A stretch of DNA of 64,000 nucleotides from a virus. The translations under genes were made by a program, and so were the position numbers. Location: positions 1-64,000 of IMG/VR virus record IMGVR_UViG_3300028393_000048; one strand, given 5' to 3'. Shown here one piece after another: positions 1 through 64,000 of the stretch. The notes beneath the pieces are model-generated. The model ran no database searches and was not told where the DNA came from. It saw nothing but the letters and a program-made list of their open reading frames with translations. Position 1 is the first letter of the stretch. Each line of letters opens with the position of its first letter.

Positions 1-52
1 CCAGCAAACTGTTAATTTGTTCATCATGCTAGTTCGACTCTAGCCAGTGGAG
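1..52 (+). tRNA. tRNA-Asn(GTT), 5' end outside window
   Basis: The 3' part of a tRNA. The anticodon stem GCAAA/TTTGT encloses loop CTGTTAA (anticodon GTT, Asn). The T arm is GCTAG-TTCGACT-CTAGC, followed by acceptor strand CAGTGGA and discriminator G. CCA is not encoded. The D arm and 5' acceptor strand lie left of the window. It heads the phage tRNA/tmRNA cluster. Confidence 0.8.
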
Positions 53-57
53 CTTTT

Positions 58-504
58 TTAATCCCAAGGTCTAAGTCCTAAAGATCTTCTTCCGTTGCCT
101 CTATTTTTACCACCAAAAGTTTTAGATAGAGCATCACAATTTAAACAAACAAGTCTTAGATTTTCTGGATTATTATTATTTGCACATCCATCAATATGAT
201 CAACCCATAAAGGTATTGGTTGATTATTCCATTCAGTTAATCCACACGATAAACATTTATGTCCGTTTTTTTTTAAAAGAATTCTTTTTATTTTATCTCT
301 ATATTTTAGTTTACCTAAATTAAAAAGATTTTCTATTTCATTATCAAATTCTTTATTATAATGTTCATGCATACAATTAATGCTACAATATTTTCCTTTA
401 CCTTTGCTAGGACTTATATAAAATTCTTTATTACAATTTAAACAAAATTTTAAATCACCTTCTTTTTTTCTTTTAGGTATTTTTATTATTTGTCTTTGCA
501 GCAC
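58..504 (-). CDS. HNH homing endonuclease, 5' end frameshifted
   Basis: An HNH nuclease of the free-standing homing type. Residues 20-45 form a zinc-knuckle region (CLNC, then YCSINC). The HNH core has CLSCG, then VDHIDG, then NPENLRLVCLNC, ending in the usual GGKNRG. The open frame begins only at a GTG (504). Upstream, a frame from ATG 574 encodes MKKCLTCQKTLIGKYKKKFC and a further CAAKTNNKN stretch, typical of the N-terminus of this family, but it runs into a stop; removing one base near ACCTAAAAG would join the two frames. The gene is therefore either a recent pseudogene, carries a sequence error, or has been shortened. It lies antisense inside the tRNA cluster, next to a tRNA remnant. Confidence 0.8.
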   Translation of the reverse strand: MLQRQIIKIPKRKKEGDLKFCLNCNKEFYISPSKGKGKYCSINCMHEHYNKEFDNEIENLFNLGKLKYRDKIKRILLKKNGHKCLSCGLTEWNNQPIPLWVDHIDGCANNNNPENLRLVCLNCDALSKTFGGKNRGNGRRSLGLRPWD

Positions 505-622
505 ATGAAGCGTTACAGAATTTCTTTTTATATTTTCCTATGAGAGTTTTTTGACAAGTTAAACATTTTTTCATAATAATATTTACTCGAAAATAATACA
601 TAAAATAAAATATTTTTTTGTT

Positions 623-650
623 GTAGGTTCGAATCCTACCTCGACAGCCA
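623..650 (+). other. tRNA 3'-end remnant (T arm and acceptor strand with CCA)
   Basis: GTAGG-TTCGAAT-CCTAC forms a standard T arm, followed by CTCGACA, G and an encoded CCA. A matching 5' acceptor strand (TGTCGAG) is not found in bases 53-622, and no D or anticodon arm can be drawn in the A/T-rich sequence just upstream. This looks like the leftover 3' third of a tRNA gene whose 5' part was lost, perhaps when the HNH gene arrived. Confidence 0.65.
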
Positions 651-693
651 TTTTACTTTGAAAATGTTAATATACTGAATAAGTATATTCTAT

Positions 694-1416
694 ATGAGCG
701 AAAAGTTTACATCTATATCAGAAGCATATTCACAAGTTTACAATAAACCACTTGAAGAAGGGATTTTTCGTCAAACTGGTGCAAGAGTAAAAGCAGCATA
801 TGATGCATCAAAACAATACGGAAAGGGATTAAATAGTGCTCTTAGTGGTGGCAAGGGTAATGAAATAAGTGCATCAGATGTTTATAAACAAGGTAAAAGG
901 GAAAATATTATCAAATCAATAGTTAAAAATGCATTAAACGATCTTGTATCATTGGGCGTTCTTGGAAAAGATTATAAAGCAACAGATGAAGATACCGCTA
1001 CTTTAACAAAGTCGCTTGGTGATTTTATTGCCACAAAGGTAGGTATTGAACCAACAGAAACAGAGGCACCAGAACCAATTACAAAGCCTCCCACATCCGA
1101 AGTACCAAAGGAAACTACACCATTAACAACGGATACTGAACCAAGTACAGAGGAAAAAGAAGAGTACGCACCTTCAGATGAAGCTGCTGCTTCAACATTA
1201 GAAAAAATGAATGGTGGTATACCAAACAATGCAACATATTCAACAAACACTAAACCCGTAAAACAGTATATGTTTAAGGATCGTAACTGGCATCAGGTTA
1301 TGGGAACAGATAAGGCAACAAGACAACCAAAGTTAAGTACACCTTTAACAAATAAAACAACCCCAACTGGTCAATTCTTAACTACTCAGTGGTTAAATAA
1401 AAACAAAAAAGCCTAA
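694..1416 (+). CDS. Putative internal head protein with capsid-targeting-like N-terminus
   Basis: 240 residues of unknown function. The N-terminus MSEKFTSISEAYSQVY contains ISE before AYSQV, a box shared with several proteins in this window and like the T4 capsid targeting sequence cleaved after (L/I)xE; a second possible site is LEE before G at residues 20-23. Residues 115-160 are a low-complexity linker rich in Thr, Glu and Pro. The C-terminus is basic and Asn/Thr-rich. No enzyme motif was seen. Packaging in the head is inferred from the N-terminus only. Confidence 0.6.
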   Translation: MSEKFTSISEAYSQVYNKPLEEGIFRQTGARVKAAYDASKQYGKGLNSALSGGKGNEISASDVYKQGKRENIIKSIVKNALNDLVSLGVLGKDYKATDEDTATLTKSLGDFIATKVGIEPTETEAPEPITKPPTSEVPKETTPLTTDTEPSTEEKEEYAPSDEAAASTLEKMNGGIPNNATYSTNTKPVKQYMFKDRNWHQVMGTDKATRQPKLSTPLTNKTTPTGQFLTTQWLNKNKKA

Positions 1417-1420
1417 ATAT

Positions 1421-1428
1421 AGTAAATA
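1421..1428 (+). promoter_or_regulatory. Late-type promoter box AGTAAATA
   Basis: AGTAAATA lies six bases before the ATG at 1435. It resembles the T4 late promoter TATAAATA and recurs before many virion genes here. Confidence 0.6.
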
Positions 1429-1434
1429 TTATAT

Positions 1435-1803
1435 ATGAATTATTCTACATACTATCCAACTGTTTCTGGTGTTACGCAAATCCCAAACCCAAATGCGGCT
1501 CAAAATTATTCTTGGGTTGATGTTAACAATGATTTAAATAGACCATTATTTGCACAGGCAATATACAAGGTAAACTCTTTAGGTAGTAATGGAATTACAG
1601 TAATAGCAACAACAAATACAGTAACTGGTAATTTTGCTGCAATTCAAACAATTGCAGCAACAACAATTTCAGGTTTAACTGGTACAAACGGTGTTACTGT
1701 TAGTGCAATTAATGTTCCAACCTTTCCCGCATCTTTTACCATTAATGGTTCATTTGGTGCAATAAAGTTAGCTAGTGGTAGTGTAGTCGCATATAACGCT
1801 TAA
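1435..1803 (+). CDS. Hypothetical protein, probably a virion component
   Basis: 122 residues, rich in Thr, Asn, Ala, Ile and Val with alternating hydrophobic positions, as expected for a beta-rich structural protein. There is no signal peptide, Cys or catalytic motif. The late-type promoter immediately upstream suggests expression with virion genes; a head decoration or fibre-like role is possible but not shown. I do not recognise the family. Confidence 0.55.
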   Translation: MNYSTYYPTVSGVTQIPNPNAAQNYSWVDVNNDLNRPLFAQAIYKVNSLGSNGITVIATTNTVTGNFAAIQTIAATTISGLTGTNGVTVSAINVPTFPASFTINGSFGAIKLASGSVVAYNA

Positions 1804-1816
1804 AATTAAATTTGTA

Positions 1817-1844
1817 TTGCTTTCTTTAGTAATTGTGCTAAAGT
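1817..1844 (+). promoter_or_regulatory. Sigma70-like promoter (TTGCTT-16-TAAAGT)
   Basis: The predicted +1, seven bases after the -10 hexamer, is the A of ATG 1851, so the transcript would be leaderless. Confidence 0.45.
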
Positions 1845-1850
1845 ATAGAT

Positions 1851-2495
1851 ATGAGCAATTCTACATCAAGTGCATTTAAAAGTTTGCCAGTTGAAACTGG
1901 TAAACAAGGTGAAACTATGGTAATTCCAACTGTGAAAGATTACCTCGCTGAAATCTGTAAAGAAGATAATGTGGATGTAAACGAATATCTTGCAAAGCAT
2001 AACGAGACCAGAACTGTTGCTGATGTTTCTAAAGTATTTAGAAATACGATTGAACAAGATTGCCGCCTTAATCCAAGTATGGAATACACTTGGAAAAATA
2101 GAGTTAAATCTGTTTGGATTGTTTTAAACAATATAAAATATAGTAGTTATCGTCCATTTGATTTTAAAACATATAAAAAATATACAGAAGATGGTCTTTA
2201 TTTTATTAAAAATAAAAGTTCTACTCCTTGGGAAAGATTTAAAAGATTTGTAATGTTTCAATGGTATGAAATTAAATGGTCATGGAATTATACACCAACT
2301 CATATTGTTCATTTCAATAAAAACAAACCAAGAATTAATTGGTTTGAAGATAAACTAAAAGATTTGTTTTTTCTTAATTGGGATGAAAATAAAGATAAAA
2401 CAATCAAAGATTTAAAGGAAAGAGGATATCAAGTTGAAGATAATAGGATTTGGCATGAACCAATTCCTTTGGATGATGATAAAAGAATAATTTAA
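1851..2495 (+). CDS. Hypothetical phage protein, Trp/Tyr-rich
   Basis: 214 residues. After a polar N-terminal third, residues 75-165 are unusually rich in Trp, Tyr, Phe and Lys (for example TPWERFKRFVMFQWYEIKW). It is a soluble-looking protein without transmembrane segments or known motifs. The first ATG coincides with the predicted +1 of the upstream promoter, supporting this start over an internal ATG at 1917. It is followed at once by tRNA genes. Confidence 0.6.
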   Translation: MSNSTSSAFKSLPVETGKQGETMVIPTVKDYLAEICKEDNVDVNEYLAKHNETRTVADVSKVFRNTIEQDCRLNPSMEYTWKNRVKSVWIVLNNIKYSSYRPFDFKTYKKYTEDGLYFIKNKSSTPWERFKRFVMFQWYEIKWSWNYTPTHIVHFNKNKPRINWFEDKLKDLFFLNWDENKDKTIKDLKERGYQVEDNRIWHEPIPLDDDKRII

Positions 2496-2501
2496 AAATA
2501 T

Positions 2502-2572
2502 TGCCTTGTGGTGTAATGGTAGCACGAGAGACTTTGAATCTCTTTGTTAAGGTTCAAGTCCTTACGAGGCAG
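2502..2572 (+). tRNA. tRNA-Gln(TTG)
   Basis: Complete cloverleaf. Acceptor TGCCTTG/CGAGGCA, anticodon stem AGAGA/TCTCT with loop CTTTGAA (anticodon TTG), T loop TTCAAGT, discriminator G. CCA is not encoded. Confidence 0.93.
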
Positions 2573-2581
2573 CTTTTTAAT

Positions 2582-2666
2582 GGGTAGATCGCATAGCGGC
2601 AATTGCTGGAGACTGTAAATCTCCTCTCCTTGGAGTTCGAAGGTTCGAGTCCTTCTCTGCCCACCA
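2582..2666 (+). tRNA. tRNA-Tyr(GTA)
   Basis: Class II tRNA with a long variable arm. Acceptor GGGTAGA/TCTGCCC, anticodon stem GGAGA/TCTCC with loop CTGTAAA (anticodon GTA), T arm GAAGG-TTCGAGT-CCTTC, then A and an encoded CCA. The long variable arm fits a bacterial-type tRNA-Tyr. Confidence 0.93.
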
Positions 2667-2668
2667 TT

Positions 2669-3109
2669 TTATTTCTGAAGTAATTTTTTAATCTCTTCTA
2701 ACTCTTTTTTGAGTTGACTATGATCATCTTTTAATTTACTATGATCTTCTAGTGCTTTCTCATCTAACCTTAAATCATCTTTTAATTGAATTAAAACTTC
2801 ATGTAACTGAAGCATTAGATTGTATGCATTTTGATCTAACTCAACATCATGTAACAGGTGCGCTCTATCTTTTTCTGATTGCCTTGTGGATGACATTAGA
2901 ATTAAAGGCGTGGCATAAGCAGCTTCAAAAGAAAGAAAAAGATTCAGAAGAATAAAGGGATAAGGATCAAAATGACACAATCCTAATATATTTACGATTA
3001 ACCATATCGTCAGTATGGTCGATTGAATTATAATAAATCTCCAAGATCCTATAAACTCCGCAATTTTATCGGCTAATTTAATACTGAGTTCTTTAAGATT
3101 GACAAGCAT
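2669..3109 (-). CDS. DUF1003 family membrane protein
   Basis: 146 residues matching the DUF1003 pattern: GSWRFIIIQS, a Trp/Asn-containing first membrane helix, FDPYPFILLNLFLS, AAYATPLILMS, then RQSEKDR and DVELDQNA. Two transmembrane helices (about residues 22-44 and 52-74) are followed by a charged coiled-coil tail. The family is common in bacterial genomes and its function is unknown. It is antisense to the flanking tRNAs and faces the promoter of the next plus-strand operon. Probably host-derived. Confidence 0.85.
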   Translation of the reverse strand: MLVNLKELSIKLADKIAEFIGSWRFIIIQSTILTIWLIVNILGLCHFDPYPFILLNLFLSFEAAYATPLILMSSTRQSEKDRAHLLHDVELDQNAYNLMLQLHEVLIQLKDDLRLDEKALEDHSKLKDDHSQLKKELEEIKKLLQK

Positions 3110-3127
3110 AATAATTACTTCTATACT
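3099..3127 (+). promoter_or_regulatory. Sigma70-like promoter (TTGACA-17-TATACT)
   Basis: Perfect -35, near-perfect -10 and 17-base spacing. The predicted +1 is 3134, two bases before ATG 3136. It overlaps the 5' end of the divergent DUF1003 gene. Confidence 0.7.
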
Positions 3128-3135
3128 TATAAAAG

Positions 3136-3822
3136 ATGAAAGTAAAATACAAACTACAAGAAATTCACCACAATATATTCTTGGTAACTATGGACAATTC
3201 TTATGATCTTGCAATGACATTTTGCAGAGTTCAAGAATTCTATGAATCTCCATATAAAGAAATCAGAGGAAAGCATTTTTCAATGACAGAATTTCAAAGA
3301 CTTTATACTATGAGAAGGGGTGAAGATTGCTTTACCTATCCTTCTGATTGGGCAGGGTTTAATGTTCCTAGCCACATCATTGATAAATGTTATGGCTATC
3401 ATGATAGTTTTAAAGATATAAATGAATACGATGATGTGATTCAAGAAATTGATCATAAGATTACAAATAGTGATACAAATGCACCGAAGTATTATCTCAT
3501 AGGTGCTCAAACAGGAAACAAAACAACTATAAATCATGAAGTTGCCCATGCTTTTTATTATTTGTATCCATCATATAAAAATGCTGCTAATAAGATTACA
3601 AGTCAACTTCCAGAAAAACTTTACAATAAATTCAAAAAACACTTGCTTGGTATTGGATACTCTGCTAAAGTCATTGAAGATGAGATTCAAGCTTATCTTT
3701 CTGCCGATCCAGAAAATCTCACTGAAATAAACGGAACTTCTGAAAGGGAAAACAAGATCATCAACAAACTATCTGAACAACTAAAAAATCTAAACAATGA
3801 ATATAGAACACGTAAAGGTTAA
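3136..3822 (+). CDS. Hypothetical protein with HExxH zincin-like motif
   Basis: 228 residues. NHEVAHAFYYL near residue 134 carries an HExxH motif preceded by a Thr/Ile-rich strand, the layout of a minimal zinc metallopeptidase; Glu residues in the following helix (for example VIEDEIQAY) could be the third ligand. The N-terminal half resembles no family I can name. A protease role is inferred from the motif only. It overlaps the next gene by 26 bases and leads this operon. Confidence 0.6.
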   Translation: MKVKYKLQEIHHNIFLVTMDNSYDLAMTFCRVQEFYESPYKEIRGKHFSMTEFQRLYTMRRGEDCFTYPSDWAGFNVPSHIIDKCYGYHDSFKDINEYDDVIQEIDHKITNSDTNAPKYYLIGAQTGNKTTINHEVAHAFYYLYPSYKNAANKITSQLPEKLYNKFKKHLLGIGYSAKVIEDEIQAYLSADPENLTEINGTSERENKIINKLSEQLKNLNNEYRTRKG

Positions 3823-4336
3823 GAAAATACAATTTCCTTTTACCAAGCTTAATTGGTGGGAAGAAGTTTATTGGTCTATTTTTAGAGTTAAAGATAAAGC
3901 ATATTGGTATGTTTATTATACTTTTAATCCGCAACATAAATCCATCCGCAAGGCTATCCCAAAAGCTTGGATAGATCTAGATGGGATCGTAGAAAATGTT
4001 CTTTCCGCTATTATCATATCATTTGTTGAGGAGGAAAAAGGTCTTGATCAAATTCAAATGATTATGAAATCTCTCCATAAGGATGACGAGTATAATAAAA
4101 ATGAATGGGGGAGTGTTGATTTATTTTGGGAATATTACAATGCTCATTATAAAAATTATCTTAGACTTCAGGAAATCTATAAATGGGTTAAAACGGGTAA
4201 AAAAGAAATGCAAAATTATTTGGAATCTATTGATAATAACTGGCAAGAGTATTCTAAAGTCGAACAAGATATTCACGAAAGAGATTCTGAATACCTTGCA
4301 GATCTTGTGAAGCTTCGTAAGTATTTGTGGACTTAA
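3797..4336 (+). CDS. Hypothetical phage protein
   Basis: 179 residues, rich in Trp, Tyr, Lys and Glu, largely helical in appearance. The KAYWYVYYTF and WIDLDGIVENVLSAIIISFVEEEKG segments are the most distinctive. No membrane segment or catalytic motif is evident. The ATG lies inside the 3' end of the preceding gene, so translation is likely coupled. It ends just before tRNA-Val. Confidence 0.6.
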   Translation: MNIEHVKVKKIQFPFTKLNWWEEVYWSIFRVKDKAYWYVYYTFNPQHKSIRKAIPKAWIDLDGIVENVLSAIIISFVEEEKGLDQIQMIMKSLHKDDEYNKNEWGSVDLFWEYYNAHYKNYLRLQEIYKWVKTGKKEMQNYLESIDNNWQEYSKVEQDIHERDSEYLADLVKLRKYLWT

Positions 4337-4337
4337 T

Positions 4338-4414
4338 GCACGAGTAGCTTAGTCTGGTAAAGCAGCAGATTTACATTCTGCCTAGCGGGGGTTCAAATCC
4401 CTCCTCGTGTACCA
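4338..4414 (+). tRNA. tRNA-Val(TAC)
   Basis: Acceptor GCACGAG/CTCGTGT (one G-T pair), anticodon stem GCAGA/TCTGC with loop TTTACAT (anticodon TAC), T loop TTCAAAT, discriminator A and encoded CCA. Confidence 0.92.
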
Positions 4415-4444
4415 AAAGTCTTTGTTCTTTGATAAGTATAATTT

Positions 4445-4895
4445 GGGGGCGTAATAGATTCGACTTAATCGTTGAAAACTATATATGCAAGCAGTAGTTG
4501 ATCTGTGGCTACTTTAAAACGGATTAAAAAATAAACGCAAAGGCAATAACCAATGCAGTTGAAGCAGTCAAGTCATTCGTGACAAATGCAGCAGAGTCTC
4601 TCTTCGGAAACGAAGATGAGCTTTGCCTCATGGCAGCATAAACACCACAATCCTGATCCTATTAGGGGTAGTGGAATAACAATAGGTTTTAGTGGGTCTT
4701 GTGACACTAGTAAAAGAGTGCAAGCGGTGGTATGTGGTCGTTAATCACGCATACAGGTAGGTCTCTAAACATAGATAGGTTGGCAAAGCCTAGTTACCTT
4801 TAGACAACGAAAGTACGAATTTTGTCAAAGCTTGTATCGAATATATAGTTACCAATATTAAGGACAGGGAGGGCAGTTCTCCCTCGCCTCCACCA
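4445..4895 (+). ncRNA. ssrA: tmRNA (ssrA) with a 34-codon tag
   Basis: One-piece transfer-messenger RNA for rescue of stalled ribosomes. The 5' acceptor GGGGGCG, followed by the hallmark AGATTCGAC, pairs with 3' CGCCTCC, then A and an encoded CCA. The tag frame starts at GCA 4537, after an AAAAAATAAAC context like the AAAAAATAGTC of E. coli, and stops at TAA 4639-4641. The tag is 34 residues, starting AKAITNAVEA and ending EDELCLMAA; the terminal AA suits ClpXP-type recognition. E. coli's tag is 10 residues, so this one is long. Flanked closely by tRNA-Val and tRNA-Ala. Confidence 0.93.
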
Positions 4896-4899
4896 TTTC

Positions 4900-4972
<73 letters not shown>

Positions 4973-4988
4973 GTATGGTAAATTATAC

Positions 4989-5016
4989 TTGACAAAAAAA
5001 TAAAAACTGATAAGAT
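4989..5016 (+). promoter_or_regulatory. Sigma70-like promoter (TTGACA-16-TAAGAT)
   Basis: The predicted +1 is 5023, exactly the ATG of the next gene. Confidence 0.7.
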
Positions 5017-5022
5017 TAAAAA

Positions 5023-5658
5023 ATGGGAATGTTCGATAATATTAAATGTGAGTTGCCTCTTCCTCTAAACAAGAAAGAGCAAGAAAAGTTTTCCAATATG
5101 AATTGGAATGATATTAGCTTTCAAACAAAAGATACTGATTGTACTATGTCAACTTATGTTATTAGAAAAAACGGTAAACTTTACGGTCTATTTGTTGAAG
5201 GTAAAAATGTTCGTGTAATATCTGAAAAAGATGAGAAAAAAATCAAAAGACAGGGTCGTTTCTGTTGGCCCTACGAATTCAAGGAGAAATCTAGAAAATA
5301 CAAATTTGAAAAGTTTACTGGTGATCTTTATTTTTATGATTCTTTCTTTGATAAACAAGGGAATGAGTACTGGGCAGAATTTTGTGGAAAGTTTGTAAAT
5401 GGTGTCATTCAAGGAAAACTTAGGAAAGTTGAGATTCGTCTGTCGCAAACCGCAGAAGAAATAAAGAAAAATGATGAATACTGGAAGAAAAAACTAGCCG
5501 AAGAAGAAGCAAAGTTTAACAATAAAGCTAGAAGATTTTTGAGAAAATATACTTGGGGTTATTGGAATAAATTCTGGTTTAGACTAGGTAGAATTATTTC
5601 AAAAATTGGAAGTAAACTTACCAAAGTAGATATTTGGATTAACAGAAATATTGCTTAA
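5023..5658 (+). CDS. Conserved phage hypothetical protein (MGMFDxxxCxxPLP type)
   Basis: 211 residues. The opening MGMFDNIKCELPLP is a recognisable start of a small family found in many phages, of unknown function. The first 130 residues look like a compact beta-rich domain; the remainder is a Lys/Glu-rich helix followed by an aromatic, basic tail (RRFLRKYTWGYWNKFWFRLG) that may be amphipathic. The start coincides with the predicted transcription start. Confidence 0.7.
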   Translation: MGMFDNIKCELPLPLNKKEQEKFSNMNWNDISFQTKDTDCTMSTYVIRKNGKLYGLFVEGKNVRVISEKDEKKIKRQGRFCWPYEFKEKSRKYKFEKFTGDLYFYDSFFDKQGNEYWAEFCGKFVNGVIQGKLRKVEIRLSQTAEEIKKNDEYWKKKLAEEEAKFNNKARRFLRKYTWGYWNKFWFRLGRIISKIGSKLTKVDIWINRNIA

Positions 5659-5659
5659 T

Positions 5660-5947
5660 ATGATTAAATACTTTACAATTCTATTAATGTGCATTTTCAC
5701 GGTTGGTTGTACCGTGAATGGTGATTATGTTGTTTCTACACCATCTGTAAATTATGGTTATTCTTATCCATACAGTTATGGTTATAGTTATCCTTACTAT
5801 GGTTATTCTTACCCATATTATGCAAACTATGGGTGGGGTGGATATGGATATGGATATGGTGGATGGGGTAGGGGTTACGGATGCGGATATGGATATGGCG
5901 GTTATCGTGGTGGATATGGATATGGTGGAGGGTGTTATCGGAGATAA
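5660..5947 (+). CDS. Gly/Tyr-rich putative lipoprotein
   Basis: 95 residues from ATG 5660; an in-frame TTG nine bases earlier is less likely. A hydrophobic signal peptide ends in a lipobox-like FTVGC (Cys17), so export and lipid attachment are likely. The mature part is almost only Gly, Tyr, Ser and Pro in short repeats (GYSYPY, then GYGYGG), ending GGGCYRR. It resembles bacterial Gly/Tyr-rich envelope proteins. A role in altering the infected cell's envelope is inference. Confidence 0.65.
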   Translation: MIKYFTILLMCIFTVGCTVNGDYVVSTPSVNYGYSYPYSYGYSYPYYGYSYPYYANYGWGGYGYGYGGWGRGYGCGYGYGGYRGGYGYGGGCYRR

Positions 5948-5952
5948 TTTTT

Positions 5953-6048
5953 ATGAAATACATTCCACCAAATCTTTTTATTGTCATTGGTTGTTTTATT
6001 TTTTGGTATTGGGTAATAAAATTAGCAATATTTTTAATTAAAGGTTGA
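5953..6048 (+). CDS. 31-residue single-span membrane peptide
   Basis: A short frame starting MKYIPPNLFIVIGCF with one hydrophobic span (residues 7-29) and a Lys-Gly end. It follows the lipoprotein gene by five bases and its stop codon overlaps the -35 box of the next promoter. Real status is uncertain because of its size. Confidence 0.4.
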   Translation: MKYIPPNLFIVIGCFIFWYWVIKLAIFLIKG

Positions 6049-6073
6049 CATATTTTTTTAAATCATCTATTAT
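6045..6073 (+). promoter_or_regulatory. Sigma70-like promoter (TTGACA-17-TATTAT)
   Basis: Consensus -35 and 17-base spacing. The predicted +1 is 6080, exactly the ATG of the phosphatase gene. Confidence 0.75.
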
Positions 6074-6079
6074 AAAAAG

Positions 6080-6910
6080 ATGAACATTATAGCTATTGGT
6101 GATATCCATAATCATTGGGTAGAAGCTGAAGAAATTGCATCATTGTATGATAAGACTCATACTGTAGTTTTTACTGGTGATTACTTTGATGATTTCGGTG
6201 ATACCGCCAATGATGCAATTCAGACTGCTCGTTGGCTAAAAGAATCGCTTGATAAACCCAATCGTATTCATTTGATGGGGAATCACGATATCAATTATTC
6301 GTATTTAAATTATAGCAAGGATGAAAGTGGTCATATTCAGAACATATACAATTGTTCTGGTTATGATATGAAGAAAGATGATGTCATCAATCGTGTTATG
6401 GATCAACAAGCATGGGATAAAATTAAGTTTGCACATCTTGGTAACGGCGTATGGTTTACCCATGCTGGTATTCATCCAACTTGGTTTGAACACCCCATTA
6501 AAGGTATGAGTAATGAAGTTATCATTGATAAGATTGCAAAGGCTACAGATGATTACCTTAATCGTACATGGAACGAAACCATTGGTGCTGTAGGTCGTTG
6601 TCGTGGTGGTGTGCAAAAGGTTGGTGGAATACTTTGGTGTGATGACTTTCAAGAAGGTCACGTTACTAGAGGATTACGTCAAGTTTATGGACACACCCCC
6701 ACGATGGGTAAAATTAATACTTGGTATGAAAACGGAGGGTTGAATGCCAACATTGATTGTGGTCTACATCAGGTTCTTGAGATTGATGAAGATGGAAGCT
6801 GTGCAGCTATTGATACTGGGCTTCCTAATTTCTATCTTGAGGCACAAGAAAAAAGAAATAAGAAGGCAAAAGAAAATATTGACAAACTTATAAAGTTTGG
6901 TGTATTCTAA
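6080..6910 (+). CDS. Calcineurin-like metallophosphatase
   Basis: 276 residues of the metallophosphoesterase superfamily, which uses two metal ions to hydrolyse phosphoesters. Motifs in order: GDIHNH (Asp8, His10), GDYFDD (Asp34), GNHD (68-70), then THAG and VYGHT for the remaining His ligands. The spacing and the long insert between GNHD and the His motifs suit the protein Ser/Thr phosphatase or Ap4A-hydrolase-like branch. Substrate unknown. First gene of a tightly packed operon running to 8487. The start equals the predicted +1. Confidence 0.85.
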   Translation: MNIIAIGDIHNHWVEAEEIASLYDKTHTVVFTGDYFDDFGDTANDAIQTARWLKESLDKPNRIHLMGNHDINYSYLNYSKDESGHIQNIYNCSGYDMKKDDVINRVMDQQAWDKIKFAHLGNGVWFTHAGIHPTWFEHPIKGMSNEVIIDKIAKATDDYLNRTWNETIGAVGRCRGGVQKVGGILWCDDFQEGHVTRGLRQVYGHTPTMGKINTWYENGGLNANIDCGLHQVLEIDEDGSCAAIDTGLPNFYLEAQEKRNKKAKENIDKLIKFGVF

Positions 6911-6914
6911 AATT

Positions 6915-7223
6915 ATGACAAAACTAAAATCCGAAACATTCAACAATAACAATACCTATGCTATTTTTATTAGCAAGAAGTCTTCTGATTACTTTATGAA
7001 TCAGATTAAGAGAGAAGGTTATGATAAAAATGGTGTGAACATTATCAAAGCTGACTTTGAAGATGATCTTGCTGCCATTGTAATTCCAATTCAAGAGAAT
7101 GTTAAGTTTATTGAAAAGGATCTATTTGATTACAAATCAAATTCAATTATTCCCGATGTTCAAAATTCTGGATTTTGGGGTCAGGTTGGTCTTGGATACA
7201 ATGGCAAAACTTGGAGTGTATGA
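6915..7223 (+). CDS. Hypothetical protein
   Basis: 102 residues from ATG 6915; the frame is open earlier from a TTG overlapping the phosphatase gene, which is less likely. It is a small acidic protein with a central FEDDLAAIVIPIQENV strand-like segment and a Gly-rich end (GFWGQVGLGYNGKTW). No recognisable family. Its stop overlaps the next start (ATGA). Confidence 0.55.
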   Translation: MTKLKSETFNNNNTYAIFISKKSSDYFMNQIKREGYDKNGVNIIKADFEDDLAAIVIPIQENVKFIEKDLFDYKSNSIIPDVQNSGFWGQVGLGYNGKTWSV

Positions 7224-7447
7224 TACTAGAAATAATTAAAATATCAGCAGCAATTATTCTTAGTATAATAGCATTAGGATTTGTTATATTTATTTTTACT
7301 TTTTGTTGGTGGTTATTGACTGGATTTATTGAAGGAATCCAAGAAGGATTAAAGGATATTCCAAAGATTATTGAAGAAAAAAAAGTTGAGAAAATCAGAA
7401 AAAAACTCGACAAAAAAAATTATTATGAGAACTGTAAAAATAGATAA
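7220..7447 (+). CDS. Small membrane protein with charged tail
   Basis: 75 residues starting at an ATG overlapping the previous stop (ATGA). One long hydrophobic stretch (about residues 8-36) is followed by an amphipathic region (FIEGIQEGLKDI) and a strongly basic tail (EEKKVEKIRKKLDKK). Likely inner-membrane anchored with a cytoplasmic tail. Function unknown. The next gene starts inside its 3' end. Confidence 0.55.
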   Translation: MILEIIKISAAIILSIIALGFVIFIFTFCWWLLTGFIEGIQEGLKDIPKIIEEKKVEKIRKKLDKKNYYENCKNR

Positions 7448-7841
7448 CATATTTTGGGAAGTTAAAAAAATTGATCAGGGAACCGTTTGGCTTTCTGAGA
7501 TCAATGGACTTAAAGGTATGATCATAACTGAACAGAAATTCAACGAGATAAATGATGAACCAAAATACAAGATAGTTTATGATGAGATGTCCTGTTATAA
7601 TTGGGGATTTTCTATCAATGATGTATGGAGAAGTGGAGAAGTAGAAGAGGGAGTCAAGCAACCTGAAGAAGATGATGAACTTCTTGATTATCTTTTATTG
7701 AAACTAAAAGAAGGAATTAAGGATGGTACTTGTTCTTTTCAAAGTTTTATGGAATGTTTTCAATCGGATGATTATGAGGAAAGCAAAGGTAATTGTGAGA
7801 CTTGTGGTCATCATGGAGGAAGAACAACTTGGAATATATGA
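7425..7841 (+). CDS. Hypothetical acidic protein with C-terminal CxxC
   Basis: 138 residues from ATG 7425, overlapping the preceding gene; an upstream TTG start would add 18 Lys-rich residues and looks spurious. The N-terminal half suggests a small beta domain. Residues 85-120 are acidic and helical. The C-terminus has GNCETCGHHGG, a possible half zinc site. Overlaps the next gene at ATGA. Confidence 0.55.
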   Translation: MRTVKIDNIFWEVKKIDQGTVWLSEINGLKGMIITEQKFNEINDEPKYKIVYDEMSCYNWGFSINDVWRSGEVEEGVKQPEEDDELLDYLLLKLKEGIKDGTCSFQSFMECFQSDDYEESKGNCETCGHHGGRTTWNI

Positions 7842-8068
7842 AAGTAAAAGAACTAATAGAACAACTTCAAAAATTTGATCCAGAACAAATTGTTGTTGTT
7901 GATGGATATGAAACTGGATTTGATGAAGTCCACCATGTACAATATATTGCTGGACTTAAAAAGTTACCAGATGATAAAGCTTATTATGATGGAGAGTATG
8001 ATAAAGCACCAACTATGGCTTGGTTGCAAGATATGGTTAATGCTGTATATCTTCCTCGTTCTTCATGA
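7838..8068 (+). CDS. Hypothetical protein
   Basis: 76 residues starting at the ATGA overlap. The opening KVKELIEQLQKFDPEQIVVVDGYE is a recurrent N-terminus in small phage proteins, where a helix precedes a short beta strand and an acidic turn. Function unknown. Its stop overlaps the start of the HAD phosphatase gene, so all genes from 6080 to 8487 are probably translationally coupled. Confidence 0.6.
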   Translation: MKVKELIEQLQKFDPEQIVVVDGYETGFDEVHHVQYIAGLKKLPDDKAYYDGEYDKAPTMAWLQDMVNAVYLPRSS

Positions 8069-8487
8069 AAGGTATAGTCTCGTTTGACTTTGATGACACT
8101 TTGGCATCAATGACGGAAGAAAAGCAAGGACTTCTTTGGGGAATTGTTAGTGATGAACTTGTTCCCATCAAGGACGTTATTGATATTTTAATGGAAAAAC
8201 ATAATGAAGGATATGAAATTCATATTGTTACTGCTCGTGAGGAATGGGCTATTCCAGAAGTTAAGAGTTTTGTATATAACTATCAGCTTCCTATCAAAGA
8301 AATTCATTATACCTCTGGTGGTTCAAAATTACCAATTTTAAAAAAAATCAAAAGCGTTCTACATGTTGATGATATTCTTCATCATGTAGTTGCTGCCGAA
8401 TTAGAAGGAATTCCTTGTCTATTAGTTGATGATGGAAGACATAAAAATAATTGTACTGCTGATCAATTTAATAAAATTTTGATTTGA
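8065..8487 (+). CDS. HAD-superfamily phosphatase
   Basis: 140 residues. Motif I is SFDFDDTL with nucleophile Asp8 and acid/base Asp10; motif II is the Thr of VTAREE; the Lys region is GGSKLPILKKI; the acidic motif is HVDD. Size and lack of a cap domain fit small phage HAD phosphatases such as 5'-nucleotidase-like or polynucleotide 3'-phosphatase-like enzymes. Substrate not determinable. The last gene of the operon; the next promoter overlaps its end. Confidence 0.8.
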   Translation: MKGIVSFDFDDTLASMTEEKQGLLWGIVSDELVPIKDVIDILMEKHNEGYEIHIVTAREEWAIPEVKSFVYNYQLPIKEIHYTSGGSKLPILKKIKSVLHVDDILHHVVAAELEGIPCLLVDDGRHKNNCTADQFNKILI

Positions 8488-8512
8488 CAAAATTTAAAAC
8501 ATCGTTTACTAT
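8484..8512 (+). promoter_or_regulatory. Sigma70-like promoter (TTGACA-17-TACTAT)
   Basis: Overlaps the stop region of the HAD gene. The predicted +1 is 8519, three bases before ATG 8522. Confidence 0.65.
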
Positions 8513-8521
8513 ATATAAATC

Positions 8522-8758
8522 ATGAAAAACACAAATACAACCGTACAGGTAAACGTAAAGTTAGATAATTTTTATGTAACTTTCAGACAATCACCAGACA
8601 ATCACGATTGGACTGAAATGTTCACTACTGATATTTGTCCTAGTCACATGGATACAAATCGTAGACCAATACATTTTATGTCTTTTGAGAGTCATGAACT
8701 AGATTCAATCATTAATGCTTTGACAGCTTATAGGGATACTGTTACAGTATTAACCTAA
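8522..8758 (+). CDS. Hypothetical protein, paralogue of the gene at 13636
   Basis: 78 residues. It aligns over its whole length with the 78-residue product of 13636-13872: shared TVQVNVKLDxF (first base position varies), VTFxQSPDNxDWTEM, ANRRP-like and FExxELDSIIxALTAYRDTV segments. Soluble, single-domain, no known motif. Two copies about 5 kb apart indicate a local duplication of early genes. Confidence 0.65.
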   Translation: MKNTNTTVQVNVKLDNFYVTFRQSPDNHDWTEMFTTDICPSHMDTNRRPIHFMSFESHELDSIINALTAYRDTVTVLT

Positions 8759-8764
8759 ACAATT

Positions 8765-8879
8765 TGACTAGGGTGCGAGTTCTTATAAGCTAAAGAACTT
8801 CCGCAACAGGTGATAGCGAAGCATAGTATACGATGAACGTGTAGCCTGTCCGAATTACCACAAAAGTAGTTCCTAGTCA
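8765..8879 (+). ncRNA. Putative structured RNA or 5' leader element
   Basis: The 136-base gap between genes folds well by eye. An 8-bp closing stem TGACTAGG/CCTAGTCA brackets the region. Inside are a hairpin TGCG-A-GTTCTT / AAGAAC-TTC-CGCA, a stem ACAGG/CCTGT, and within it TATAC/GTGTA with a 7-base loop. It lies 16 bases before the ATG at 8895, so it could be a cis-regulatory leader or a free small RNA. It does not carry the hammerhead core and I could not assign a riboswitch family. Confidence 0.45.
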
Positions 8880-8894
8880 TCAACTTTTAAAAAT

Positions 8895-9227
8895 ATGAAT
8901 AAACAATCATTTGAAAAAATAATCCTAAACCTTCAAGCTGCTCGTTTGAGATCTCGTGAGATGTATAAACTTGGAGTTGATCTCATGCAGTACGAAGAGA
9001 ACTATGAACATGTAATTACTGAACTTTTTACAGCAGCATTTAATACAGATCAACTTGAGTGGATTGATTGGTATCTTTATGAGAGAGAAAGTCCTAATGG
9101 CAAGATTCTTAAAGCACACAAGAAAGTTGGTAGAAAGAAAGTAGAGATTTGCCACACTATTGATTCTTTATGGGAAACAGTTCATGATGCAGGACATCCT
9201 AAAAAAATTGACCCTAATAGAATATGA
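8895..9227 (+). CDS. Hypothetical protein
   Basis: 110 residues, mainly helical. The N-terminal LNLQAARLRSREMYKLGVDLMQYEENYEHVI segment is amphipathic, and WIDWYLYERESPNGKILKAHKKVGRKKVEICH has strand-like character. No known motif. It follows the putative structured RNA and has no obvious promoter of its own, so it is probably read from 8519 through that element. It overlaps the next start (ATGA). Confidence 0.55.
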   Translation: MNKQSFEKIILNLQAARLRSREMYKLGVDLMQYEENYEHVITELFTAAFNTDQLEWIDWYLYERESPNGKILKAHKKVGRKKVEICHTIDSLWETVHDAGHPKKIDPNRI

Positions 9228-9481
9228 AAAAGAAAAATAAAGAAAAATTCAATTACGAACTTATTCGTAATGGTATACAGTTCTTGGAAGATCTGAACAA
9301 TGCAAAGAATGAATCTTTGTATTTCCATCACGAGAATCCAAAATATTATGAAACTCCAGATTGGCTTCAGAATCGTTACAACCAAGCCATGCAAGATCTT
9401 GGTCGTTGGTTAGTCAGAGACTATCAAGAGGAAGACGAATACATGGATGCACTAGGATCTACTGGTGATACCGATTTTTAA
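9224..9481 (+). CDS. Hypothetical acidic protein
   Basis: 85 residues starting in the ATGA overlap. Charged and aromatic, with a Lys/Asn-rich start, DWLQNRYNQAMQDLGRWLV in the middle and an acidic end. Probably a small soluble accessory protein. No family recognised. Confidence 0.55.
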   Translation: MKKKNKEKFNYELIRNGIQFLEDLNNAKNESLYFHHENPKYYETPDWLQNRYNQAMQDLGRWLVRDYQEEDEYMDALGSTGDTDF

Positions 9482-9527
9482 TTTTGTAACCTTCCCACTA
9501 CATATTTCGGGAATATGTATAAGGATC

Positions 9528-9556
9528 TTGACAATTATTAAAAAATTGAATATGCT
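9528..9556 (+). promoter_or_regulatory. Sigma70-like promoter (TTGACA-17-TATGCT)
   Basis: Consensus -35 and 17-base spacing. The predicted +1 is 9563, exactly the ATG of a nine-codon frame (MKNKKPKTI) ahead of the membrane-protein gene at 9609. The mini-frame may be a leader peptide or chance. Confidence 0.7.
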
Positions 9557-9608
9557 AATAGCATGAAAAATAAAAAACCAAAAACCATATAAATAAATCA
9601 GTAAAAAA

Positions 9609-9806
9609 ATGATCTTCTTGTATACAATAGCTGCTGCACCATTGTTATTCCTATTAGGGTGTATGTTTTATATGGAATTCCTTGGAGAATTCTTTGTTGG
9701 GAAAGGACTAGTAGAGGTATTAAAAACAATAGGAGAATTTCTTTTGTTTATATTAATGATAGTATTAGGTATATGGGGTATAGCAGGACTAGTGTCCTCA
9801 TTATAA
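9609..9806 (+). CDS. Small two-span membrane protein
   Basis: 65 residues with two hydrophobic segments (about 4-24 and 41-62) joined by a loop containing FLGEFFVGKG. Compact size and position in the early-type region suggest a membrane-acting accessory protein; it could also be holin-like, but no lysin neighbour supports that. Family unknown. Confidence 0.55.
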   Translation: MIFLYTIAAAPLLFLLGCMFYMEFLGEFFVGKGLVEVLKTIGEFLLFILMIVLGIWGIAGLVSSL

Positions 9807-9810
9807 AAGT

Positions 9811-10008
9811 ATGAAAAATAAGAACGAAGAGATTGAACAGTTCCTAGAAGAGTTCGCAGATAAGTTCCGTTTTAAGAAATTTAATGAGTTTAATGTCGTC
9901 CAGATAGTTACTGAAATGCTTAGGCACAAGATGGTCAAGGAAAATTGGAGTAAGAATAAAAATATTGATCTACCCAGCCAAACAAATGATATTAATTTTA
10001 ATTATTGA
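9811..10008 (+). CDS. Hypothetical charged protein
   Basis: 65 residues, beginning with an acidic helix (EEIEQFLEEFADKFRFKKF) followed by VVQIVTEMLRHKMV. Small, soluble and probably helical. It follows the membrane protein by four bases. The next promoter's -35 box overlaps its stop codon. Confidence 0.5.
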   Translation: MKNKNEEIEQFLEEFADKFRFKKFNEFNVVQIVTEMLRHKMVKENWSKNKNIDLPSQTNDINFNY

Positions 10009-10034
10009 CATTTCATCATAAAGAATCATATAAA
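10005..10034 (+). promoter_or_regulatory. Sigma70-like promoter (TTGACA-18-TATAAA)
   Basis: The predicted +1 is 10041, two bases before ATG 10043. Confidence 0.65.
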
Positions 10035-10042
10035 CTAAAATT

Positions 10043-10177
10043 ATGAAATTTATCTTAGATAACAAAGAGTATACATTTCTAGAAGCAAGGAAAATCTTAA
10101 TGAAAGGACAGGCTAAGACTTTTGAAAATTATCGCAGTGCATATGCCTATTTGATGTGGAAATGCAAAAAAGCTTGA
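10043..10177 (+). CDS. 44-residue hypothetical protein
   Basis: Starts MKFILDNKEYTFLEARKILM and ends KCKKA; basic, one short strand-helix unit. Supported by a strong promoter placed directly before its ATG, although too short to assign. Confidence 0.5.
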   Translation: MKFILDNKEYTFLEARKILMKGQAKTFENYRSAYAYLMWKCKKA

Positions 10178-10202
10178 AGAGTCCTAAAAAATCATATAGA
10201 AT
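10174..10202 (+). promoter_or_regulatory. Sigma70-like promoter (TTGAAG-17-TAGAAT)
   Basis: Divergent copy of the TTGACACCTCCT-type cassette found downstream. It overlaps the stop of the 44-residue gene. The predicted +1 is 10209, three bases before ATG 10212. Confidence 0.55.
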
Positions 10203-10211
10203 ATAAGAATC

Positions 10212-10439
10212 ATGAATAAAGAATCCATTGTAGAAAATTATATTAAAAATAGAGATGAATATGAATCATATGATGCTTGGGTAGATGGTCTTATTGAATT
10301 AGCAAAATCTTTAGAATCAAAATATAATAAATTTATAGAAGAAATAGAAGATATTAAACTTGAAAAATATAGTGAAGGCTATGGTGATGGTTATGCCACT
10401 GGTTCTTCTGATGAAGCATTCTATCACACTGGTTTATGA
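10212..10439 (+). CDS. Hypothetical acidic protein
   Basis: 75 residues, Glu/Asp/Tyr-rich helix (VENYIKNRDEYESYDAWVDG, then ELAKSLESKYNKFIEEIED) ending in a Gly-rich YGDGYATGSSDEAFYHTGL. Soluble. No family recognised. ATGA overlap with the small frame at 10436. Confidence 0.5.
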   Translation: MNKESIVENYIKNRDEYESYDAWVDGLIELAKSLESKYNKFIEEIEDIKLEKYSEGYGDGYATGSSDEAFYHTGL

Positions 10440-10519
10440 TATTTAATAATAACAAGAAATTGTATTGCAAAATTAGAAGAAGAAGCTTGACACCACCTAA
10501 AGATTCCTATAGACTATAA
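10436..10519 (+). CDS. 27-residue frame ending in a translated promoter cassette
   Basis: Begins at the ATGA overlap, is very basic (KIRRRS), and ends LTPPKDSYRL because its last codons are the promoter at 10487-10515. The frame at 11784 ends the same way. It may simply be coupled leftover sequence. Confidence 0.3.
   Translation: MIFNNNKKLYCKIRRRSLTPPKDSYRL
10487..10515 (+). promoter_or_regulatory. Sigma70-like promoter (TTGACA-17-TAGACT)
   Basis: The predicted +1 is 10522, exactly the next ATG. Confidence 0.7.
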
Positions 10520-10521
10520 AA

Positions 10522-11238
10522 ATGATTCACAATTACATTAAAGAAGATCACAAACAAATCCAAAAGGATGTCCAAGAAATGAAAAATCATGTTAAAAATT
10601 TGAAAGCTAAAAAGAAAAAAGAACATAAGAAAGTCACAGTTATCTTTGATGAGAGGCATCTTCCTGTCCTCGTAAGAGCATTGGAAGTATTTCAAAGAAT
10701 GAGAAGTGGTCAGATTGATATGGCTCTTGATGAGTGTTATGCAGATAAGCAAACCAAGATGTTAAAGGATAGAAAATATTATCATTATGGCGATAATAAA
10801 GAAATTGAGAAGCTTATTAGATCTGTATACTTCAAAGATCTTGGTTCTCCTAATGCTGCATGGGGAATTGGTCAGTATGGCTATGGTGGAGAGGAAGCAT
10901 ATATGATTCAGAAGACACTAAGGCAATATATGGCATACGAAAGAAACGATGGATACGCTGGTACTGGAAGAGACTTTGATACTTGTTGGGGAAGTTATTC
11001 TGATGTTCCTAATCCAGTTGTAGAAGGATTTAGTACTAGGAAGTTTTTCAAGGCTCCGAAGAGTATTCAAAAGAAGCTAGAAAATTTGATCTCGGTTGGA
11101 GACTTCAAAGGTGCTTTTGATCTCATTGATAAGAAGTTTAAAACTCTTCCTAAAGGTGACAAGTATGAGATTTCATTCAGTGGAGATGATTGGGGAGTAT
11201 TTGTAACAGCACCAAGAAAGAAAGAGGAGGGTTGGTAA
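10522..11238 (+). CDS. Hypothetical protein
   Basis: 238 residues. A basic coiled-coil-like N-terminus (residues 5-38, rich in Lys) precedes VTVIFDERHLPVLVRALEVFQRMRSGQIDMAL, resembling a small alpha/beta unit. A central Gly/Tyr-rich stretch (GIGQYGYGGEEAY) and a C-terminal beta-like KYEISFSGDDWGVFVTAP segment follow. No catalytic motif identified. Leaderless start predicted. Largest unknown of the small-gene region. Confidence 0.6.
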   Translation: MIHNYIKEDHKQIQKDVQEMKNHVKNLKAKKKKEHKKVTVIFDERHLPVLVRALEVFQRMRSGQIDMALDECYADKQTKMLKDRKYYHYGDNKEIEKLIRSVYFKDLGSPNAAWGIGQYGYGGEEAYMIQKTLRQYMAYERNDGYAGTGRDFDTCWGSYSDVPNPVVEGFSTRKFFKAPKSIQKKLENLISVGDFKGAFDLIDKKFKTLPKGDKYEISFSGDDWGVFVTAPRKKEEGW

Positions 11239-11243
11239 TCTGC

Positions 11244-11272
11244 TTGACACCTCCTCTTAAATCATATAGAAT
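11244..11272 (+). promoter_or_regulatory. Promoter cassette (TTGACA-17-TAGAAT)
   Basis: Copy of the repeated cassette with spacer beginning CCTCCTC. The predicted +1 is 11279, exactly the next ATG. Confidence 0.75.
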
Positions 11273-11278
11273 AAGATT

Positions 11279-11560
11279 ATGAATGAAGAACAAAAAGAAG
11301 TAAGATGGAATGATAATTTGGTTAAAGAAATCTTTAGAGATTATGCTGTGCCAAAGATTAAAGGTCTTATTGACATCCAAAAGCAGAATGGCAACTATAA
11401 CATCAATGAGTATATGTATGGTATGCTTATTGGATTGGAGACAGCTTATTTTAGTTTGTTGGGTGAAGAGGGAAGGTTTACAGAAAGACCAAAAGAGTGG
11501 TTGGATGATAACATTCCTAAAAACTTTATACCAGAAGTTGCTGAAGATTCTCTTGACTAG
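11279..11560 (+). CDS. Hypothetical protein
   Basis: 93 residues, acidic, with a central helix-like NINEYMYGMLIGLETAYFSLLGEEG segment. Soluble; no motif recognised. Leaderless start predicted. The next promoter overlaps its 3' end. Confidence 0.55.
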   Translation: MNEEQKEVRWNDNLVKEIFRDYAVPKIKGLIDIQKQNGNYNINEYMYGMLIGLETAYFSLLGEEGRFTERPKEWLDDNIPKNFIPEVAEDSLD

Positions 11561-11580
11561 TCCTTCTAATAGTATATAAT
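11553..11580 (+). promoter_or_regulatory. Sigma70-like promoter (TTGACT-16-TATAAT)
   Basis: Consensus -10. The predicted +1 is 11587, three bases before ATG 11590. Confidence 0.65.
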
Positions 11581-11589
11581 ATTAAAAAT

Positions 11590-11787
11590 ATGACAACAGA
11601 AACACAAAACCTACAAGAATACATTAATGACAATACTCTTAAAGAGTATGATTCAAGAACTTCTTTACATAAAGAAGAACTAAGTGGAGCACTTGATGCT
11701 TATTTGAATCTAAATCGAAAGTATATGACACTTAAGGAAGAGAATGAACAGCTTTTGAATAAGATTAAAGAGTTGGAATCTAAATGA
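11590..11787 (+). CDS. Small coiled-coil protein
   Basis: 65 residues; the second half (about 30-65) has heptad-like hydrophobic spacing with Lys/Glu (YMTLKEENEQLLNKIKELES), typical of a dimeric coiled coil. Function unknown. Stop overlaps the next start (ATGA). Confidence 0.55.
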   Translation: MTTETQNLQEYINDNTLKEYDSRTSLHKEELSGALDAYLNLNRKYMTLKEENEQLLNKIKELESK

Positions 11788-11957
11788 GACAAAGATTTAT
11801 TAATTGGTTAGATAGTTTACCAGAACCAAATGCTTTTGAAGCATTATGTGTTTATACTATCTTAGGAATGTTGTTTTTATATTGGATGTCTAAAGTACAA
11901 TTTTGGATAATTCATAAGATTCTTTTGACACCTCCTCCTAAAGCATATAGACTGTAA
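11784..11957 (+). CDS. 57-residue single-span membrane protein
   Basis: Starts in an ATGA overlap. A hydrophobic helix (about residues 22-41, ALCVYTILGMLFLYWMS) suggests membrane insertion. The end reads LLTPPPKAYRL because the final codons are the promoter cassette at 11925-11953. Function unknown. Confidence 0.5.
   Translation: MRQRFINWLDSLPEPNAFEALCVYTILGMLFLYWMSKVQFWIIHKILLTPPPKAYRL
11925..11953 (+). promoter_or_regulatory. Promoter cassette (TTGACA-17-TAGACT)
   Basis: Cassette with CCTCCTCC spacer, inside the 3' end of the preceding gene. No ATG follows at the usual distance; a second promoter lies 40 bases on. The predicted +1 is 11960. Confidence 0.6.
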
Positions 11958-11991
11958 TAATTTACTTAAAATAAATTAAGTGACAATTATA

Positions 11992-12021
11992 TTGACACTT
12001 CCTGTTAAATATCATTATAAT
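11992..12021 (+). promoter_or_regulatory. Sigma70-like promoter (TTGACA-18-TATAAT)
   Basis: Both hexamers are consensus. The predicted +1 is 12028, exactly the ATG of the secreted-protein gene. Confidence 0.75.
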
Positions 12022-12027
12022 AATATT

Positions 12028-12282
12028 ATGAAAAAAATATTAATAATGTTAATTTTATCTACCTCAGTATTTGCTGAAGATAGTATAAAGTCAACACCAA
12101 CTCCAACTCCTCGACCCACGCCAGTTACTAAGCAAACCCTCCCTAATGCCAAACCAATTAAACCTATTGCATCAACACCCACACCTACCCCTCGACCTGC
12201 AATAACCCCTATTCCTAAGCCAAAAAAGAGTCCTTACCCAACACCACCTCCAGTAAGAGGTACAGCATACAGTATTATATGA
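12028..12282 (+). CDS. Secreted Pro/Thr-rich protein
   Basis: 84 residues from ATG 12028. A clear signal peptide (MKKILIMLILSTSVFA, cleavage before ED) precedes a mature chain dominated by Pro, Thr, Lys and Arg with two TPTPTPRP repeats. Such chains resemble wall- or envelope-spanning linkers. It overlaps the next, also exported, gene by four bases; the two probably act together at the cell surface. No family assigned. Confidence 0.65.
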   Translation: MKKILIMLILSTSVFAEDSIKSTPTPTPRPTPVTKQTLPNAKPIKPIASTPTPTPRPAITPIPKPKKSPYPTPPPVRGTAYSII

Positions 12283-12869
12283 TTAGATTCCTTGCTATAT
12301 TTCTACTCTTTGTTAGTAATACTTTTGGTACTGTAATTCTTGTTAATTCTGAAGATACTTTTAATGTTGGAAAGGGTAATAATCCACAGACTGTAGGAAC
12401 TGCTGTTGTCCTAAATGGGGGAACCTTATTATTGTCCAATGGAGGTAATAGGACTGCTGATAAAACTATTAGTCAAACATTTGGAACCCTTACTCTAACA
12501 GCTAATAGTACAATTGATTTTACTACAATCTCTGGTAATACTCTCCTTACTTTTTATAGTCTTATAAACATTAATAATTATATTCTATCTATTATTAACT
12601 ATAATCCTAATAATACATCAGAGGTTTTAAAATTTACTACTGTCCCAAATAGTAGTAACTTAAAAAATATAGTATTCTATAGTGGTACTAATTTCCTAGG
12701 AACTGGACAAGCTTTTGGTAATCAGATTTGTCCCTTACCTGAACCTAACACTATTATAGCTGTCTTGTTGCTTTGTTTTGTATTACTAGGATGGTTTGTT
12801 TTTAAACATAGAACAAACTTTAAATACCCAATAGAAGTTATTCGTAGAGTATTGTTTGTTTGGATTTAA
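12279..12869 (+). CDS. PEP-CTERM-like exported protein
   Basis: 196 residues. An N-terminal signal peptide (about 1-17) is followed by a beta-rich Asn/Thr/Gly chain resembling autotransporter or passenger repeats (VVLNGGTLLLSNGG). Near the end is LPEP (153-156), a hydrophobic span (about 158-174) and basic KHR, which is the layout of the PEP-CTERM signal processed by exosortase in some Gram-negative bacteria. Unusually about 18 residues follow the basic cluster. Exosortase processing is inferred. If right, the phage uses the host's surface-sorting system. Confidence 0.65.
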   Translation: MIRFLAIFLLFVSNTFGTVILVNSEDTFNVGKGNNPQTVGTAVVLNGGTLLLSNGGNRTADKTISQTFGTLTLTANSTIDFTTISGNTLLTFYSLININNYILSIINYNPNNTSEVLKFTTVPNSSNLKNIVFYSGTNFLGTGQAFGNQICPLPEPNTIIAVLLLCFVLLGWFVFKHRTNFKYPIEVIRRVLFVWI

Positions 12870-12879
12870 GCATTTTAGC

Positions 12880-12908
12880 TTGACACCTCCTCTTAAAGCA
12901 TATAGAAT
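12880..12908 (+). promoter_or_regulatory. Promoter cassette (TTGACA-17-TAGAAT)
   Basis: Cassette with CCTCCTCTTAAAGCA spacer. The predicted +1 is 12915, the second of two adjacent ATGs, suggesting that one is used. Confidence 0.75.
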
Positions 12909-12911
12909 ATT

Positions 12912-13139
12912 ATGATGAATATACTAGAAATTTTTAAAGCTAATGATGAATATGGTGTAGGTGTTAAGTTCAATACTTCTTCTATTTCTAGAGAAGAAAT
13001 TGTTCAATATTGTTTAATGATTATTGGTTCGTTTTTACAGAATGTACCAGAGAATATGCAAAATAAAGAAGAGGATTATATCTTTGATTGTTTAGTAAGA
13101 TTCAAAAAGAATCAACAAAAACTTGACACCTCCTCCTAA
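12912..13139 (+). CDS. Hypothetical protein ending KLDTSS
   Basis: 75 residues (74 if the ATG at 12915, which coincides with the predicted +1, is used). A small soluble protein with a hydrophobic middle (EEIVQYCLMIIGSFLQNV). Its last residues, LDTSS, and the stop codon are encoded by the next promoter cassette. Family unknown. Confidence 0.55.
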   Translation: MMNILEIFKANDEYGVGVKFNTSSISREEIVQYCLMIIGSFLQNVPENMQNKEEDYIFDCLVRFKKNQQKLDTSS

Positions 13140-13151
13140 AGCACATAGAAT
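13123..13151 (+). promoter_or_regulatory. Promoter cassette (TTGACA-17-TAGAAT)
   Basis: Cassette with CCTCCTCCTAAAGCACA spacer. The predicted +1 is 13158, exactly the next ATG. It encodes the end of the upstream gene in another register. Confidence 0.75.
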
Positions 13152-13157
13152 AAGATT

Positions 13158-13424
13158 ATGAAATATAAGACAGAAATACATAATGGGTTTTCTTCAGTGT
13201 ATGTATCTATACTTGATGAAAATGATAATTGGGTATGTCATTTGAATTTTAACAAACAATATATCGAAAGTTTGGGTAATAGATATGATAAAGATGGTAT
13301 GTCAAATGCTTCTTGGGACCCAAGAAGCATTGCTTCTTGGGAGTTAGATGCAAATTTAAATAAAATTTTATGTAAGGTACAAGATAAACTTGGCTTGGCT
13401 AAATCACTTGACACCTCCTCTTAA
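13158..13424 (+). CDS. Hypothetical protein ending SLDTSS
   Basis: 88 residues; a strand-rich N-terminal half (SSVYVSILDENDNWVCHLNF) and a helical C-terminal half. A perfect DNA palindrome lies within it and encodes NASWDPRSIASW. The final LDTSS is supplied by a partial promoter cassette, as in the gene before. Family unknown. Confidence 0.55.
   Translation: MKYKTEIHNGFSSVYVSILDENDNWVCHLNFNKQYIESLGNRYDKDGMSNASWDPRSIASWELDANLNKILCKVQDKLGLAKSLDTSS
13305..13341 (+). repeat. 13-bp perfect inverted repeat plus extra half-copy
   Basis: AATGCTTCTTGGG and CCCAAGAAGCATT are separated by a single A, and TGCTTCTTGGG follows again at 13331. The whole lies inside a coding sequence. It could be a protein binding site or a hairpin in the mRNA. 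Confidence 0.7.
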
Positions 13425-13430
13425 AGCATA
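13408..13430 (+). promoter_or_regulatory. Truncated promoter cassette lacking the -10
   Basis: TTGACACCTCCTCTTAAAGC is present as in the intact copies, but the next gene's ATG follows immediately where the TAGAAT should be. Only a weak CATAAT at short spacing remains. Probably a decayed or deleted promoter. Confidence 0.55.
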
Positions 13431-13646
13431 ATGGAAACTAGAACTGTATCATTACTCAAAGCCATCTCTTATAGGATCTTTGGCTCTTTAGTTACTTTTC
13501 TAGCCTGTTTATTCTTTACAGGAAAGCCTTTTATCTCATTAGGTGTATCAGTCTTTGACTTCTTTGCTAAGATTGTTCTCTATTATGTACATGAAAGACT
13601 TTGGGAGCATTTTAAAAACCCTCATGGTAAACTTTATGAAAAATAA
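13431..13646 (+). CDS. DUF2061 family membrane protein
   Basis: 71 residues matching DUF2061: TVSLLKAISYRIFGSLVTF, LFFTGKPFISLGVSVFDFF, then KIVLYYVHERLWEH. Two membrane helices. The family is widespread in bacteria with unknown function and often sits beside sulfate-assimilation genes, which may be relevant to the APS kinase at 18619. It starts directly at the truncated promoter and overlaps the next gene by 11 bases. Confidence 0.88.
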   Translation: METRTVSLLKAISYRIFGSLVTFLACLFFTGKPFISLGVSVFDFFAKIVLYYVHERLWEHFKNPHGKLYEK

Positions 13647-13872
13647 AAATACAAGCGTACAAGTAAATGTAAAATTGGATGAATTCCTTGTTACATTTAA
13701 ACAATCACCAGACAATTATGATTGGACTGAAATGACATATACTGATATAAATGTTGGTCACTTTGATGCTAATCGTAGACCTAAATCATTTATGACTTTT
13801 GAGAATACAGAACTAGATTCTATTATTAAAGCATTGACAGCATATAGAGATACTGTTAAGATGCTTGGATGA
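13636..13872 (+). CDS. Hypothetical protein, paralogue of the gene at 8522
   Basis: 78 residues from ATG 13636, inside the end of the DUF2061 gene. It matches the 8522 product along its full length with conserved VQVNVKLD, QSPDN, DWTEM, NRRP and ELDSII segments, which confirms this start and reading frame. Function unknown. Its stop overlaps the metallophosphatase start (ATGA). Confidence 0.65.
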   Translation: MKNKNTSVQVNVKLDEFLVTFKQSPDNYDWTEMTYTDINVGHFDANRRPKSFMTFENTELDSIIKALTAYRDTVKMLG

Positions 13873-14516
13873 AAAATATATTCCTGATTGCAGATCTCCA
13901 CTTTGGGGACTCAGACATGGTCAGTCTTGTTAAAGAGGATGGACATCCTATGCGTCCATTTAAAAGCGTAGAGGAGCATGATGCTACCTTGATTGAGAAC
14001 TGGAACAAGGTTGTTACTCATCCAAGTGACAAAATATATATTCTTGGTGATGTGGCTCAGAAAAGAAAAGATATTGAGAACTTCGGTAAACTCAATGGTA
14101 AGAAGATTCTTATCAAGGGAAACCACGACATCTATGAGATGAAAGAGTATGCAAAGTATTTCAAAGATATTCGTGCAACTCATCGTTTGGATAATGGTAT
14201 TCTCATGAGTCACATCCCTGTGCATCCTAGTACCTTTGGTAATGCTCATAAGATCAATGTTCATGGTCATATACACGACAAGAAAGTATATCGAACCGCA
14301 AGATATCCCGATTTAGATAGTAGATGGGAAGAATATGTATACAAGAATGAGATTGATCCAAGATACTTCTGTGTCTCCTGTGAGCATATCAACTATACTC
14401 CTATGGAGCTTGGAGCTATTGAATTAGAAATATTTGGATTTGGAGAGAATTATCATCGTGAAGAAACTTTAAATGAATTGACAAAGCAAGCTCAAGAGCT
14501 TAATATGGGATACTAA
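13869..14516 (+). CDS. Metallophosphoesterase
   Basis: 215 residues. Motifs: IADLHFGD (Asp9, His11), YILGDVAQ, IKGNHD, then MSHIPVHP and VHGHIHD, the full dinuclear metal set of the calcineurin-like superfamily. Size and the short GNHD-to-HIP spacing fit the small phage/bacterial phosphoesterases of the YfcE/MJ0936-like type, which act on phosphodiesters; substrate unknown. It is unrelated in detail to the longer phosphatase at 6080. End of the operon; a hairpin follows. Confidence 0.85.
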   Translation: MKNIFLIADLHFGDSDMVSLVKEDGHPMRPFKSVEEHDATLIENWNKVVTHPSDKIYILGDVAQKRKDIENFGKLNGKKILIKGNHDIYEMKEYAKYFKDIRATHRLDNGILMSHIPVHPSTFGNAHKINVHGHIHDKKVYRTARYPDLDSRWEEYVYKNEIDPRYFCVSCEHINYTPMELGAIELEIFGFGENYHREETLNELTKQAQELNMGY

Positions 14517-14536
14517 TGTTACAATTCCGTAACATT
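14515..14536 (+). repeat. 8-bp inverted repeat after the phosphoesterase gene
   Basis: AATGTTAC and GTAACATT around a 6-base loop, starting in the stop codon. No T-run follows, so it is not a typical terminator; it may stabilise the 3' end. Confidence 0.5.
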
Positions 14537-14553
14537 CAAGAATAAGTATTATT

Positions 14554-14736
14554 ATGAACGGAGAAGCCTTACATTTAATTGCAAGCTTCTCCGTTTTTTT
14601 ATTAGTAGCAGGGTTTGTTTCTTTCCTTTTTATGATCTCACCAGAATTTAGAAAGATGCTAAAAAGACATAAAAAACTTGCAAAGAAAAGAAAAAACCTT
14701 AAACAAGCATCTAAATCAAAAGACTTTCAAATTTAA
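14554..14736 (+). CDS. Small membrane protein with basic tail
   Basis: 60 residues: one hydrophobic helix (about 5-28) followed by a very basic tail (MLKRHKKLAKKRKNLKQASKSK). Probably anchored in the inner membrane with the tail in the cytoplasm. A terminator-like hairpin covers its first codons, so expression may depend on read-through or on a separate start. Function unknown. Confidence 0.5.
   Translation: MNGEALHLIASFSVFLLVAGFVSFLFMISPEFRKMLKRHKKLAKKRKNLKQASKSKDFQI
14557..14600 (+). terminator. Terminator-like hairpin over the start of the 14554 gene
   Basis: A perfect 11-bp stem AACGGAGAAGC/GCTTCTCCGTT with a 17-base loop is followed by seven Ts. It would end transcripts of the phosphoesterase operon but lies within the next gene's coding region. 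Confidence 0.6.
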
Positions 14737-14764
14737 TTGACTTTAATTTTTATTGTGATATCAT
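14737..14764 (+). promoter_or_regulatory. Sigma70-like promoter (TTGACT-16-TATCAT)
   Basis: The predicted +1 is 14771, exactly the next ATG. Confidence 0.65.
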
Positions 14765-14770
14765 TTTTTA

Positions 14771-15139
14771 ATGACAAATCACGAAAAGATAATTGAACTA
14801 AATAAAATCTGGTATGATGTAATTGCTGGTGATTACCACAAAGATCGTGATTGTCACTTTAGAATAAGCACTCATTATCTTTATGGTGATAGAGTGGAAT
14901 GGGAAGTAGAACATTTTGGTTATATTCTTCAGCCTTATTTAAGAGATGTAGAAGAGTTTGAAACTCAACACGAAGCAGAAGTTTGGCTCATTCACAATGT
15001 ATTAAAATTTGGTATATTAATGGAAATTAATAACTTTCTTGATCATTACGGAGATCCTGAATGGGATCAACATACTCGTTATGATAAAGAACAACTTGAA
15101 GACATTAAGAAGAAAGTTCTTGACATTGCACCAGATTAA
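14771..15139 (+). CDS. Hypothetical acidic protein
   Basis: 122 residues, acidic with many His, Trp and Tyr residues (FRISTHYLYGDRVEWEVEHFGYI). Soluble; the last third is a charged helix. No family recognised. It leads an operon with the coiled-coil protein and sugar-nucleotide genes. Confidence 0.55.
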   Translation: MTNHEKIIELNKIWYDVIAGDYHKDRDCHFRISTHYLYGDRVEWEVEHFGYILQPYLRDVEEFETQHEAEVWLIHNVLKFGILMEINNFLDHYGDPEWDQHTRYDKEQLEDIKKKVLDIAPD

Positions 15140-15153
15140 TCTATACTACATTT

Positions 15154-16278
15154 ATGTTTAATTTATTCCCAAAAAAGAAATCTCTTGATAAGATCATAGA
15201 AGATTCTAATTTAACTCCAGCTTGGTTTCCAGACGTTTGGACTCCAACTCAAACTCCTAGTATGTTACAAGCACAAAATGAATTAATTGAACAGTTTCTT
15301 AAAGAAAACCATGATCTTAAAAAAGAAATCCAAGAGCTTAAAAGGGATGTTCACCAACCAGAACTTTGTAATGAAAAGATTTTTAAACTCAGAGAAGAAA
15401 ATGTAGAACTTAAGAAGATTCTTATAGATCTCAAAAAGGAGAATGCTGATCTTATTGAAATACTTGCAAAATACAGAGATGGATATCAGGGTTCATGTTA
15501 TGCTTGTGAACCAGTTGGTGAACTTAATCAAAAGCTTGAAAAAGAAAAAACCGAACTTCTTGAGAAGTATAATGGTTTTCTTACAATGGGTGGTCTAAAG
15601 TATATGGAAGCAAAATTACAAATCGTGCAGAACAATTATACAAAGTGTGCTAAAGAAAGAGACGAGTATAAACATCAACTGAATGCAGCTAATAAGGAAA
15701 GGAATGAGTATAAAGAGTCATTTGAGAGTATGAAAAAAGCTTATGAACAAGAAGCTAAAAGTGCTGATAGAGAGTTAGAAAAGAGACTTGAACTGGAGAA
15801 AGAAGTAGAGAAGCTAAAAAAAGATATTGTTGATTATGTCTTTGAGAAGGATAATCAGGTTAATTTTTTTGAAGAAGAGTTAAAGAGATTAAAATCTATT
15901 ACAAAAGAAGAATATGATAAGATACCTGTTGTTGGTAGTGCTGATATAATTGGAAATTTACTTCAAAAGGCTAATGATTTAGTAGAGGGTGTTGAAGTAG
16001 ACTTAGACAAATCTTTAGATGAACAATGTGATAAGGAAGATGAGACTGCTTTTCTTAAATGTGCTTGTGGTGATTGTCATGAGAAAACAAAACAATATAA
16101 TCAATTCCAAGAATTTGAAGAATGTAAGATTACAGGTCATAAAATTCCTAAAGAAAAGTCTTGGGAAGAAGCAGCATCTGATTTAGCTTTAAAAGTTACA
16201 AAGCTTGAAGAACAATTAAAAATTCACAAACTACTGATTGATCAACTTAACAACTATATACTATGCCTAAAGCATTAA
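15154..16278 (+). CDS. Long coiled-coil protein
   Basis: 374 residues, of which about 40-115 and 130-260 are heptad-rich Lys/Glu/Leu coiled coil. CYAC (around residue 113) and [10 protein letters not shown] (around 307) may bind metal. The N-terminus ([16 protein letters not shown]) is Pro/Trp-rich. It resembles a filament or scaffold protein more than an enzyme. Its last 16 bases overlap the gmd gene, so the two are coupled. Function unknown. Confidence 0.6.
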
Positions 16279-17237
16279 TTACAGGTATCACGGGTCAAGA
16301 TGGATCATATCTGGCGGAACTTTTGGTTGATAAAGGTTATGAGGTTCATGGTGTAATCCGTCGATCATCTAATTTTAATACCCAGAGAATTGAAAATATA
16401 TATGATAAATTACATTTACATTATGGTGATCTATCAGATTCATCTCAATTGACAAGATTGTTATATGATCTGCAACCTGATGAGGTTTATAATCTTGGAG
16501 CACAGAGTCATGTGAGAGTATCTTTTGATATTCCAGAATATACTGGTGATGTAACTGGTCTTAGTACAATAAGATTACTTGAAGCCATTAAAGAAACAAA
16601 CTCAAAGGGTATTCGTTATTACCAAGCATCATCTTCTGAAATGTTTGGTAAGGTTCATGAAGTGCCACAGATTGAAACCACACCATTTCACCCTCGTTCT
16701 CCATATGGCTGCGCAAAGGTGTTTGCATATTGGTTGACCGTTAATTATAGAGAGTCATATGGTATCCATGCTTCCAATGGTATTCTTTTTAATCACGAAT
16801 CGCCTCGTCGTGGTGAAACTTTTGTTACTAGAAAAATTACCCGTGCTGCAACCAGAATTAAAATGGGATTACAGAAAGATCTTTATCTTGGTAATTTAGA
16901 TGCAAAAAGAGATTGGGGGTATGCAAAAGAATATGCAGAGGTGATGTGGCTCATGCTTCAACAAGATAATCCAGATGATTATGTCTGCGCTACCAATGAG
17001 ACACATACAATTAAAGAATTCTGTGAAGAATGTTTTGGCTTGCTTGATCTTGATTGGAAGGAATATGTAAAGTATGATCAAAGATACGAGAGACCAGCGG
17101 AAGTTGATCTTCTTATCGGTGATCCATCAAAACTCAAAAGACAGATTGGGTGGGAGCCAAAAGTCAAATTTAAAGAGCTTGTCAAAATTATGACAGAAGC
17201 AGATTTAAAATTAGCAAAACATGAATCTCAATTCTAA
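16263..17237 (+). CDS. gmd: GDP-mannose 4,6-dehydratase
   Basis: 324 residues of the short-chain dehydrogenase family. It converts GDP-mannose to GDP-4-keto-6-deoxymannose. Nucleotide-binding GITGQDGSY at the N-terminus, [18 protein letters not shown] with the catalytic Ser/Glu region, and SPYGCAK (YxxxK) are all present, with [16 protein letters not shown] and RDWGYAKEY typical of Gmd. Full length for the family. It overlaps the fucose synthase gene by 17 bases, giving a complete two-step pathway. Confidence 0.95.
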
Positions 17238-18150
17238 AATATATGTAGCAGGTCACAAAGGTTTGGTTGGTTCAGCTGTGGTTCGTTTACTTAAAGAAAA
17301 AGGTTATAGTAATATCATAACTAAATCTCGTGATGAATTAGATCTTACTAATCAGACAGCTGTTAATAATTTCTTTGCTGAAAATCTCCTTGATGTTGTT
17401 ATCATGGCAGCAGCAAAGGTTGGAGGTATTCATGCAAACAATACATATCCTGCGGAATTCATTTATGATAATTTGGCGATTACTTCTAATACAATTCATG
17501 CAGCATATAAAAATAATGTGAAGAGATTTTTATTTTTAGGTAGTTCCTGTATCTACCCAAAACATGCGGAACAACCAATGAAAGAGGATTGTCTGTTATC
17601 ATCTTCTTTGGAACCAACTAATGAAGCATATGCTATTGCAAAGATTGCAGGTCTTAAACTCTGTCAATACTATCGTAAACAATATGGTGTGATGTTTCAT
17701 TCATTAATGCCAACTAATCTTTATGGTATAGGAGATAACTATCATCCAGAAAACTCTCATGTATTACCTGCTCTTATTAGAAGATTTCATGAAGCAAAAA
17801 TAAACAACTCTCCAACAGTAACAGCATGGGGTACTGGTAGTGCTAGTAGAGAGTTTCTTTGTGCAGATGATTTAGCTGAAGCTATCTTAACAAGTCTTTT
17901 AATTAAAGATCCGTTAGATTGGATTAATGTTGGTTATGGTTCTGATGTTACAATTAAAGAACTAACAGAAATTGTTGCAAGCGTTGTGGAATATAAAGGA
18001 ACAATTATTTGGGATAAAACAAAACCTGATGGTACACCTCGTAAGCTTTTAGATAGTTCAGAGATATTTAAAACAGGATGGAAACCAAAAATAAATCTTG
18101 AAGAAGGTATAAAACTAGCGTATAATGATTTTATATTATGCCAAAAGTAA
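17221..18150 (+). CDS. fcl: GDP-L-fucose synthase
   Basis: 309 residues. An epimerase/reductase that turns the Gmd product into GDP-L-fucose using [18 protein letters not shown] is the nucleotide-binding loop; [14 protein letters not shown] carries the Ser/Cys region; YAIAKIAG provides Yxxx[27 protein letters not shown] is diagnostic. No glycosyltransferase is in the window, so the acceptor of the fucose is unknown; a capsid or host surface glycan are options. Confidence 0.95.
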
Positions 18151-18368
18151 ACATAGAGTATAACCTCCCTGAAGAACAAGATGAGTTTGAAACAGCTAAT
18201 AATGCTTCAAAGTATTATTCTGTTATTTGGGATTTAGATCAATATCTTAGAAACTTTGTCAAGTATCCATCCGATAGAGAAGATCCTATTCTTACTGATA
18301 CAATGGCAAAGGTAAGAGATGAGCTTTGGAGACTAATGAAAGAATACAATTTAGATTTAAACAAATGA
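18138..18368 (+). CDS. Conserved phage hypothetical protein
   Basis: 76 residues. [23 protein letters not shown] followed by [14 protein letters not shown] and a [10 protein letters not shown] helix is a motif order I recognise from unannotated proteins of many large phages, function unknown. Overlaps the fcl gene by 13 bases and the next small gene by four. Confidence 0.65.
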
Positions 18369-18481
18369 AATTTTATATAACAGATTTTAGATCCAAGCCT
18401 GACTCTTACTATGTAATGGATACAAGATGTGGTAAATTAAGAAAATTTGTCGAATGGCTTTGGTTTAGGATTGAATATTAA
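18365..18481 (+). CDS. 38-residue hypothetical protein
   Basis: Starts [20 protein letters not shown] in an ATGA overlap and ends with an aromatic basic helix (FVEWLWFRIEY). Coupling to the neighbours supports expression; nothing further can be said. Confidence 0.45.
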   Translation: MKFYITDFRSKPDSYYVMDTRCGKLRKFVEWLWFRIEY

Positions 18482-18482
18482 T

Positions 18483-18617
18483 ATGAAAACTTTTGATAAA
18501 ATACTAGAATGGTGTATATATTTTATATTAGATTTTTTAATGAAAGAAAAAATTCCTAGAGAGCTTGAACAGGTAGAGAGAAAAGATAAAGAGGCATATA
18601 TATGGGATATGGGTTAA
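18483..18617 (+). CDS. 44-residue hypothetical protein
   Basis: Starts MKTFDKILEWCIYFILDFLM, an amphipathic or membrane-associating helix, followed by a charged segment (EQVERKDKEAYIWDMG). One base separates it from its neighbours on each side, within the same operon. Unknown function. Confidence 0.45.
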   Translation: MKTFDKILEWCIYFILDFLMKEKIPRELEQVERKDKEAYIWDMG

Positions 18618-18618
18618 T

Positions 18619-19182
18619 ATGGAAAAAAATACTAAAATGAAACCAACTGTTGTATGGCTGACAGGTTTATCAGGTGCTGGAAAGACTACTGTTGCTACTG
18701 CTTTGTATGAGAAGTGTATATTTCAATTCAGAACAGGATTAGTTGATGGTGATGCAATAAGAGCAAATCGTGATAAGCCTATTGGGTTTGATATGACAAG
18801 TAGACAAAGAATGGTATCGGAAGCTATTTATATGACAAAAAACATGCTTACTTTCCAAAATACTAATCTTGTTATTGTTGCAATGATTTCTCCACTTAAA
18901 TGCATGAGAGATAATGCAAGAGAAATATTGCAGAAATATTGTGATGCAAGATTTATTGAGGTTCATATGGACACACCATTAGAAGTCTGCGAGGAAAGAG
19001 ATCCTAAAGGTTTGTATAAGAAAGCTCGTGCAGGAGAGATTAAAGATTTTACTGGTATTGATTCTCCTTATGAAGCACCAATAAATCCAGAAATCTGGAT
19101 AACACCCAAAAGTCCTTATCATGGTGAAATGACAGTTGACAAAGCTGTTAATATAATATATAATAGGATTCATGAACTTTAA
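18619..19182 (+). CDS. cysC: Adenylylsulfate kinase (APS kinase)
   Basis: 187 residues. Phosphorylates APS to PAPS, the sulfate donor. The P-loop GLSGAGKTT (16-24), LVDGDAIR, RQRMVSEAIYMTK, VIVAMISPLK, then CEERDPKGLYKKARAGEIK and FTGIDSPYE are the family signature. An internal ATG at 18637 would remove six residues. Following the GDP-fucose genes in one operon, it suggests that a sulfated glycan may be made, but no sulfotransferase is seen here. Confidence 0.92.
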   Translation: MEKNTKMKPTVVWLTGLSGAGKTTVATALYEKCIFQFRTGLVDGDAIRANRDKPIGFDMTSRQRMVSEAIYMTKNMLTFQNTNLVIVAMISPLKCMRDNAREILQKYCDARFIEVHMDTPLEVCEERDPKGLYKKARAGEIKDFTGIDSPYEAPINPEIWITPKSPYHGEMTVDKAVNIIYNRIHEL

Positions 19183-19483
19183 TAATCCTTTAGAAATTCT
19201 ATTAACTATAATTTTAATACTTGGTTCAATATGGATAGTTGAAAAAATCATTACTGGTGCTTTTAAAACAATTATTGCAGCAGTTGTGATTGTTGCAGTC
19301 CTAGCAATATACACCAATTTTTTCCATCCAGAAAAAAAACCAAAAAATAGACCTGAATTTAGATTCAATGATCTAACGAATTATGAAGAATTTAAGAAAA
19401 AATTCAATGTTCTTAAACAAGAAACTATAAATGATATAAAGAAAGATTATAAGGACGCAAAAAAGAATAAAAATGATTTATGA
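19172..19483 (+). CDS. Two-span membrane protein
   Basis: 103 residues: hydrophobic helices at about 8-27 and 32-50, then a charged cytoplasmic-type tail with coiled-coil character (EEFKKKFNVLKQETINDIKKDYKDAKK). Overlaps the APS kinase gene by 11 bases. Family unknown. Confidence 0.55.
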   Translation: MNFNNPLEILLTIILILGSIWIVEKIITGAFKTIIAAVVIVAVLAIYTNFFHPEKKPKNRPEFRFNDLTNYEEFKKKFNVLKQETINDIKKDYKDAKKNKNDL

Positions 19484-20025
19484 AAATTCGTTTTACTGAA
19501 GAAGAATACAAAAGGATAAAGGAATCAGCATTGGAATTCCTTAAAGATTCCGAAAAGAAAGGTTTAAATGCTAATAGATATAGTGGATGGAAACCCATAG
19601 AATATCAAATAGAAAATCAACTTGTGGGTTGTTCTGGTGAATTTGCTGTTGCCCGTGCACTTGGTATAAAAAACTTCAAACCAAAGGTTGGGGTTTATCA
19701 TCGGGTTCCTGACATCGAACCAGATATTGAAGTCAGATCAAGCATTGATAAATCTTTTAAAAAATTAATATTGAGGGATAATGATGATCTTTCAAGAAAA
19801 TATGTTTACACACGGGTTAATCTTGATGTGACAAACACCGTTGAGGTTGAGATTATGGGTTGGATTGTCGGTAAAGATGCTGTAGAAGTTACAGAATTGT
19901 CTTTTGGTAATACAAAATTTTCCAAAACGAATAACCCGTTCAATCAAAAACCTGCATATTTTGTTGATAATAAAAACTTGCATCCGTTTGAAAAATTGAT
20001 AGAATCATATAATGAAAAGAAATAA
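19480..20025 (+). CDS. Putative PD-(D/E)XK-like nuclease
   Basis: 181 residues. The order GCSGEFAVARALGI, DIEPDIEVRSS, KKLILRDNDDLSRKYVYTRV and EIMGWIVGKDA is the layout of small restriction-endonuclease-fold proteins in phages: a helix with Glu, then Asp and Glu-x-Arg, then strands. The usual Lys of the (D/E)xK motif is replaced by Arg (EVR). Assignment is tentative; an inactive fold or a DNA-binding role are alternatives. Coupled to the next gene. Confidence 0.5.
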   Translation: MKIRFTEEEYKRIKESALEFLKDSEKKGLNANRYSGWKPIEYQIENQLVGCSGEFAVARALGIKNFKPKVGVYHRVPDIEPDIEVRSSIDKSFKKLILRDNDDLSRKYVYTRVNLDVTNTVEVEIMGWIVGKDAVEVTELSFGNTKFSKTNNPFNQKPAYFVDNKNLHPFEKLIESYNEKK

Positions 20026-20314
20026 AACATTTATAAAATCCGTATTACGTTCTGATGATGTTTATATTCAATTTACGGAAGAGGAACTAAAAGAGTTTGG
20101 ATGGGAAAAAGGTCAAAAGTTTACATTTAAAACACATGATGATGGATCTGTTGAGCTTATACCATATAAAAAAATAGAAATTGAATTGGATGATTTTCCA
20201 GTAGAAGTCCTCAAAATGCTTATTAAGGAATCTTGCGATAAAGATATTTCTGTAAATGACATTATAACAGATCTCTTAAAAAAATACATTGAGGAGGAAG
20301 ATAAAAATGTTTGA
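20012..20314 (+). CDS. AbrB-like plus helix-rich small DNA-binding protein
   Basis: 100 residues. Residues 17-52 (IQFTEEELKEFGWEKGQKF, then VELIPY) resemble a SpoVT/AbrB swapped-hairpin domain. Residues 62-95 (VEVLKMLIKESCDKDISVN, then DLLKKYI) look like a ribbon-helix-helix or helical dimer unit. Such proteins are transcription regulators or antitoxins. No toxin partner is next to it, so a regulator is more likely. Confidence 0.5.
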   Translation: MKRNKTFIKSVLRSDDVYIQFTEEELKEFGWEKGQKFTFKTHDDGSVELIPYKKIEIELDDFPVEVLKMLIKESCDKDISVNDIITDLLKKYIEEEDKNV

Positions 20315-20358
20315 AAATATAGCAATTGATAGAGAGAGAAAGGCTTTATAAGCTTTAT

Positions 20359-20493
20359 ATGGAAGAGGTTGATCATATCTGTGAAGAATGTGATTGGGTT
20401 TCTTCCTTTACACCTAGAGATATTATCAGTATAATTTCTAGACTTATTGAATCTAATCCCAATTTGATATCAAAGGATAATGTACACATTTGA
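20359..20493 (+). CDS. 44-residue hypothetical protein
   Basis: Starts MEEVDHICEECDWVSSFTPR; acidic with a CxxC (residues 8-11) and a helical second half (DIISIISRLIESN). Overlaps the methyltransferase start by 14 bases. Modest support from position only. Confidence 0.4.
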   Translation: MEEVDHICEECDWVSSFTPRDIISIISRLIESNPNLISKDNVHI

Positions 20494-21463
20494 TAGTAAT
20501 GTTTTGGATACAGCCTATGCTTATGTATTAAGCAGGGGATTTCCTTACTATGAATTCTCTTTAGATGAAAAGAAAAGAGAATTAGAGAAAATCAAAAAAT
20601 ATGATATATCAAAAATTATTCAAGGGGGTGTGATAAGACAAACCATGCACGGTTTGGGATTGGCATGGTCATACTTTCCTCATGCATGGAGTGTGAAGAC
20701 TCGCAATATGAAAACTCCTATGGAAGTTTTTGAGAACAAAGATCTACTTAAAAAAGCCGTTGAAAGAAGATTAAAAAGGGGAGGGTTTCCCATGCTTAAA
20801 CCCGATGGTTCGATGACAGATTCTCAAATCAGAAAAGCAATCAGAAGTTATTCTGGTGTTCAAGCTGTATCAAACTTCAGACCGTCAGCAGCAGCAGCAA
20901 TTTACCAAACCTATGCAGGTGGTGGAGTTGTTTGGGATATGTCTTGTGGCTTTGGTGGTAGATATCTAGGGGCATTGGTAAGTGGTGCTGTTAGGTTCTA
21001 TTATGGCTCTGATCCCAGTACAGAAACCTTTAATGGGTTACAACAAATGCAGAAAGATTTTCAATACGCAGGAATGTATTCATTGATTCAAAAAAGAGGT
21101 AGCGAAGACCAGTTTATATTCTCTCAAGATGTAGATTTATGTTTTACCTCTCCTCCTTATTTTAATACTGAAAAGTATTCAGACGAAGCAACACAGAGTT
21201 ATTTAGCCTATGATAATGTTGATTCTTGGAATGAAAACTTCTTGCGTAAGACGATACAAAACTGCTATAGTTGTCTTAAATGGAATGGTCATATGATACT
21301 CAATGTAGCAAATGTAATCAGTCATAAAACCTTGGAAGATGATACAGTTAGAATTGCACAAGAAGAAGGCTTTACATTGATTGAAACTCTTAAACTCCAA
21401 CTATCCAGTATCACAAAAGGCGGATTTAAATACGAGCCAACATTTGTTTTTAAAAAAATATGA
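20480..21463 (+). CDS. DNA methyltransferase-like protein
   Basis: 327 residues. Motif I-like VVWDMSCGFGGRYLGAL (around 150-166) for S-adenosylmethionine, and the catalytic TSPPY at 223-227, typical of N4-cytosine or N6-adenine DNA methyltransferases of the class with motif I before motif IV. The N-terminal 140 residues (LGLAWSYFPHAWSVKTRNM, then AAAAIYQTYAG) are a separate region found in related phage enzymes. Probable role: modification of phage or host DNA. Coupled to the next gene. Confidence 0.78.
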   Translation: MYTFDSNVLDTAYAYVLSRGFPYYEFSLDEKKRELEKIKKYDISKIIQGGVIRQTMHGLGLAWSYFPHAWSVKTRNMKTPMEVFENKDLLKKAVERRLKRGGFPMLKPDGSMTDSQIRKAIRSYSGVQAVSNFRPSAAAAIYQTYAGGGVVWDMSCGFGGRYLGALVSGAVRFYYGSDPSTETFNGLQQMQKDFQYAGMYSLIQKRGSEDQFIFSQDVDLCFTSPPYFNTEKYSDEATQSYLAYDNVDSWNENFLRKTIQNCYSCLKWNGHMILNVANVISHKTLEDDTVRIAQEEGFTLIETLKLQLSSITKGGFKYEPTFVFKKI

Positions 21464-21855
21464 AATATACTCCTGATCACATAATAGAACTTAAACCTAA
21501 TGAAGTATTTGTATTTGGAAGCAATCTTGCTGGAATACATGGAGCAGGAGCAGCAAGATTTGCACATAAAGTATTTGGTGCAAAGTTTGGAGTCGGTATT
21601 GGAATGACAGGAAGATGTTATGCTCTTCCTACTAAAGATGAAAATATATGGACTCTTCCTTTAACTGAAATTCAAGGACATATAATTGATTTTTTGGATT
21701 TTGCCAAAGAAAATCCCGATAAAACTTTTCTTTTAACGCCTGTTGGTTGCGGATTAGCAGGATGGACACCAGAAGATGTTGCACCTATGTTTAAAAATTA
21801 CCCAAGTAATGTAATTATCCCTAGGGAATTTCATGAAATTATTTCTCGTATGTAG
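21460..21855 (+). CDS. Macro-domain-like phage protein (A1S_2505-like)
   Basis: 131 residues with VFGSNLAGIHGAGAARFA, FGVGIGMTGRCYALPTKD, then LLTPVGCGLAGWTPEDVAPMF. I recognise this conserved pattern from a family of non-structural phage proteins distantly like macro domains, which bind ADP-ribose. The Gly-rich loops fit a nucleotide-binding fold. Activity unproven; interference with ADP-ribose-based host defence is a possibility only. Confidence 0.7.
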   Translation: MKYTPDHIIELKPNEVFVFGSNLAGIHGAGAARFAHKVFGAKFGVGIGMTGRCYALPTKDENIWTLPLTEIQGHIIDFLDFAKENPDKTFLLTPVGCGLAGWTPEDVAPMFKNYPSNVIIPREFHEIISRM

Positions 21856-22069
21856 TTTATTATTTGTAAGTGTTTGTTTTGCAGATACTAATAGTATAAA
21901 CTATATTGGATTACAAGATAAAGAAATAGCAAGAGAAAAATTAGAAAATCTTTATGGGTTAAAGGTATCGAAATCGATACTATTAAGTGGGGAAAATTTT
22001 ATTGATTATAATAATTTTAATAGCATTAGTAGAGTAAGAACATATACAACATTTAAAATAAATTTCTAA
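21833..22069 (+). CDS. Small secreted protein
   Basis: 78 residues. Signal peptide MKLFLVCSLLFVSVCFA with cleavage before DT. The mature part is short and hydrophilic with no Cys. It starts within the end of the preceding gene. Periplasmic or outer-membrane location likely; function unknown. Confidence 0.55.
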   Translation: MKLFLVCSLLFVSVCFADTNSINYIGLQDKEIAREKLENLYGLKVSKSILLSGENFIDYNNFNSISRVRTYTTFKINF

Positions 22070-22085
22070 TTTTGGTATTCGTGTG

Positions 22086-22093
22086 GGTAAATA
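22086..22093 (+). promoter_or_regulatory. Late-type promoter box GGTAAATA
   Basis: Six bases before ATG 22100. Same box and spacing as other virion genes. Confidence 0.65.
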
Positions 22094-22099
22094 TTCCAT

Positions 22100-22348
22100 A
22101 TGAATAAAAAGGATATCCTTAATTTAATGGAAGCCTATGATGAAGTTACTTCAAACGAAGTTAATTCATCCGAAGTTACACCAACACCACCAGAGGAAAC
22201 CCCGTCAGCAAATTCTGCCAATCTTGAAACATCAATTGATAATATCACAGATGCTGTAAAAAAAGTTGATGAAGGTGATGTGGTGGATTTAATTCCTTTT
22301 ATTTCTGACCTTATCAGAAAAGCAAAAAGTCTTATAGGTAAAGCCTAA
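22100..22348 (+). CDS. Putative internal head protein
   Basis: 82 residues. N-terminus MNKKDILNLMEAYDEV has LME before AYDEV, the capsid-targeting-like box seen in several proteins here. A Pro/Thr/Ser/Glu linker (25-45) leads to a short amphipathic helix and a basic end. A late-type promoter supports a virion role. Small size resembles T4 internal proteins; no other similarity was seen. Confidence 0.6.
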   Translation: MNKKDILNLMEAYDEVTSNEVNSSEVTPTPPEETPSANSANLETSIDNITDAVKKVDEGDVVDLIPFISDLIRKAKSLIGKA

Positions 22349-22372
22349 AAATCAGATAAGGTAGCTAACGTA

Positions 22373-22774
22373 TTAGTCTACCGTCACGATATTGATTAAT
22401 TCAATTCCGAATTTTTTAGCAAGTTCAAGAGTTGATGGGTCAAATTTATAAAGGTCTTTATAGACAATTTTTTTGATACCATAAGCAGCAAGAGATTTTA
22501 AACAATCATTACAAGGTAATAAAGTTGTTGCCGCTAAATAGCACTCATTGGGCTTTACGTATCTTAATGCATTAATCTCTGAATGAACAACATACTTTCT
22601 GCGTTCATCTCTATCATTCCAATCTTCTTGCATTCCAGCAGGGAAACCATTATAACCTAACGATGCAACACTATTATCATGCCTTAGAAGACAACATCCT
22701 ACGGTTTGCCAAGGATCTTTAGATTTGTGTGCAGCAACTTCTGCAAGTTTAAGAGCGTATTGTTCCCAAGTCAT
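22373..22774 (-). CDS. Deoxycytidylate deaminase
   Basis: 133 residues. Converts dCMP to dUMP in thymidylate supply. Zinc ligands are His64 (HSE, with Glu66 as proton shuttle) and Cys88/Cys91 in PCNDC. VGCCLL, YNGFPAG and EINAL match the dCMP deaminase branch rather than cytidine deaminase. Near nrdA/nrdB on the same strand, so part of a nucleotide-metabolism block. Leaderless start predicted. Confidence 0.92.
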   Translation of the reverse strand: MTWEQYALKLAEVAAHKSKDPWQTVGCCLLRHDNSVASLGYNGFPAGMQEDWNDRDERRKYVVHSEINALRYVKPNECYLAATTLLPCNDCLKSLAAYGIKKIVYKDLYKFDPSTLELAKKFGIELINIVTVD

Positions 22775-22780
22775 CTATAT

Positions 22781-22808
22781 ATTATAGATGTTTTTAAAAA
22801 TTAATCAA
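22781..22808 (-). promoter_or_regulatory. Sigma70-like promoter (TTGATT-16-TATAAT)
   Basis: Minus strand, overlapping the 3' end of the upstream gene. The predicted +1 is 22774, exactly the ATG of the deaminase. Confidence 0.65.
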
Positions 22809-23172
22809 GCTTAATACTATTAGGCTTTGTAGCACGAATGTAAACCTCACCATATACTTCTAGTCTACCCATAAGATCTTGAAATTCTCGTTGGGTTAAC
22901 GAATCTAGATCAGCTAATTTCTTATAAATTTCTTCTGCTTTTTCTTTAAAATGTTTTTCTTTACCTTCCTTGTTTTGCCATTTTAAGGCATCAGCGTATG
23001 GTTTTTCTTTAGCAGCATAATGGATGGCAGTGAGTAAAGAATAACCACCTTTTTTTCTTGTCTGTGCTTCTAATTTTTCAGCACCAGCTTTACGTTTGTT
23101 GAGAAATTCATCAAATTTATCCTCAACACCCATGTCTTTTTTAATTGCTTCTAAAATTATATCAAAGTTCAT
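22801..23172 (-). CDS. Putative internal head protein, basic
   Basis: 123 residues. MNFDIILEAIKK carries ILE before A near the N-terminus, the possible prohead protease site. The rest is Lys/Glu/Ala-rich and helical (RKAGAEKLEAQTRKKGG and ADLDSLTQREFQDLMGRLEV). It is five bases from the next such protein on the same strand. Role inferred from N-terminus and context. Confidence 0.55.
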   Translation of the reverse strand: MNFDIILEAIKKDMGVEDKFDEFLNKRKAGAEKLEAQTRKKGGYSLLTAIHYAAKEKPYADALKWQNKEGKEKHFKEKAEEIYKKLADLDSLTQREFQDLMGRLEVYGEVYIRATKPNSIKLD

Positions 23173-23177
23173 TATAA

Positions 23178-23666
23178 TTATCCACCTTGAGATATTGTAT
23201 TAACTATAGAATCAGTATTGCTTACTGCGTCAGTATTCCTTACTGCGTCAGTATTCCTTACTGACGCAGTAGTATTATCTCTAAGCTCAGGCGCATTACC
23301 GAAATAGAATTCCAAACCTTTATACTTTTCAGGATCTGAATTATATATATTATGGAGACGAGATTCTACTTGATCAACTGGTATACCGAGTTTCTGAGAT
23401 ATCTGCTGATTGATATCTTTCTTAGCAGCGTCATAGAATGTTACATTATTAGTACCTTTGCTAACACCTTGAGCAGATTGAGTGTAAGCTTGTTCTATAT
23501 TTGAAGCTGCTTGTTGAACTAAATTAGGTCCTTGTGCTGCATTAGCTTGCGGTGCTAATAGATTAGATAAAGCCATTGCTGCTGAAGCTAATAAGCCTTT
23601 CCAGTTTTCTTCTATTAAGACTTGTTCATAAGCTTCTTCTAATAAAATTGTATCTTTATTTCTCAT
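23178..23666 (-). CDS. Putative internal head protein with NTD repeats
   Basis: 162 residues. MRNKDTILLEEAYEQVLIEE contains LEE before AYEQV and a second LIE site. Residues 25-45 are hydrophobic Ala/Leu-rich (LLASAAMALSNLLA). The C-terminus has NTDAV-type repeats encoded by an 18-bp DNA repeat. A late-type promoter lies six bases before the ATG. Membrane-active or ejected protein is possible. Confidence 0.6.
   Translation of the reverse strand: MRNKDTILLEEAYEQVLIEENWKGLLASAAMALSNLLAPQANAAQGPNLVQQAASNIEQAYTQSAQGVSKGTNNVTFYDAAKKDINQQISQKLGIPVDQVESRLHNIYNSDPEKYKGLEFYFGNAPELRDNTTASVRNTDAVRNTDAVSNTDSIVNTISQGG
23222..23271. repeat. 18-bp tandem repeat with 13-bp inverted repeat
   Basis: TTACTGCGTCAGTATTCC occurs at 23222-23239 and 23240-23257. 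TACTGCGTCAGTA (23241-23253) then pairs with TACTGACGCAGTA (23259-23271) over a 5-base loop. Inside a gene, encoding NTDAV repeats. Confidence 0.8.
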
Positions 23667-23672
23667 ATTTAA

Positions 23673-23680
23673 TATTTACA
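23673..23680 (-). promoter_or_regulatory. Late-type promoter box TGTAAATA
   Basis: Minus strand, six bases before the ATG at 23666. Confidence 0.6.
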
Positions 23681-23681
23681 C

Positions 23682-24260
23682 TCAAGAGAGGAATAATTCC
23701 CATTCTTTTATATTGTGCTTATTCTTAATATAATGAGAAGATGGCATATACTTTGGAGCTAAGGGCTTTTTAATAAGCTTTAATCCTGCTTCCTCTGGTG
23801 TTCTATCAGCTTTCTTTGCATTGACTTCCTTATGTGTAAGAACACAATTATCCCATGTAGTTTTACCACCCCTACTTCTTGGCATAATATGATCGACGTT
23901 ACCTTCGTTTTTAGAAAGCTTTTTACCCGTATATTGACAAATACCCTCATCTCTATTCCAAACGGCTCCTAGAGAGAATTTGGGGCGTTTAAGAGGTACT
24001 CTGTCGAACTTACAAAGAACAATAACCTTTGGTATTTTAATTTCTCCACGAACAGTAGAAACATATTCTGATGTTTCATCTTTTGTTAAATTAATCCAAT
24101 CTTTCCAACGATAAGGAACCATATTATCCTCGCCTAAAATATCCAATCCAGTAGCATTATCAGTATACATCATTGATAATGCTTCTGCTGGAGATTTTAC
24201 ATGGATTGCTTGCCAGTTACGATTAAGCACGAGCACGGTTGTCCTATTAAGATGACTCAT
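23682..24260 (-). CDS. HNH endonuclease family protein
   Basis: 192 residues. RTTVLVLNRNWQAI and the C-terminal HNH unit (CQYTGKKL, then NVDHIMPRSRGGKTTWDNCVLTH) match a bacterial-type HNH family encoded by many hosts, in which the second Cys pair is replaced by Thr/His. Distinct from the homing endonuclease at 58. Nuclease activity and target unknown; it may be a host acquisition used in DNA processing. Confidence 0.85.
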   Translation of the reverse strand: MSHLNRTTVLVLNRNWQAIHVKSPAEALSMMYTDNATGLDILGEDNMVPYRWKDWINLTKDETSEYVSTVRGEIKIPKVIVLCKFDRVPLKRPKFSLGAVWNRDEGICQYTGKKLSKNEGNVDHIMPRSRGGKTTWDNCVLTHKEVNAKKADRTPEEAGLKLIKKPLAPKYMPSSHYIKNKHNIKEWELFLS

Positions 24261-24276
24261 ACAAACTGTAATATAC

Positions 24277-25953
24277 TTATGCTTCGCAGGATTTGCAAGT
24301 CATAATTGAACGAGCAAGTTCCTTTGCTGGATTAGTTGATCTCTGATAATAAAGAGATTTAATACCTTGCTCCCAAGCAAAAATAATAAGTTCATTAACT
24401 GCTTTTGGTGGTGTACCAGCAGGGATAAGCATATTTAAACTTTGACCTTGATCAATATACTTTTGGCGAGAAGCAGCTTGAATGATAATTTCTTTTTGTG
24501 AAGTTTCTTCAAAAGTTTTGAATACATCTTTCTCTTCTTGAGATAAGAAATCTAAATGCTGAACTGATCCACTATGCTTAAGAATATCCATCCAAACTTC
24601 ATCATTATGCTTTCCTTTTTCTTTCAAGAGTTTTTTGAGGTAAGGATTCTTATATGAAAATTTTCCTTTAGCCAGATCCTTAACATAATAGTTACTATTG
24701 TTTGGTTCGATAGATGGACTAACCTGACCTAAAATGAATGAGGATGACGTTGTAGGAGCTACAGCAAGCGTTGTGGTATTCCTACGACCATAACCTTTAA
24801 GTAGTTCTGGTTCACCAATTAATTCAGAAAGTTCTTTGGTTGCTTTATCTGCTCTCTCACGAATAGTTCTCCAGATAATTGTATTAAGAATTTTTGCTTG
24901 CATAGACTCAAATGCAATCATCTCGGATTGCAATAAAGAATGCCAGCCAAGAACACCAAGACCTAATGCACGATGATTGATTGCAAACTTACGAGGTGCT
25001 TCCATAAACTCCATACCATATGTTTTTCCAATAAATTCTGACATTACTGCATCCAAGAAATAAATCATGGTTTCTACCGCATCAGTATCCTTCCACTCTT
25101 CCCATCTTTCAAGATTCATTGAAGAAAGATCACAAACAAATGATTCATCTTCACTATTAGGAAGCATGATTTCTGTGCAAAGATTAGATTGAGTAATCTT
25201 CATCTTCTTATCTTTATAAACTTGTGGTGCTTGCTTGTTTACATTATCAGTAAAGAAAATATAAGGATAACCAGACTCAAATCTTTTCTTGAGTACAAGA
25301 CCCCAAATTCTTCTTTTTTCTTTGTCACCATCAAGCATTGACTTCATCCATTCATCGGTAATAGTAACACCGATTGAAAGATCCTGAATCTCGTTTCCTT
25401 CTCCACGAATTTTTAAAAACTCTTCAATGTCACCATGATCAATTGGAAGATACGCAGCAAAAGATCCTCTACGAACATTACCTTGCGATACAACGCTCAT
25501 GAGCTTATTAAAAAGCTCCATAAAATGTACTGATCCTGTTGATTCACCACCAGAAGAAATTGCCTCACCTCTTGCCCTAAGATTGCCAAAGTAAGCAGAT
25601 GTTCCACCGCCATTCTTTGTCATGATTCCAACCTCTGCAACTTTTTCTAAAATACCTGCCATTGTGTCAGGAATATGAGAACCAAAACAAGAAATCGGAA
25701 GACCTCTCTTACGACCAAAATTTGACCAAATGGGAGAAGCAAGAGAATAAAATCCTCTGTGCATATAATTCTCAAACTTTTTTGCAAACTTTGTATCGCC
25801 TGTAAATTCTACTAAAAGTTTTTGTGCTGTTTTTGCAATGTCAGAAATTCTTTGTTCTGGTGTTTCATCCTCTAATAAATAACCTCTTTGAAGGAATTTT
25901 CTAGAATCTTTGTTAAGCCAATAAATCTCTGTTTGCTGCGTTTCGGTACTCAT
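24277..25953 (-). CDS. nrdA: Ribonucleotide reductase, large subunit (class I)
   Basis: 558 residues. Reduces ribonucleotides with the NrdB radical. Redox Cys89 (ISCFGSH) and Cys274 (SFVCDLS), active-site NLCTE (257-261), LYYQ for the radical path, PTTSSSF, and C-terminal CKSC (553-556) for re-reduction are present. No N-terminal ATP cone is seen, so overall activity regulation by dATP is probably missing. Shorter than the usual 700-plus residues. Its gene follows nrdB on the same strand; an 7-bp hairpin (25979-25997) lies between them. Confidence 0.95.
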   Translation of the reverse strand: MSTETQQTEIYWLNKDSRKFLQRGYLLEDETPEQRISDIAKTAQKLLVEFTGDTKFAKKFENYMHRGFYSLASPIWSNFGRKRGLPISCFGSHIPDTMAGILEKVAEVGIMTKNGGGTSAYFGNLRARGEAISSGGESTGSVHFMELFNKLMSVVSQGNVRRGSFAAYLPIDHGDIEEFLKIRGEGNEIQDLSIGVTITDEWMKSMLDGDKEKRRIWGLVLKKRFESGYPYIFFTDNVNKQAPQVYKDKKMKITQSNLCTEIMLPNSEDESFVCDLSSMNLERWEEWKDTDAVETMIYFLDAVMSEFIGKTYGMEFMEAPRKFAINHRALGLGVLGWHSLLQSEMIAFESMQAKILNTIIWRTIRERADKATKELSELIGEPELLKGYGRRNTTTLAVAPTTSSSFILGQVSPSIEPNNSNYYVKDLAKGKFSYKNPYLKKLLKEKGKHNDEVWMDILKHSGSVQHLDFLSQEEKDVFKTFEETSQKEIIIQAASRQKYIDQGQSLNMLIPAGTPPKAVNELIIFAWEQGIKSLYYQRSTNPAKELARSIMTCKSCEA

Positions 25954-25998
25954 AAATTTGATATATCTATCTTATCAAATTGCTAATGAATAGCAATC

Positions 25999-26970
25999 TT
26001 AAAATAATTCAGATTCATCAAAACACTGATCTTTTTTTGCGTATTCGGTTGGCTTTTGGAAAAAAAAGTCAGTCATCGTATTTCCAAGAAGTTCTTCTTG
26101 AAACCACATTGTCTTCTTAAGAATTTCCTTATCAACATCAAATACAGGCTTGAATTTAATTTGAATGAGAGAATCATTAATACGATTCTTGATAAATTCT
26201 TTAAGAATTGGAGCAGTTAAGTTTTCTTCCTTAATTCCATTAACCATCCAATCTACAATTTCTGATTCAGATTCAAAAGCCATTTTTGCTTCATGTGCAA
26301 TCTTCTCTTCAAGTTCTGCATCAAAAAGTTCTGGATACTCTTCTCTAATTGTATTAATGATTCTAGTGCCAACAAGACCATGAATCTGTTCTTCGTTACG
26401 AGTATATTTTACTTGTTGATCTGTGTCTTTAAGAACGTTCTTAAAACGAGCAAACCAATTAATAACATAGAATTGAGAAAACAAACTAACATTCTCAACA
26501 AATAATGTGAATAAAATGAGGGCATATAGATATTGCTTCTTGGAATCTTTATAAAATCTGTGAGTATATTTTCTAAGATATTTCACTCTCCCTTCGATCC
26601 AATCTAGCTTTAGGTTCTTTTCAAAAATATCTTCCAACCCAAGGGCAGAAATTAATCTTTCGTATGCATTATTGTGAATAACTTCTACGTTTGCCATCAC
26701 ATAACCAAGATCAGAAAGTGATGGATGCGGAAGATTCTCACCGAGCTTTGCCCAAAATGTTTTAACTGCGATTTCAATTTGTCCAATTGCAGAAAGAGTA
26801 CGAATGATAATTTCTCTTTCTTGATCATTCAAATTTACTTTGAACTGCTGAACATCTGATTTAAAATTAAATTCTTTATCTGTCCAGAAGCCATTGTGCA
26901 TTGCTTCGATAAATTCTTCTGTCCAAGGATAGTTGTTAGGTTTGCGGCTTATTTGTTCTTCGAATATCAT
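25999..26970 (-). CDS. nrdB: Ribonucleotide reductase, small subunit (class I)
   Basis: 323 residues. Carries the di-iron/tyrosyl radical: E96-x2-H99-x3-Y103 (EVIHNNAY), Glu of FVENVSLF, and NEEQIHG supply ligands, matching Glu115/His118/Tyr122 of E. coli. FWTDKEFNFKSD near the N-terminus is typical. Pairs with NrdA to provide dNTPs for phage replication. Confidence 0.95.
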   Translation of the reverse strand: MIFEEQISRKPNNYPWTEEFIEAMHNGFWTDKEFNFKSDVQQFKVNLNDQEREIIIRTLSAIGQIEIAVKTFWAKLGENLPHPSLSDLGYVMANVEVIHNNAYERLISALGLEDIFEKNLKLDWIEGRVKYLRKYTHRFYKDSKKQYLYALILFTLFVENVSLFSQFYVINWFARFKNVLKDTDQQVKYTRNEEQIHGLVGTRIINTIREEYPELFDAELEEKIAHEAKMAFESESEIVDWMVNGIKEENLTAPILKEFIKNRINDSLIQIKFKPVFDVDKEILKKTMWFQEELLGNTMTDFFFQKPTEYAKKDQCFDESELF

Positions 26971-26991
26971 AAAGTTTACTTAGTAAGTGTA

Positions 26992-27375
26992 TTAGTTTTT
27001 TTTAATTGTTGCGAGCTTTTTCTTTTTCTTTTTTGGTTTGCTTAGAATATGCTTTTGGAGTTCGGATTTGTAAAGTTTCATAGATATGTATTTTAAAAAT
27101 CTTGCATGTTCCAAGTATGTGACAATGTTTCTAACTCTGGATTCTGCATATATTACTTGAGTTTCACTCCAATCTGGTTCAAGATAATGAATACATTCGT
27201 GGTATGCAGTTGATAGTAATTCCCCCGAAGGATTGAATTCCAAATCCGTCCAATTACAAATACCATGAGTTCCCCTCATTTTTCTGAAATTAAAAAATTC
27301 AGGTGGTTTTCTTCTGGCTAGATTAAGACATCTTGTATAAAGTTTATTAGTTTTGATTTTACCTAGCTTTTCCAT
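26992..27375 (-). CDS. HExxH-containing hypothetical protein (zincin-like)
   Basis: 127 residues. STAYHECIHYLEPDWSETQVIYAESRV has HExxH followed by a Glu in AESR, the arrangement of a small zinc metalloprotease (SprT- or zincin-like). The C-terminus is Lys-rich. It is close upstream of nrdB on the same strand. Proteolytic role inferred only; a structural zinc site is possible. Confidence 0.6.
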   Translation of the reverse strand: MEKLGKIKTNKLYTRCLNLARRKPPEFFNFRKMRGTHGICNWTDLEFNPSGELLSTAYHECIHYLEPDWSETQVIYAESRVRNIVTYLEHARFLKYISMKLYKSELQKHILSKPKKKKKKLATIKKN

Positions 27376-27387
27376 ACCATATATTTA

Positions 27388-27579
27388 TCAATTTTTTGAT
27401 ATTCTTTTGGAACCATTTAAAAGCATATCTAATACACTAAGTAGTGCAAAACCCGAAAGCCAGTTTATATAAGAAAATTCTATACTGAGCTTAAAAAGGT
27501 TATTAAGGCTCCATATTACTAGAAACGGAGACCCAACAACATAAATTATAGTAAAAAGTAATAAAATTAATAGTTTCAT
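27388..27579 (-). CDS. Small two-span membrane protein
   Basis: 63 residues; hydrophobic segments at about 2-22 and 36-55 separated by a short loop, with a Lys/Arg-rich end (GSKRISKN). No family recognised. Predicted leaderless start. First gene of the minus-strand unit that continues to nrdA. Confidence 0.55.
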   Translation of the reverse strand: MKLLILLLFTIIYVVGSPFLVIWSLNNLFKLSIEFSYINWLSGFALLSVLDMLLNGSKRISKN

Positions 27580-27585
27580 ATTTAA

Positions 27586-27614
27586 ATTATAAATTTTTTA
27601 TTTAAAAAAGTCAA
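27586..27614 (-). promoter_or_regulatory. Sigma70-like promoter (TTGACT-17-TATAAT)
   Basis: Minus strand. The predicted +1 is 27579, exactly the ATG. Confidence 0.7.
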
Positions 27615-27629
27615 CTATAAATTTTATTG

Positions 27630-27657
27630 TTGCTTTATGTTACATATCTGTTAAATT
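27630..27657 (+). promoter_or_regulatory. Possible promoter (TTGCTT-16-TAAATT)
   Basis: Divergent from the minus-strand promoter just left of it. The predicted +1 is 27664, the ATG of the ATPase gene. Hexamers are weak. Confidence 0.4.
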
Positions 27658-27663
27658 TAATAG

Positions 27664-28878
27664 ATGTTCAAGTTAAAAGAATCAAAGATTTTTAAACATA
27701 CAGATAAAAATAACGATCTTTATGCTCATTCATCAGGAAGTGAATTTAATATAACTCGTTATATTTCATTGACTTATAACTCATCTGTATCATTTTTTTT
27801 CATTGATGAAAAATTTAATGAAGACATTTTTGAATATCTTTTAAATAATTCAAAATTAATTAAATTCAGTTCAACTGGGAAATTAACTCAGATGAAAGAA
27901 AATTACAAACATTTTAGAGGTGGTACTTTTTGGTTTAAATATAAAGATATTTATATTAAACTATCTGCAAGTGGTCAAGATGACGATAATGTAACAATGG
28001 ATGTTGGTGGATTGCCATTTAAGTTTGATGAAGATGAAAAAGCTAGAAATGATAAAAAAATCTTATTAAAAAAGTTTGATTTAATGATTGCAGCACCTGC
28101 ACAGGTGCAAGATTATCATTTTGAAGACTTTGAAAATTTTATAGTTAAAGAAGAAGGATCAAAGGTTCATCTTTTTATTAAAAATCAGTATGGTGATTTT
28201 GCATTTGAACCAATTTCAGTTAGTGTACCAGAAAATATTGATTTAGAATTAAATTATGGATCTAAATTTTTAGATATTGATAAAACCATTAAGGATAGAC
28301 TAACTAATAATAAAAGTGGATTATTTATGTTTCATGGTTTGCCAGGAACTGGAAAAACTACATATATTAAATATCTTGCTGGGCAAGTTAATAGAGATTT
28401 TATCTATATCCCAACAACAATGGTTGAGACTTTTACATCTGATCCGAATTGTTTAAGTATGCTTATTCAAAAACCAAATTCAATTATTATTTTGGAAGAC
28501 GCAGAAAAAGCAATTATGAAAAGACATGGTGATGGTATGGATTCATCTGCTGTTTCTTCGCTTCTTAATTTGTCTGATGGAATTATGAGTGATATTCTAA
28601 AGACTTCCGTTATATTGACTTATAACTGTCCAAAGAACGAAATTGATTCTGCTCTCAGAAGAAAGGGTAGATTACAAGTTGATTATGAATTTGGTGCGCT
28701 ACCTATAACTGATGCAAAGAAATTAGCAAAAACTTTGAAGTATAGTAAAAAAACCATTGATAAAATTACAAAAGCAATGTCTGTTGCAGACATTTATAAT
28801 TTGGAAAAGGATGTAGATTTAAACGAGGAAAAAATAAAAGATGACAAAGAAAGAATCATTGGATTTGGAAAAACCTAA
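27664..28878 (+). CDS. AAA-family ATPase
   Basis: 404 residues. Walker A GLPGTGKTT (225-233), Walker B SIIILEDAE, a sensor NCP region (ILTYNCPKNEIDSALRRKGR) with an arginine-finger-like RRKGR: a BCS1/Rad-like AAA module at residues 215-350. The N-terminal 200 residues are unrecognised. Overlap of 38 bases with a RecB-like nuclease gene suggests a joint role in DNA processing, by inference. Could also be a protein-remodelling chaperone. Confidence 0.8.
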   Translation: MFKLKESKIFKHTDKNNDLYAHSSGSEFNITRYISLTYNSSVSFFFIDEKFNEDIFEYLLNNSKLIKFSSTGKLTQMKENYKHFRGGTFWFKYKDIYIKLSASGQDDDNVTMDVGGLPFKFDEDEKARNDKKILLKKFDLMIAAPAQVQDYHFEDFENFIVKEEGSKVHLFIKNQYGDFAFEPISVSVPENIDLELNYGSKFLDIDKTIKDRLTNNKSGLFMFHGLPGTGKTTYIKYLAGQVNRDFIYIPTTMVETFTSDPNCLSMLIQKPNSIIILEDAEKAIMKRHGDGMDSSAVSSLLNLSDGIMSDILKTSVILTYNCPKNEIDSALRRKGRLQVDYEFGALPITDAKKLAKTLKYSKKTIDKITKAMSVADIYNLEKDVDLNEEKIKDDKERIIGFGKT

Positions 28879-29665
28879 TTTTAATAGTTTAATAACACTG
28901 TTAGATGCATTTTCAGATATTAAGTTTTTTGAAAAAGGTCATTATTATGAAATAGACGGAGTACGAGCAAAGAAGTCTGTTTCACAGCTTATTAAAAAAT
29001 ATGAAAAGCCTTTTGAAAAAGAAAAAATTGCTTCTCATATTGCCAGACGAGATGGCAAACCCGTTGAAGCTATATTGGATGAATGGAAATATAATGGTGA
29101 TTATTCATGTCATAAAGGTAGCGAATTTCATTTAATGGTTGAGAATTTTTATGAGAGAAGAACTATACCAATTGATAAACAAGCAGCGATTGAACTCATA
29201 AATAAAAGTGGAGGAAATAATAATTTAGAAAACTATTATACCGAAATGGCATTGTTAATTAAAAACTTTAGAAACTTTTACGAATGGTGGAAACAAGATC
29301 ATATTCTTTTAAAATCTGAATTTGTGATAGGTGATAAAGAAAAGAAAGTTTGTGGAACGATTGATAATCTTTCGTTTAATAAGAAAACAGGTAAGCTTGT
29401 ATTATTTGATTATAAGACAAATAAAGAAATAAAAACCAAAGGTTATAAAGATGAAATGTTATTGAAACCGTTTGATCATATCCCAAATTGTGAACTTTCA
29501 AAGTACAGTATTCAACTTTTATTATACAAATTAATCATTGAAAGAAACTCACCATTTGAAGTTGGTGAATGTAATATTGTTTGGGTTGCTGGTAAAGAGG
29601 ATTATGAATTGATAAATATTATTGATCTTGAAAAAGAAGCAAAGCATCTTTTAGACAATGTATAA
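28841..29665 (+). CDS. PD-(D/E)XK exonuclease, RecB/Cas4-like
   Basis: 274 residues. HKGSEFHLMVENF provides the His motif, SEFVIGDKEKKVCGTIDNL the Asp, LFDYKTNK the D-x-K active site, and KYSIQLLLYKLII the Gln motif: the RecB-type nuclease set. No iron-sulfur Cys cluster is evident. Probably a 5'-3' exonuclease used in recombination or host DNA breakdown, translated together with the AAA ATPase. Confidence 0.8.
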   Translation: MTKKESLDLEKPNFNSLITLLDAFSDIKFFEKGHYYEIDGVRAKKSVSQLIKKYEKPFEKEKIASHIARRDGKPVEAILDEWKYNGDYSCHKGSEFHLMVENFYERRTIPIDKQAAIELINKSGGNNNLENYYTEMALLIKNFRNFYEWWKQDHILLKSEFVIGDKEKKVCGTIDNLSFNKKTGKLVLFDYKTNKEIKTKGYKDEMLLKPFDHIPNCELSKYSIQLLLYKLIIERNSPFEVGECNIVWVAGKEDYELINIIDLEKEAKHLLDNV

Positions 29666-29716
29666 ACACGATTTTTTATTTTTTAAAAAAAATTGTTGAA
29701 AATGGGATAAGTGAAG

Positions 29717-29724
29717 AGTAAATA
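29717..29724 (+). promoter_or_regulatory. Late-type promoter box AGTAAATA
   Basis: Thirteen bases before ATG 29738; this spacing favours that ATG over the upstream in-frame GTG at 29711, which would put the promoter inside the gene. Confidence 0.6.
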
Positions 29725-29737
29725 TTCAAAACAATAT

Positions 29738-30664
29738 ATGAAACAAGATCCTATCACATCAGCTTACCTCAAGGTAATCAATGAAAACGCATCTAACGGA
29801 AAAGTCGAAGGACAATCCTTAAAAGTGGGAGAACCTTTTGGTGATCCTAAAAATAAAGTAAATACCTCAAAGTTTTACGCAAAGTCTGGAACAGAACGTG
29901 TTGAAAAAGACATTGAATCCCCAGAAGAAGCACCTTGTGAATTAACAACTGATGGTTCAGAGTGTGAGCCAAAAGAATTAAAGAAGGGTGAAAAGTTAAC
30001 ATTAAAGGGTGAAGCAAAGAATCCTTTTGATGTATTATTTAACAAAATCATTTCAGAAGATTCATTTGATTTCGAGACAGGAGACAACACATTAAAGCCT
30101 GATAGTAACTTTGGTGGACCTGAGGGGATCGGTCATGCTTCTGGAGATGAAGATGAAGAAAACGAATTTGAAAGCGACGAAGATGAAGAGGGTGAAGATG
30201 AAGGTTTCGGAGAGGAAGAAGAGTCGGCAGAAGATCTTTTCGCACAGCTTAAAGAGTTAGTAGCTAAGATCGGAGAGAAACTCGGTGTTAGTGAAGAGGG
30301 TGAGGAAGAAGGTGAAGAAGAGAGCGAGGTTGGAGAAGACGGTCATGAGTTTGAAGACGAAGATGAAGACTACGAGGATGAGGAAGACGAAGAGAATCCT
30401 TTTGGTGAGGCAGTTGACGCAGAAGTTCTTGGACACGCACTCGTTGATCAGGAGAAGTTGGAAGCTGGACACACAAAGAAAACATCATTCACGGTTAAGG
30501 GTGCAGTTCCTGTTAAAAAGAAAAGTGCTCAAATTGTAAAGGGTAAGAAAGTCAATGGTAAGCCAGAAGATTTCAAAAACGAAGGTGGAATCAGTTCACT
30601 CCAAGGAAAAAACAATAACGTTGGCGGAGTAAAGACAGGTAGATCACATTTCGACCAAGAGTAA
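29738..30664 (+). CDS. Highly acidic putative head core/internal protein
   Basis: 308 residues from ATG 29738. MKQDPITSAYLKVINEN carries INE before N, like the capsid-targeting box of other genes here. Residues 125-240 are a run of Asp/Glu broken by a short helical unit (LFAQLKELVAKIGEKLGV). The C-terminal 70 residues are basic and Gly/Lys-rich. An acidic scaffold or core protein cut by the prohead protease is a reasonable guess. Followed by a strong terminator. Confidence 0.55.
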   Translation: MKQDPITSAYLKVINENASNGKVEGQSLKVGEPFGDPKNKVNTSKFYAKSGTERVEKDIESPEEAPCELTTDGSECEPKELKKGEKLTLKGEAKNPFDVLFNKIISEDSFDFETGDNTLKPDSNFGGPEGIGHASGDEDEENEFESDEDEEGEDEGFGEEEESAEDLFAQLKELVAKIGEKLGVSEEGEEEGEEESEVGEDGHEFEDEDEDYEDEEDEENPFGEAVDAEVLGHALVDQEKLEAGHTKKTSFTVKGAVPVKKKSAQIVKGKKVNGKPEDFKNEGGISSLQGKNNNVGGVKTGRSHFDQE

Positions 30665-30686
30665 AAAATAAAACAACAAAATCATA

Positions 30687-30712
30687 AAAAGCCCTCTTCG
30701 GAGGGCTTTTTT
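30687..30712 (+). terminator. Rho-independent terminator
   Basis: Stem AAAAGCCCTC/GAGGGCTTTT with a TTCG tetraloop and a T-run. Ends the acidic-protein transcript just before the next late-type promoter. Confidence 0.92.
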
Positions 30713-30715
30713 GTT

Positions 30716-30723
30716 GGTAAGTA
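30716..30723 (+). promoter_or_regulatory. Late-type promoter box GGTAAGTA
   Basis: Six bases before ATG 30730, directly after the terminator. Variant with G in place of the third A. Confidence 0.6.
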
Positions 30724-30729
30724 ATAGTA

Positions 30730-31140
30730 ATGAACTTTAAACAATTTGTATTAGAACAAAAGATGGGACCTTTGGCTAATGCTCAACATCATACAGATAA
30801 TCTAGGAGATTTACCTGATGGCAATTTAACAAGTAAAGACCCAAGCGCACATCTTAAAACCGTTAAACCAAGAGTTGCTAAATACAGAACGGATTCATAC
30901 TTTGACAATCCTAAAATTAAAAATGCAAAAAAAGGCGTACCACAAATTATTGGTTATGATGAAGCATTAAAAATGCTAAGTGATTTAGGCTTTGAAACAC
31001 CAGATCAAACTTTAAAAAGTATGTCAGCAGAAGGTAAGGTTATAAACAATAAAATAAAAAACGAAAAAACCAATCAACAACTTAGATTATATAAGAGTGT
31101 AAATCGTGCAACTAATAAACTTCAATTTATTTTAAAGTAA
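30730..31140 (+). CDS. Putative virion protein
   Basis: 136 residues. MNFKQFVLEQKMGP resembles the T4 internal-protein leader (MKTYQEFIAEA), although the -3 residue would be Val. The remainder is basic, with a YDEALKMLSDLGFETPDQTLKSM helical unit. It precedes the neck-protein gene by one base, so a head or neck role is likely. Family not recognised. Confidence 0.55.
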   Translation: MNFKQFVLEQKMGPLANAQHHTDNLGDLPDGNLTSKDPSAHLKTVKPRVAKYRTDSYFDNPKIKNAKKGVPQIIGYDEALKMLSDLGFETPDQTLKSMSAEGKVINNKIKNEKTNQQLRLYKSVNRATNKLQFILK

Positions 31141-31141
31141 A

Positions 31142-31771
31142 ATGGAAAAGCTTCGTTATTTAAATAAAGAAATAAACCAGAATGAGAGAAATCTCTTTAG
31201 TAATTGGTGGAGAGAACAAATTAATATTTACGGTCAACAAATAAATTTCTTCACGAACAAATCTACTTTATCTGGTATGAATGTTCTTTATGGTGAAGAT
31301 CCACAGGCAGGATTTTTAGAAGGTCAACCTTTGGTTGTTTTATTAAACCTCAGTAACGATTCATATCTTTTATCAAAATTTGGTATTATTGCTGACAGTG
31401 ATTTAAATGGTGTTTTACACCCTGCTGATTTTAATGAAGTTTTTGGTGCTGGTAGTGAACCAAAACCAAGTGATCTTTTGCAGTTATCAGAATTTGGTAG
31501 TGATAGAATCAACTGGCCCAAACGTGGAGCTACTGTCTATGAGCTTACGGAGGTCATAGATGAGTTTGTTACAAATGCATTAGGTGGGCATTATGTTTGG
31601 TTTTTTAAAGCAAAAAGATACGACTACAGCTTCGAAGATGGATCGCCTGGTTCTGGTATTGGTAATAAACCAAACAATGATAATGATGCACTAGAGGCAT
31701 TGGCGGATTCTAACTTTAATTATGTTGAAGAAAATCCTTGTAGCAATACAAGTGTTTACGGTGAATATTAA
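31142..31771 (+). CDS. Neck protein, gp14-like
   Basis: 209 residues. The order EQINIYGQQINFF, VVLLNLSNDSYLLSKFGIIADSDLN, then INWPKRGATVYELTEVID, FKAKRYDYSFEDGSPGSG resembles the T4-like gp14 neck family, in which EQ.N.YG, SKFGI and a late Y.YSxE segment are conserved. Such proteins join the portal to the tail. Assigned on motif order only. Converges with the next gene. Confidence 0.55.
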   Translation: MEKLRYLNKEINQNERNLFSNWWREQINIYGQQINFFTNKSTLSGMNVLYGEDPQAGFLEGQPLVVLLNLSNDSYLLSKFGIIADSDLNGVLHPADFNEVFGAGSEPKPSDLLQLSEFGSDRINWPKRGATVYELTEVIDEFVTNALGGHYVWFFKAKRYDYSFEDGSPGSGIGNKPNNDNDALEALADSNFNYVEENPCSNTSVYGEY

Positions 31772-32043
31772 ACAAATTGAAAATCGTTTTTTTTAACTTT
31801 CTCTTCATGGTAAGCAACATCGATATTGTGCTCTTGTCTGAGAAGCTTTCTTAAAATTAAATCTTCGGTAGATTCGATATATTCTCTAATCTTGAGAGGT
31901 TTAAAGACAACTTTATCAAGAGGTATATTTTTATCTTCTGCACTATCTATAATCATGTTTATAGCTTCATAAAAGGCTATCCATCTTGCCCATTTAGCAG
32001 ACTCTTCGGTAATTACTCTCCAAGTTTTGTTATTCCTTTTCAT
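31768..32043 (-). CDS. Hypothetical protein
   Basis: 91 residues from ATG 32043; the frame is open further but upstream codons overlap the preceding gene. Basic and aromatic (WRVITEESAKWARWIAFYEAINMII), likely helical. It overlaps the preceding gene by 14 bases and converges with the neck gene. Unknown function. Confidence 0.5.
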   Translation of the reverse strand: MKRNNKTWRVITEESAKWARWIAFYEAINMIIDSAEDKNIPLDKVVFKPLKIREYIESTEDLILRKLLRQEHNIDVAYHEEKVKKNDFQFV

Positions 32044-32470
32044 TGGTCGTTGTTTGAATAGATGCTGTTCCAATTGTAGTTCCAGTGTTTACGGGTTTGG
32101 TTACTCTTGCAACAACAAACTGAATAGTAACGGAATTCTTTTCGTTACACGATGAACAAGAAAACTCTGCTCTTTCATTCTGGTCTGGTACAAATGTCAT
32201 AACATTTGATGTATTACAATATGCACATTCTAATATTGTAGAAAGTGGTTCAAGAACTTCAAGTTCTTTTTGAATAGTTTTTTGAATCTGATGATTTTTA
32301 ATTATCGATGCAATAAAAGAAAACAAAACATATTGTATCACAAAAAACAAACTAAAACTTGCCCAGAAATTTCCACCAATAGATTTTATACCAAGCGAGG
32401 CAATAGTTGATATTACAATAACTGTAATTGTTGATTTTAAAAAATTCCAAGGAATACTATATTTTGACAT
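32030..32470 (-). CDS. Two-span membrane protein with zinc ribbon
   Basis: 146 residues. Hydrophobic helices at about 12-30 and 36-57 are followed by a cytoplasmic-type domain with CAYC (81-84) and CSSC (106-109), a four-Cys zinc ribbon. The last 25 residues are Thr-rich. Function unknown; membrane-associated virion or assembly factor possible. Confidence 0.6.
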   Translation of the reverse strand: MSKYSIPWNFLKSTITVIVISTIASLGIKSIGGNFWASFSLFFVIQYVLFSFIASIIKNHQIQKTIQKELEVLEPLSTILECAYCNTSNVMTFVPDQNERAEFSCSSCNEKNSVTIQFVVARVTKPVNTGTTIGTASIQTTTNEKE

Positions 32471-32508
32471 ATACTAATATTAGTATATTTTTTATTAAAT
32501 GTCAATAA

Positions 32509-32994
32509 TTATCTTATTCTTATTTTAATAGTATTCTTTATTGGATCTGACTCAGGCTCTTTATATTCAGGTCCTTGAACAGGATTCTGAGATGGTTGGT
32601 CGCCAGCAATATTTACAACACCTGTTAAATGTGAACCAACCTTTCTAATTGCTAAGAGAGCTTTCTTAGAAAGCTTATAAAGCTTTATTAATTCATCTTT
32701 TTGATCACCTCTTATTGAGGGATTGTGTTTAACACAAGATGCCATCTTATCCATTGCAGTGGAAAGAAAAACAAAACTATCAGCTAAATCATCAACCACT
32801 GTTTGAAGGGGCCAAGGTATGCTGGCAATTGATTCGGGTGGAGGATTGGTTAAATCATCCTGTTTCTGGTAAGGGAAGTTTGCAGTATTTTTTGATGACT
32901 GTGGAACAAAGTCTTTTCTGGCTGGTGCACTGTATCCACCATAACTTTTGTTGGCAGTATCATAGACTTCTGTTATGACCTTCTCCAATTCCAT
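32509..32994 (-). CDS. Putative internal virion protein
   Basis: 161 residues. MELEKVITEVYDTANK has ITE before V, close to the T4 capsid-targeting pattern. A Pro/Ser-rich linker (25-65) precedes a helical domain (TVVDDLADSFVFLSTAMDKM, then DELIKLYKLSKKALLAIRKVG) and a basic tail. Three bases from the next gene. Virion role inferred. Confidence 0.55.
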   Translation of the reverse strand: MELEKVITEVYDTANKSYGGYSAPARKDFVPQSSKNTANFPYQKQDDLTNPPPESIASIPWPLQTVVDDLADSFVFLSTAMDKMASCVKHNPSIRGDQKDELIKLYKLSKKALLAIRKVGSHLTGVVNIAGDQPSQNPVQGPEYKEPESDPIKNTIKIRIR

Positions 32995-32997
32995 TAT

Positions 32998-33180
32998 TTA
33001 TTTTAAGTTACCAATTCTAACTAAATTATTGCATCTTGAGCAAGTCCAACGACATTCTTGAACAATGGCTTTTGTTTTTGGGTCTTGCTTTGGTGATACT
33101 TTACCCTGAACACTTGCTCCACAGAAGGTGCAAGCAATAGGGCGATTCTCTAGTATTTGATATTGAGGATTATTATTCAT
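32998..33180 (-). CDS. Small zinc-ribbon protein
   Basis: 60 residues from ATG 33180. CTFC (17-20) and CSRC (47-50) with basic residues between form a classical zinc ribbon. Upstream in-frame extension overlaps the PhoH gene and is unlikely. Could bind nucleic acid or a virion partner. A late-type box lies 11 bases before the ATG. Confidence 0.65.
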   Translation of the reverse strand: MNNNPQYQILENRPIACTFCGASVQGKVSPKQDPKTKAIVQECRWTCSRCNNLVRIGNLK

Positions 33181-33190
33181 CGTATTATAC

Positions 33191-34045
33191 TTACTTACCC
33201 TCAGATGGTTTCCAATTGTCTTTATTAAAATCTTTTGGTTGATCTGCCAAATATAATTCTTTGAACTTATGAGTGATAAATCTACAAAGAACGGAACGAA
33301 CAATGTCTTCTTCCCCTAATTCCATGCAGAAAATACCTTGTTCTCTTGCTTCTTCGTTATCAAATAAATTATAAACTTTGTCAAAACCAGACTTACCATA
33401 AGGAAGATCCGATTGTTCTGGATCTCCACAAAGAAATACTTTTGAAAACTCTCCAATACGACTCATTAATGTATGAATTTCTTTTTTTGAAAAGTTTTGA
33501 ACTTCATCAGCACAAATAAATTTTGCAGAGAAATGAAGTCCTCGTGCAAAATTAATTGGACAAATTGTTAATCTATTGTCTTTCTGAAGCTTGTCTAATT
33601 GAGCTTTGCAGAGTAATTCCTCAAATTTATCATGGAAAGGTGTAAGATAAACGGCAATTTTTTCATCTAACGTGCCTGGCAAGAATCCAAGTTTTGAATC
33701 CGAAGACTCAACCGCTGAACGAACAAGAACCATATCAGAAACTCTTCTATTTTGAAGGAGAGTTAATCCACAATACATGGCAAGCGTTGTTTTGGAAGTA
33801 CCAGCGGGTCCTTTAAGTAAAAGAACCTTTGTTTCCTTATCTAAAAATCTTGCAATAATTTCTTTTTGTTTTGTTGTCCAAGGTAAATTTTTAATTGATA
33901 AATCAAAATTTATTTTATCTCTTTGAAAAACATAAGGAGAATTATCATCTTGTTTTCCTGCTTCATTGTTTGTTGTTATGTTACGAATTCTTCCAGATTG
34001 AGGTCTGTCAGAACCCTTTTTACTAGGGCGCATTTTTTTGCTCAT
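33191..34045 (-). CDS. phoH: PhoH-like ATPase
   Basis: 284 residues. Walker A KGPAGTSKTTLA (79-86 core), VLVRSAVESSDSKLGFLPG, Walker B FICADEVQNFS, and LCGDPEQSDLPYG are typical of PhoH family ATPases, which are common in marine phages and of unclear function; RNA helicase or phosphate-starvation roles have been proposed. The first 35 residues are a basic, disordered extension. Confidence 0.9.
   Translation of the reverse strand: MSKKMRPSKKGSDRPQSGRIRNITTNNEAGKQDDNSPYVFQRDKINFDLSIKNLPWTTKQKEIIARFLDKETKVLLLKGPAGTSKTTLAMYCGLTLLQNRRVSDMVLVRSAVESSDSKLGFLPGTLDEKIAVYLTPFHDKFEELLCKAQLDKLQKDNRLTICPINFARGLHFSAKFICADEVQNFSKKEIHTLMSRIGEFSKVFLCGDPEQSDLPYGKSGFDKVYNLFDNEEAREQGIFCMELGEEDIVRSVLCRFITHKFKELYLADQPKDFNKDNWKPSEGK
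33192..33199 (-). promoter_or_regulatory. Late-type promoter box GGTAAGTA
   Basis: Minus strand, 11 bases before ATG 33180 and overlapping the end of the phoH gene. Confidence 0.5.
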
Positions 34046-34068
34046 AAAAATTTAATATCTAAATGATA

Positions 34069-34512
34069 TTATTGTACTGCTTTATTATAGGTAGCAGCTT
34101 GATTAGTGTCGTTTGCGCTTGGATTGGTATTTGGCTGCTCTCCAGCCTTTGCCTTTTCGCTGTTTGTTTTTTGTTCTTGGGGTTGTATTGGTTGTAAACC
34201 AATTTTGGTTAAATATTCGGGAACACCTTGATGATGTAATATATTATTTACATGGGAAATATCGCTGTGTGCAGGATCTGTGCTTGCTAATTGTTGAACC
34301 AAAGTAGCTGGATCGTTTTGTTTAGAAGGATCTGTTTCGTTTGCTATTTCGGCTTGCTTTTCACCAAGTGCGCCAGTTATTTTAGCAACTTGTGGGTTGC
34401 TTTTATAAATTGTTTTAAGCGCATTATCTAATGGTGGATTATTTTTAATTGCATCTTCAACTCCACTTTCGGTTAAAAATTTGTTTATTATTTTGTCAAA
34501 TTGTTTGCTCAT
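34069..34512 (-). CDS. Putative internal head protein
   Basis: 147 residues. MSKQFDKIINKFLTESG contains LTE before S, the predicted protease site. The mature part is Asn/Gln/Ala-rich and probably disordered except for a central helix (GALGEKQAEIANETDPSKQ). A late-type box precedes it. Role inferred from the leader. Confidence 0.55.
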   Translation of the reverse strand: MSKQFDKIINKFLTESGVEDAIKNNPPLDNALKTIYKSNPQVAKITGALGEKQAEIANETDPSKQNDPATLVQQLASTDPAHSDISHVNNILHHQGVPEYLTKIGLQPIQPQEQKTNSEKAKAGEQPNTNPSANDTNQAATYNKAVQ

Positions 34513-34528
34513 AATATTATTATACTAT

Positions 34529-34536
34529 TACTTACC
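34529..34536 (-). promoter_or_regulatory. Late-type promoter box GGTAAGTA
   Basis: Minus strand, 16 bases before ATG 34512, overlapping the end of the next gene. Confidence 0.5.
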
Positions 34537-34801
34537 AATCTTTACAAGCTTGATACTTTGGTGTGCCTGGCTTTGCACTTGAACACTTGTGTCTAGCACG
34601 AAATGATTTTCTTCTTTTTGGATTATTCTTTCCAACTCTTACACCAGCTTGACCCCAATGGATTCTTTTGTATCCACCTTTTGGATTCTTAACACACTTC
34701 ATCCACTTTTTGCCTTTTCTTGTTGAATGCGTTTTTTGTGTTGTTTTTGTGCAATTTGCTTCTTCTAATATTGAAGCTACAGCTAAATCAAATTTACTCA
34801 T
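34532..34801 (-). CDS. Small basic putative internal head protein (FRARHKC type)
   Basis: 89 residues from ATG 34801. MSKFDLAVASILEEANCTK has LEE before A. The mature chain is strongly basic and ends KRRKSFRARHKCSSAKPGTP then KYQACKDW, a motif I recognise from small basic phage and large-DNA-virus proteins. With its Cys residues and charge it could bind packaged DNA. This is the best candidate here for a DNA-condensing internal protein, but the role is inferred. Confidence 0.6.
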   Translation of the reverse strand: MSKFDLAVASILEEANCTKTTQKTHSTRKGKKWMKCVKNPKGGYKRIHWGQAGVRVGKNNPKRRKSFRARHKCSSAKPGTPKYQACKDW

Positions 34802-34809
34802 CGTGCAAA

Positions 34810-34817
34810 TACTTACC
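34810..34817 (-). promoter_or_regulatory. Late-type promoter box GGTAAGTA
   Basis: Minus strand, eight bases before ATG 34801. Divergent from the sheath promoter. Confidence 0.6.
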
Positions 34818-34864
34818 ATCGTAATCAAATAAAAAAAGATTTTGTAAAAAGTGGTATTTCGTAG

Positions 34865-34872
34865 GGTAAATA
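34865..34872 (+). promoter_or_regulatory. Late-type promoter box GGTAAATA
   Basis: Eleven bases before the sheath ATG at 34884. Confidence 0.6.
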
Positions 34873-34883
34873 CATTTAGAAAT

Positions 34884-37313
34884 ATGTCTACTTTAACTTT
34901 AACATCACCAGGTGTGCAAATCAGCGAAACTGATCTTAGCGTAATATCAAGACCAATCGGAGCAACGGATATCCTTATAACTGGATTCACAAACTACGGA
35001 CCAACAGAAGAATTTGTAAGAATTTCAAGTATTTCTGAATTTGAAGATACGTTTGGCGTTCCTACAAATGCAGCAGAACGATATCTTTATCACACAGCAA
35101 GACAGATTTTAAATACTTCACCAGGCAATCTTTTGGTAAACAGATTACCTTATGGTGATCAAGCAGGTCAGGGTTTTTCCAATACATATAGTGCATTAGT
35201 TTATCCAGTAACATTAGATACTAATACTACTGGAACATCAAATACACAATTTCAAAATGCATCAGCATATGTTTTAGGTGCACCAACATCTGTTCTTTTA
35301 ACAAATAATCAATTTAATCAATTACAATCTGGTAATATAACATGGTCAACAACACCATATGCTTTATCTTCCACGCAGATTGGTAGTGGAGCAACTTATG
35401 CAACACTTGCAGCGTTTTACACGGGTGCTAGTGCAGTTTCTTCAGACGTTACGAGTGTAAGTGCAATTTCACCAACTTTATCAGCAGTAACATGGTATTA
35501 TTCCAGTAGTGGATCATATGTAACATCTTCAATTACTCCAACTACAACAGATTCCGTATCTGCATTAGCTAATGCTGGATTAATTATTTTAAATACTTCA
35601 AAGAGAAGTATCGATAGTCTTTTCCAAGGATATTATGTTGGTGTTATCAGTAACCAGAATGTAAACCCATCAACAAACTTTACTTCGGTTACATCAATTC
35701 AAACGGCAGTATCAAACACGGGTATAGTTCAATCATATGCAACTGTTCCGCAAAGTAGACTTAATTTCCAATTAACCGCAGCATATGCAAATTTTGGAGG
35801 TACAAGTCTTTCACAGGTTATTGAGCAATATCCAACGGGATTCTCGTTTGCTTCAAAATCTTACAATGACAGTTTGGTCATTGGTCTTTTCAAAATAACT
35901 ACATCAAATTATAATAAAGATACTATATCTTTAAATTATAAGGTTGCTGAAGCTTATACTGGTTCGCTTTATGCAAATAGAACAATTCCAAATCCAAATG
36001 GTGGGGCTGCTAAGTCATTCTCGTTAGAAACAGTTGTTGATAATGCATCAAGAAATATTCAGGTTTTAATAAATCCATATATTTCAAAGGTTGGAAACTG
36101 GAGTAACACTACACTTGATGGAGTATATACTCCTCTCAAAACTGTTACCGTTGGTGCTGCTGCCCAAAGTTTATATCCTCTTGGTGTTTATGTATCAGAT
36201 ACCGATACATCAGCTGCTAAAGTTGGTAATATTCCTCTTAAGTTACAAAATGTATTAAATTCATTACAAAACAGTGATGAAATTAACTTGGATATAACTG
36301 CTGAAGCAGGTTTAGGAACAATCTGGGCAAGTTGCGCCTCATTAAGTGCATCTAATGCAAATAGTACTCTCCCTATCACATATGATGATACATACAATTA
36401 TCTTAATAGTGATCGCAACAATAAAGCAAATCTTTATAATACATCGAATGCTTCGGGTAGTACTGGGCAAGGTGCTGGATTTTATTATCAAGCAATTGCA
36501 AATCAGTTTATATCTCTCGCAAATGACACGAGAAAAGATCACGTATTCATCGCAGATCCTCTGAGACATATATTTGTAGTTGGTGCTAACCAAAAGACTT
36601 CGGCATTACCTGATTATGTGTTCTCTGATCACATATACTGGCCCCTTAACAACTTGTATTCACCTAATATCAGCAGTTATGTTGTAACTTATGGCAACTG
36701 GCTCAAATATAATGATACGTTCTCAAATTCACCAGTATGGCTTCCTCCATCTGGATATGTAGCAGGATTAATTGCTTCATCATCTCAAACATCATTCCCT
36801 TGGAGTGCAGTTGCTGGATTCAGCAGAGGTACATTATCAAATGTTACTGATGTTGCAATAAACCCAACACAGAAACAGAGAGATTTGCTTTACAAAGGTA
36901 ATATCAATCCGATTGCATATTTCCCAAATGAAGGTTATGTGGTATACGGACAGAAGACTCTCTATCGCACACCATCAGCTTTTGATCGCCTTAATGTTCG
37001 TAGACTTTTCTTAACCTTGGAAAAACAAACACAGGCTTTATTAAAGTACTTTGTGTTTGAGCCAAATACATTCAGTACAAGAACAAGATTAGTCGGAGCA
37101 TTAAGACCAATATTTGATAATGCAAAAATCAACAATGGTTTATATGATTACCTTCTTGTTTGTGACGAAAGAAACAATACACCTTCAGTAATCGATTCAA
37201 ATCAATTAGCGATATCGATTTACATCCAACCAGTTAAAACCGCAGAGTTTATTCTCTGTGACTTTATCGCATCCCAAACAGGCGTTAATTTTAACGAAAT
37301 AGTTGGACAATAA
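34884..37313 (+). CDS. 18: Contractile tail sheath protein (gp18-like)
   Basis: 809 residues from ATG 34884. The N-terminus MSTLTLTSPGVQISETDLS is the standard start of myovirus sheath proteins. The C-terminal third has the conserved sheath core (PWSAVAGFSRG, NPIAYFPNEGYVVYGQKTL, DRLNVRRLFLTLEK, ending with GVNFNEIVG). The middle (about 180-560) is a long Ser/Thr/Asn-rich insertion domain, likely surface-exposed. Longer than T4 gp18 (659 residues). Followed by the tube gene. Confidence 0.95.
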   Translation: MSTLTLTSPGVQISETDLSVISRPIGATDILITGFTNYGPTEEFVRISSISEFEDTFGVPTNAAERYLYHTARQILNTSPGNLLVNRLPYGDQAGQGFSNTYSALVYPVTLDTNTTGTSNTQFQNASAYVLGAPTSVLLTNNQFNQLQSGNITWSTTPYALSSTQIGSGATYATLAAFYTGASAVSSDVTSVSAISPTLSAVTWYYSSSGSYVTSSITPTTTDSVSALANAGLIILNTSKRSIDSLFQGYYVGVISNQNVNPSTNFTSVTSIQTAVSNTGIVQSYATVPQSRLNFQLTAAYANFGGTSLSQVIEQYPTGFSFASKSYNDSLVIGLFKITTSNYNKDTISLNYKVAEAYTGSLYANRTIPNPNGGAAKSFSLETVVDNASRNIQVLINPYISKVGNWSNTTLDGVYTPLKTVTVGAAAQSLYPLGVYVSDTDTSAAKVGNIPLKLQNVLNSLQNSDEINLDITAEAGLGTIWASCASLSASNANSTLPITYDDTYNYLNSDRNNKANLYNTSNASGSTGQGAGFYYQAIANQFISLANDTRKDHVFIADPLRHIFVVGANQKTSALPDYVFSDHIYWPLNNLYSPNISSYVVTYGNWLKYNDTFSNSPVWLPPSGYVAGLIASSSQTSFPWSAVAGFSRGTLSNVTDVAINPTQKQRDLLYKGNINPIAYFPNEGYVVYGQKTLYRTPSAFDRLNVRRLFLTLEKQTQALLKYFVFEPNTFSTRTRLVGALRPIFDNAKINNGLYDYLLVCDERNNTPSVIDSNQLAISIYIQPVKTAEFILCDFIASQTGVNFNEIVGQ

Positions 37314-37316
37314 AAG

Positions 37317-37324
37317 GATAAATA
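37317..37324 (+). promoter_or_regulatory. Late-type promoter box GATAAATA
   Basis: Seven bases before ATG 37332. Confidence 0.65.
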
Positions 37325-37331
37325 TTAATAT

Positions 37332-37871
37332 ATGAGTGGAATACTAGACCAATACGGAATCGAAAACTTCTATAACACAGCCCAAGTAAATGACTTCGCA
37401 AGAACGAATTTATTCAGAGTAGTAGCACTAGGTGGAACAACCTTTGATACTAACGAGTTGCTTTATGTGACAACAACAACATTACCAGCAAAGGCAATTC
37501 AGAACGTTGAAGTGCCTTTCATGGGATTAAGATTTAACGTGCCAGGCACGGTGAATTATCCAAACAGTGCGGGATGGCAAGTAACATTCCGTTTACCACA
37601 AAATATTTCAATTCGTCAGAAACTTGAAGCATGGCAAAGATCAATTTTTGATGATTCAACAAGTACTGGTGCATATAATATTCCATCAACTGCTGCATCA
37701 AACCAAGTTGTTTTAGTTTTAATCGATAAGCAAGGTAATCCTCTTGAGACATATACATTATATGGTGCATGGTTACAGCAAATTGGTGAACTCTCATTGG
37801 ATATCACAGCTGCTGGAGATGTTCTCACACAACAGGCAACTATTGCATACCAGTATTGGAGAAATTCTTAA
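37332..37871 (+). CDS. 19: Tail tube protein (gp19-like)
   Basis: 179 residues, close to T4 gp19 (163). FARTNLFRV, TLPAKAIQNVEVPFMGLRFNVPG, WQVTFRLPQN, LYGAWLQQIGELSLDITAAGD and QATIAYQYW follow the gp19 order. It forms the inner tube of the contractile tail and sits directly after the sheath gene. Confidence 0.93.
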   Translation: MSGILDQYGIENFYNTAQVNDFARTNLFRVVALGGTTFDTNELLYVTTTTLPAKAIQNVEVPFMGLRFNVPGTVNYPNSAGWQVTFRLPQNISIRQKLEAWQRSIFDDSTSTGAYNIPSTAASNQVVLVLIDKQGNPLETYTLYGAWLQQIGELSLDITAAGDVLTQQATIAYQYWRNS

Positions 37872-37886
37872 TAATAAGAACTAAGG

Positions 37887-37894
37887 CATAAATA
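37887..37894 (+). promoter_or_regulatory. Late-type promoter box CATAAATA
   Basis: Five bases before ATG 37900. Confidence 0.6.
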
Positions 37895-37899
37895 TTATT

Positions 37900-38676
37900 A
37901 TGCCAAATAATTTCATGCTTCCTCCCTTTGGGGGTATTAGTGCGTATTCTTATTACCTAAATTTACTGGGTAAATGGCCCACTGGTCTAGCTCTTGCTAG
38001 TCAGTGGTTGATATATTTTGATTTTACTTCCGTAAATTCCTTAATGGGTAATTTACAGGGAATATTAAGAGACAGAGAAACTATCGACCAGTGGAATTTA
38101 AATAGTAATGTTACTCAATATTTGTTGGATGGTAGCTTACAATATGCTGGAAATAATATAATGGGTTGTGCATTTGCAAGACAGGTGAGCTTGCCAGGTG
38201 AAACCATAGATGCTGGTAATAAGGGGTTAGATTATGGTGGGTTTCAAGCTCCTGCAACTGCTTCAAATAGAGAAAATTATAAAAAATTGGGTGTAACCAT
38301 GCTTGAAACTAATGCATCTTTTTTAGATTTAGTTTTAAGACCTTGGATTATTTCAGTTGGTTATAACGGATTAGTTGCTAGACCAACAAACTCACCTCTT
38401 TATGTAAAATCAAACTTTGTAGATGTTGTAATGTTGGCAAAAACAGGAAGAATGAATGATTTTTATGCAGCAGCACCCTCTAATAGTTATTCAAATATTG
38501 CTGCACCGATGGGGATTAGAAAAATTTATAGATTTTATAATGTTGCTCCAGTTAACATGCCAGGTGAGGAGTATTCCTACATGGAAGAAGGGTTAAGAAC
38601 TAGTAATGTTGAATTTGTTTACGATAGTTATGCTGTGCAAGATGCTGGTACAAGTCTTTATATTGGGTTACAGTAG
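37900..38676 (+). CDS. Tail tube-like or tail-completion protein
   Basis: 258 residues. ARQVSLPGETIDAG, then YKKLGVTMLETNASFLDLVLRPWIISVGYNGLVAR and YNVAPVNMPGEEYSY resemble the tube-protein superfamily, but larger than gp19. Position after gp19 and before hub chaperones suggests a tube initiator or baseplate ring protein (gp54-like). No exact family match was seen; the role is inferred from order and pattern. Confidence 0.6.
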   Translation: MPNNFMLPPFGGISAYSYYLNLLGKWPTGLALASQWLIYFDFTSVNSLMGNLQGILRDRETIDQWNLNSNVTQYLLDGSLQYAGNNIMGCAFARQVSLPGETIDAGNKGLDYGGFQAPATASNRENYKKLGVTMLETNASFLDLVLRPWIISVGYNGLVARPTNSPLYVKSNFVDVVMLAKTGRMNDFYAAAPSNSYSNIAAPMGIRKIYRFYNVAPVNMPGEEYSYMEEGLRTSNVEFVYDSYAVQDAGTSLYIGLQ

Positions 38677-38690
38677 AATAAGTAACACAA

Positions 38691-39671
38691 GTGGAATATT
38701 ACAATTATAATATTGAATTACCTTTTTCTAAAAAGGTTGTAGCATTTCGGGAAATTAATACTAATGAACAAATGGCATTAGCAAAGGCTAATTTATCATT
38801 TAATAACTCAAAGGATAATTATTTTCCCTTTAATAATTTTGTATTAACCACTGTTAAAAACATTTTAGAAAATAAAAATGATTTTGATAAAATCAATATT
38901 GTTGATTATATGTTGTTTCTTACAAAATTAAGAATTGTAAGCATCGGTAATATTATTACTTTAACAACCGAGTCAAAAAACAAAGAATTTAAATCAACTA
39001 AAACTACAATAGATTTAAATGTATTTTTGAAAAATCTATACAGTTGCACAACTGAAGCTCTAGTTGATAGTATTTTGTTAGAAAACAATGTAGAAGTCAA
39101 ATTAGGATGGCCCACGGTGGAGTCTGTAAAGCTTTTTCAAGACTTACTAACACTAGAAAAAAACCAATATCAAATTTTCAACGAAACTTATCATGAATTT
39201 ATAGAATATATAAAAATAAATAATAAAAAAATTTCTTTTAATGATTTTAATTTAAAACAAAAAATAGATTTAATGGACGAATTATCCATATCGATGATAA
39301 AAAAGATAAAAGACAGAGTTTTAGATTGTGTAAAATACGTTCTGACATATGATTTATTTGGAATTTCTACTTTTAAAAACTATACGTTTAACTTTTTTAA
39401 TTTAAATTTTATAGATTATATAAGATTATTTTATTCAAATGATGTAAGAGCAATATATCAAGAGATTTCTTATTTAGCAAGATCGGGTATAACGCCAGAA
39501 TATGTCTTGAGTATATCTCCATCCGAAAGAAAAATCTATTCTACGTTAGTTCAGGAAGCTAAAAAAATGGAAAACAAACAAGACAACTATGATTTTAATA
39601 AAATTAACAGTAATAGCAGTAGGGCAGTTCAAGATTTAGCACTTGAATTTGGAGATTCTCCACCTAAATAA
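38691..39671 (+). CDS. Baseplate hub assembly protein (gp26/gp51-like)
   Basis: 326 residues. The start is a GTG (38691) that gives MEYYNYNIELPFSKKVVAFREI, a good N-terminus for the T4 baseplate hub chaperone family (short beta hairpin then FREI.TNEQ). DLNVFLKNLYSCTTEALVDS matches its middle. No ATG is available near the start. Followed by a similar protein. Confidence 0.55.
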   Translation: MEYYNYNIELPFSKKVVAFREINTNEQMALAKANLSFNNSKDNYFPFNNFVLTTVKNILENKNDFDKINIVDYMLFLTKLRIVSIGNIITLTTESKNKEFKSTKTTIDLNVFLKNLYSCTTEALVDSILLENNVEVKLGWPTVESVKLFQDLLTLEKNQYQIFNETYHEFIEYIKINNKKISFNDFNLKQKIDLMDELSISMIKKIKDRVLDCVKYVLTYDLFGISTFKNYTFNFFNLNFIDYIRLFYSNDVRAIYQEISYLARSGITPEYVLSISPSERKIYSTLVQEAKKMENKQDNYDFNKINSNSSRAVQDLALEFGDSPPK

Positions 39672-39675
39672 TCAT

Positions 39676-40485
39676 ATGTCAGAAGAAACTCCAATTTTAA
39701 ATTTTAACGATGCTATTGCGGCACTTAACAGTGTATCTGAATCTTTTAAAATCGATGCATGGATTCCATCATTGAAGAAAACACTAACCTTTAAAGAGAT
39801 AGATGCCAAGCAACAAAAGAGTTTATTAAGTGCAGCAATGGATAATTCGGTTTATAATTCCGAATTTATTAAATCTTTTTATAATATATTGAAAGAAAAC
39901 CTTTTAAACGAAGACAAGTCTATAGTAGATAATTTTACAATTGTTGACAAATATTTCATTGGAATTACACTCAGATCACAAATTTCAGAAGAAATTAGTG
40001 TAAAATTCACGGATGAAATCACCGAAAAAGTTAAATTAGAACCTTTAATTTCTAATTTTAGAAACTATAATTTGCCTGATTCTGATGATTTAGTAATCAA
40101 AAATGAAGTTGTAACCATAATATGTAACGTAAGTTTGCCTTCCGTGAAGGATGAAGTTGATTACGAAGAGCAATTTTATAAAAAATATAAGAATATTGAT
40201 GATGTGAAGTCAACAAAAGACGTTCAGGGTATTATTTCTGATGCATTTATAGGTGAAACTTCCAAATATATCAACTATATGCTCATCAATGATAGCAAAT
40301 TTAATTTTAAAACCATGACTCTTGATCAAAAAATCAAAATTGTGGAAAAATTACCATCGACTTTGATCCAAAAGATACTAGATAAGGTGTCAAATTGGAA
40401 AAAAGAGATAGATTCTTTCTTAACTGTTAGTGTTGGAGACAAAACAAAGGTAATATCAGTTGATAGTTTATTATTTTTAAGTTAA
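39676..40485 (+). CDS. Baseplate hub assembly protein, paralogue of the previous
   Basis: 269 residues from ATG 39676; the frame opens earlier but only inside the previous gene. FKIDAWIPSLKKTLTFKEIDAKQQ parallels the first protein's FSKKVVAFREINTNEQ, and DLKQK/LDQKIKIVEKL-type helices recur near the C-terminus. Two such chaperone-like proteins in tandem suggest the gp26/gp51 pair. Tentative. Confidence 0.5.
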   Translation: MSEETPILNFNDAIAALNSVSESFKIDAWIPSLKKTLTFKEIDAKQQKSLLSAAMDNSVYNSEFIKSFYNILKENLLNEDKSIVDNFTIVDKYFIGITLRSQISEEISVKFTDEITEKVKLEPLISNFRNYNLPDSDDLVIKNEVVTIICNVSLPSVKDEVDYEEQFYKKYKNIDDVKSTKDVQGIISDAFIGETSKYINYMLINDSKFNFKTMTLDQKIKIVEKLPSTLIQKILDKVSNWKKEIDSFLTVSVGDKTKVISVDSLLFLS

Positions 40486-40505
40486 GACATAAATCATATG
40501 CGCCA

Positions 40506-40513
40506 TATAAATA
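40506..40513 (+). promoter_or_regulatory. Late promoter box TATAAATA (exact T4 consensus)
   Basis: Six bases before ATG 40520; perfect match to the T4 late promoter. Confidence 0.75.
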
Positions 40514-40519
40514 TTATAT

Positions 40520-42736
40520 ATGGCAGATTTAGATGCATTAAACCAGATTTTATCAAAGTATGACTTTACAGGAGAAGTTCCTGCTAAAGAATTCTTGGAT
40601 AGACTGTTGTTTGAAGGCAATTCAAGTTATGTTGATGAGTTTCGTTCAACATTTAAAGATGGGTTCTTCACACCCGTAGCAAACAAACTAAAATCTCTTT
40701 ATGTTAAATTAAATCGTGACATAGATAATGTTAATACAAAAAAAATAGTTGATCCATTTGGAATAGGTGATATTTCCGAAGAATATAAAGAAAAAATAAA
40801 TGCCTATAAAGAAAAAATGGCAAAGTTATTGGATACGGATTTTACAAAAGATCAAAAAGGATTTTTAAATATTTTATCATCAAGTAAAACTGGTGATATG
40901 GTGCAACAACCATCAAAAAAATTAATGGATGATGGTGAACAAAAAGGATTTGGTGTTAAAAAACAAACTTTTGATATTGGGGAAGACACAAAAACTTTTT
41001 TAGGTCAAAATTTTGAAAAATTTAGAAAAGTTGATTTAAAGGTTACGGGTGCGAAGAAGGAAGGAATGTTTGGTGAAATAGGTGCTTTAGTTTCCGAACT
41101 GATGGGACCTCTTGCTTTGTTATTAGCTGGTGTAGCTGGAACCATTGCAGCATTTTCCGTGAATGGACCTGCCAAGGGCATCTTAGAAATAATCGGTAAA
41201 AACGGTTTGCGTTTTGGTATTAAGAATATTGCAAAATTAATTTTTAAAGATCTTAGTAAGGTGGCATTAAAAAGAATACCACTTGGTATTGGAACAATAT
41301 TTGCATTTGGTTTTGCTATTGAAAGATTTAATAACGGTGATGTAGTAGGGGGAATTTTAGAAGTTGTATCGGGATTAGTTAATCTCTTGGATGAAGTGGT
41401 GCCAGGCTTGGGATTTGTTCTTGCAAGTGGTGTTGATGTATTGAATGCAATTTTGGATGAGAAAGCTGGTGGGTCTTCTGCTGAAGCAAGTGCTAAAAAA
41501 TTAAATATACTTTCAGGTTGGCAAGAAAAATTTGTACAAAAATTTAAAGATGTACCAATTATAGGAACATTGATTACGATTGGTTCTGGTTTTAAAAATT
41601 TCTTTGAAGGTTTAGCAAGTGGAAATACTAGTCAATTCATGCAAGGGTTAGACGAGCTTGAAAGTTTTCCTATGTTAGGATATTTTCCATCAGTGCTTAA
41701 AGCATTATTGGATTCTACAACCACAGACCAAGAAGGAAAATTTAATAGTATTAATTTTGGTGATTTTGCTAAAAATCTAAGAAAAGAAATAGGTAAAACT
41801 GTTTTAAAGTGGATACCTGATTGGTTTGGTATGAGAAAAATGTTTGCTAACATAATGGGTATGGATTATAACGGTGAAGATGTTTTTATACCAGACGAAA
41901 ATGATAAAAGAAATGATCAATTTAATAAAAATATTGCTGCTTTTAGTAAACCCGTAGCCAGAGGTTCTATTTCACCTGCTGATATTGCCGAAAACGACGA
42001 ACAATTAAAAACATTAAAATTAATACGTGATAAATTCCAAGAAGATAATAAGGAAGTATTGACTAGTAAAATGAAATTTGGCACTCAAGAACAAATTGAT
42101 GCACAAGATAAACTTGATAATTTAAACAACCAATTAACTGCTTTATTTGATCGTCAAAAAGAATATAAAAAATCAAGATATGGATTTGAAAATGATGAGT
42201 ATGATAAAAATGGATTAATAATGAGACGCAATTCTCGATTACGAGATCAACTTAGTAAAAATCCAAGTGTTGAAAATCAAAGAAGACAAGATGTATTAGA
42301 TGAAGCATGGAAATCAACTTATGATAAAAATAATCAAATAGTGGACGATTATCTAAGAAATAAAGATACAAGAAATCAAGAAATAGAATCTTTAAATACA
42401 AAAATTGATACAGTCGATAGTATGCCAATAGGTGAAATATTTAATATGCAGGGATCAGATGGAAATCAATATACTCCCGAACCAAATGAACCATTAACCC
42501 TATTACCAGATGATAATATGTTAAAGGTTGATGGTATTTCTGATCTTAATAAAAACATGAAAGTTATATTTAAATCTTTTTCCGAACAAATTGCAGCAAT
42601 GTCTAATAATAGTTCAAATAATTTTTCATCGGTTAATGTATCTGCTGGAGGTGGTGGAGGTGAGGGATCATCAAGAGACAGAAACTTTGATTTTAGACAA
42701 GAGTATTGGGGTATAAACCCTGGCTTGAGACATTAA
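40520..42736 (+). CDS. Putative tail tape measure protein
   Basis: 738 residues. A helical N-terminal 180 residues, then hydrophobic Gly/Ala-rich segments at about 190-215 and 240-320 (LLAGVAGTIAAFSVN, IPLGIGTIFAFGFAIERFNNG) and a long charged helical C-terminal half, as in tape measure proteins that set tail length and reach the host membrane. T4 gp29 is 590. Position in the tail cluster supports it. A baseplate hub protein is an alternative. Confidence 0.55.
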   Translation: MADLDALNQILSKYDFTGEVPAKEFLDRLLFEGNSSYVDEFRSTFKDGFFTPVANKLKSLYVKLNRDIDNVNTKKIVDPFGIGDISEEYKEKINAYKEKMAKLLDTDFTKDQKGFLNILSSSKTGDMVQQPSKKLMDDGEQKGFGVKKQTFDIGEDTKTFLGQNFEKFRKVDLKVTGAKKEGMFGEIGALVSELMGPLALLLAGVAGTIAAFSVNGPAKGILEIIGKNGLRFGIKNIAKLIFKDLSKVALKRIPLGIGTIFAFGFAIERFNNGDVVGGILEVVSGLVNLLDEVVPGLGFVLASGVDVLNAILDEKAGGSSAEASAKKLNILSGWQEKFVQKFKDVPIIGTLITIGSGFKNFFEGLASGNTSQFMQGLDELESFPMLGYFPSVLKALLDSTTTDQEGKFNSINFGDFAKNLRKEIGKTVLKWIPDWFGMRKMFANIMGMDYNGEDVFIPDENDKRNDQFNKNIAAFSKPVARGSISPADIAENDEQLKTLKLIRDKFQEDNKEVLTSKMKFGTQEQIDAQDKLDNLNNQLTALFDRQKEYKKSRYGFENDEYDKNGLIMRRNSRLRDQLSKNPSVENQRRQDVLDEAWKSTYDKNNQIVDDYLRNKDTRNQEIESLNTKIDTVDSMPIGEIFNMQGSDGNQYTPEPNEPLTLLPDDNMLKVDGISDLNKNMKVIFKSFSEQIAAMSNNSSNNFSSVNVSAGGGGGEGSSRDRNFDFRQEYWGINPGLRH

Positions 42737-42739
42737 ATA
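42732..42739 (+). promoter_or_regulatory. Late-type promoter box ATTAAATA
   Basis: Ten bases before ATG 42750, over the preceding stop codon. Confidence 0.45.
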
Positions 42740-42749
42740 TTAATTACCT

Positions 42750-43883
42750 ATGGATACAAATAACATACCACTGTTGCCAACATTACTTTATGATGTAACA
42801 ACTACAAAAAAACAAGTATATGGTCTCGGTAATTTGTTTAATGCAGTTCCGAAATTAACACCAAAAACCGCAGGTGGATTAATTGATATTGTTAATAAAT
42901 TTAAATGGAAAAATTCTGGTAATGCAGCCGAAGTTCCAAGAATTTTTGCCAGAGAGTTAGAACTTCAGTATGGAATGTGGACACAGAATTTTGCAAAAGC
43001 ATTAACATTAGTTGAAAATATTTTTACTCATAGTCAAATTGATGCATATTTGCAATTGTATGCATCACAACCAACTGGATTTAATTATAGTTTTCCTTGG
43101 TTATTAAAAGATGGGGAAAATATTAGAAGTATTAATAATAGTTGGGGTACGGTGGAAGGATTGCCAGGACTTTTGAAAAAAGTTTCCGAAAAAGCTACAA
43201 TTGGTTCTATACTTGGTGCAGGTGCAGCTGCTGGGTTTGGTGCAATATCGCCAGGAATTGGGTTTGAAGAAATTAACGAATTTAAAAAAACAGAATTACA
43301 GGAAATAACAATATCTTTTCCTTTATATAACACGACAACAATTATAGATGCATTTAACAATTATGCGTTTGTATCTATGTTTACTTTTCAAAATTTAAAA
43401 ACCAGAACATCCTTTATGACTTTTATTCCACCTAAGTTATATACTTTAGATAGTAAAAATTTAGGAGGTTTGTATTGGCCCTTAGCATATGTATCCAATT
43501 TTAAAATAGATAGTATAGGAACTACAAGAGATATTTCATCTTATTTAGAAATAACAAACGGAAATAATATTTTAGTTCCAGAAGCATATAAAGTAACTAT
43601 AACATTTAAGGAACTAATATCCCAAAGTTCAAATATATTTGCAGGAACTATGGGTGGACAAAAAGTTGTTATATCTGGATTGAATGATATTAATAAAATT
43701 ACAAATCAATTTCAAGAACAGGTGGCAACCCCTGCTGCTGCTGCTGGTGAATATACAAAAAATAAATTAAATGCAGGTATTACATATGTTAAAGACAATG
43801 TTGAATTTGCAAACAAAACGCCAACAGGATCAACACCAGTTGATTATACAAAACAAACTCCAATAGCAAATGAAACAAGATAA
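42750..43883 (+). CDS. Baseplate tube-cap protein (gp48-like)
   Basis: 377 residues. ISFPLYNTTTIIDAFNNYAFVSMF, PPKLYTLDSK..GGLYWPLAYVSNFKID, and a closing VTITFKELISQSSNIFAGTM resemble the C-terminal region of T4 gp48, in which FTLEITMREI...SLYAGTF is the end. The C-terminal tail is Thr/Pro-rich. Followed closely by gp53-like gene, a normal neighbour in baseplates. Confidence 0.6.
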   Translation: MDTNNIPLLPTLLYDVTTTKKQVYGLGNLFNAVPKLTPKTAGGLIDIVNKFKWKNSGNAAEVPRIFARELELQYGMWTQNFAKALTLVENIFTHSQIDAYLQLYASQPTGFNYSFPWLLKDGENIRSINNSWGTVEGLPGLLKKVSEKATIGSILGAGAAAGFGAISPGIGFEEINEFKKTELQEITISFPLYNTTTIIDAFNNYAFVSMFTFQNLKTRTSFMTFIPPKLYTLDSKNLGGLYWPLAYVSNFKIDSIGTTRDISSYLEITNGNNILVPEAYKVTITFKELISQSSNIFAGTMGGQKVVISGLNDINKITNQFQEQVATPAAAAGEYTKNKLNAGITYVKDNVEFANKTPTGSTPVDYTKQTPIANETR

Positions 43884-44229
43884 TTTACCAGCTTTACCAA
43901 ATCTACCATCCCTTTATAGATATGAAAACTTTTTTAATGTCTATCAGAATAACGATGGATCTTATTTTTATAACTTATTAGCAAATATAAATGTGTTCCC
44001 CGCAAAAAATACATCAGTTGAAGATACATATGTTACAAAAGGAAATGATACTTGGTATTTAATATCATATAATTATTATAATACTATGGATTTATGGTGG
44101 TTAGTTTGTGAATATAACCAAATAAAAGATGCAACAACTTTACCCGAAGTTGGAACGACATTAAAATTACTAAAATCTCAATACGTTTGGCCCGTAATGC
44201 AACAGCTTAATTTGCAACTTAACAGCTAA
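43870..44229 (+). CDS. 53: Baseplate wedge protein (gp53-like)
   Basis: 119 residues. FPAKNTSVEDTYVTKGNDTWYLISYNYYNTMDLWWLVCEYNQIKD and LPEVGTTLKLL match the LysM-like gp53 pattern (GDTWYxISYxxYxxxxLWWLVxxxN). Wedge component of the T4-type baseplate. Overlaps the gp48-like gene by 14 bases; converges with the following gene. Confidence 0.7.
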   Translation: MKQDNLPALPNLPSLYRYENFFNVYQNNDGSYFYNLLANINVFPAKNTSVEDTYVTKGNDTWYLISYNYYNTMDLWWLVCEYNQIKDATTLPEVGTTLKLLKSQYVWPVMQQLNLQLNS

Positions 44230-44611
44230 TAATATCTTCTAAGTCAAAGTAAAACCTAGCATATATTTTATTTTTGTCTTTTCCTTTTTTACCACTTGTA
44301 TAACAATATATTTGATTTTTATATTTAAAAAAGTAAAAATCAGGAAATTCCTCATCAAACATATTTAATTCAAAATCAATATCAGGGTTATCATATAGAT
44401 ATTGTTCAACTTCATTAACTGGTAATTTTTGTAAAATATTCTGGTATTCTAAAATGTTAAGTTTGTTTTGTAATCTTGTCCATATACCAGTTGGGTCTGT
44501 TTTATGCAAAACAAAGATGGGCCAATTACTATTATATTGAAAAACACCATCTTTTTTACCCAAATCTACCAGTTTTTGTCCCTTTGGTAGTTCAGATTTA
44601 TTAGTTTTCAC
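44219..44611 (-). CDS. Hypothetical protein
   Basis: 130 residues; soluble, rich in Lys, Tyr, Phe and Asp (FDEEFPDFYFFKYKNQIYCY). Sits alone on the minus strand between the gp53-like gene and terminase, with 11 bases overlapping the former. No similarity recognised. Confidence 0.5.
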   Translation of the reverse strand: MKTNKSELPKGQKLVDLGKKDGVFQYNSNWPIFVLHKTDPTGIWTRLQNKLNILEYQNILQKLPVNEVEQYLYDNPDIDFELNMFDEEFPDFYFFKYKNQIYCYTSGKKGKDKNKIYARFYFDLEDIISC

Positions 44612-44628
44612 CTAAGTATTTATTAACA

Positions 44629-46515
44629 ATGGGAAGAAAACCTAAAATAGTAGATGATACTCCTTCATTATCTGATCTCAGTAACAAAGACGTATTAATT
44701 GATGGTAATTTTTATAAGGGAAACGAAAATCTTTTAAGAGGTAACGCACAAATCAAGTGGACTCCTGAGATGATTGAGGAGATAAAAACCTGTGCAAAGA
44801 AAATTTTGCATTTTGCTGAAGAATATTTTTATATTATTACCGAAAGCGGTAAAGAAAAAATTAAATTATACAAATATCAAAAACAATTATTAAAGGCATT
44901 TGTTAATAATAGATTTAATGTGGTACTTTCAAGCCGTCAGAGTGGAAAAACGACCACAATCACCATTTATGCGCTATGGATGGTGTGTTTCCAAGATGAT
45001 AAGAGGATTACAATCGTAGCAAACAAGGAAGATACTGCAAAAGAAATTTTTGCACGTATCAAAATGTCTTTTGAAGAACTTCCCATATGGATGAAACCTT
45101 CGGTTAAGTCATGGAGAAAAGATGGATTTGAATTGGAAAACGGATCAAAGATAACTGTTTCTTCCACATCAAGTGCTGGACCTCGTGGAACAACAAGTAA
45201 TCTTCTGATTATTGATGAAATGGCTCACTGTCCTAACGATTTGATGAAAGAATTATGGAAATCAGCTATTCCTATTATTTCTTCGATGAAAAAATCACAA
45301 CTTGTGGTTATTAGTACTCCTAATGGAGTAGATAATCAATTTTATGATCTTGTTCAACAAGGTAAAGACCCAAAAAGTGGATGGCATTTGGAAACTGTTA
45401 ACTGGTGGGATGTGCCAGGTCGTGACGAGATTTGGAAAAAAGAAGCTATTGATTTATTAGGTGGTTCCAAGGAAGATTTTGATCAGGAGTATGGAAATGT
45501 TTTCCACGAAAAAGGTAAAACTGCAATTGACCCCGAAGAATTAGAAAGATTAAAATCATCTTGTAGAGATCCAATTTTAGTTATGGATAACGGTGACTAT
45601 AAAATATTTACCCAGCCAAAGGAAGGATCTTTTTATGTAATTGGCGTTGACGTTGGTGAAGGAATTGGAAGATCAAATAGTGTTGCTCAAATATTAGATG
45701 TTTCTGATTTAACCTGTGTTGAACAAGTTGCAGTTTATGCGTCAAATACAATAAACCCTTATAATTTTGGAACAAGATTAATGGGAGTATTGGAAGATTG
45801 GGGTAGACCACCTATATTAATTGAAAATAATAACAATGGTCAACAAGTTTTAGACGTTTTGGCTCGTACACACAACTATGAAAACATAGTTACCTACACA
45901 TTTGAGGGTATGAGTAAGCATTATAACAATGATAATAGACTTGGTATACATAATCATACTAATACCCGTTACAAAGGTATAACAAATTTTAGATATTGGG
46001 CAAATAGTTTGAAGGCATTAAGGTTGAATGATCTTGATACTGCAATAGAATTGTCAACTTTTGTTAAACTTCCAAATTTTACATTCAGTAAAAGAACAGA
46101 CAAAGATTTAGATGACAGAGTTTTAGCATTGGTTTGGGCGTTATTCTTATTAGATCCATCCTTGGCTATGAAATATTTTAATATCACCGAATTTGATGAT
46201 CAAGGGAGACCTTTAAAGATAAAACCATTGATCGATAATACAGATTTAATTAAAAAAAGTCCTATTTTTGAAGGTAAAGTATCAATTTACAAAAAAAGCT
46301 CTATAACATCAACGCCAATGGCATGGGTTGGAACGTTTGATGAACAACACAACCCATTAATGGACAATGACGTTGCCGAATTCACCAATTGGTTAACCAA
46401 ATGGGATGGTATAAATCCTCCACCACAGAATGATTTACCTATTTTAAAGACATTAAGACCTGAAAAAATAGATAAATATGAAGGAGAAGGATATATGCCA
46501 AGCATATTATTTTAA
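44629..46515 (+). CDS. 17: Terminase large subunit (gp17-like)
   Basis: 628 residues. DNA-packaging motor. ATPase: Walker A SRQSGKTTT (102-110), Walker B LLIIDE (192-197). Nuclease: Asp341 in VIGVDVGEG, Glu399 in ILIENN, Asp495/Asp496 in DLDDRVLAL. Full length as T4 gp17 (610). A late-type CTAAGTA box lies ten bases before the ATG. It precedes tail genes without a visible small terminase. Confidence 0.95.
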   Translation: MGRKPKIVDDTPSLSDLSNKDVLIDGNFYKGNENLLRGNAQIKWTPEMIEEIKTCAKKILHFAEEYFYIITESGKEKIKLYKYQKQLLKAFVNNRFNVVLSSRQSGKTTTITIYALWMVCFQDDKRITIVANKEDTAKEIFARIKMSFEELPIWMKPSVKSWRKDGFELENGSKITVSSTSSAGPRGTTSNLLIIDEMAHCPNDLMKELWKSAIPIISSMKKSQLVVISTPNGVDNQFYDLVQQGKDPKSGWHLETVNWWDVPGRDEIWKKEAIDLLGGSKEDFDQEYGNVFHEKGKTAIDPEELERLKSSCRDPILVMDNGDYKIFTQPKEGSFYVIGVDVGEGIGRSNSVAQILDVSDLTCVEQVAVYASNTINPYNFGTRLMGVLEDWGRPPILIENNNNGQQVLDVLARTHNYENIVTYTFEGMSKHYNNDNRLGIHNHTNTRYKGITNFRYWANSLKALRLNDLDTAIELSTFVKLPNFTFSKRTDKDLDDRVLALVWALFLLDPSLAMKYFNITEFDDQGRPLKIKPLIDNTDLIKKSPIFEGKVSIYKKSSITSTPMAWVGTFDEQHNPLMDNDVAEFTNWLTKWDGINPPPQNDLPILKTLRPEKIDKYEGEGYMPSILF

Positions 46516-46517
46516 AA

Positions 46518-47129
46518 ATGAATCAAGCAAGTTTAAATAGGTCACGTAATGATAAATTCATAATGGTTTTGGATTTGCCAAAGGCAATGAAAGATCAATA
46601 TGATCATGTTTTGGGTCAAAATTACAAGATTGATCCTTTACAATTTTCAATTTACGGTTCTCCTGTACCACAAATTTCCGTACCAGATATAAGTGTTCCT
46701 TTTGGTGGACAGGTTCATAAAATTTCTTCAAATTCTAGACCAGCTTATAATCCATTAAGTATAAAATTTTTAGTTGATAATGGTTATAAGAATTATTGGA
46801 TATTGTGGAAATGGATGAATCTATTTAATGATTCTAAAAGATCTTCATCAGATATAGCAACTGCTCGTAATACACCTATACAACCAAATCAACTTCCAAT
46901 ATTAACTAATCCTGTACACCAATACACTTCTGAATTTTCAATAATATCTTTAGATGAATATAATAATAAAATTATTTCTTTTACTTACAGTAATGCATTT
47001 CCAACTACACTAGGTGAAATAAATTTTTCCAATCAAGATCCAAGTGAAATAAATTGTACCGTAACCTTTTCATTTAATCAACTTGATGTTTCATTATTAG
47101 CAGATGTTAATAGTCTTGCTTGTCAATAG
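46518..47129 (+). CDS. Tail tube-like or hub-tube protein
   Basis: 203 residues. NPLSIKFLVDNGYKNYWILWKWMNLFND, ISFTYSNAFPTTLGEINFSNQDPSEINCTVTFSFNQLDV follow the tube-protein (gp19/gp54) fold pattern, with a C-terminal strand pair. Two bases after the terminase gene; next is the gp27-like hub. Possibly the tube initiator. Confidence 0.6.
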   Translation: MNQASLNRSRNDKFIMVLDLPKAMKDQYDHVLGQNYKIDPLQFSIYGSPVPQISVPDISVPFGGQVHKISSNSRPAYNPLSIKFLVDNGYKNYWILWKWMNLFNDSKRSSSDIATARNTPIQPNQLPILTNPVHQYTSEFSIISLDEYNNKIISFTYSNAFPTTLGEINFSNQDPSEINCTVTFSFNQLDVSLLADVNSLACQ

Positions 47130-47131
47130 TT

Positions 47132-48832
47132 ATGGCTGATAATAAAAATTATACAGACTCTCCTTTTATAGTACAGATAAGAGATCAGAGTTACTATATA
47201 GAAATATATCTTTATAATCAATTGGAAGGTTATCCACCTGTAAAAGTTCCATTTTTATTTGTAAATTCTTTTTCAATTAACGAATCATTAATTGATTGGA
47301 TAACAAAAGGATGGATTATTCTAAGAAGTGATTTTGAAATATTTGAAAGAGGTTCTAATAGTACTATAGTATCACAAAATAATAATCAAATAACATTACC
47401 AGCAATTAAAGCTCCTTATGTTTTTAGAACAGATGGTAGAAATAAAATTAGTTTTAGAATTTATCCAGTTGATCCGACAAATACTGAAGATGTATACCCT
47501 CATGATATGTGGGAAATGTCTTTTGATTTTTCAATTTATGATATTGAAGATATACAAACTGGTAACAATCAACAAAAATTAAAAAAACTTTATTTTTGGG
47601 ATGAAAGATTTCAAATATTATCAGAACGAAACATAGAATACTCAACTGTTTATAGTTCAATATATAGAAAAAAATTACCAGTTAATACGGGTGGTCTTTT
47701 AAATAATGTTGGTTCAACTTTAACCGCAGCTAGTCTTACGGATTCACAACGATCAATAAATCCCTCGTTAGCTTTACAGGACATAATAATGACTGCTGCA
47801 TCAGTCACACCGACAATTAGAAATAATCCATTTACCATAAATCAAAACCAAGGTGATTTTATAAAAGTTGGATTTTTACAAAGTGAATCTATTGCTTCAC
47901 CTACTCAATCAATGGCAAATTTTGATAATAAAAATTGGGATATTGGTGCGCCCGATAACTATATTAATTATAGCTCACCCTCAAACTCTAGTGCATTGGA
48001 TGATGTAAAATATGCTTTGGATAGATGTATAGGATTGGATAACGGACCCGTTTTACTTAATTTTGGTAGATCAAGTCTTGATAAAACTTGGAAACTTAAT
48101 TCACTATCTAATTTTTTTAGTAATGCTAATAAAAATCAAATAGAAAGACTTTTTATAGAAGATGGTGCTGAAAACGCTCAACCTTCTGTTTCAAGAGCAC
48201 CAAATGCAACAAATGATAAAAACACTGTAAACTTTTCATCTGCTATTGCTTCAAGAATATTTCAATATAGTTTTTCACCAATGGTTGCAATGGATTCAGC
48301 AAGAATAACAAATGCACCTGTACACACTTATGATTTTTCAACTAATCAATTTAGTGTAAAACATACTGGAAACAGGGCAATAGATGTAAAAAATAATTTA
48401 GAAAAATTAGCTAAAACTGGATTGTTTAATTTTTCATCATCCCATCCTAATCCAAGTGGTGCTGGTATATTGTTAAATATAAATGAAACCAACAGAAAAG
48501 GTATAAATTTAAAAAATATATTTGTTCCCAGTAAATATTTTCCCCCAAATTATTCTGGAGCAAAAATGTTAAAAGATGCTATATTTTTAAACGAAACTTT
48601 AACATTTAAAGTTAAAGGGATAACAATGAGAACGCCGGGTAAGTTTATTTTCATAGATCGATTAGGATCTTCGGGTGCAGATAAAAATCCTTTTGATGAT
48701 AGAGTTTTAGGGCAATGGTTAATTGTAAAAGTTAATCATGTTTTTTCCCAAGACGATTATAACACTGAGGTTGTAGCAGTTAAAATTGATAGCTGGTCAA
48801 ATTTATTCACAAAGGATAATAGTAAATATTAA
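47132..48832 (+). CDS. Central baseplate hub protein (gp27-like)
   Basis: 566 residues from ATG 47132; four upstream in-frame residues overlap the preceding gene. ISYYIEIYLYN, then PFLFVNSFSINESLIDW and a C-terminal LTFKVKGITMRTPGKFIFIDR..GQWLIVKVNHVFSQDDYNTEV match gp27-like hub domains (tube-like folds that end the needle). Longer than T4 gp27 (391). Confidence 0.6.
   Translation: MADNKNYTDSPFIVQIRDQSYYIEIYLYNQLEGYPPVKVPFLFVNSFSINESLIDWITKGWIILRSDFEIFERGSNSTIVSQNNNQITLPAIKAPYVFRTDGRNKISFRIYPVDPTNTEDVYPHDMWEMSFDFSIYDIEDIQTGNNQQKLKKLYFWDERFQILSERNIEYSTVYSSIYRKKLPVNTGGLLNNVGSTLTAASLTDSQRSINPSLALQDIIMTAASVTPTIRNNPFTINQNQGDFIKVGFLQSESIASPTQSMANFDNKNWDIGAPDNYINYSSPSNSSALDDVKYALDRCIGLDNGPVLLNFGRSSLDKTWKLNSLSNFFSNANKNQIERLFIEDGAENAQPSVSRAPNATNDKNTVNFSSAIASRIFQYSFSPMVAMDSARITNAPVHTYDFSTNQFSVKHTGNRAIDVKNNLEKLAKTGLFNFSSSHPNPSGAGILLNINETNRKGINLKNIFVPSKYFPPNYSGAKMLKDAIFLNETLTFKVKGITMRTPGKFIFIDRLGSSGADKNPFDDRVLGQWLIVKVNHVFSQDDYNTEVVAVKIDSWSNLFTKDNSKY
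48821..48828 (+). promoter_or_regulatory. Late-type promoter box AGTAAATA
   Basis: Five bases before ATG 48834; overlaps the end of the gp27-like gene. Confidence 0.6.
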
Positions 48833-48833
48833 T

Positions 48834-49136
48834 ATGGATAAAGAAGAATTAAAGAAGTTGTTAATTCGTAATGCTGCCAATATAACGCCTAAAGTTCAAA
48901 TGCCTACTGCTCTACAAATGGCTAAGAATATAGTAAGAACAACCGTTGATAGTGTTAAAGGAATTGCAGAAGGTAATCCATTGAATGTTTCTAATGAAGA
49001 TTCAAATAAAAGAAAAAACATTTGCGAAGGGTGTGAATTTTATCAAAAAACATCCCAAAGATGCACAAAATGTGGGTGTTTTATGGCAGTTAAAACCTAT
49101 ATTAAGGCTGCTGTTTGTCCAATTGGTAAATGGTAG
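48834..49136 (+). CDS. Zinc-binding hypothetical protein
   Basis: 100 residues from ATG 48834. CEGCEFYQKTSQRCTKCGC then CPIGKW form a Cys-rich unit (six or seven Cys) like zinc-ribbon proteins widespread in phages. N-terminal part is basic and helical. Late-type promoter. Ends convergently, overlapping the kinase gene by 35 bases. Function unknown. Confidence 0.65.
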   Translation: MDKEELKKLLIRNAANITPKVQMPTALQMAKNIVRTTVDSVKGIAEGNPLNVSNEDSNKRKNICEGCEFYQKTSQRCTKCGCFMAVKTYIKAAVCPIGKW

Positions 49137-49713
49137 TCATCCAACTTATAACTCTATGAGCCTGTTGATCAATTTGCTCCTTTTCATCAGGTATACTTTC
49201 AGACAATGAACTCCATTTAACATTATAATCTGCTAGATTACAAATAATTTTATTGTTCACCTTTTCTGTATCATTGGCATCATAAATTCCATCTCTTTCT
49301 ACAAAAATCAAAAAGCCACCGACTTCATTTTTAAGCCATTGAACTTCATCCTTGAGATATTCAACATAACGAATATCTGGTAATATGTTTATTGCGTATT
49401 GTTCTGGTTCAAATCTTTCAATAAAGTATCTGCCTTGGGTTTTTGCTCTTTGCATTTTACCATATTCAACAAGAAGAGGACGCATGAATTCTTTTTCGTC
49501 GTTTTTTTCCGTAAAAGAATCTAAATTAAACTTTCTTTCAATTAATTCTTGTAAATCTGACTTTACAGTATCACCAGCAATTGATTTTCTTACTGCTAAA
49601 ATATCTTTTTTAGCAAATTGTCTTTGTAAAGCTCTACAGAGAGTATCTTTTCCAGAACGAGCAGCACCTGATATTCCAATGATATTAGGGTATGAAAATA
49701 TGGTTTTACGCAT
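49102..49713 (-). CDS. Deoxynucleoside monophosphate kinase-like
   Basis: 203 residues from ATG 49713. P-loop GISGAARSGKDTLCRAL near the N-terminus, LLVEYGKMQRAKTQGRYFIE, NILPDIRYVEYLKDEVQWLK and FVERDG follow the dNMP kinase-like pattern seen in T4 gene 1 type enzymes. It would phosphorylate dNMPs for DNA synthesis. Other P-loop kinases are possible. Confidence 0.65.
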   Translation of the reverse strand: MRKTIFSYPNIIGISGAARSGKDTLCRALQRQFAKKDILAVRKSIAGDTVKSDLQELIERKFNLDSFTEKNDEKEFMRPLLVEYGKMQRAKTQGRYFIERFEPEQYAINILPDIRYVEYLKDEVQWLKNEVGGFLIFVERDGIYDANDTEKVNNKIICNLADYNVKWSSLSESIPDEKEQIDQQAHRVISWMTTIYQLDKQQP

Positions 49714-49754
49714 AAATATAGTATAGCAAAGAATTTTGTTATTGCAATAAAAAT

Positions 49755-51566
49755 ATGGCTGACAATACAACATTTACTCCTACTTCCGTAAATTCACAAC
49801 CGATTAACGGTGGTAGTGATATTATTAATAAATTTAATCCAAATGGTGCATCTGGAAATAATTCAATGACGCAATTTGGCGGTTCATTAAATATAAATCA
49901 GACTCTGCAAACTTCTACCATTGATACAACAATGCAAATGGGTAATTTGGCAGGTTATGGTCAAGGGCAGGGTGCTGCTAGTAGTTCAGATCCAAATGCA
50001 CCATTTATAGGTGGTGGATTGGGTGTCCCCCAACAAGGCAGTGCAGCTTCTGCTGCACAAAATAATCCTAAAAAAACCATAGATTCTCATAATGATAAGC
50101 AACAAGCAGCGTATACTAATTCTCAACAAGTAACTGATAAAAAGATTTTAAATTTAGAAAAACAAACTAACTTAGTTAACAAAGATGGAACCTCACCAGG
50201 CTTGACTGCAATTTATTTATTTTTTAGACAATGTCACTTGAATAAAAATGCAAGATATTTATTATTACATATGTTGGTTAAAGGATTTGATTGTGATGTA
50301 ATGTCTGCAAATTTATCACCAACACAAAATCAAGTTGTTATCGACGATGCATTTAAGAAAAGATTTGTATTAATGGGTAAAGATGCAAATTTAATTCCTT
50401 ACTTAAAATTAACTCCTGCGTGGAAAAAAGGATGTTTTAAAAGTGCTGGTGCATGGGGTGCTACTGCTGCCAGTAGCACTGCTCAACCTTCAAGTCCTAT
50501 TACAGGACCCGCAAAACATGCTCCAAGTTTAGTGGAAAAAATATTAGAGGGTATACATCCTGGCACCACAGCCGCTTTAGAATCCTTCTGTAATAAAATA
50601 AGAACTCATTCGTGGTTAGCTGCACCAAAAGGAAGTTTTAGTTCTTTGAGTCGTTTGGTTCATGGTATCGAAGCATCAATAGCTGCATTCCAAAAAATGA
50701 TAACAGATATATATCAAGGATGTATTGCAATAGTTAAACAAATTTATGCATATATAAACGGTATCATGGCTCAGATACAAAAGAAAATTATTAGTATAAT
50801 AAATGATATTATACCACTTGATCTATTATGTTTAATTTTAGATACTTTACAAGTTGTTTTAAATGATATTAATTTTTTTACTTCACTTTTTCAAATGGCA
50901 GGTCCTTGGTTAAATTATTTAAATAGTTTTCAACAATATTTAAATATAACTTCTTCATTTGTTCAAAATCCATTAGGAACAATTCAATCGTTTTTACCGC
51001 CACAGATTAACAATATTATAATTATGGTTAATCAAATGGCTAATGATCCAAATGGATTCATCAGTGATAAAATGACAAATTTCCAATATGGTTATGTTTT
51101 ACAAGCTTTGCAAGGTAATATGTTAGGTGCATTGGCAAGTAAATATGGTTCTTCTTATGCTGCATCACAAAGTCCATTGGGTAATATTTTATCCAAGGCA
51201 ACGGCAATTTATACTCATTTTGGTGGTCAGTTTCCACCTAATTTTGCACCGATCAATGCAAATTCTTACACTGCAACAGATGGTACACAAATTGATGTTA
51301 ATTCTAATCCTGTTGCGTTAAAAACTGTTAATACTTCAATTATTAGTGATGTAAATCCATTAGCAACAGCTACTGCTAATTTAGGTAGTAACATTGGAGC
51401 TATTGCTGGTCAAACCGTAACAAACCTTGGAAACGATGCTTGCAATTTTTCAAAAGCATTTGGTGATATTGGTGGAGGGTTGGCAGGTATACCATCTGAT
51501 GTTGGTAATGCAACTAAAGCAGTTGGAACTACTATTGGAAATATATTCACGGGCAAAACCCAATAA
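49755..51566 (+). CDS. Large baseplate or tail structural protein
   Basis: 603 residues. The N-terminal 130 are Asn/Gln/Gly/Thr-rich; the middle (150-420) is helical and hydrophobic (LLLHMLVKGFDCDVM, IVKQIYAYINGIMAQIQKKIISIINDI), and the C-terminal 180 residues are again low-complexity. It lies directly before the gp5-like hub lysozyme gene, so it is probably in the hub or a tail-tip component. Family not recognised. Confidence 0.55.
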   Translation: MADNTTFTPTSVNSQPINGGSDIINKFNPNGASGNNSMTQFGGSLNINQTLQTSTIDTTMQMGNLAGYGQGQGAASSSDPNAPFIGGGLGVPQQGSAASAAQNNPKKTIDSHNDKQQAAYTNSQQVTDKKILNLEKQTNLVNKDGTSPGLTAIYLFFRQCHLNKNARYLLLHMLVKGFDCDVMSANLSPTQNQVVIDDAFKKRFVLMGKDANLIPYLKLTPAWKKGCFKSAGAWGATAASSTAQPSSPITGPAKHAPSLVEKILEGIHPGTTAALESFCNKIRTHSWLAAPKGSFSSLSRLVHGIEASIAAFQKMITDIYQGCIAIVKQIYAYINGIMAQIQKKIISIINDIIPLDLLCLILDTLQVVLNDINFFTSLFQMAGPWLNYLNSFQQYLNITSSFVQNPLGTIQSFLPPQINNIIIMVNQMANDPNGFISDKMTNFQYGYVLQALQGNMLGALASKYGSSYAASQSPLGNILSKATAIYTHFGGQFPPNFAPINANSYTATDGTQIDVNSNPVALKTVNTSIISDVNPLATATANLGSNIGAIAGQTVTNLGNDACNFSKAFGDIGGGLAGIPSDVGNATKAVGTTIGNIFTGKTQ

Positions 51567-51571
51567 CTTTT

Positions 51572-52840
51572 ATGTATGATCCAGTTTTTTCAAATCATGT
51601 TGGTATTGTAATAAATAACCAAGATCCAGAAAACAGAGGAAGGTTACAGATATTTGTTCCTCATGTATCAAATACATTGTTTGCAGATTGGAATCAAGGA
51701 TTAACCGATAAGATTTTTAAATCCTCAGAAGTTAATAATTCTGCTTTTGGTGGTGGTGTTTTGGAAAGACTAAAGGAGCAATTACCTTGGAGTGAAATAG
51801 CGGTTCCTGCTTTTGGTGGTGGTACGGCAGGACCAATTAAATTTACTGGTAATGCATCAGCAATGCCATCTTATACTGCTAACCCTTTGGCAGTGACACC
51901 AGCATTAATGCTTATTAATGCAAAATCTCAAAATTTAAATAATCAACCAGCAATAAGTGTTACCGCATATCATGGAACTGATATTGGTGCTAATGGTCAA
52001 ACAGGAAATGTTCAAAATGATGGTAGATATCCAACGGTTGATTTAAGGACTGATTATTCAAATCTAGATTATATTACTTTAGATGATATGCATAAAATTA
52101 ATTTACAAACAGCACAACAATATTTGGCTAATGTACCATCCCCATCTGATGGTGAAAGTTACGCATTAGGTCCTGCTGGTTCTCAACCAACAGCTGATCA
52201 ATGGGCTAATTTTCTAGATTCCCTAGCTTTACATGAATCTGTAACATATGGACAATATATAGCAATTAATAATCAATATGCAGAAAATTTCTCAAATGAT
52301 GGAAAAACATATGCAATATCAGAAGGTTTATTTAGTAATAGTATAGGCGATTTAGGGGTAACCGCTGCAAACATATATGATCCAGCAGCACAAAGTGCTG
52401 CAACTGCACGAAAAATTGTAGATAAATTGAGTAATTCTGAAAATGCCATTTTTGGGTCTCCAGTTTATAATTCTAATGGAAAACTAATTAAACATAAAGG
52501 TGTAGCTAGTGAATATGGTACAGTAAATCGTTTTGCTGGATTATCACCAAATGTTATATCAGATAAATTAGCAGGTGTTAAACGTCCACAAACAACACCT
52601 TCTCCAACCCCAACGGGTACTGCTCAACCCATTAAAATACAAGATACACTAGCAGCAGAAGCAGGTGTTCCTATGCCAAGTTCAGTTGGTGGTGCTGCTG
52701 GTTTCTTTTCAAGACCCGCAGTTGGTGCAAAAGTTTGGGTGTTTTTCTATGATGGAGACGTTCAAAGACCTGTATACTTTGCAAGTGTACAAGAAGCAAC
52801 TAATTATCAAGTAGGAAATCAAAATTTAACAAGAGTATAA
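51572..52840 (+). CDS. gp5-like baseplate hub protein with an inserted domain
   Basis: 422 residues. Residues 1-30 (VGIVINNQDPENRGRLQIFVP), about 72-81 (PWSEIAVPAF) and 375-410 (GFFSRPAVGAKVWVFFYDGD, VYFASVQE) form a gp5-type OB fold. Between them is a long insertion (84-370) holding LALHES (Glu222), then AISEGLFSNSIGDLG and TARKIVDKL, which resembles lytic-transglycosylase-like domains. In T4 gp5 the lysozyme follows the OB fold. Enzymatic role is inferred. Confidence 0.65.
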   Translation: MYDPVFSNHVGIVINNQDPENRGRLQIFVPHVSNTLFADWNQGLTDKIFKSSEVNNSAFGGGVLERLKEQLPWSEIAVPAFGGGTAGPIKFTGNASAMPSYTANPLAVTPALMLINAKSQNLNNQPAISVTAYHGTDIGANGQTGNVQNDGRYPTVDLRTDYSNLDYITLDDMHKINLQTAQQYLANVPSPSDGESYALGPAGSQPTADQWANFLDSLALHESVTYGQYIAINNQYAENFSNDGKTYAISEGLFSNSIGDLGVTAANIYDPAAQSAATARKIVDKLSNSENAIFGSPVYNSNGKLIKHKGVASEYGTVNRFAGLSPNVISDKLAGVKRPQTTPSPTPTGTAQPIKIQDTLAAEAGVPMPSSVGGAAGFFSRPAVGAKVWVFFYDGDVQRPVYFASVQEATNYQVGNQNLTRV

Positions 52841-52844
52841 AAAT

Positions 52845-54938
52845 ATGGCAACAACAGGAGACATTTCAACACCAAACAACGTAATAAAACTCGACGGTAT
52901 TAATGCAGAAGCAGGTTCATTAAGTTTTAATACTATTTATAATAAAGATGGATCATCGGTAGTTTGGAATAACTATTCAAGTGCTACTTTCCAAGATGGA
53001 ACCTCAAAAAGCTTTTTAAAGTTTATGGCTGGTGGTGGTTTATTTAAAACTTATGGTGATTACTCGTTGGAAGTTGGTGGTAATAAAGTTACATCCGTAA
53101 GGGGTGCTGTTCAAGATACAGTTCAGGGTGATAGAAATCATTACACCATTGGTGATAAAGTTGAATTGGGTGGTGATCATGGACAAGCTGCAACCGATTT
53201 ACATGCACAATTAAAAAGTCATTTAGCTGAAATACAAACTGCAAAAATTAATGCTTATGAACAAACTAAAGGTGATAAAGTAGAATGTCCTGTTTGTTCA
53301 ACTAAAATTGCACAAGATAGAGCAAGTGAAAAAGCTACAGCAATAGCAAGAACAATAGGAAAGTATTTTTGGCCCCCAAAAATTAAATTTCCAATGAATG
53401 CAGTTCAGTTTATTCTTTCATGTTTAATTGTTCCATTTATGAGTAGCGGGTCTGCAATTGCCGCAAAAGGTGGTAAAAATTGTAGTAATCCATCATGCGA
53501 AAACGGAATGATTGAAACTTCTTCTGGTAAAACCGAAGCTGCTAATGCTGCTGCTGATGAATTATGGAAGATAAAAACTGATGACATTAACAAACTTGAA
53601 CAACAATTATCTGTTAGTAGTGTTTGTGAACACCATAAAGGTAGTTTTTCAATAATTGTTGGTTCTGGACAAATTAATGATTTACCAGCATATGCAAAAG
53701 GTGTTGCTGCGCCTCAAATGGTAGCACTGGAAAAGGGTAAAGATGCAACATCTATTCCTGTTCCATCGTCGCCAGGCTCTTGTATCCAGTATGATAGTGT
53801 ACCACCTGATATGACGCCAGGCGGTGAGTATCATATCGTTGCAGATAATAAAGTTTCTATAAATGCTGGTGCTCATGGAATAGTTTTAGGTACTAATGGA
53901 CATTCTGATTATCTTGCTGGTAGTATGAATATCATTGCAAGTGATGGTACATTGAATTTGGCATCAAAGGGTAAAACCGTTTTAAAGGGTGCAAATATTA
54001 AAATTGATGCAAATGATGGAAGTGGTGATCATGGATTGGAAATTGATGCAAAAAAGGCAATGGTTAAAGGTCAATTGAGTGTAACAGGTGATTTAGTTGT
54101 TACTGGGACAATAACATGTAATGGTAATGTCTCAACTCCAAACACAATAACAAGAGGAATGACTCTTATTACAGATCCTGCCTCATCTCCACACTATAAC
54201 GGAGGGGATGCAATTCATAACAGTACTTTCCCAATACCAAATGGTGTTCAGGCAACTGTTTATAATACAATTGGTAAAACTTTAGAAAAAATACAAGATG
54301 GAATTGATGCATTAAACTCTCTTTTAACTTTATCTTGGTTGTTTGATACAGTTCAAACTGCAATACAAGGTGCTAAAATGAATTTACCTGTTACGAATAC
54401 AGGTATACCAACTGGATATGCTATGGTTTATGATTGTACGACTTATAATCCACTAATGGCGTATATTATTAACGGTCCTCCCGCACCCGCACCAGTTTAT
54501 GGAACTCAGGTTACGGTTGTTGGTGCTGGTGCAGCTACAATTACGGGATTTGCTATGGTTCAACCCGCATGTATTCCTGTGTGGACGCAACCACACGTTC
54601 ACTCTCATTATGATGATTTCCATACTCATGCTTATGCAACTGCTGCTGGTTCTTGGCATGGTAATATTGGTGGTATAAATTCTGCAACTCCTGCACCAAG
54701 TCATATACCATCACCTGCTTCCGCACCTATGGCATCTACACCTAGTGCAAAGGATTTGCCAAGCTCTTGTGGTGGTGGTGGTGCGTTTTCATTCCCTCCA
54801 ACAAAATACAGAAATCAAGCTTACAATATTGAAGGTGATGAATTTAAACAAAGCAATTATGTTGATGCTAAAACAACTTTTACACCAGATGGTAATCTGG
54901 TTCCACCAGCTGAATCCAGTTTAAAATACGTCTGTTAA
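52845..54938 (+). CDS. Tail spike/needle protein with zinc ribbon and His cluster
   Basis: 697 residues. VEVGGNKVTSVRG-type repeats (YSLEVGGNKVTSVRGAVQD, HYTIGDKVELGGDHG) and KVSINAGAHGIVLG... resemble the gp5/VgrG-like beta-helical needle. Inserted after residue 145 is a four-Cys unit (CPVC 148-151, C213, C218) with hydrophobic sequence between. Near the C-terminus PHVHSHYDDFHTHAY is a His-rich cluster that could bind metal, as spike tips do. Two bases or so after the gp5-like gene. Confidence 0.65.
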   Translation: MATTGDISTPNNVIKLDGINAEAGSLSFNTIYNKDGSSVVWNNYSSATFQDGTSKSFLKFMAGGGLFKTYGDYSLEVGGNKVTSVRGAVQDTVQGDRNHYTIGDKVELGGDHGQAATDLHAQLKSHLAEIQTAKINAYEQTKGDKVECPVCSTKIAQDRASEKATAIARTIGKYFWPPKIKFPMNAVQFILSCLIVPFMSSGSAIAAKGGKNCSNPSCENGMIETSSGKTEAANAAADELWKIKTDDINKLEQQLSVSSVCEHHKGSFSIIVGSGQINDLPAYAKGVAAPQMVALEKGKDATSIPVPSSPGSCIQYDSVPPDMTPGGEYHIVADNKVSINAGAHGIVLGTNGHSDYLAGSMNIIASDGTLNLASKGKTVLKGANIKIDANDGSGDHGLEIDAKKAMVKGQLSVTGDLVVTGTITCNGNVSTPNTITRGMTLITDPASSPHYNGGDAIHNSTFPIPNGVQATVYNTIGKTLEKIQDGIDALNSLLTLSWLFDTVQTAIQGAKMNLPVTNTGIPTGYAMVYDCTTYNPLMAYIINGPPAPAPVYGTQVTVVGAGAATITGFAMVQPACIPVWTQPHVHSHYDDFHTHAYATAAGSWHGNIGGINSATPAPSHIPSPASAPMASTPSAKDLPSSCGGGGAFSFPPTKYRNQAYNIEGDEFKQSNYVDAKTTFTPDGNLVPPAESSLKYVC

Positions 54939-55936
54939 CTATTAAAATAAGTTGTAACAGTGTTTAAACTCTGTGTTGTTATACCACTAAGACCACTTAT
55001 GGAACTATTAACCATGTTAACATATTGCTCATTGGGTTTTGCAGAAAATATATCAACTGCACTCATTTGATGCTGCACTGCCAATGTGGAATTATTAATC
55101 AAAGTAACATAATTTGCGATAGGTTCTAAGAAAATTCTAGCTAATGCATTATTTGCAAACAAAGTATTGTTTTTAATTATTACTTCTGCATCAGAAGCAA
55201 TATAACCAGCACTTGCTAATTTTTTAGCAACATATGATTGCATTTCAGGATGATACTTAAGATATATTGCTATTGATGAATCTTGTGCGTAGTCTAATTC
55301 AACGTAAAAAAATTGTGGTCTTGGGAATGCAAACAATTTTGCATTCCACTGAGCTTTTGGATAATAAAGTTGCAAATATTCGCAAAATGCATCAGCATCC
55401 TTGTTAGATCCACTTATGATTGCATTATTAACTACTGCTAATACGTCTTCTGCTTTAAATGGCTTTAGTAATTCATTTGGATCAGCTATTGGTGGAATGT
55501 TATAACCAAACAAATTAATGTTACCATTGCCAACCGTGGTTAAAATAGGAGCAATCTGTGATTGCTTTATTGGGTTTCCATCTGAATCACAAATATAATT
55601 GTTTATTATCTGTGTACCCCCTGCCTGTTTGACTTCAACTTGAGTTACTAACTTTGGTAAAAAATTAGCAAATGCTATATGTAATAAATCTCCATCTGAA
55701 AATCGGTGATCACCTATGGCAGTAAGAGCCGTAAAATTTATATGAGGACTGATATCATAAGGTGTTGGGGGGATTAAAACTGGATCTATCGATTCGTCAG
55801 TAGCATGTTGCAAAAGGTTACATAAAAACGGAAGTATGTTGAAATTTGGATCGGTAACTGCACTCCCCATTGGAAAAAATGCAGGATTTAATTTTGTTAC
55901 ATCACATATTGGATCTGCTGTTGGTATATTATTCAT
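54935..55936 (-). CDS. Hypothetical structural-like protein
   Basis: 333 residues. A soluble beta/alpha protein with N-terminal Pro/Asp-rich stretches, VTQVEVKQAGGTQIINN and PRPQFFYVELDYAQDSSIAIYL. The last 4 bases overlap the spike gene convergently. Could be a virion or fibre component; no motif recognised. First minus-strand gene of the replication-side cluster. Confidence 0.5.
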   Translation of the reverse strand: MNNIPTADPICDVTKLNPAFFPMGSAVTDPNFNILPFLCNLLQHATDESIDPVLIPPTPYDISPHINFTALTAIGDHRFSDGDLLHIAFANFLPKLVTQVEVKQAGGTQIINNYICDSDGNPIKQSQIAPILTTVGNGNINLFGYNIPPIADPNELLKPFKAEDVLAVVNNAIISGSNKDADAFCEYLQLYYPKAQWNAKLFAFPRPQFFYVELDYAQDSSIAIYLKYHPEMQSYVAKKLASAGYIASDAEVIIKNNTLFANNALARIFLEPIANYVTLINNSTLAVQHQMSAVDIFSAKPNEQYVNMVNSSISGLSGITTQSLNTVTTYFNS

Positions 55937-56333
55937 CGTCTTGATCTAAAAAATTCTCATGTTGCTGTTTAAGAAAAATTGTTTTTAAAAATTCCATAAT
56001 AGCATCTCGGTCTCGTGCATTTTTAAAATTTTGAAGAATGATTCTATCGCCTTCAATATTATAACCAAAAACTAAAAACGCATCCAAGTATTCGCTCATT
56101 ATTCCTTTAAGAATACTTAGATCTCGCATTGAAATTTGATTTGCTCGTTTACTTTCTTTCATGAACTTATCAATACTTTTTTGAAGTTCAAGATTGGAAA
56201 CGACAGTAAAAACTTTCTTTGCTATTTCATCGGATAAATCTTTTGGATTTGTTTCTATTTTGTGCAAGATAGAGTCAACCGAAGATAAGGAAGGTGTACC
56301 AGTGTTATTTGGTTTCTTCTTTCTTGGAGCCAT
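55929..56333 (-). CDS. Hypothetical basic protein
   Basis: 134 residues from ATG 56333 (MAPRKKKPNNTG). Helical and charged in the remainder (IAKKVFTVVSNLELQKSIDK, FLKTIFLKQQHENFLDQDDE). Small size and position near gp45 and gp32 recall late-transcription or replication accessory proteins such as T4 gp33, but nothing conserved was recognised. Confidence 0.5.
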   Translation of the reverse strand: MAPRKKKPNNTGTPSLSSVDSILHKIETNPKDLSDEIAKKVFTVVSNLELQKSIDKFMKESKRANQISMRDLSILKGIMSEYLDAFLVFGYNIEGDRIILQNFKNARDRDAIMEFLKTIFLKQQHENFLDQDDE

Positions 56334-56643
56334 AACCTTGTGCTTTATTATTAATGCCAAACTTTACAAGATATTCAATTAAAACCTCAATTGAACTGGT
56401 TTTAATTTTAAAATGTTCGGGTATAAATTGACCACCATCGTGCATTTCAAAATACTCCTCACCCAAATAATTATGATTATTAAAACAAGTAATCATAACA
56501 GATGAACCTTTTGGGTCAACGATGACCGTCCATGAACGAGGATCAGATTCTGCATAATCCGTAAATACCTTATCGGTAACGTATCCACTATCACGCAAAC
56601 GTTTTATGAAATAACTACATGTTGTGAGCTTGTTCTTTGACAT
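56305..56643 (-). CDS. Conserved phage hypothetical protein
   Basis: 112 residues: TCSYFIKRLRDSGYVTDKVF, DPRSWTVIVDPKGSSVMITC, then EYFEMHDGGQFIPEHFKIKTSSIEVLIEYL. The pattern (rigid DxRxWT and DGGQ) is one I recognise from uncharacterised T4-like phage proteins. Adjacent to the clamp; role unknown. Confidence 0.6.
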   Translation of the reverse strand: MSKNKLTTCSYFIKRLRDSGYVTDKVFTDYAESDPRSWTVIVDPKGSSVMITCFNNHNYLGEEYFEMHDGGQFIPEHFKIKTSSIEVLIEYLVKFGINNKAQGYGSKKEETK

Positions 56644-56664
56644 AATTATATTTATAGGTTTATT

Positions 56665-57420
56665 TTATTTAACAAGTGCAGAAACAATATATTTTAGTTC
56701 AACATTTTCATCTTCTTTTGTAGTAAAAACAAAGATTTTCATTTCATCATTAATCTTAACCTTTACAGGGTACTTGCTACTAATCAAACTCTTGAAAACC
56801 TCAATTTTGATGGAGATTGGTTCAATGTCTTTTCCTTGGTAATTTGATGATAACATCAAAGAAATATTATCCACATTCTGCATAGTTTTATCATCAATCT
56901 CTGCATAGACTCTACCATCTTTTGTGTAAAAATAAATCTTTGTAACATCTGATACAAAGGAATATCCTGACATAATTTGTCTGAGTTTTGATAACTCGAT
57001 ATCAAAAACAGTATCAAAGTTTAATTTGATTATGTTTTCAATTTTAACAGTTGATTCCTTAATAATACCATCATCAACCAAATGATATTTAAAATGAGCA
57101 TTTTCGGCTGTCTCATCGTTCTTAGACTGACACTTAATGTTATTTTTCTCAATGATCATGGTAAATTCACCATCATCACCCAAACAATCAAGACCAGTTA
57201 AGAACTTCTTGATATTAATAATATTGAGTTTTGAATCTTCAATTTGCATCGGAAGATTACAAACAGCATAAAGAATTACACTATTATCAGCGGAAGTACA
57301 AAGAGAATACAAACTATCGCTACTGGTTCGCAGTACGCAGCTTTCTGTAACCCTATTGATAGGCTTTAAAAGCTTTTCAATAGATGTTTTCGGAATTGGA
57401 AGAAGATTGTTATTGCTCAC
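56665..57420 (-). CDS. 45: Sliding clamp (gp45-like)
   Basis: 251 residues, near T4 gp45 (228). DNA polymerase processivity ring; in T4 it also activates late promoters. Conserved arrangement of strands is visible (INIKKFLTGLDCLGDDGEFTMIIE, FDIELSKLRQIMSGYSFVSDVTKIYFY, ending VELKYIVSALVK). Overlaps the next gene by 11 bases. The late boxes in this window suggest that such clamp-dependent transcription operates. Confidence 0.85.
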   Translation of the reverse strand: MSNNNLLPIPKTSIEKLLKPINRVTESCVLRTSSDSLYSLCTSADNSVILYAVCNLPMQIEDSKLNIINIKKFLTGLDCLGDDGEFTMIIEKNNIKCQSKNDETAENAHFKYHLVDDGIIKESTVKIENIIKLNFDTVFDIELSKLRQIMSGYSFVSDVTKIYFYTKDGRVYAEIDDKTMQNVDNISLMLSSNYQGKDIEPISIKIEVFKSLISSKYPVKVKINDEMKIFVFTTKEDENVELKYIVSALVK

Positions 57421-57871
57421 TTTGTTGAATTGTTATTTTATTAACTAATTCTAACAGAGTTTCCAAAGTATTACCAATCCTTTCTACATTTTTTTCAATA
57501 TTTGTTAGTGATTCGTTTGAAATCGGTGTATTCTGCGGCAATGGAGCAGAAGGTAACGGAATCATTTGCGCCGCTATGTCTTCAAATGAAGGTTGAGGTG
57601 GAACAAATGACGGTGCATCTGGAATCATTGCTCTAACTTGATCTTCGGATGGGTATGGACTAGATACATTTCTATATCCAAAATTTTGTCTAGGTGCATT
57701 GTTTCTTCTTGGATCGTGCTGTCTAACATTATTGATAAATTTATTTAAATCAATACGATTAGCTGGTACATCTGAACTTTCTACGGTCATCTGATCCATT
57801 GTTCTAAGATGAGACCCAACCATAGCAGCAAGTTTTGCTGCTTCTAACGCTTCCTCTTGTTGGCGATTCAT
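57410..57871 (-). CDS. Hypothetical protein with disordered middle
   Basis: 153 residues: helical start (EEALEAAKLAAMVGSH), a Pro/Asn/Arg-rich middle, and a C-terminal helix (NIEKNVERIGNTLETLLELVNKI). Sandwiched between gp45 and gp32, so probably a replication or transcription accessory factor. No family recognised. Confidence 0.5.
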   Translation of the reverse strand: MNRQQEEALEAAKLAAMVGSHLRTMDQMTVESSDVPANRIDLNKFINNVRQHDPRRNNAPRQNFGYRNVSSPYPSEDQVRAMIPDAPSFVPPQPSFEDIAAQMIPLPSAPLPQNTPISNESLTNIEKNVERIGNTLETLLELVNKITIQQSEQ

Positions 57872-57873
57872 TC

Positions 57874-58725
57874 TTAGAGATCTTTGAGGATATCCTGAAC
57901 CTTCTTCTCCTGTTCAGAAAGAACTGGTGTTGGTTTTTCAACATCTGGTTTTACATCCTCAAATGTCTTGTCATCATCTTCTTCGGTGTCACCAATCTGG
58001 GTTGGAGTCGAAGAAACTTCCTTGCCAAAGAAATGAGAATCAAGGAGGTTCTTGATCTCCTCATACGACTTCTGTTGAAAGATAGTATCAAGACTCTTAA
58101 CCTGATTGTAAATCTCATCAGCATCATCAAGACCCTCAACAGGACTTGGTGAAACAAACCTTGAAGAAACATACGTTGGATACCCACCATCATTGGTCTC
58201 AACCTTGATACGAAGATTGCAACCATTTGGAGAGAGATCAAAGATTCTGAAACCAAACTCATCCTTATCATCACCATCAATGGCATTCTGGATGATCTTG
58301 TTAAGCTGGATACCAGCATTGATGATCTTTACCTGACCCTCGTTCTCTGGATTGCTTGGGTCTTTGATAACCAAAGCATTGTAAAGCCACTTCTCAGACC
58401 TTTTTAAGGGACGAGACTGATCAATAAGAGTATCATTCTTTGCAGCATAAACCTTGCTACGATACTCATCAATTGGGCATTTCTCACCATACGTGTGAGG
58501 GCAGAGGCAGGAAACCTTCTTCTGTGAAAGAAGAGATGGGAATACGTGCTGGTAATAATGGAAGCGAGTCCTCTTACCATCAGCAAGATTTGGAAGCAAG
58601 CGAACAATGTAGGTCTTGTCTGGCTCCATCTTCAAGAAGTCCCTAAAACTGTTTTCTGATACGTCCTTTGTGGAAAGCGCATCCTTGAGTGAGTCGAATA
58701 TATTTGAGTTGTATTTAGTTGTCAT
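57874..58725 (-). CDS. 32: Single-stranded DNA-binding protein (gp32-like)
   Basis: 283 residues. The core has FHYYQHVFPS, SCLCPHTYGEKC (Cys73, Cys75, Cys83 with nearby His for zinc) and RLLPN, like T4 gp32. The C-terminal 45 residues are acidic (GDTEEDDDKTFEDVKPD), the tail that recruits replication partners. Coats ssDNA during replication, recombination and repair. Confidence 0.9.
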   Translation of the reverse strand: MTTKYNSNIFDSLKDALSTKDVSENSFRDFLKMEPDKTYIVRLLPNLADGKRTRFHYYQHVFPSLLSQKKVSCLCPHTYGEKCPIDEYRSKVYAAKNDTLIDQSRPLKRSEKWLYNALVIKDPSNPENEGQVKIINAGIQLNKIIQNAIDGDDKDEFGFRIFDLSPNGCNLRIKVETNDGGYPTYVSSRFVSPSPVEGLDDADEIYNQVKSLDTIFQQKSYEEIKNLLDSHFFGKEVSSTPTQIGDTEEDDDKTFEDVKPDVEKPTPVLSEQEKKVQDILKDL

Positions 58726-58755
58726 ATCTATAATCTATCTTAGCAGCGTTTTTGT

Positions 58756-59403
58756 TTATTGCAAGTTATTTTTAATAAAATTCTTAATTTTGTTTGTTGC
58801 CTCTTTCACTAGAGTCCTTGTTGGGGTTGATGAGATATATCTTGATTTATAAGCAACAAATTTTTCATTTAAGTTTTTGGCAAATAACTCAATCTCATCT
58901 TTTTGAAAAGAAGATAAGCTGTCAAATATACCATCCATCTCCATTAACCCATAAGGATTGATTCTATGCTCTCTGTAATGATTTAACCAAGATGTCATGT
59001 AACCTGTCTTGTGACTCAAGTATTTTTCCAATGGAATTTTATTCTCCAAACAAAACATTGTTATGAACCTAAAGCTTTCCTTGATACTATCAAATTGCTT
59101 TTCTGGATCTTCGTCTTCTTGTTGTTTTTTAAACAAGGAATAATTTCTCGTAGCAGAAAGTGTGGTAAAAGAAACTAAAGAAGGATAAGCATCTTCTGGA
59201 TGAAGAATATAAGGAGCTTTAAAGTAATCATCAATCCTTATATGATTAAATTTAGAAAGAATTAAAGATATCTTTTTTAAATTCGTAAAAGTATTGGCAT
59301 CGATATCGGAAAAATTCTTTCTAGGAGTGTATGGTTGCCCCTTTCTAGAATATTTTAAATAGCAATTGTAAATTTGTTTTTCTTTATCTGATAGACTAAG
59401 CAT
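58756..59403 (-). CDS. Hypothetical protein of the replication cluster
   Basis: 215 residues. IDDYFKAPYILHPEDAYPSL, RFITMFCLENKIPLEKYLSHKTGYMTSWLNHYRE and INPYGLMEMDGIF are likely conserved regions. Size and location next to gp32 recall gp59 (helicase loader), but the gp59 signature is not evident. Overlaps the following small gene by eight bases. Confidence 0.5.
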   Translation of the reverse strand: MLSLSDKEKQIYNCYLKYSRKGQPYTPRKNFSDIDANTFTNLKKISLILSKFNHIRIDDYFKAPYILHPEDAYPSLVSFTTLSATRNYSLFKKQQEDEDPEKQFDSIKESFRFITMFCLENKIPLEKYLSHKTGYMTSWLNHYREHRINPYGLMEMDGIFDSLSSFQKDEIELFAKNLNEKFVAYKSRYISSTPTRTLVKEATNKIKNFIKNNLQ

Positions 59404-59698
59404 CTTTTTTTCGGTTTAATTTGGATCTGAATATCTTTTTATAGACATTTGGCGTAGATCCAAGATAAGCCTTTATAATATTTTGTAAAGAATATTCTCC
59501 CAATAATGCAAAATATATTTTTTGGGTTTTTTTATCGTCTACTAAATATTTTAAAAAGTTTAAATAGTTCATTTTTTTACCTTTTGATATACAAACAAAT
59601 GATCCAAATTTTAAAGTAATACTTTCAAATTCTTCTATGTTTAGTGCGTCATACGGGTTACTTAAATTATCAAATTGTTGTGATGATGTTATAATCAT
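59396..59698 (-). CDS. Hypothetical protein
   Basis: 100 residues with a central FLKYLVDDKKTQKIYFALLGEYSLQNIIKAYLG segment, and a basic C-terminus (FRSKLNRKK). Preceded by a perfect T4 late promoter six bases before the ATG, unlike its replication neighbours. Function unknown. Confidence 0.5.
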   Translation of the reverse strand: MIITSSQQFDNLSNPYDALNIEEFESITLKFGSFVCISKGKKMNYLNFLKYLVDDKKTQKIYFALLGEYSLQNIIKAYLGSTPNVYKKIFRSKLNRKKDA

Positions 59699-59704
59699 TA
59701 AGTT

Positions 59705-59712
59705 TATTTATA
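59705..59712 (-). promoter_or_regulatory. Late promoter box TATAAATA (exact T4 consensus)
   Basis: Minus strand, six bases before ATG 59698. Confidence 0.7.
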
Positions 59713-59721
59713 CATAAACCG

Positions 59722-61119
59722 TTAAATGTCATCATCGTTTGAATAATTTTGTGCACTATTTAATATATCTGTTATACTTGGATTGGAATCTGTATTTAAA
59801 TTCTTGGGTGCAGATCCCTTTAATGTGTAGTTAAACACTACTTCATCAAGTTCGGTAATTGATAAAGTTGGATAATCAATTTTTAATTGTGTATGAATAC
59901 CTCTTCCACCAAATCGATTTTTAGCAATACCCAAATGGATAATACCAAGCTCAAAATCCTTTTCATCAACCCAAATTGGGAACTGTGCATCAGCAGTATG
60001 AGCTAATCCCATAGATTCACTGGTTGTTTCTAAGTCTGGCATCTCGTTTTTGTAACCAGATCGATTGGTTTGTGTTGCTGTAATGATTGGACATTCAAAC
60101 TTATAAGTTAATGCTCTGACATATTCGGTTATTTCCTTAATAGTGTCATAAGAATTCTTATTGGCAGTGTTGGGTGCAATCAAATTCAAATAATCCAAAA
60201 TGATTGCATCGGGTTTAACACCATTTTTAATAAGTTTCTCAATATAAGTTTTAATACCCAAAACCGTAATGCCTTTGGTTGGAAATTCTTTGATGATTAA
60301 TTTACTATCACTGTTCTTAACCTTATACTGATTAAGTTTATTCCTTAATGGTTCAATTTGTAGTTTCAAATCATTGGAAGGAATCCTTGATAAGGATGCA
60401 CTTATTCTTTTTGCATAAACATGCTCTGGCATTTCCAATGTTATAAGAACAACTGTTTTGTTTTGATTAAGAATATTGGTTGCAATATTACCTAAGAAGA
60501 TGGATTTACCAACGTTTGTTGATCCGTAGAAAACATAAAGTGCTCTACCATCTTTAAGAAAGCCACCTCCAATGTTTTTGTCGAGCCATTTCCACCCTGT
60601 TGAGATTCTTTCTTCTGTTTTTAGAAGCTCATCAACATGTTCATCAATACTCTCCAAGTAATCCAACCCAAGATTATCTATCAAAGAAATGTTACAGGCT
60701 TCTTCAAACTTTTTAAGAATATTTTCGCTGTCGATATCGCCACTTTGAACATCTACCGAAGTATTAAAATAGGTATTTAAAATTGCCTTCTGTTTTAACC
60801 ACCTTTCTGTATTTTTTATCAAAACTTCTTTATCATATGTCTTATCAATTTTATCAAAAGACAACAAAACTCTCTTCAATGATTGTTTATCTTCTTCGGA
60901 AACCAAATGCGCTTTGATCTCTGTTATATTTGGTACTGCATTATGCTCTTCGTAATAAGAATTTACAATATTAAATATTGTTTTGATATCCTTATCCTTA
61001 AAAAAAGAAGGTTTTGCGTGATCAAAAATCGTTTCCAAGTACGATTGATCCATGATTGAGTTGAATATGATTATCTTTTCATACTCAACTAAATCTAAAG
61101 GAAGCTGTTTTTTATCCAT
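59722..61119 (-). CDS. 41: Replicative DNA helicase (gp41/DnaB-like)
   Basis: 465 residues. RecA-fold helicase: Walker A GSTNVGKS (199-206), VVLITLEMPEH, Walker B AIILDYLNLI, ITATQTNRS (H3/H4-type), NRFGGRG arginine region. Unwinds the fork with DNA polymerase and primase; primase is not seen here. Close to T4 gp41 (475). Leaderless promoter immediately upstream. Confidence 0.92.
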   Translation of the reverse strand: MDKKQLPLDLVEYEKIIIFNSIMDQSYLETIFDHAKPSFFKDKDIKTIFNIVNSYYEEHNAVPNITEIKAHLVSEEDKQSLKRVLLSFDKIDKTYDKEVLIKNTERWLKQKAILNTYFNTSVDVQSGDIDSENILKKFEEACNISLIDNLGLDYLESIDEHVDELLKTEERISTGWKWLDKNIGGGFLKDGRALYVFYGSTNVGKSIFLGNIATNILNQNKTVVLITLEMPEHVYAKRISASLSRIPSNDLKLQIEPLRNKLNQYKVKNSDSKLIIKEFPTKGITVLGIKTYIEKLIKNGVKPDAIILDYLNLIAPNTANKNSYDTIKEITEYVRALTYKFECPIITATQTNRSGYKNEMPDLETTSESMGLAHTADAQFPIWVDEKDFELGIIHLGIAKNRFGGRGIHTQLKIDYPTLSITELDEVVFNYTLKGSAPKNLNTDSNPSITDILNSAQNYSNDDDI

Positions 61120-61125
61120 TAAACT

Positions 61126-61154
61126 ATTATAAGTTGCTTCTCACACAAAAGCAA
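61126..61154 (-). promoter_or_regulatory. Sigma70-like promoter (TTGCTT-17-TATAAT)
   Basis: Minus strand. The predicted +1 is 61119, exactly the helicase ATG. Confidence 0.7.
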
Positions 61155-61162
61155 CTCATAAA

Positions 61163-61399
61163 TCATTTGTTTCCCCAAGTTGTCCCTGCGAACAAATTAC
61201 CAATACCCGTAGTAACTTTATTACCAACCTGAACACCTTTATTTGCACAACAAGTAGATTGTGTAGGAGTTGTTTCGGTTACTTCGGTTGTTTGAGCGGT
61301 ATTAGAATCATTTTTAACTAAGTCGTACTTCTTCGTGAAGTATTCAAGTAGTTCTTCTTCTGTTCCACTAATAATTTCTTTTGTTGTCGTATTAATCAT
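61163..61399 (-). CDS. Hypothetical small acidic protein
   Basis: 78 residues: acidic start (SGTEEELLEYFTKKYDLVK), Thr-rich middle with a CC pair, Gly-rich end (GIGNLFAGTTWGNK). Between helicase and UvsX on the same strand. Unknown; perhaps a small replication partner. Confidence 0.5.
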   Translation of the reverse strand: MINTTTKEIISGTEEELLEYFTKKYDLVKNDSNTAQTTEVTETTPTQSTCCANKGVQVGNKVTTGIGNLFAGTTWGNK

Positions 61400-61408
61400 A
61401 TAATAAAT

Positions 61409-62527
61409 TTACTCCAATGTTAAAGATTGTCCAGAATCATTTTTAAATGATAGACCAATTTGAAGTTTTTCTTCTAATTTTGGAAGAATTTTATTCCAAA
61501 CTGCTTCATCATCTTTCCATTCTTTGAAGAAACCGAGATTTTCACCATTAAAAACGTATCTATGACCATTTTTTTCAATAACTCCGTAACCTTCTGCCAT
61601 TTCAACAAGACCAGAATATTTGTTTAATCCAGTTCTAAAGTTCAAATACATCTCAATTTCTAAAAATGGAGTAACAAATCGATTTTTTGTGGTCAATGCT
61701 CTTAATGTTAAACCATTAATACCCTTTGATAGCAAAGTTGTTTCTACATTTGAATCTTTATTCTTACTATCTTCCGATCTTTCGGCTTTTTTTGCCATTT
61801 GAACAATTACAGATGCCATATAAAGGGGTCCAGAGCCACCTGCTTGCTTCTTAATTGCACTAGGATGGAGTTGTGAAGGATCATCATAAATATGATTGGT
61901 AAAAATCACAGGACAATTTGCTTTTGCGGCAGAATGTGTGATTGCTCTCATCATTGATTTAAGGGATTTTGCACGATTTCCCATGTCTGGAGTGTCAGAA
62001 CCCTCGTCAATCTTCTTTTTCTCTTGTGCGGTGATTAAATTACCCAAAGAATCGATAACAAGAAGTACTTTACCGTGTAAACCCTTTTCAATAACCGTAT
62101 CAAGGAACTTTACAATTTGATTTCTGCAATTTTCAGTCACTTCACTAGGAACATGTTTAATTTTTGATGTATCACACCCAAGTCTCTTTGCTGTATTCTC
62201 ATCCAATGCACCCTCTGTGTCAAAATATGCAATATGCATATCTTTTTTCTGTGCATTAGCCATAACTTTGTTACACATAAGTGTTTTACCACATGATTCA
62301 GGTCCAATAAAGCCTGTAAGTCTTCCCATTGGTACTCCACCATAAAGCGAACCAGATATAATAGCATTTAAAGCGTATGATCCTGTATCAATCCATTCAT
62401 TCACGCTTGAAAGACTGCCATCATCCAAGAATGCTGCTTCTGGGTTAAGGTCAGAAAGCACTTTAAATGCATCTTCTACATTACCGTTTTTAACTTCATC
62501 TATTTCTTCGATTTTCTTTTTAGCCAT
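61409..62527 (-). CDS. uvsX: UvsX recombinase (RecA-like)
   Basis: 372 residues. ATP-dependent strand exchange for recombination-primed replication. Walker A GPESCGKT (75-82), Walker B LLVIDSLGNL, NHIYDDPSQLHP and QAGGSGPLYMAS (L2-type) regions are clear. Length near T4 UvsX (391). Terminator-like hairpin lies between its start and the upstream gene. Confidence 0.93.
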   Translation of the reverse strand: MAKKKIEEIDEVKNGNVEDAFKVLSDLNPEAAFLDDGSLSSVNEWIDTGSYALNAIISGSLYGGVPMGRLTGFIGPESCGKTLMCNKVMANAQKKDMHIAYFDTEGALDENTAKRLGCDTSKIKHVPSEVTENCRNQIVKFLDTVIEKGLHGKVLLVIDSLGNLITAQEKKKIDEGSDTPDMGNRAKSLKSMMRAITHSAAKANCPVIFTNHIYDDPSQLHPSAIKKQAGGSGPLYMASVIVQMAKKAERSEDSKNKDSNVETTLLSKGINGLTLRALTTKNRFVTPFLEIEMYLNFRTGLNKYSGLVEMAEGYGVIEKNGHRYVFNGENLGFFKEWKDDEAVWNKILPKLEEKLQIGLSFKNDSGQSLTLE

Positions 62528-62544
62528 ATATCCTATATTAACAG

Positions 62545-62577
62545 AAAAACCCAGAATGTCAAAAACATTCTGGGTTT
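62545..62577 (-). terminator. Rho-independent terminator before uvsX
   Basis: A 13-bp perfect stem (AAACCCAGAATGT/ACATTCTGGGTTT), 5-base loop and T-run on the minus strand. It ends the upstream transcript. Confidence 0.75.
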
Positions 62578-62606
62578 CCTACTGGTTTCTTTGATCAGAT
62601 TACGAA

Positions 62607-62987
62607 TTACTCATCAAAAAGATTAATTACTGAACTTGAATCCTGCTGCGGTGTTGGAGGAACAAAAGCATTGTTCTGATTAAACATCTGAAGATACTGA
62701 GCCTGAAGACGGAAATCAAGAGCATCAATATCGGTGACACTAATCCTTGAATTATCATAAGTGATGTTAACATCACCTGTCTTATCAGCGAGAAACTCCC
62801 TAAAAAAGATTGGTAGTAACTGAACGGACATCTTACCTTGATTGTCTGCTGGGATTACGTGAAGAACTACTGGGTTCTTGATTACGGTTTTCGTTGTATC
62901 CGTAGCCTCAACAGTCTCACCAAGAATGGTGCGACCAACTGAATCTAGGATTATGGTTAGTTTTGTTTTGTCTGTTGTTGTTGTCAT
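62607..62987 (-). CDS. Conserved phage hypothetical protein
   Basis: 126 residues. VGRTILGETVEATDTTKTV, then PVVLHVIPADNQGKMSVQLLPIFFREFLA and DFRLQAQYLQMFNQ resemble an uncharacterised protein of T4-like marine phages. Acidic C-terminus. Ends in a terminator before uvsX. A weak TTGCAT/TAAATC promoter lies upstream. Confidence 0.55.
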   Translation of the reverse strand: MTTTTDKTKLTIILDSVGRTILGETVEATDTTKTVIKNPVVLHVIPADNQGKMSVQLLPIFFREFLADKTGDVNITYDNSRISVTDIDALDFRLQAQYLQMFNQNNAFVPPTPQQDSSSVINLFDE

Positions 62988-63025
62988 ATAATAAGATTTA
63001 GAAGTGCTTATTAATTATGCAAGGG

Positions 63026-63033
63026 GGTAAATA
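63026..63033 (+). promoter_or_regulatory. Late-type promoter box GGTAAATA
   Basis: Nine bases before ATG 63043. Confidence 0.5.
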
Positions 63034-63042
63034 TTAAAAATA

Positions 63043-63468
63043 ATGAAAGAATATCAAAAAACTTATAGAGATTTGATTTTATATAATCCACCGACATTTG
63101 ACAGTAAGAATATAACTAGTTTTGATGGTGATACATATGAATCAAAATCGTTTATTGCCTATAGAGTTGAATATAAAATAAAATATTCTGACAAAGATGA
63201 AATATATGTATCAGGGTATGATTTTATAACAGAAAAGGATGCCGAGATAGCAATGATTTCTTTTTTTGATAAACTTATAAACGAATTAGACCCCAAGATT
63301 GCAAATAAACACTTACAAACTTTCGATGATGGAAATAAAACTTTAGAAATGAATGAAGATCCGTTTGCTAAATTAAGAAAAGATTTAGGAATGCCCCCGT
63401 ATGATCCAGATAAACCAAAAACACTTAAAAAGTTTATTAAAGGTCGTTTAAGAGATATCCCATCCTAG
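63043..63468 (+). CDS. Hypothetical protein
   Basis: 141 residues. Soluble, with strands at the start (YRDLILYNPPTFDSKN, FIAYRVEYKIKYSDKDEIYVSGYDFI) and a basic C-terminus (LKKFIKGRLRDI). A late-type promoter precedes it, unlike the neighbouring replication genes, so it may be a virion protein. Convergent with the polymerase gene. Confidence 0.5.
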   Translation: MKEYQKTYRDLILYNPPTFDSKNITSFDGDTYESKSFIAYRVEYKIKYSDKDEIYVSGYDFITEKDAEIAMISFFDKLINELDPKIANKHLQTFDDGNKTLEMNEDPFAKLRKDLGMPPYDPDKPKTLKKFIKGRLRDIPS

Positions 63469-63494
63469 TGCTTTTGATATATTTGGAAACTTTT

Positions 63495-64000
63495 TCATGA
63501 TAATAATGCAATTAAATCAGTATGTTCTTCGCAACCGATCTCAGGCGTGGGCCACCCAATGATGTTAAAAATCTTAGTAACAACTGGCATGACAGTTTTT
63601 TCAAACATCATTTTGTAATCTGGTTTAATATATTTTTGAATTTCAACTGGTAATTCATCGGTAAATGCAAAAACGTCATAACCAAATTTATTCTTCTTGC
63701 AATAAAATACCTTTAATTTAGTTCCAGTTTGAATTGGATGATACTTGTTGGTAAGATTTAATTTCTTGAGTAGTATATTAAAGTAAATTGCAGCTTTGGT
63801 GTGACCCTGCGTACCCTTTGCAACTTGTTCATCTTTAACTTTGTCTTGATACTCCTTTAATTTGTTTACTCTCTTTCTAATTGCAATCGCATCGACGGGA
63901 AAACTACAAAAATCTTCATATCCATTTTGAAATAGTTGATTGGCTTTCTTTCTGTCTTTTGATAGAATAGCAGACTCCACAATTGATTTAATTAATACCT
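63495..64000 (-). CDS. 43: DNA polymerase, C-terminal part (gp43-like)
   Basis: The last about 168 residues of a family B DNA polymerase; its start lies beyond the right edge. GTQGHTKAAIYFNILLKKL, YHPIQTGTKLKVFYCKKNKFGYDVFAFTDELPVEI, and a closing IGWPTPEIGCEEHTDLIALLS parallel the thumb of T4 gp43, where KG.P...AL..N, VRVLYL..NP..., P.EL and IGW are conserved. The frame continues to the right edge without a stop. Confidence 0.75.
   Translation of the reverse strand, partial: VLIKSIVESAILSKDRKKANQLFQNGYEDFCSFPVDAIAIRKRVNKLKEYQDKVKDEQVAKGTQGHTKAAIYFNILLKKLNLTNKYHPIQTGTKLKVFYCKKNKFGYDVFAFTDELPVEIQKYIKPDYKMMFEKTVMPVVTKIFNIIGWPTPEIGCEEHTDLIALLS

Follow-up and report, generated by a model that had tools for sequence, protein, structure and literature searches.

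A T4-like phage carries a gene for a PEP-CTERM-like protein of probable Verrucomicrobiota origin

We found that a T4-like phage encodes a protein, ORF2, that appears to be a host-derived, shortened Verrucomicrobiota PEP-CTERM protein, kept by the phage as cargo. This identity, combined with a route through the host's exosortase, is the reading that we favor and consider reasonably probable. The gene occurs in a virus record of 76,077 bases (G000); the window, i.e., the whole stretch of DNA that was analyzed, corresponds to positions 1-64000 of this record. The window encodes a T4-type terminase and, from a reading of the translations, what we take to be a tail sheath, a UvsX-like recombinase, a gp41-like helicase, PhoH and a ribonucleotide reductase. 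The phage has a GC content of 32.5% and a GC3 of 23%.

Proteins that are 100% identical to window proteins are encoded on contigs from other samples, namely L080 (3300009182), L001 (3300009684) and L005 (3300009154), so the same phage is present in several metagenomes. L080 starts near window position 13195, and the PEP-CTERM gene lies outside its reach. The translations at window positions 16263-18150 resemble a GDP-mannose dehydratase and GDP-fucose synthase pair, which may alter host surface sugars or the phage's own glycosylation.

The features of the locus, in window coordinates, are as follows.

11992..12021, + strand: promoter of the early type, TTGACA-N18-TATAAT (consensus scans, sequence)
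12028..12282, + strand: ORF1, 84 amino acids, a hydrophobic N-terminal signal followed by a Pro/Thr-rich chain
12279..12869, + strand: ORF2, 196 amino acids, PEP-CTERM-like protein (sequence, TIGR02595)
12279..12329, + strand: ORF2 residues 1-17, signal peptide MIRFLAIFLLFVSNTFG (predicted by hydropathy only)
12330..12731, + strand: ORF2 residues 18-151, beta-rich passenger; its motif LTLTANSTIDF is that of PEP-CTERM proteins in Verrucomicrobiota
12735..12812, + strand: ORF2 residues 153-178, sorting signal consisting of LPEP (153-156), a transmembrane helix (157-175) and KHR (176-178) (TIGR02595, hydropathy, structure model)
12813..12866, + strand: ORF2 residues 179-196, C-terminal extension of 18 residues, TNFKYPIEVIRRVLFVWI, atypically long

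The first-pass annotation had described the 12279 product as a signal peptide, a beta-rich passenger and LPEP followed by a membrane span and KHR, and hydropathy, the structure model and TIGR02595 confirm this layout. It was equally right that the overlapping upstream gene encodes a Thr/Pro-rich chain with an export-type N-terminus (20 Pro and 12 Thr in the 67 residues past the hydrophobic part), and that about 18 residues, an atypical number, follow the basic cluster of ORF2: the TIGR02595 match ends at residue 178 of 196. The PEP motif is carried by residues P152-L-P-E-P156, and the transmembrane helix comprises 19 residues. By hydropathy, ORF2 is hydrophobic only at residues about 1-23 and 153-178, with no transmembrane segment between them. 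Among the 184 ORFs of at least 60 amino acids in the 76-kb record, ORF2 alone combines PEP, a hydrophobic stretch and basic residues clustered close to the C-terminus, and none of 200 residue-shuffled proteomes contained this layout.

PEP-CTERM proteins are typically high in Thr and Asn and low in Lys, Arg and Cys (Haft 2006, PMC1569441). The ORF2 passenger contains 15.7% Thr, 15.7% Asn, 8.2% Ser, 0.7% Cys, 3.0% Lys and 0.7% Arg, compared to phage averages of 5.9, 7.2, 6.7, 1.2, 8.7 and 3.2%, respectively. When PEP-CTERM models were searched, as the first-pass annotation had proposed, TIGR02595 (PEP_CTERM in NCBIfam, with a curated cut-off of 16 bits) matched at borderline strength. The whole of ORF2 scores 15.0 bits by hmmscan (E 0.035 over 18,950 models), which is 1 bit below the cut-off, and a six-frame search of the record yields 18.8 bits (E 3.5e-4), which is above it. 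Taken alone, this score is borderline. The Pfam PEP-CTERM model does not match ORF2, and neither Pfam nor PHROGs assigned it to a family. Fold comparison of an AlphaFold model (pLDDT 78, pTM 0.65) against the PDB and BFVD gave no significant match; weak PDB matches include beta-helices and the IcsA autochaperone cap, from which we draw no claim.

Given that TIGR02595 alone is borderline, it is the homology of the passenger that settles the PEP-CTERM identity of ORF2. When 84,980 species genomes were scanned with ORF2, without any limit on phylum, all eight confirmed relatives belonged to Verrucomicrobiota (Spartobacteria, Chthoniobacter, Opitutales/Opitutaceae and others). Each of the eight has a C-terminal PEP-CTERM, and several have PATR beta repeats. 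The alignment with ORF2 spans the relatives' last passenger domain (LTLTANSTIDF) through the PEP motif, at up to 39% identity. A profile trained on just the eight host proteins, without the phage protein, scores ORF2 at 80.7 bits; with ORF2 included, the domain is found in 56 of 388 Verrucomicrobiota genomes. Every genome with one of the eight relatives encodes exosortase, in 1-4 copies, and no exosortase was found in the G000 record or in 14 other viral records. These results bear out the earlier suggestions that ORF2 is a PEP-CTERM-like protein and gives a hint of the host lineage. Judging from the PEP-CTERM gene family only, Verrucomicrobiota is the probable host phylum.

The C-terminal extension, in which the AlphaFold model has a helix at residues 182-195, deserves separate mention. 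Fewer than 10 residues extend past the model in 87% of PEP-CTERM proteins, and dramatically long tails are perhaps non-functional (Haft 2006, PMC1569441). Across 49 frames from Verrucomicrobiota, the stretch after PEP has a median length of 27 residues and a 95th percentile of 37, compared to 40 in ORF2 and 51 in the Spartobacteria protein L062. Although unusual, the tail is paralleled naturally within the lineage that seems to be the source of the gene.

The ORF2 gene has a GC content of 29.8% and a GC3 of 16%, compared to 51-67% GC for the relatives' loci. This phage-like composition points to an old resident or a well-adapted gene. It also speaks against an assembly chimera, i.e., a bacterial PEP-CTERM gene fused to a phage contig, as do the same phage promoter element flanking the gene on both sides, the overlap of ORF1 and ORF2 and the comparable genes on other phage contigs. 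We found no independent contig spanning the gene, as a chimera would predict, in a scan that may omit records nearly identical to that of the window. We regard a chimera as very improbable and have set it aside.

No close phage orthologue of ORF2 was found. Scans of viral contigs and named phages, with profile A2 among the queries, recovered no direct homologue; such scans depend on exact matches to short peptides and overlooked the G458 protein described below (VIDF for TIDF), making this weak evidence. A further 65 related phage records, identified through their terminase or neighboring genes, gave no PEP-CTERM match, so the gene is dispensable cargo. The genes around ORF1 and ORF2 are shuffled among related phages and the early region is highly variable, which fits the expectation for a cargo region. 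These observations, along with the shortness and divergence of ORF2, could also reflect a host gene fragment that recombined into a hypervariable early region and is translated without being important to the phage. However, ORF2 retains an intact signal peptide, frame and sorting signal despite a base composition that is fully phage-adapted, the gene has its own strong promoter and other phages have separately acquired such genes. Incidental cargo of this kind is unlikely, in our estimation.

The promoter at 11992 is a perfect consensus and belongs to the ORF1/ORF2 operon. With only 6 nt between the -10 box and the ATG of ORF1, a leaderless transcript is probable. The two ORFs overlap by 4 nt (ATGA), and this arrangement probably couples translation of ORF2 to that of ORF1. 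We propose that the two are a pair, based on the overlap and on their predicted shared export. Model searches, including PHROGs, found no family match above chance for ORF1, which has no Cys and hence no lipobox Cys.

Two small overlapping exported ORFs, of which the first is Pro-rich and the second has a periplasmic domain and a C-terminal transmembrane helix, recall lysis proteins such as Rz/Rz1 or a unimolecular spanin. The missing lipobox contradicts a spanin: there is no lipobox cysteine in either protein, with no Cys in ORF1 or in the N-terminal region of ORF2. Moreover, the ORFs have an early-type promoter, the ORF2 passenger has its homologues among bacterial surface proteins and there is no match in PHROGs. 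A lysis function is scarcely credible.

Promoters with a TTGACA/T-N16-18-TATAAT-like consensus occur on the + strand at window positions 3099, 6045, 10005, 11244, 11553, 11992, 12880, 13123, 14737, 15120 and 19136, and on the - strand at window positions 27614 and 62562 and record position 70955. The distance from the end of their -10 box to an ORF's ATG is 3-9 nt, and they probably give rise to leaderless early mRNAs. Promoter-like sites at most 12 nt from an ORF's ATG number 14 in the record, compared to 1 in the reversed sequence. A repeated element, TTGACACCTCCTCYTAAA(G/T)CAYATAGA(AT), is located 5′ of consecutive small ORFs at window positions 11244, 11925, 12880, 13123 and 13408 (+ strand). 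In some preceding ORFs it doubles as coding sequence for the C-terminus LDTSS*, and CACCTCCT within it resembles the 3′ end of 16S rRNA.

PEP-CTERM genes recur in other viral contigs. DNA encoding VPEP-x-TYG is present at 26 loci in 2.9 million viral contigs, mostly in PEP-CTERM-like ORFs, and TIGR02595 scores above its cut-off in 13 of 14 examined records with such loci, once per record; all of these records lack exosortase. The recurrence rests on five records (G458, G466, G469, G467 and G460), as some of the others are not proved to be phage. The G458 record (70 kb) encodes a 379-amino-acid protein of the same passenger family as ORF2, which scores 75.0 bits with the phage-free model. Its longest open frame overlaps a PhoH gene, a tail sheath gene is 6 kb away and the terminase is of the T4 type. 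G466 (80 kb) has a 350-amino-acid protein with up to 65% identity to Verrucomicrobiota proteins over nearly its full length (only Verrucomicrobiota were searched). The G466 gene adjoins a phage-type glycosyltransferase gene, with dNMP kinase and HNH genes nearby. At this locus (L248:9406-11954), the PEP-CTERM gene directly adjoins two glycosyltransferase-like genes, which places surface protein and surface sugar cargo together. In G469 (13 kb), homologues of window ORFs 5023 and 6080 lie immediately upstream of the gene for a 306-amino-acid protein with a third passenger; no homologue of this passenger was found in 388 Verrucomicrobiota genomes. The G458, G466 and G469 proteins all have full-size passengers and ordinary tails.

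The two remaining records, G467 and G460, have T4-type terminases and ORFs of 53 and 56 amino acids that lack a signal peptide and consist of about 25 residues and the PEP-CTERM. These microproteins (L244:8772-8933 in G467 and L245:9314-9484 in G460) end in HxPVVPEPSTYG, a transmembrane helix and basic residues. They are possible exosortase decoys. A second scan for microproteins yielded only a match in L259, which we attribute to chance.

A phylogeny of 47 domains places ORF2, with weak support (91/62 to 94/83), alongside L062, L063 and L160, and the G458 domain as the sister of a Verrucomicrobiota protein (100/98). The ORF2 and G458 domains are not joined in any bootstrap tree. Since the two phage domains lie apart, PEP-CTERM genes were acquired more than once. 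We tentatively propose, while holding it to be doubtful, that the phages of exosortase-positive bacteria, several T4-like lineages included, repeatedly recruit PEP-CTERM sorting signals. The resulting proteins would form a class of host-takeover proteins that act through or on exosortase, either remodelling the surface or jamming the enzyme. Such a class would take in the full-length captures of G458, G466 and G469, the one-domain ORF2 and the signal-less microproteins of 53-56 amino acids in G460 and G467.

Under the favored reading, the ORF1/ORF2 operon would be transcribed early, and both products would cross the inner membrane by Sec. ORF2 would then halt in the membrane through its C-terminal helix, and the host exosortase would recognize LPEP, process the protein and move or attach it to the cell surface or exopolysaccharide. 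Displayed in this way, ORF2 could coat or change the surface of the infected cell and block the adsorption or injection of a second phage, i.e., act in superinfection exclusion or receptor masking. This is the purpose that we rank first, although even at best its likelihood is clearly below an even chance. Altered aggregation or exopolysaccharide is a possible near variant, and we saw no feature in the ORF2 sequence that favors exclusion over another surface function.

Alternatively, abundant and poorly cleaved ORF2, with its extended tail, might occupy the host exosortase, leaving host surface proteins (possible receptors or defences) unsorted. Such a decoy would account for a shortened passenger with a retained sorting signal, for the unusual length of the tail after the basic cluster and for the perfect-consensus promoter, and the G467 and G460 ORFs consist of little beyond the PEP-CTERM. 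However, the tail is even longer in the closest cellular homologue, L062, full-size passengers and ordinary tails such as those in G458, G466 and G469 are needless for a decoy and a natural exosortase decoy is undescribed in the literature that we searched. For ORF2, we think it improbable that this is the function. The full-size passengers favor display, and the signal-less microproteins favor the decoy idea in their own phages.

We found no account of phage-encoded PEP-CTERM proteins in the open-access literature searched. The nearest mention concerns hot-spring viruses, whose horizontally transferred cellular proteins include members of the TIGR03118 family (PMC11003980). Few phages of Verrucomicrobiota are known, and P8625 was described as the first lytic one (PMC4642752). 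ORF2 and the separately acquired genes in other viruses suggest that infecting phages exploit the machinery with which the host sorts its proteins. It was comparative genomics that defined exosortase sorting; should its substrates be carried by phages, a direct experimental handle is gained through infection, expression and superinfection assays, and sorted surface proteins become a visible arena of phage-host conflict. In addition, a PEP-CTERM passenger can serve as a host marker that points unassigned T4-like contigs to a host phylum.

Among known systems, T4 Imm and Sp, T5 Llp and Cor are phage superinfection-exclusion surface proteins that rely on intrinsic membrane signals or lipoprotein signals instead of exosortase. 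Like ORF2, they are small early phage proteins of the membrane or envelope, and exclusion is the function proposed for ORF2; we claim no sequence similarity. SasX of a staphylococcal prophage is a phage-borne sortase (LPXTG) surface protein and resembles ORF2 in that the phage supplies a protein destined for display by the C-terminal sorting enzyme of the host. By contrast, SasX involves a Gram-positive sortase, a temperate phage and a role in colonisation, whereas ORF2 belongs to a T4-like phage and would depend on exosortase in a Gram-negative host. Sortase is not a homologue of exosortase (PMC3237569).

The PEP-CTERM/exosortase (EpsH) sorting system itself (TIGR02595/TIGR02602, PMC1569441) shares with ORF2 the signal peptide, a passenger rich in Thr and Asn but with little Cys and few basic residues, and the PEP, transmembrane helix and basic cluster, and the ORF2 passenger is homologous to those of exosortase-positive Verrucomicrobiota. 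However, ORF2 is encoded by a T4-like phage without exosortase, its passenger is shortened, 18 residues follow the end of the model and its score is at the cut-off. Of the Verrucomicrobiota PATR/'TANSTIDF' PEP-CTERM proteins, L062 (Spartobacteria UBA6821, an open frame of 662 amino acids at a contig edge) is 39% identical to ORF2 over 128 amino acids, which correspond to the last passenger domain and the PEP motif, and its tail is also long. These proteins are mostly larger (open frames of about 235-4000 amino acids) and many have PATR repeats, whereas ORF2 consists of one domain with its own signal peptide.
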